DNA of 10,707 nt, from positions 1 to 10,707 of the forward strand of contig JAFGKO010000208.1 in NCBI GenBank assembly GCA_016928525.1, given 5' to 3'. This document shows, piece after piece, positions 1-10,707 of this stretch (within the stretch, counting starts at the first letter, position 1; each line of letters starts with the position of its first letter). The notes under the pieces are model-generated. The model ran no database searches and had not been told where the DNA came from. It saw nothing but the letters and a program-made list of their open reading frames with translations. The position numbers and the translations under genes are program-made. The stretch comes from Anaerolineales bacterium. Lineage in GTDB: Bacteria > Chloroflexota > Anaerolineae > Anaerolineales > Villigracilaceae.

Positions 1-1
1 C

Positions 2-271
2 CTGCGCCGCCTGGACTTCGAGACCCTGGTCAACCACTCCATCGTCCAGACCCTGCAGCGTTCGATCAACACCCAGTTGATGACCGTGGAATTCCTGCTG
101 TTGGCGCTGGCGCTTTTCGGCGGCGTGACCCTGCAAGAATTTGCCGTCATCCTGCTGGTTGGCCTCTTCAGCGGTACCTACTCGTCCATTTTCATCGCCG
201 CCCCCATCCTGGTAATATGGGAAAGCCAGGAATGGAAAACCTGGTTTGGCCGCGGGGAAGTCACAGCCTGA
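2..271 (+). CDS. secF: Protein translocase subunit SecF, C-terminal part (5' end outside window)
   Basis: This is the last 89 residues of SecF, a membrane subunit of the SecDF complex that uses the proton motive force to help pull exported proteins through the SecYEG channel. The frame is open from the first bases, so the gene starts upstream. The visible part has the SecF signature of an amphipathic stretch (SIVQTLQRSINTQL) followed by a hydrophobic helix, a Gly-Gly turn (FGGVTL) and a last membrane helix with GLFSGTYSSIFIAAPIL. This SGTYSSIF(I)A pattern is typical of the final transmembrane segments of SecD/SecF. The protein ends shortly after in a short charged tail (WKTWFGRGEVTA). SecD would be expected just upstream. 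A strong terminator follows at once, so this is the last gene of its operon. The identification is firm although partial. Confidence 0.93.
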   Translation: MRRLDFETLVNHSIVQTLQRSINTQLMTVEFLLLALALFGGVTLQEFAVILLVGLFSGTYSSIFIAAPILVIWESQEWKTWFGRGEVTA

Positions 272-287
272 TTTTGAGTAATGCTAA

Positions 288-316
288 AAAAGGCGCATCG
301 TTTGGATGCGCCTTTT
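288..316. terminator. Bidirectional rho-independent terminator after secF
   Basis: A perfect 12-bp inverted repeat, AAAAGGCGCATC (288-299) and GATGCGCCTTTT (305-316), closes a 5-nt loop. The stem core is GC-rich, with an A-run on the left and a T-run on the right, so it can act on either strand. It lies 16 nt after the secF stop codon. Confidence 0.9.
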
Positions 317-396
317 CATTATGTCACTACAAGGGCGAACACCCGAAGCAGTCTCCTATTGATATTCACCAAAATTGATTAAGTTCCCTTGTAAAA

Positions 397-451
397 CGTC
401 CCGAAGGTTTTCTCGAGTTCGGATCTCCTTCTGAAAAAAACCTTCGGGACG
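397..451. repeat. Dispersed-type palindromic repeat, CGTCCCGAAGG family
   Basis: There are perfect 15-bp arms, CGTCCCGAAGGTTTT (397-411) and AAAACCTTCGGGACG (437-451), separated by 25 nt. The arms are long and perfect and the loop is large, and no gene ends immediately upstream because secF already has its own terminator. It therefore looks more like a mobile palindromic (MITE/REP-like) unit than a functional terminator. The stretch 317-396 before it has no feature I can name. Confidence 0.6.
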
Positions 452-472
452 CTCTTAACCGATTTGGGTATA

Positions 473-523
473 CGTCAATAATAGCGAGGAGATTGCTTCA
501 TCGCTTTGCCCCTCGCAATGACA
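473..523 (-). repeat. Short copy of the TGTCATTGCGAG palindromic element, upstream of the LysE-type gene
   Basis: The right end (512-523, CTCGCAATGACA) is identical to the 12-bp terminal repeat of the 84-bp element at 6393-6476. Read on the minus strand, this copy has TGTCATTGCGAGGGGC, then a shortened middle, then GAAGCAATCTC, matching the left half of that element. The other end (473-488, GTCA...GCGAG) is a degraded terminal repeat with a few extra bases. The element ends only 13 bp before the ATG at 537, so it forms most of the leader of that gene. Confidence 0.75.
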
Positions 524-536
524 TGGGAAATATTAA

Positions 537-1148
537 ATGCTCGATTTTTCGATCTTCCTCCGCGGCCTGATCATCGGCTTCTCTATCGCTGCGCCGGTCG
601 GACCGATTGGCGTGCTCTGCATCCGACGGACTCTGACCGAAGGACGGCTGGCAGGCTTCTTGTCCGGGATGGGCGCAGCCAGCGCGGACATGTTCTACGG
701 CGGGGTGGCAGCTTTCGGTCTGACGGCAGTGCAAGACCTGCTGATCGGCCAATCCAACTGGCTGCGCATCGTCGGGGGAGTCTTCCTTTTATATCTTGGC
801 GTTAAAACTTTTTTCGTCAAACCTGCTGAAGAGGCCACGGAGTCACGGCGTGGCGGGTTATTCGGCGCTTATCTGACTACTTTCTTCCTGACCATTACCA
901 ACCCGATCACCATCCTGTCGTTCATTGCCATCTTTGCCGGGTTACGCCTGGGTGAGACAGACGGAAATTACGCCTCAGCAACCGTCATGGTGCTGGGCGT
1001 GTTTCTCGGCTCGGCTGCCTGGTGGCTAACATTGAGCACCGGGGTTGGTTTTTTGCGTGATAAGTTCACCCTTGTCCTGCTAACCTGGATCAACCGGTTG
1101 GCAGGGATGATCATCTTCGCGTTTGGGTTGGCGGCGCTATTCCTTTAA
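537..1148 (+). CDS. LysE/RhtB-family amino-acid exporter
   Basis: This 203-residue integral membrane protein belongs to the LysE/RhtB/ArgO exporter superfamily, which exports basic or neutral amino acids and related metabolites across the inner membrane. The N-terminus reads FLRGLIIGFSIAAPVGPIG, the family's first helix with its conserved (A)PVGP motif. About six hydrophobic segments follow, at roughly residues 5-25, 40-62, 66-88, 108-133, 145-165 and 180-203. The conserved TITNPITILSF stretch (about residues 119-129) is also characteristic. The length is normal. The substrate cannot be told from sequence. The ATG at 537 is chosen because it begins the conserved first helix. The Shine-Dalgarno is poor, and most of the leader is a palindromic repeat (473-523). 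The gene stands alone. Confidence 0.9.
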   Translation: MLDFSIFLRGLIIGFSIAAPVGPIGVLCIRRTLTEGRLAGFLSGMGAASADMFYGGVAAFGLTAVQDLLIGQSNWLRIVGGVFLLYLGVKTFFVKPAEEATESRRGGLFGAYLTTFFLTITNPITILSFIAIFAGLRLGETDGNYASATVMVLGVFLGSAAWWLTLSTGVGFLRDKFTLVLLTWINRLAGMIIFAFGLAALFL

Positions 1149-1236
1149 AATTTCAGATACGCATCGTTCGTGAGCGGGGCAAGGTCTGGACAGTTCACAA
1201 TTTCAACCAGATCGGTCAAACAGACATTAGCGGAAA

Positions 1237-1320
1237 TTACCACCAAGATACGAAGAACGCCAAGAAAACAAGCTTGGCGTCTTTATTGCGTCAACTTGGC
1301 GCCCCTGGCGGCTTGGCGAT
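1237..1320. repeat. Dispersed palindromic repeat, CCACCAAGAYACGAAG...CTTGGCG type
   Basis: The gap 1149-1450 holds no convincing gene. It contains ACCACCAAGATACGAAG followed by an inverted repeat, ACGCCAAG (1257-1264) and CTTGGCGT (1273-1280), which extends with one bulge to AAGAACGCCAAG / CTTGGCGTCTT. Further CTTGGCG copies follow up to 1318. This is the style of the noncoding repeats with CACCAAGACACGAAG / CTTGGCG words common in genomes of Chloroflexi and some other phyla. It appears degenerate. An open frame at 1170-1448 runs through it and I regard that as chance. Confidence 0.55.
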
Positions 1321-1450
1321 GGGAATTTATTAATGTAAATAGAGCTGGTTTCTTGCAATGCTTCTGTCATCTACCTTACAGGTCTAAAAAGAATGTTTCG
1401 CCTCTTTTTTGTTACAATTTTTTTAGAAGATCGCTCACGAGGAGTTAGCC

Positions 1451-1891
1451 ATGAAAGCAATTGTGCCCCGCAAGCAAACACCTTTACCGGAAAAGAAATT
1501 GGACCTAGACGATCGCAGAAGACTGGACAGGAAAGATTTCTCTTACTATATGCCATTAATCGACTACGACACCAGGGAACTCGTTGGCCATCTGGCCGAT
1601 ATCAGTTCTGGTGGATTCAGGATGGACAGCTTGAGTCCAATACCAACCAACAAAGATATCCAATTCCATTTGGATCTGACCAGTGAAGTGGCCAACAAGC
1701 CTTTCATGATCTTTGTAGCCCGCAGTAAATGGTGCAAGGTCGATCCGCTGGATCCCTTTTGTTACAACGTCGGCTTTCAATTGATCAATATCTCTCCCGA
1801 AGATGTTAAAATATTCAATCGCTTGATGGAAAAATACGGGAAACAACACCAGGATAAGCCCATCGATCTGCGCCGTTCCAATATGTGGTAG
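1451..1891 (+). CDS. PilZ-domain protein (putative c-di-GMP effector)
   Basis: This is a 146-residue soluble protein with one PilZ domain, a fold that binds cyclic di-GMP and then changes the activity of a partner in motility, adhesion or polysaccharide secretion. Both ligand motifs are present: an arginine-rich RxxxR segment (DRRRLDRKD, about residues 18-26) and D-x-S-x-x-G as DISSGG about 30 residues later. The rest (beta-strands through FQLINISPEDV, then a C-terminal helix) fits a single PilZ domain with a short N-terminal extension. The start is supported by AGGAG at 1440-1444, 6 nt before the ATG. It has no operon partner: the next gene is convergent. Base composition is lower in GC than the metal-cluster operon. 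The partner protein and pathway are unknown. Confidence 0.88.
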   Translation: MKAIVPRKQTPLPEKKLDLDDRRRLDRKDFSYYMPLIDYDTRELVGHLADISSGGFRMDSLSPIPTNKDIQFHLDLTSEVANKPFMIFVARSKWCKVDPLDPFCYNVGFQLINISPEDVKIFNRLMEKYGKQHQDKPIDLRRSNMW

Positions 1892-1975
1892 CCATAACGG
1901 GGTTAAATTCTGTCTTCTACACAGGCAAAAGGGTGGAAAAATATGTATCTGTTCAAGAATACGTAAGTTTTAGAA

Positions 1976-2647
1976 CTACAAGCGTAAAGAATTGCCATTC
2001 TTTTTCAACCATTTCCGTCGCAGGTGATAATCGGGCAATATCCTTTCCACCTGCGCCCAAAAGGCTTCGGAATGGTTCATCACCTTCAAATGGCACAACT
2101 CGTGCACCACCACATAATCGATGACTTCCGGCGGAGCCAGCACCAGCCGCCAGGTGAAGCTTAGAGTCCCTTTCGCGCTACAGGAACCCCAACGCGTACG
2201 CGCCGATGAGATGCGTAGCTTCCCGGGCCTAAGGTCATGGTTACGCGCAAAGTATGATACGCGTTCGGTCAACACCCTCCGCGCCTGTTGCCGGTACCAG
2301 GCGGTGAAAACGGATTCGGCACCCGGCTGGGCAGACTTTGCCAGCTTGAAAACGCTGCCCATAACGAGGGCAGGCCTCTGATGCGGAATGAGGCGCAGCG
2401 GAATCGCTTTCCCCAGGTACCAGAAGGTTTCCCCGTCCACATACTGACGGGGAGCCCGCGCTTCATCCCGCACCCTGGCCTGCTTCCGTTCGATCCAGTC
2501 CGCCTTTGCCTCGATAAAGCGCCGGATGTCGGCTTCCTTCATCCGCAGCGACGCGCGGACCGTCAGCGTTCCATCGCTTTCGACGACCAACGAAAGGGTC
2601 CTACGTTTGCTGCGCACCAGCTTGTGGATTTCGATCATGACGGCCAA
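1976..2647 (-). CDS. YgjP-like (DUF45/M48-type) zinc metallopeptidase
   Basis: This 223-residue protein belongs to the YgjP/DUF45 family, relatives of SprT and of M48 metallopeptidases. The zinc-binding motif HELCHLKVMNH is at residues 182-192, with His182, His186 and His192 as ligands and Glu183 as the likely catalytic base. The family's second signature, TRWGSCSAKGTLSF, lies upstream of it. The N-terminal half is the basic, arginine-rich region usual in the family (RSKRRTLSL, then ADIRRFIEAKADWIERK). Length and motif order are normal, so it should be active. The substrate is not known for the family; some members lie next to restriction enzymes, but no such genes are visible here. Residue 4 is also a Met and could be the start. 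It is transcribed divergently from the dCMP deaminase, with 45 bp between them. Confidence 0.88.
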   Translation of the reverse strand: MAVMIEIHKLVRSKRRTLSLVVESDGTLTVRASLRMKEADIRRFIEAKADWIERKQARVRDEARAPRQYVDGETFWYLGKAIPLRLIPHQRPALVMGSVFKLAKSAQPGAESVFTAWYRQQARRVLTERVSYFARNHDLRPGKLRISSARTRWGSCSAKGTLSFTWRLVLAPPEVIDYVVVHELCHLKVMNHSEAFWAQVERILPDYHLRRKWLKKNGNSLRL

Positions 2648-2661
2648 CTATACCATGAGCG

Positions 2662-2669
2662 AGTATAAT
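2662..2669. promoter_or_regulatory. Possible overlapping -10 elements between divergent genes
   Basis: A perfect TATAAT is at 2664-2669 on the plus strand, 23 nt before the deaminase ATG, and TATACT reads on the minus strand at 2667-2662, 14 nt before the metallopeptidase ATG. No good -35 hexamer is visible for either, so the assignment is tentative. If both are used, the two genes compete for RNA polymerase and both mRNAs have very short leaders. Confidence 0.35.
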
Positions 2670-2692
2670 CGCAAAAACTTCGCGGAGGTTTT

Positions 2693-3133
2693 ATGCGCCC
2701 TGATTGGGACTCGTACTTTATGAAAATCGCTGCAGCCGTTTCCGAGCGCTCCACTTGCGACCGCGCTTTGGTGGGCTGCGTGCTGGTGCTCGACAAACGC
2801 ATCCTGACGACCGGCTTCAACGGTTCGCCCGCCGGGCAGGAACATTGCGACGAAGCCGGTCATCTGATGGTAGATGGGCATTGTGTGCGCACCATCCACG
2901 CTGAGACAAATGCCATCATCCAGGCTGCGCTGCACGGCGTTTCGACGCGCGGCTCTACCTGCTACGTGACTCACCTGCCCTGCATCAACTGCACCAAGGC
3001 GCTGATCAACGCAGGTATCACCCGCATCGTGTATGGGGAGGCTTATCGCATGGACGAAAATGCAATAGCCTTTTTGAAGGCGGCGGACATCGAAGTCGTG
3101 CAACACACGAACGGGTTTCGAAAAGTCGAGTAG
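2693..3133 (+). CDS. dCMP deaminase family protein (ComEB-like)
   Basis: This 146-residue zinc deaminase is of the deoxycytidylate deaminase type, which converts dCMP to dUMP and so feeds thymidylate synthesis. The zinc site is complete: His69-Ala-Glu71 (HAETNAI) gives one ligand and the proton-shuttling glutamate, and Pro96-Cys97-x-x-Cys100 (PCINC) gives the two cysteines. The N-terminus MRPDWDSYFMKIA matches the family's usual WDxYFM start, and GFNGSPAGQEHC (residues 41-52) corresponds to the family's YNG(A/S)P substrate-loop region. That supports the ATG at 2693 rather than the internal one at 2720. GGAGG is at 2684-2688, only 4 nt from the ATG, which is rather close. The thioesterase follows 6 nt after the stop codon, so the two are co-transcribed. 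Confidence 0.93.
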   Translation: MRPDWDSYFMKIAAAVSERSTCDRALVGCVLVLDKRILTTGFNGSPAGQEHCDEAGHLMVDGHCVRTIHAETNAIIQAALHGVSTRGSTCYVTHLPCINCTKALINAGITRIVYGEAYRMDENAIAFLKAADIEVVQHTNGFRKVE

Positions 3134-3139
3134 TTATCG

Positions 3140-3577
3140 ATGAACCCATCAAAACCCTGGCTGGAACCGACTTATACATACCAATTCACTATCCCGGATG
3201 AAGCCGTTGACGAAAACGGACACACCAATAATGTGATGTACGTGAAGTGGATGCAGGATGCCGCCGTCCGCCATTATGAGGCCATGGGAGGTACGCAACC
3301 TACGCAGGCCATCGGCGCCACCTGGGTGGTGCGCTCGCACATGGTCGAATACTTGCGCCCGGCTTTTGCGGGTGAACGCATCAAAGTAGAAACCTGGGTG
3401 GTCAACATGCGACGGGTGCGCTCGTTGCGCCGCTATCGTTTCCTGCGGGTAGTGGATGGGCAATTGCTGGTGCGCGGTGAGACGGACTGGGTTTTCGTGG
3501 ATGCAAACAGTGGCTCTCCACGCGTCATCCCAGCGGAGGTGGCCGATTTGTTTACGCTCCTTCCGGACGAGCTCTAA
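3140..3577 (+). CDS. Acyl-CoA thioesterase, 4HBT/YbgC-type hotdog fold
   Basis: This 145-residue single-domain hotdog thioesterase hydrolyses acyl-CoA or acyl-ACP thioesters. The family motif D-x-x-G-H-x-N-N-x-x-Y is clear at residues 24-34 (DENGHTNNVMY), where Asp24 is the probable catalytic residue of the 4-hydroxybenzoyl-CoA thioesterase type. The downstream strands (VEYLRPAFAGERIKVETWV, then RRYRFLRV and LLVRGETDWVFVD) follow the standard order of the fold. Length is normal. The acyl substrate cannot be predicted. There is no clear Shine-Dalgarno, and only 6 nt separate it from the deaminase stop codon, so translation may be coupled. No terminator with a T-run is visible directly after it; the repeat at 3587-3694 follows. 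Confidence 0.88.
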   Translation: MNPSKPWLEPTYTYQFTIPDEAVDENGHTNNVMYVKWMQDAAVRHYEAMGGTQPTQAIGATWVVRSHMVEYLRPAFAGERIKVETWVVNMRRVRSLRRYRFLRVVDGQLLVRGETDWVFVDANSGSPRVIPAEVADLFTLLPDEL

Positions 3578-3586
3578 GCTTAGACG

Positions 3587-3694
3587 AACCACAGATGAAC
3601 TCAGATAAACTTTTTTTTCGATAAACAACCCAAAAGTGCACCAGAAGTATTCCCTTCATCAACAGGTTTTTGTTCATCCGTGTGTATCTGTGGT
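3587..3694. repeat. Dispersed imperfect inverted repeat, ACCACAGATGAACTCAGAT type
   Basis: The left end (3588-3610) has ACCACAGATGAACTCAGAT. The right end (3671-3694) reads, in reverse complement, ACCACAGATACACACGGATG. The two form long imperfect arms around a 60-nt AT-rich middle. This word pair (CCACAGATgaACaCAGAT / ATCTGTGT..ATCTGTGG) is a frequent noncoding repeat in environmental bacterial genomes. It fills the gap between the thioesterase and the transglutaminase-like gene and ends 36 bp before the next ATG. Confidence 0.6.
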
Positions 3695-3730
3695 GAATCT
3701 TAATCACCGAATGTCTTCTTACAAACAAGC

Positions 3731-4699
3731 ATGAAAACCTGCTGGCTATTGACGCTTGCATTCATATGTACCGCCTGTACATCGACAGGTGCCGTTTCAA
3801 AGACCGTTGATACGCCTGAAGTCGTTTTAACACGAGATTATATCGTTCACCAACAGCTTTCTTTGGTCAATGAAGGTAATGCAGAACCAGGAAAGCAAAA
3901 TTTGTGGGTAGCGCTCATTCGTGATGTACCACCCTACCAGAAGGTCATCTCAAGAACAATTTCTCCCGATAAATATACCCTGTCAACAGATGAGTATGGA
4001 AATCAATATGCGGAATTCGATTTCTCCAACCATCCGCCCGGGAGGACCATCGACCTCGATATCGAATACAGAGTCGAGGTCAATGAGCTGACCTACAATC
4101 TCGGCGCTTGCGAGGGAGAGTTACTTGACGAATTCACACAAGCCGAACTGCACATAGAATCCGCCAATCCACAAGTGATTGCGCTCGCAAATGATTTGTC
4201 GAAGGGAAAAAAGACCGCTTGCGAACAGGTCCGGGCATTCTACGATTACGCTGGCGATGAATTGATCTACACCTATAACCGCAAAGCCTGGGGAGCACAG
4301 GCCACATTTGGTTTGATGGGGGCGGATTGCACGGAGTATGCCTCCCTGGTGATCGCTCTCAGCCGGGCTGAGGGCATCCCGGCCCGCTATTACGAGGGCT
4401 TACTGTATTTGGAAGACACACAGAAGGAAGCTGAAATCGCTCAAACCGAACATGCCTGGCTGGATGTCTATTTCCCCGGCGCCGGTTGGGCGGCCATGGA
4501 CCCCACACTGGGACGCCTGCCGATTGGCAGAGAAACTCACTTCGCCCACTATACGCCCAATCACATCATTGTCACGACAGGAAGAAACCCCTCCACCCTG
4601 CGCGGGTCAAGTTACTGGTCGCATCTTTATTGGCCGGGAGAGGCCACAACCATCCGCATCAAAGATGCGAAATGGACGATCGCTCCTCTAACCCAATAA
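3731..4699 (+). CDS. Transglutaminase-like putative lipoprotein
   Basis: This 322-residue exported protein has a C-terminal transglutaminase-like domain of the papain-type fold. The N-terminus (MKTCWLLTLAFICTAC) is a signal peptide ending in Cys16. ICTAC is a passable but not ideal lipobox, so lipid anchoring is likely rather than certain. Residues 25-165 form a beta-rich N-terminal region, as seen before many bacterial transglutaminase domains. The catalytic triad is complete: Cys200 in GADCTEYASL, His241 in EHAWLDVYF and Asp257 in AMDPTLGR. Such proteins act as proteases, peptidases or cross-linking enzymes at the cell surface; the substrate is unknown. The Shine-Dalgarno is very weak, and a palindromic repeat lies just upstream. 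The first half has lower GC than the neighbouring operon. No terminator is visible before the next promoter at 4748. Confidence 0.87.
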   Translation: MKTCWLLTLAFICTACTSTGAVSKTVDTPEVVLTRDYIVHQQLSLVNEGNAEPGKQNLWVALIRDVPPYQKVISRTISPDKYTLSTDEYGNQYAEFDFSNHPPGRTIDLDIEYRVEVNELTYNLGACEGELLDEFTQAELHIESANPQVIALANDLSKGKKTACEQVRAFYDYAGDELIYTYNRKAWGAQATFGLMGADCTEYASLVIALSRAEGIPARYYEGLLYLEDTQKEAEIAQTEHAWLDVYFPGAGWAAMDPTLGRLPIGRETHFAHYTPNHIIVTTGRNPSTLRGSSYWSHLYWPGEATTIRIKDAKWTIAPLTQ

Positions 4700-4747
4700 A
4701 TACTACTTACCGACAACCTCATAGTTAAGAAAGTTCATCCTAAACTA

Positions 4748-4776
4748 TTGACATTTTGTCTATAGTTGTATATACT
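4748..4776 (+). promoter_or_regulatory. Near-consensus sigma-70 promoter of the PadR/MinD-ATPase operon
   Basis: A perfect -35 TTGACA (4748-4753) is followed by a 17-bp spacer and a -10 TATACT (4771-4776). Transcription should start near 4783, giving a leader of about 20 nt with AGGAG at 4794-4798. The promoter is strong and the operator at 4756-4784 covers its spacer and -10 box, which implies control by repression. Confidence 0.85.
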
Positions 4777-4784
4777 ATAGACAA
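4756..4784. promoter_or_regulatory. Operator: perfect inverted repeat over the -10 box, probable PadR site
   Basis: Perfect 11-bp arms, TTGTCTATAGT (4756-4766) and ACTATAGACAA (4774-4784), flank a 7-bp centre. The 29-bp site lies between the -35 box and the likely transcription start and includes the whole -10 box. The first downstream gene encodes a PadR-family repressor, and PadR proteins bind such dyads as dimers and commonly repress themselves. That this PadR is the ligand is an inference from position. Confidence 0.8.
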
Positions 4785-4804
4785 GGTACTGATAGGAGCT
4801 GCAA

Positions 4805-5188
4805 ATGCCCGGTGGACAAGGTTACGGAATGGGACAAGGCCGCAGACGCGGCCAGCGCAAAATGTTTTTTTTGCAATCCTGTCTGCTCGTGCTGCTACAC
4901 CGTGAGCCGGGATATGGTTACAGCCTGATGGACGGCTTGCAAGAATTCGGCTTCCAACCTGACCAGATGGACATCAGTATCATCTATCGGGCCTTGCGAA
5001 ACCTCGGAGAGGACGGTCTGGTCAGCGATACCTGGGACGACAACAGCCTCGGCCCACAACGGCGAGTGTACACCCTCACCCCACTGGGCGAAGATGTGCT
5101 GGCCGAGTGGATCCAAAATTTGCGCCAGAGACGCAAAGAGATCGAGGCGCTGGAGGCAGCTTATGACGCTGTCAAGAAAAATTCATAG
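4805..5188 (+). CDS. PadR-family transcriptional repressor
   Basis: This 127-residue regulator has a PadR winged-helix DNA-binding domain and is probably an autorepressor of this operon. The core runs from about residue 20 (FFLQSCLLVLLHREPGYGYSLMDGLQEFGF) through the recognition helix DISIIYRALRNLGEDGLV to the wing (QRRVYTLTPLGEDVLAEW). The conserved YRALRxLxExGLV and RRVYxLTxxG signatures are both present. It ends in a short charged helix (RQRRKEIEALEAAYDAVKK), as in the short PadR type with a single dimerisation helix. The N-terminal MPGGQGYGMGQGRRRGQRK is Gly/Arg-rich and flexible, reminiscent of the DUF5320 protein encoded next. AGGAG at 4794-4798 fixes the ATG. The inducer is unknown; the gene context suggests a metal, cluster or redox signal. 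Confidence 0.92.
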   Translation: MPGGQGYGMGQGRRRGQRKMFFLQSCLLVLLHREPGYGYSLMDGLQEFGFQPDQMDISIIYRALRNLGEDGLVSDTWDDNSLGPQRRVYTLTPLGEDVLAEWIQNLRQRRKEIEALEAAYDAVKKNS

Positions 5189-5190
5189 GA

Positions 5191-5208
5191 TAACGACTGA
5201 GGTCGTTA
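5191..5208 (+). promoter_or_regulatory. Small hairpin between padR and the DUF5320 gene
   Basis: A perfect 7-bp stem, TAACGAC (5191-5197) and GTCGTTA (5202-5208), closes a TGAG tetraloop right after the padR stop codon. There is no T-run, so full termination is unlikely. It could pause polymerase or mark an RNA processing/stability boundary that lets downstream genes be expressed at a different level from the regulator. Confidence 0.45.
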
Positions 5209-5233
5209 CTACAGTTCACTTGTAAGACACCTA

Positions 5234-5244
5234 AAAGGAGGTGA
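5234..5244 (+). promoter_or_regulatory. Very strong ribosome binding site of the DUF5320 gene
   Basis: AAAGGAGGTGA lies 4 nt before the ATG at 5249 (GGAGG is 7 nt away). It is almost fully complementary to the 16S rRNA tail and is the best ribosome binding site in the window. It suggests that this small protein is made in larger amounts than its neighbours. Confidence 0.7.
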
Positions 5245-5248
5245 CACT

Positions 5249-5515
5249 ATGCCATATAGAGATAGAACCGGACCCACAGGACAGGGTCCCCGCACAGGGC
5301 GCGGCGCAGGAAACTGCAACGGACAGGGCGGCGCTGGGCGCTTTGGTGGTCGCGGCTTGGGATTTGGTCGCGGCGGCCGCGGCCGTGGCTTTGGTCGCGG
5401 CTTGGGGTTTGCCCCGGAGCAGGAGCGCTCCTGGTTGGAAAGCCAGGTTCAGGCCTTGCAATCTGCCCTTCAAAGCATCACAGAACGGTTGGATGCTTTG
5501 AAGAGAGACAAATAA
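5249..5515 (+). CDS. DUF5320-type Gly/Arg-rich small protein
   Basis: This 88-residue protein resembles the DUF5320 family: it starts MPYRDRTGPTGQGPRTGRGAG, then has a low-complexity Gly/Arg/Phe tract (about residues 28-53, with GRGLGFGRG-type repeats), and ends in a short amphipathic, probably coiled-coil helix (residues 60-88, LESQVQALQSALQSITERLDALKRDK). There is one cysteine, in GAGNCNGQGG. Proteins of this type are commonly encoded beside Nitro_FeMo-Co proteins and MinD-type ATPases in anaerobes, but no function is established. The helix suggests oligomerisation, and the cationic glycine-rich part may be a flexible binding segment; both are inference. The strong ribosome binding site points to abundant synthesis. 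It overlaps nothing and lies 25 nt before the next gene. Confidence 0.82.
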   Translation: MPYRDRTGPTGQGPRTGRGAGNCNGQGGAGRFGGRGLGFGRGGRGRGFGRGLGFAPEQERSWLESQVQALQSALQSITERLDALKRDK

Positions 5516-5540
5516 AGATCAAATAAGTAGAGAGCAGTGC

Positions 5541-5918
5541 ATGAAACTTGCAATATCCATCTCCGGTAAGACGCTAGACTCCCCCTTTGACGCGCGCTTT
5601 GGGCGCGCCGCCGCCTTCTGCATCGTGGATACTGAAAACGGTGAATGGCAGGCCTTCGACAACCCGGCGCTGTCCGCTTCGGGCGGCGCCGGCGTGCAGG
5701 CAGCTCAATTCATTGCCAGACAAGGCGCACAGGCGGTGGCCAGCGGGGCGTTCGGACCGAATGCCTTCGACACGCTGGCCGCGGCCGAAATCGAAATGTA
5801 TCTCGCGCCCGGCAACCAGGCTCATAGCGCGGCTGAAATCTTGGCGATGTTCAAAGCCGGGCAGCTGACCAAAGCCGAAGCCGCCACGCACGAAGGGCAT
5901 CACGGAGGCCGTCGCTGA
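5541..5918 (+). CDS. Nitro_FeMo-Co (NifX/NifB C-terminal-like) protein, first copy
   Basis: This 125-residue protein has the dinitrogenase iron-molybdenum cofactor biosynthesis fold, an RNase-H-like domain that holds metal-sulfur clusters (NifX, NafY, NifB C-terminus, Desulfovibrio ORP). The landmarks are MKLAISISG at the start, the FDARFGRAAAFCIVD strand-loop with the family's FGR motif, the SGGAGVQAAQFIA helix and the SGAFGPNAFDTLAAAEIE segment. The tail ends HEGHHGGRR, four residues after AATHEG, giving a His-rich end that could bind metal. No nitrogenase genes are present, so a role in nitrogen fixation is unlikely. Its TGA shares bases with the next ATG (TGATG at 5916-5920), so translation is coupled to the first ATPase, its likely partner. 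The Shine-Dalgarno is weak. Confidence 0.9.
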   Translation: MKLAISISGKTLDSPFDARFGRAAAFCIVDTENGEWQAFDNPALSASGGAGVQAAQFIARQGAQAVASGAFGPNAFDTLAAAEIEMYLAPGNQAHSAAEILAMFKAGQLTKAEAATHEGHHGGRR

Positions 5919-6913
5919 TGCGGATTGTGGTTGCCAGCGGCAAAGGCGGGACGGGCAAGACCACCATCGCCACCAGCCTGGCGCTGGTCGCTGCCGAGCA
6001 GGACGCCGTCCGCTTTATGGATTGCGATGTGGAAGCGCCCAACGCCGCTCTCTTCCTCGACCCGATATTCGAGGCGCGCAAAGAAGTCGGCATCCTGATC
6101 CCGCAAGTGGACGAAGCCGCCTGCACCTTCTGCGGCAAATGCGCGGAAGTCTGCCAGTTCCACGCCATCGCGGTCATAGGCCAGAAGACGCTGGTCTTCC
6201 CGGAACTATGTCACGGCTGCGGCAGTTGCACGCTGGTCTGCCCGGAACATGCCATCAGCGAAAAGCTGGATGTGCTGGGTGTTCTTGAAGGCGGACCTAC
6301 CGCTCAAGGCATCGACTTTGCCCAGGGCGTGATGAACATCGGCGAACCAATGGCCGTACCTATCATCCGTGAATTGAAGAAGTGGCAACCCATGTCATTG
6401 CGAGGGGCGGTTTTCCCCGAAGCAATCTCATCGAAAGCAAGTAGAGATGCCTTCGCGCTTCGCGCTCGCAATGACAGCATCGAGATCCGCGACGCGCCTC
6501 CCGGCGCATCCTGCCCGGTGGTGGAGACCATCCGCGGCACGGACTTCGTCCTGCTGGTTACCGAGCCGACGCCCTTCGGCCTGCACGACTTGAAGCAGGT
6601 AGTAGGAATCGCCCGCGAACTGGGACTCCCGGCGGGCGTAGTGATCAACCGCGACGGCATCGGCGACAACGCTGTAGATGCTTACTGCGCCGAAGCTGGC
6701 TTGCCAATTCTAATGCGGATTCCAATGGAGCGGCGATTTGCCGAGGGTGTGGCGCAAGGAAAAACGCTGATACAGATCGAACCGGAATATGCCGCCCAAT
6801 TTCAACAGGTATTGGCCCAAATCCAGACACAGCTTCATACCGCCGGGGGACTGCAGGCGACTGAAAAGGCGCAATGCGGAAAAAAGGGCAAATTGGAAAC
6901 CTTTCACCCATGA
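5918..6913 (+). CDS. MinD/ParA-type ATPase with inserted 2x[4Fe-4S] ferredoxin domain, first copy (carries in-frame repeat insertion)
   Basis: This 331-residue P-loop ATPase is of the MinD superfamily subgroup that carries a ferredoxin domain. The deviant Walker A GKGGTGKTT is at residues 8-16, with the signature lysine Lys9. Asp37 (DCDVEAPN) follows. The ferredoxin insert has two complete motifs, Cys69/72/75/79 and Cys98/101/104/108. The conserved DAPPGASCPV is at residues 192-201. All expected functional residues are present. The protein is longer than I would expect because 84 bp of palindromic repeat (6393-6476) adds 28 residues (about 159-187, MSLRGAVFPEA...ARND) between helix LKKWQP and DAPPG. 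Without it the protein would be 303 residues and in frame. It overlaps both neighbours (TGATG upstream, ATGA downstream). It probably couples ATP hydrolysis to cluster assembly or transfer on the Nitro_FeMo-Co proteins, by analogy with ORP operons. Confidence 0.92.
   Translation: MRIVVASGKGGTGKTTIATSLALVAAEQDAVRFMDCDVEAPNAALFLDPIFEARKEVGILIPQVDEAACTFCGKCAEVCQFHAIAVIGQKTLVFPELCHGCGSCTLVCPEHAISEKLDVLGVLEGGPTAQGIDFAQGVMNIGEPMAVPIIRELKKWQPMSLRGAVFPEAISSKASRDAFALRARNDSIEIRDAPPGASCPVVETIRGTDFVLLVTEPTPFGLHDLKQVVGIARELGLPAGVVINRDGIGDNAVDAYCAEAGLPILMRIPMERRFAEGVAQGKTLIQIEPEYAAQFQQVLAQIQTQLHTAGGLQATEKAQCGKKGKLETFHP
6393..6476 (+). repeat. 84-bp palindromic element inserted in frame in the first ATPase gene
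   Basis: The ends are perfect 12-bp terminal inverted repeats, TGTCATTGCGAG (6393-6404) and CTCGCAATGACA (6465-6476). The length, 84 bp, is exactly 28 codons. The interior has further short palindromes (GGGGCGGTTTTCCCC, CGCGCTTCGCGCTCG). A short copy of the same family is at 473-523. Translated copies of this repeat class (SLRGA...PEAI...RNDS) are familiar as spurious or inserted peptides in many genomes. No clear target duplication is visible at the flanks. Confidence 0.88.
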
Positions 6914-7899
6914 AACAACTCGTCGTTCTCAGCGGCAAGGGCGGGACTGGCAAAACCAGCCTCACAGCGGCCTTTGCCCATCTCGCATACGAAAGCCAGT
7001 ACGCCGACCAGATTGTCCTGGCAGATGCGGATGTGGACGCTGCCAACCTGGAACTGGTCCTGCAGCCCCGATTACTGGAAGAACAGGACTTCAGAGGCGG
7101 ACAGGTGGCCGTGATCGATCAGGATACCTGCGCTGCTTGCGGCGACTGTGTGACTGTTTGCCGTTTCGATGCGATTCATTACCACCCTCTCCTCCGGCCC
7201 TTTATTACCCCCGCAGGGGGCTCCCAAAGGGAGAGAGAGGTAGCTGGTTCGGGTGAGGGTTACTATGTCGATCCCATCGCTTGCGACGGTTGCGCGGCCT
7301 GCGTGTACCAGTGCCCTAACGAGAGCATTGCCATGCACGAGCAGGTGGTCGGCAAGTTCTATGCTTCCGAGAGCCGCTACGGACCGCTCTACCACGCGAA
7401 CCTGTTCCCCGGCCAGGAAAACTCCGGCAAGCTGGTGACGCTGGTCAAGCAGCGCGCCCGCCTACACGCCCTGGATGAGAACCGGGAATTGGTCATTGTG
7501 GATGGCCCGCCCGGCATCGGCTGCCCGGTCATTTCGGCCACCTCCGGCGCGGACCTGGCGCTGATCGTGGCCGAGCCGACGGTAGCAGGCGTGCACGACA
7601 TGCGCCGCGCCTTGCAAACCGTGCAGCATTTTGGCGTGCGGGCGCTGGTGTGCATCAACAAGGCTGACCTGTATCCCGATGGAACGGATGAGATAGAGTC
7701 GTTTTGCAGGGATAACGGCATCCAGACCGCAGGCAGGATCCCGTTCGACTTAACGGTAGCAAGCGCTATGGTCCAGGGCGAAGCGGTGACGGCTTTCCGT
7801 CCGGATGCGCCCGCCAGCGTTGCCATATCCGCTCTCTGGGAGCGCGTGCTCCTGTCCCTTTTGGATGGTATCCCTTCGGATGATATCCCTTCTGGATGA
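6910..7899 (+). CDS. MinD/ParA-type ATPase with inserted 2x[4Fe-4S] ferredoxin domain, second copy (carries a different in-frame repeat)
   Basis: This 329-residue paralogue of the preceding ATPase starts at the ATG at 6910, which overlaps the previous stop codon as ATGA; the open frame continues upstream to 6874, but MKQLVVLSGKGGTGKTS is the proper family start. The deviant Walker A GKGGTGKTS spans residues 9-17, and ADADVDAANLEL contains Asp41. Cluster motifs are Cys74/77/80/84 and Cys125/128/131/135, with DGPPGIGCPV at 198-207. Between the two cluster motifs about 27 residues (roughly 91-117, HPLLRPFITPAGG...GSGEG) come from a palindromic repeat. The spacing from Ile89 to Cys125 is 35 residues, against 13 in the first ATPase. 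The C-terminus is a tandem-repeat tail (GIPSDDIPSG). The two ATPases may act as a heterodimer, as proposed for paired ORP ATPases. Confidence 0.91.
   Translation: MKQLVVLSGKGGTGKTSLTAAFAHLAYESQYADQIVLADADVDAANLELVLQPRLLEEQDFRGGQVAVIDQDTCAACGDCVTVCRFDAIHYHPLLRPFITPAGGSQREREVAGSGEGYYVDPIACDGCAACVYQCPNESIAMHEQVVGKFYASESRYGPLYHANLFPGQENSGKLVTLVKQRARLHALDENRELVIVDGPPGIGCPVISATSGADLALIVAEPTVAGVHDMRRALQTVQHFGVRALVCINKADLYPDGTDEIESFCRDNGIQTAGRIPFDLTVASAMVQGEAVTAFRPDAPASVAISALWERVLLSLLDGIPSDDIPSG
7184..7260 (+). repeat. About 77-bp palindromic element inserted in frame in the second ATPase gene
   Basis: The ends are near-perfect inverted repeats, ACCCTCTCC (7184-7192) and GGTGAGGGT (7252-7260), 8 of 9 matching. 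Inside are CCCCC-GCA-GGGGG (7208-7220) and CTCCC-AAA-GGGAG (7221-7233). This is the widespread ACCCTCACCC...GGGAGAGG type of repeat. TTAC occurs at 7179-7182 and again at 7260-7263, 81 bp apart, and could be a target duplication; removing 81 bp restores an open frame (DAIHYYVDP). Confidence 0.8.
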
Positions 7900-7900
7900 T
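7863..7900 (+). repeat. 15-bp tandem repeat at the end of the second ATPase gene
   Basis: GGATGGTATCCCTTC (7863-7877) is followed directly by GGATGATATCCCTTC (7878-7892), one base different. After a single T a third partial unit, GGATGAT, runs to 7900 and supplies the stop codon. The units are five codons long and encode the tail GIPSD-DIPSG. Copy-number changes would lengthen the tail without a frameshift, but the T before the third unit shifts frame and creates the TGA. Confidence 0.7.
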
Positions 7901-7905
7901 AAAGC

Positions 7906-8202
7906 ATGAGCGAACCGTCACTGGAAGAAACCATTCTGGAACGCCTGCGGAGCGTGATCGATCCCGAGACCAACGTGGACGTAGTGCGCATGCGCCTGGT
8001 GGAAAACCTGTGGGCCGACGCGCTCGGGAAAGTGCGTTATACTTTTCGGCCATCCTCGTTCGTCTGTCCGATCGCGGTCTCGCTGGCCATGGACATCAAA
8101 AAGGCCGTGGCAGATGTGCCCGGCGTCACATCGCAAGAAATCGCTGTGGAAGGCTATCTGGCCGCAGCAGAATTAGAAACCCTCATCAATCAGGAGATTT
8201 AA
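7906..8202 (+). CDS. MIP18/DUF59-family iron-sulfur assembly protein
   Basis: This 98-residue single-domain protein of the MIP18 (DUF59, SufT/PaaD-like) family acts in maturation or repair of iron-sulfur proteins. The conserved LRSVIDPETNVDVVRM (residues 14-29, with the DPE motif at 19-21) and RPSSFVCPIAVSLAMDI (48-64, containing the conserved Cys54) are both present. Family length is normal. A DUF59 unit is often associated with MinD/Mrp-type ATPases, sometimes fused to them as in Mrp, so finding it directly after two such ATPases fits a shared cluster-handling role. It begins 6 nt after the ATPase stop codon. The ribosome binding site is weak because that stretch is occupied by the tandem repeat. 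The next gene begins 1 nt after its stop codon. Confidence 0.87.
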   Translation: MSEPSLEETILERLRSVIDPETNVDVVRMRLVENLWADALGKVRYTFRPSSFVCPIAVSLAMDIKKAVADVPGVTSQEIAVEGYLAAAELETLINQEI

Positions 8203-8203
8203 C

Positions 8204-8575
8204 ATGAAAATTGCAATCACCGCTGAAAGCAACAACGGCCTCGAAAGCGTGGTAGCCCAGCACTTTGGTCACGCCCCCTATTTCATTCTGGTGGACGTGG
8301 AGAACGGGCAGGTGACCGCCACGCAGAGCGTGGCCAACCCGTTCACGAACGGGCACGCTCCCGGGCAAATCCCCGGCTTCATCCAGGAGCAACACGCGGA
8401 TGTGATGCTAAGCGGCGGCATGGGCGGGCGCGCCATCCAGTTCTTCGAACAGGCCGGCGTCAAAGCTGCCACAGGCGCCAGCGGCACCGTCCGCCAGGCG
8501 CTGGAGAGTTACCTGGGCGGCAAGCTGAGCGAGGCCGCGCCATGTGACGAGAGCGTGGAACACGGGCACGGGTAA
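8204..8575 (+). CDS. Nitro_FeMo-Co (NifX/NifB C-terminal-like) protein, second copy
   Basis: This 123-residue protein has the same fold as the first copy but belongs to a different subgroup. Landmarks are MKIAITAESN at the start, VVAQHFGHAPYFILVDVENG (the HFGHAP version of the metal-site loop), ANPFTNGHAPGQIPGFI, and SGGMGGRAIQFFEQAGVKAATGASG, the conserved GMGGRAI motif. The tail is CDESVEHGHG, with one Cys and two His residues that could bind metal. Proteins of this subgroup include the cluster-carrying ORP of Desulfovibrio and many NifB-like proteins in anaerobes. AGGAG at 8192-8196, inside the end of the DUF59 gene, fixes the ATG, and only 1 nt separates the two genes. It is the last gene of the operon, followed by the hairpin at 8593-8634. 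Confidence 0.92.
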   Translation: MKIAITAESNNGLESVVAQHFGHAPYFILVDVENGQVTATQSVANPFTNGHAPGQIPGFIQEQHADVMLSGGMGGRAIQFFEQAGVKAATGASGTVRQALESYLGGKLSEAAPCDESVEHGHG

Positions 8576-8591
8576 ACCCTGCCCCCTCCCG

Positions 8592-8631
8592 GCCTCCCCC
8601 AAATACGTCTGAAGTGCGACGTATTTGGGGG
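8592..8631. repeat. 40-bp direct repeat, left copy flanking the UDP-glucose dehydrogenase gene
   Basis: Bases 8592-8631 are identical to 10241-10280 over all 40 positions, including the whole left arm, the loop and most of the right arm. The bases just before are also similar pyrimidine-rich stretches (CCTCCCG against CCGCCCA). Confidence 0.9.
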
Positions 8632-8634
8632 AGG
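8593..8634 (+). terminator. Strong hairpin terminator at the end of the ATPase operon
   Basis: Perfect 17-bp arms, CCTCCCCCAAATACGTC (8593-8609) and GACGTATTTGGGGGAGG (8618-8634), enclose an 8-nt loop (TGAAGTGC). The stem can extend by two G-T wobble pairs and is followed by TTTGTTATTT. It begins 17 nt after the stop codon. The same sequence recurs at 10241-10280, so it is both a terminator by position and a member of a repeat family. Confidence 0.8.
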
Positions 8635-8649
8635 TTTGTTATTTGGAAA

Positions 8650-8678
8650 TTGACTACCTCTCCAATTCCAGATAGAAT
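8650..8678 (+). promoter_or_regulatory. Probable promoter of the UDP-glucose dehydrogenase gene
   Basis: TTGACT (8650-8655) and TAGAAT (8673-8678) are separated by exactly 17 bp, each one base from the sigma-70 consensus. It lies just after the previous operon's terminator. Transcription would start near 8685, giving a leader of about 155 nt. Confidence 0.65.
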
Positions 8679-8684
8679 TCCCCG

Positions 8685-8840
8685 CGGGAGTTTTACTTCT
8701 ATATTCATTTCTATATTCATTCCAGAGGGCGGTGGAGCACCAGTCGTCCAGTTCAGTTGAATCCCTAGAAGTCGCCGCCGAGGACGGCGGTAGGAGCAGT
8801 TTTCGGATAGAAAATATATAAACCCAAAAGGAAATTACCG
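8685..8840 (+). promoter_or_regulatory. Structured 5' leader of the UDP-glucose dehydrogenase gene
   Basis: The leader holds a 12-bp unit repeated twice in tandem, TTCTATATTCAT (8697-8708 and 8709-8720). It also has a 6-bp GC hairpin CCGCCG-AGGA-CGGCGG (8775-8790) with GGA in the loop, and a weaker hairpin TTTTC-GGATA-GAAAA (8800-8814), also with GGA in the loop. AAGGA at 8828-8832 is the ribosome binding site. I do not recognise a known riboswitch here. Confidence 0.45.
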
Positions 8841-10226
8841 ATGGCAAACATACTTTGTATTGGCGCTGGCTATGTGGGCGGGCCGACCATGGCCGTCATT
8901 GCGAAACATTGCCCCCAACACCGGGTAGTGGTGGTGGACATCAACGCGGAGAAGATTGCCGCCTGGCAATCGGACCAAATCCCGATCTATGAGCCGGGAC
9001 TGAAGGAGATCGTGCTTAGCATCCGGGGCAGGAATCTCTTCTTCTCCACAGAGATCGAACGCAACATCGCCGAAGCGGACATCATCTTCGTGAGCGTCAA
9101 CACGCCGACCAAAACCTTCGGCCAGGGCGCGGGCAAGGCGGCCGACTTGCAATACTGGGAAAAGACAGCTCGCCAGATCGTGGAGGTCTCGACCTCGCCC
9201 AAGATCGTCGTCGAAAAGAGCACGCTGCCGGTCCGGACAGCCGAGGCGATGGAGCGCATCCTCAATTTCAACGATAAGGGACTGGTCTTCGATGTGCTCT
9301 CCAACCCCGAGTTCCTGGCGGAGGGCACTGCCATTTCCGATATGGAGAACCCCGACCGCGTCATTATTGGCGGGCGAGACACGCCCTCAGGCCAGAAGGC
9401 CGTCCAGGCGCTTGCAGACATCTATGCCCAGTGGGTGCCACGCGAACGCATTCTCACCACCAACCTGTGGTCCAGCGAACTGTCCAAGCTGGCGGCCAAC
9501 GCCTTCCTGGCGCAGCGCATTTCGTCCATCAACGCGCTGTCCAACCTGTGCGAAAAGACCGAGGCGGATGTGAACGAGGTGGCGCACGCCATTGGGATGG
9601 ACAGCCGCATCGGTCCGCGTTTCTTGCAAGCCAGCGTTGGCTTTGGCGGCTCGTGCTTCAAAAAAGACATCCTCAACCTGGTCTACCTGTGCGAATACTA
9701 CGACCTGCACGAGGTGGCGGCCTATTGGGAACAGATCGTCAAAATGAACGAGTACCAGGAGATCAACTTCGTTTCCAAGATGGTCACGGCCATGTTCAAT
9801 AGCGTGGCCGGGAAACGCATCGCCCTGTTCGGCGTGGCCTTCAAAGCCCACACCAGTGACACGCGCGAGTCGCCCGCCCTGGCTGTCTGCCGGACCTTGT
9901 TGGAAGAGCGGGCCCAGGTCGTCATTACCGATCCGTATGCGTTGGACAACGCACGCCTCGACCTGAGCGACGTCGATGGGCAGGTGATCTTCGAGCCGGA
10001 TCCGTACGCTGCCGCCCGGGAAGCGCACGCCATCGCCCTGGTCACTGAGTGGCCCCAGTTTGCCGAACTGGACTACCAGGCCATCCATGATGCCATGATC
10101 CAGCCGGCCTTTATCTTCGATGGCCGCAACATCCTGGACCACAAGAAACTGTACGAGATCGGTTTCAACGTATATGCCGTCGGCAATCCGCCCCGCACTC
10201 ATTTTCACGACACGCAGCACTTTTAG
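8841..10226 (+). CDS. ugd: UDP-glucose 6-dehydrogenase
   Basis: This 461-residue enzyme oxidises UDP-glucose to UDP-glucuronate with two NAD+, supplying uronic acid for capsule, exopolysaccharide or cell-wall glycans. The N-terminal Rossmann domain starts [16 protein letters not shown] (GxGYVG) and has VVVVDIN as the NAD-binding acidic strand. [16 protein letters not shown] and [20 protein letters not shown] follow in the usual order. The dimer helix [21 protein letters not shown] and the active site [10 protein letters not shown], with nucleophile Cys272, are intact. The C-terminal domain begins about residue 325 ([20 protein letters not shown]). Several blocks, such as LPxYEPGL-type, [23 protein letters not shown] and [21 protein letters not shown], resemble the animal-type enzymes more than short bacterial TuaD/Ugd proteins. 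AAGGA at 8828-8832 supports the start. It stands alone between two identical hairpin repeats. Confidence 0.96.
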
Positions 10227-10240
10227 GCCCCCACCGCCCA

Positions 10241-10280
10241 GCCTCCCCCAAATACGTCTGAAGTGCGACGTATTTGGGGG
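10241..10280. repeat. 40-bp direct repeat, right copy, hairpin after the UDP-glucose dehydrogenase gene
   Basis: This is identical to 8592-8631. Within it CCCCCAAATACGTC and GACGTATTTGGGGG form a perfect 14-bp stem around TGAAGTGC. An outer pairing of GCCCCC (10228-10233) with GGGGGC (10287-10292) may lengthen the structure. No T-run follows directly, so termination is less certain here than at the left copy. Confidence 0.88.
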
Positions 10281-10300
10281 CCAAAAGGGGGCTTAAAAGT

Positions 10301-10333
10301 GATCACTCCCCGCCTGCAGAACGGGGAGCGATC
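10301..10333 (+). terminator. Second hairpin after the UDP-glucose dehydrogenase gene
   Basis: GATCACTCCCCG (10301-10312) and CGGGGAGCGATC (10322-10333) pair over 12 positions with one mismatch around a 9-nt loop, followed by TTTAATC. It may be the actual terminator of the ugd transcript, since the repeat hairpin just before it lacks a T-run. Confidence 0.5.
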
Positions 10334-10355
10334 TTTAATCAAAAAGGAGAGTGCA

Positions 10356-10388
10356 ATGGCTTCTGTACAAACTATAGCACAGTGCTAA
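10356..10388 (+). other. Possible 10-codon leader peptide or remnant gene start
   Basis: AAAAAGGAG (10341-10349) is a good ribosome binding site placed 6 nt before an ATG, but the frame MASVQTIAQC ends after ten codons. The last part of the frame overlaps the palindrome TAGCAC-A-GTGCTA (10375-10387). It could be a leader peptide, the stump of a lost gene, or chance. I see no run of regulatory codons typical of amino-acid attenuators. Confidence 0.25.
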
Positions 10389-10691
10389 AAGTATTCAAGG
10401 CTTTTTCGTTGCAAATCCATTGCCCTGTCCCCCAACCTGACAAACCTGTAAAGCATAAACAGGATTACCCCCGAATTTAATTGGGACGCATTCCTTTTTG
10501 GAGCCAAAAACTGTCTCCCCCCCGAAAGAATAATTTTGGGGTGAGCCATGCTTATCTGACTCTACATAATTGTCATTAACCGGGAAACTAACAGGTCTGC
10601 AAGGGGCAATTTATGCTTTTTAGCTCTCCCGTTTTTAACGGGAAACCGGGTCAAAAGCAACCAAAACATGCAAACGAAAGGAGCTGAAATT
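10389..10691 (+). promoter_or_regulatory. Gene-free, hairpin-rich stretch; candidate leader RNA of the next gene
   Basis: No convincing coding frame is present, and the GC content drops. Hairpins seen are TTTTTGG-AG-CCAAAAA (10495-10510), CCCCGAAA / TTTTGGGG with one G-T pair (10520-10527 and 10534-10541), and a two-part stem in which TGCTTTT (10614-10620) pairs with AAAAGCA (10653-10659) around an inner CCCGTT-TTT-AACGGG (10628-10642). The last lies just before the ribosome binding site at 10677-10683. I could not match it to a known riboswitch class. Confidence 0.4.
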
Positions 10692-10707
10692 GTGATAGCC
10701 ATAACCG
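10692..10707 (+). CDS. Start of a further gene, cut by the window edge
   Basis: AAAGGAG (10677-10683) stands 8 nt before a GTG at 10692, and the frame stays open to the last base (MIAIT). The spacing and strength of the ribosome binding site make a real start plausible, but five codons allow no functional assignment. Confidence 0.45.

Follow-up and report, generated by a model that had tools for sequence, protein, structure and literature searches.

A palindromic repeat recurs in frame, and in changing form, at one loop of a MinD/ApbC-type ATPase in an Anaerolineales bacterium and its relatives

Palindromic repeats within coding sequences are known as scattered cases, and the question they raise is whether they help to shape proteins or are simply tolerated. 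An 84-bp palindrome lying in frame in a P-loop ATPase gene raises this question for contig JAFGKO010000208.1 of an Anaerolineales bacterium, 10,707 nucleotides long and referred to below as the window (Table 1). The first-pass annotation of the window had assigned perfect 12-bp palindromic ends to the element. This was confirmed: the terminal arms are 12 nt each and 100% complementary, with 60 nt between them. A 12-bp inverted repeat taken alone is not overwhelming evidence of an element; at least one perfect pair of 12-mers, 20-200 nt apart, was found in 18 out of 100 dinucleotide shuffles of the window. A folding energy of -36 kcal/mol (z -3.78) was obtained for the 92-nt region 6389-6480, and none of 200 shuffles did equally well. 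The element can be considered real because it is repeated, both in a second copy within the window (473-523), which has 20 identical nucleotides (508-527) in common with the in-gene element (6389-6408), and as up to 266 half-sites in relatives. A known RNA family was rejected, as a gathering-threshold Rfam search of the window gave 0 matches. A plasmid search with the 92-bp region returned five records with 26-nt matches at E 0.7, which is chance level.

Table 1. Coordinates of the window features discussed in the text
Feature	Position	Strand	Evidence
ATPase host gene (MinD/ApbC-type, P-loop; ferredoxin segment inserted), 331 aa	5918..6913	+	
Palindrome of 84 bp lying in frame; codes for SLRGAVFPEAISSKASRDAFALRARND, with edge codons shared	6393..6476	+	arms, fold, same-kind inserts in relatives
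Left terminal inverted repeat TGTCATTGCGAG	6393..6404	+	
Right terminal inverted repeat CTCGCAATGACA	6465..6476	+	
Shorter second copy of the element, in the intergenic stretch immediately upstream of ORF 537-1148	473..523	-	
Ferredoxin-containing P-loop ATPase, the paralogue, which has a recurrent insertion loop of its own	6913..7899	+	
Unrelated second palindrome (ACCCTC...GGGTGAGGGT), carried in frame by the paralogue	7184..7260	+	

The reading frame of the ATPase gene runs through the element to give 331 residues in which the P-loop, both four-cysteine clusters and the DAPPG motif are intact, in keeping with the claim that the element breaks no functional residue. Four out of the six frames of the 84-nt element are stop-free. 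The further claim that removal of the element leaves a clean family-like sequence failed for the loop: excision in silico produced W-QPS-IEIRD, with 3 residues, against 7 residues in 39 out of 40 natural empty loops and 6 in the other. The insert is thus no clean addition of 28 residues, about 4 residues of the usual loop being gone as well. Since the flanks are that much short of the usual 7, the insertion was presumably accompanied or preceded by a small deletion.

Both ATPases lie in an operon-like run (4805-8575), whose genes we take to include those for a PadR-like regulator, a small Gly-rich protein, two NifX-like small proteins and a DUF59-like protein. A third palindromic repeat (CCCCCAAATACGTC...GACGTATTTGGGGG) is present in two near-identical, terminator-like copies (8593-8634 and 10245-10280) just downstream of ORFs 8204-8575 and 8841-10226, and an intergenic 15-bp perfect hairpin, CGTCCCGAAGGTTTT/AAAACCTTCGGGACG, is located at 397-451.

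The in-gene element is a copy of a repeat present in high copy number in relatives. From outer to inner positions the common plan consists of CGTC or TGTC, ATTGCGAG, a variable arm, GAAGCAATC and a short loop, followed by the mirror half with GATTGCTTC, variable arm, CTCGCAAT and GACG or GACA. Exact TCATTGCGAG half-sites were counted in ten relatives: 266 in G183, 104 in G001 (MAG SURF_68, locus L001), 76 in G319, 68 in G375, 39 in G350, 38 in G371, 20 in G318, 5 in G349, 4 in G071 and 3 in G079. The reversed pattern, used as a control, gave 1-7 per genome (3 in G183), and the counts in G349, G071 and G079 are therefore background. Sixty fetched regions of G001 yielded 47 inverted pairs, and the loci of 30 out of 262 half-sites in G183 yielded 17 distinct ones, unpaired half-sites occurring too. 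Paired elements span 37-281 bp, within the distance limits set for pairing, and nearly all of those in G001 and G183 carry the terminal tag CGTC or TGTC; the window copy has TGTC. Read by eye in the same two genomes, the core stem ATTGC/GCAAT is 5 bp, the arms are long and variable and the CCA tail is absent. In four genomes the outer stem forms in 45/47, 15/15, 9/10 and 11/12 elements, with at least three hairpins in only part of them (15/47, 2/15, 5/10 and 4/12). Arms of some G001 elements (L141, L150, L153, L157) share a further module GGTCGAGTAG...GTATCGAGACC, like palindromes nested in palindromes, and several TGTC-ended elements are clustered within ~1 kb of contig C53 of that genome (L171, 1134-2136).

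In-frame genic copies made up 3 out of 47 paired elements in G001 (L123, L132, L141) and 2 out of 17 in G183 (L224, L225), as judged by eye from translations of 14 and 7 open frames, respectively, with Pfam applied to L141 only. The reading frames differ between inserts (SLR, VIA, RHCER (P0098)). No target-site duplication was noticed by eye at the in-gene junctions. The two in-frame elements of G183 are 1.8 kb apart, in what appear by eye to be methylase and helicase genes. RAYT-type genes (PF01797) were found in 9 out of 10 genomes (29 matches), and an exact half-site was present within ~1.5 kb at 1 of the 20 RAYT loci fetched. With a half-site near only one of these 20 loci, no enzyme could be linked to the repeat, and RAYT as its mobiliser found no support.

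Insertion recurs, and turns over, at a single loop of the ATPase. We analyzed the best 120 matches to the insert-bearing protein, a type of query that biases occupancy rates upward, and assigned insert classes by regular expression. The loop between W and (I/L/V/F)EIRD was empty (6-7 residues) in 40 homologues, held this repeat in 73 and another insert in 7. Compared with the empty protein P0061, inserts of at least 8 residues were found at this loop in 77 out of 119 proteins, at the C-terminus in 2 and nowhere else. These many occupied homologues reject a lone insertion. The absence of the 28 residues from homologues, proposed as a check, was observed in as far as 40 out of 120 loops are empty, but a clean 28-residue difference was not found. 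Occupancy differs within the pairs P0006/P0061 and P0027/P0087 (both 96.1% identical) and P0027/P0094 (96.5%), and P0073 and P0074, 89.4% identical over 311 aligned residues, carry different inserts. Inserts start at offset 4 after W in 54 out of 73 cases, 7 in nine, 5 in four, and 3 and 8 in one each; four could not be assigned. Outside these counts, a wider search of the order (37 of 301 genomes) gave 11 readable loci out of 30: two with this repeat, two with another insert and seven short. At the same site, inserts of unrelated sequence (QSDANPAAAHLQLEQFQ; SFPSPTGQINPIEQTSPASSNG) are found in G071 and G079 (L087, L088), two genomes with few copies of the CATTGCGAG repeat. A 66% identical ATPase copy with an empty loop, WPPLRRPALEIWDAPPG, was seen in a MAG labelled Chromatiaceae (L002) and points to transfer or mis-binning.

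A second repeat family is present in frame in the adjacent paralogue (its start at 6913 is our reading; the list of open reading frames gives 6874). Among the best 120 matches to this insert-bearing query plus the window protein (n=121), 33 have inserts and 88 have a 7-8 residue loop; most of the 33 recognisably look like the second family. Occupancy of this loop, site 2, requires 24 changes on the tree, 3 of them forced, and differs in the ~96% identical pair P0152/P0202. Counts of GGGTGAGGGT against control were 82/10 in G071 and 36/16 in G183, both of which carry such an insert at site 2, and 19/19 in G001 and 17/3 in G319, both of which are empty there.

The same pattern was observed in one control enzyme, an aminotransferase class IV (PF01063) chosen for the sole reason that an in-frame element lies within it in G001 (L141). 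The best 120 matches to the insert-bearing query were taken, and 119 were readable, truncated P0338 being dropped. The hypervariable loop is CGTC-type in 45, PQxSC-type in 20, IGNL-type in 14, of other types in 24 and 7 residues long in 16. A long insert is present at that loop in 85 out of 119 homologues, and 13 long inserts lie elsewhere. The five classes need 36 changes (shuffled 65) and are therefore partly inherited; changes between empty and occupied number only 4. In genome DNA, an exact half-site was present in 6 out of 28 readable loops (the 30 best loci of 92 matched genomes). The inserts of L308 and L310 differ at 2 out of 105 bases, with 20 out of 214 flanking third positions changed, and such near-identity indicates that some inserts are inherited. 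In P0247, P0248 and P0272 the loop holds another family, PQTSVC/PPKMQTEVC-like units in varying number, and palindromic DNA similar in kind was seen in L291 and L302. The aminotransferase pattern rejects uniqueness of the ATPase gene as an insertion host. The other control, UDP-glucose dehydrogenase, encoded in the window by a gene with no insert, gave an exact half-site in none of 30 ORFs from 37 matched genomes, 28 of the 30 being only 37-41% identical to the query. The recurrent hits at the ATPase loop, the second family in the paralogue and the similar behaviour of another enzyme all go beyond what the first-pass annotation had foreseen.

We consider it likely that the 84-bp segment is a copy of a high-copy mobile repeat, genic copies of which survive only in permissive loops where the frame stays open, with fast turnover. 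Nested palindromes in high copy are spread over the genome, probably by mobility. Most genic landings would be lost, persistence being limited to those that leave the frame open and fall in a loop that is permissive and probably at the surface; selection presumably clears other insertions from genes. In relatives, the loop linking the LKKW segment to the Walker-B strand (EIRDAPPG) has gained, lost or exchanged inserts many times. The adjacent paralogue offers a second permissive loop, mostly taken by another repeat family, and the frame of the element that is read differs from gene to gene.

The tendency to one main family per loop could instead mark a true hotspot, where mobilising machinery recognises a target sequence at the loops. 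It agrees with this that 73 out of 80 inserts at the ATPase loop are of one kind, the second family not being recognised by eye among the 80, and that most of the 33 site-2 inserts look like the second family. Still, the start register shifts by several codons among inserts, the aminotransferase loop is host to repeats of several kinds, and the genomic stock of repeats may explain the bias (G071, with 82 against 10, is filled at site 2; G319, with 17 against 3, is empty). We regard a hotspot as unlikely.

Surviving slightly less well, and quite unlikely in our opinion, is a single old insertion followed by many losses and by rewriting through ectopic gene conversion with genomic copies. On a tree built without the inserts, presence and absence at the ATPase loop require 27 changes, 9 of which are forced by starred (well supported) branches. 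The mean for shuffled states was 33.6, so the states cluster and part of them must be inherited. Three loop states (empty, this repeat, other) need 34 changes on the same tree. A single clade of carriers was rejected (p-AU 8.2e-41); by itself this test leaves one gain with many losses possible. Against these losses speaks the near-constant length of the empty loop (7 residues in 39 out of 40), which is as expected of an ancestral empty state and which an old insertion could reach only by many precise in-frame losses. One start register is shared by 54 out of 73 inserts, as an old insertion would give, but several others exist, the carriers are scattered on the tree, and the close pair P0073/P0074 (89.4%) has different inserts at the site.

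Comparison of DNA bears on the same issue. Of the 152 genomes in the family to which G183 belongs, 8 have the ATPase gene at E <= 1e-80, with the element in frame in G350, G183, G375 and G001 and an empty loop in G318, G371, G349 and G319. Carriers have 39-266 half-sites and empties 5-76, so copy number alone is not decisive. Around the loop G183 and G375 are 95% identical, with 11 out of 221 flanking residues different. Of their 221 flanking codons, 10 differ at the first position, 4 at the second and 45 (20%) at the third, which demonstrates purifying selection on the flanks and upholds the earlier view that the element adds a peptide to a working gene. Between their inserts, in contrast, 36 out of 84 aligned bases (43%) and 18 out of 28 residues differ, so the insert has changed faster than the third positions (20%), by replacement or conversion. 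The junctions of this pair are alike (W+3 residues; RND+1) while the arms differ, as conversion of arms within an old insertion would also give. Only in G183/G375 does the insert clearly outrun third positions; the other nine pairs of this gene offer no such contrast (32-54% in the inserts, 39-49% at third positions), and in two of the comparisons, G350/G001 and window/G183, the insert differs less than third positions, as an old insertion would allow. An alignable segment in homologues had been named as grounds for abandoning the idea of an insert. Alignable repeats do occur in relatives, but one ancestral segment does not fit the tree. One shared ancestral protein segment was rejected by the scatter of carriers and by the divergence of the G183 and G375 inserts. 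We infer that the inserts arose chiefly by mobility rather than by ectopic conversion.

Homologous recombination among relatives could shuffle empty and occupied loop alleles, so that there were fewer insertions than the tree suggests; we find this distinctly unlikely. Exchange would be favoured because the gene is highly conserved on both sides of the loop, and support is weak at many branches of the tree, 44 out of 117 being open. The 9 presence/absence changes forced by starred branches alone stand against it. Moreover, when five in-gene elements were compared, each resembled some non-allelic genomic copy more closely than it did any allele, although 83 non-allelic candidates were compared with 4 alleles and the larger set is favoured by number alone. 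For the G350 element, the best of its nine own non-allelic copies is 63.3% identical, against 71.7% for the G001 allele.

With respect to function, the insert has model pLDDT values of 26-32; those of the ferredoxin part are low too, and the models are mediocre (mean pLDDT 65 and 60). The encoded peptide is probably disordered. In this ATPase fold the nucleotide sits at the C-terminal ends of strands, and from the fold topology the loop would join the Walker-B strand at its N-terminal end and lie away from the nucleotide. The suggestion that the insert alters ATPase switching found no support: the near-identical P0006 and P0061 (96.1%) differ in it, its sequence changes freely, and the pLDDT of 26-32, weak evidence in itself, points the same way. 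An adaptive insert, kept for altering partner binding or ATPase cycling, is very improbable: many lines keep it open and in frame (the only kind of case that a list of proteins can show) and both adjacent paralogues of the window have inserts, but its sequence, length and presence change between close relatives and its pLDDT is low. The peptide is probably close to neutral, in keeping with a mobile repeat tolerated in permissive loops.

More broadly, it might hold, and might equally fail to hold, that several palindrome families of Anaerolineae keep entering, leaving and rewriting single permissive enzyme loops, often with one family per loop, and so supply new peptides of ~10-50 residues. If true, such loops are a clade-wide, ongoing natural insertion experiment that makes peptides from DNA repeats at a high rate. 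As one loop offers empty, occupied and replaced states in near-identical proteins, tolerance, turnover and function become directly testable. A caution also follows: what looks like a lineage-specific protein segment may be a short repeat, and mobile DNA can dominate the loops of MAG proteins.

Among known systems, Rickettsia palindromic elements (RPE) had been invoked, and the resemblance proved apt. According to the accessible text of Di Nocera 2013 (PMC3733652), the CGTC-tagged palindromes, which have TGTC variants and occur mostly as head-to-head dimers, include RPE-4 and RPE-6. The likeness, by description rather than direct sequence comparison, is that of palindromes in frame inside coding genes, especially for these two types (accessible parts of PMC10969869 and PMC3733652). 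In-frame RPE fusions are described as unusually frequent and their contribution to proteins as unexplored in the accessible part of the review PMC10969869, which gives one conserved encoded peptide; here several reading frames are used, the phylum is another and the same loops are re-used across many relatives.

For the CGTC-tagged REP superfamily, the accessible text of PMC3733652 gives a stem of 8-9 bp, a loop of 4-5 nt, a 3-nt tail that is mostly CCA, CCTC tag variants, intragenic copies and no dedicated transposase. It lists CGTC repeats in five phyla without Chloroflexi, to which GTAG repeats are given instead. The tag, the AT-starting stem, inverted dimers with structured spacers and intragenic copies match our element, whereas its arms are long and variable, its core stem is 5 bp by eye and it has no CCA tail. 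Since stem length and tail differ, we consider that the element works like CGTC-tagged REPs and do not file it as a member.

The same text describes different REPs at about the same recB site in two Xanthomonas species, which resembles the present case of different repeats at about one gene site; here, however, dozens of relatives, three genes and two families in adjacent paralogues are involved. MITEs with in-frame fusions (accessible part of PMC10969869) are likewise small, non-autonomous, bounded by terminal inverted repeats and found within ORFs, but here no target-site duplication was noticed by eye, and the search with PF01797 brought up no parent transposase. Literature searches for REP or intragenic repeats in Chloroflexota and for palindromic elements in Anaerolineae found none, and those with the exact arm strings gave no paper on such repeats by title. 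As far as the literature searched goes, what looks new is the phylum and, above all, the recurrent and changing use that several repeat families make of single loops in several enzymes.
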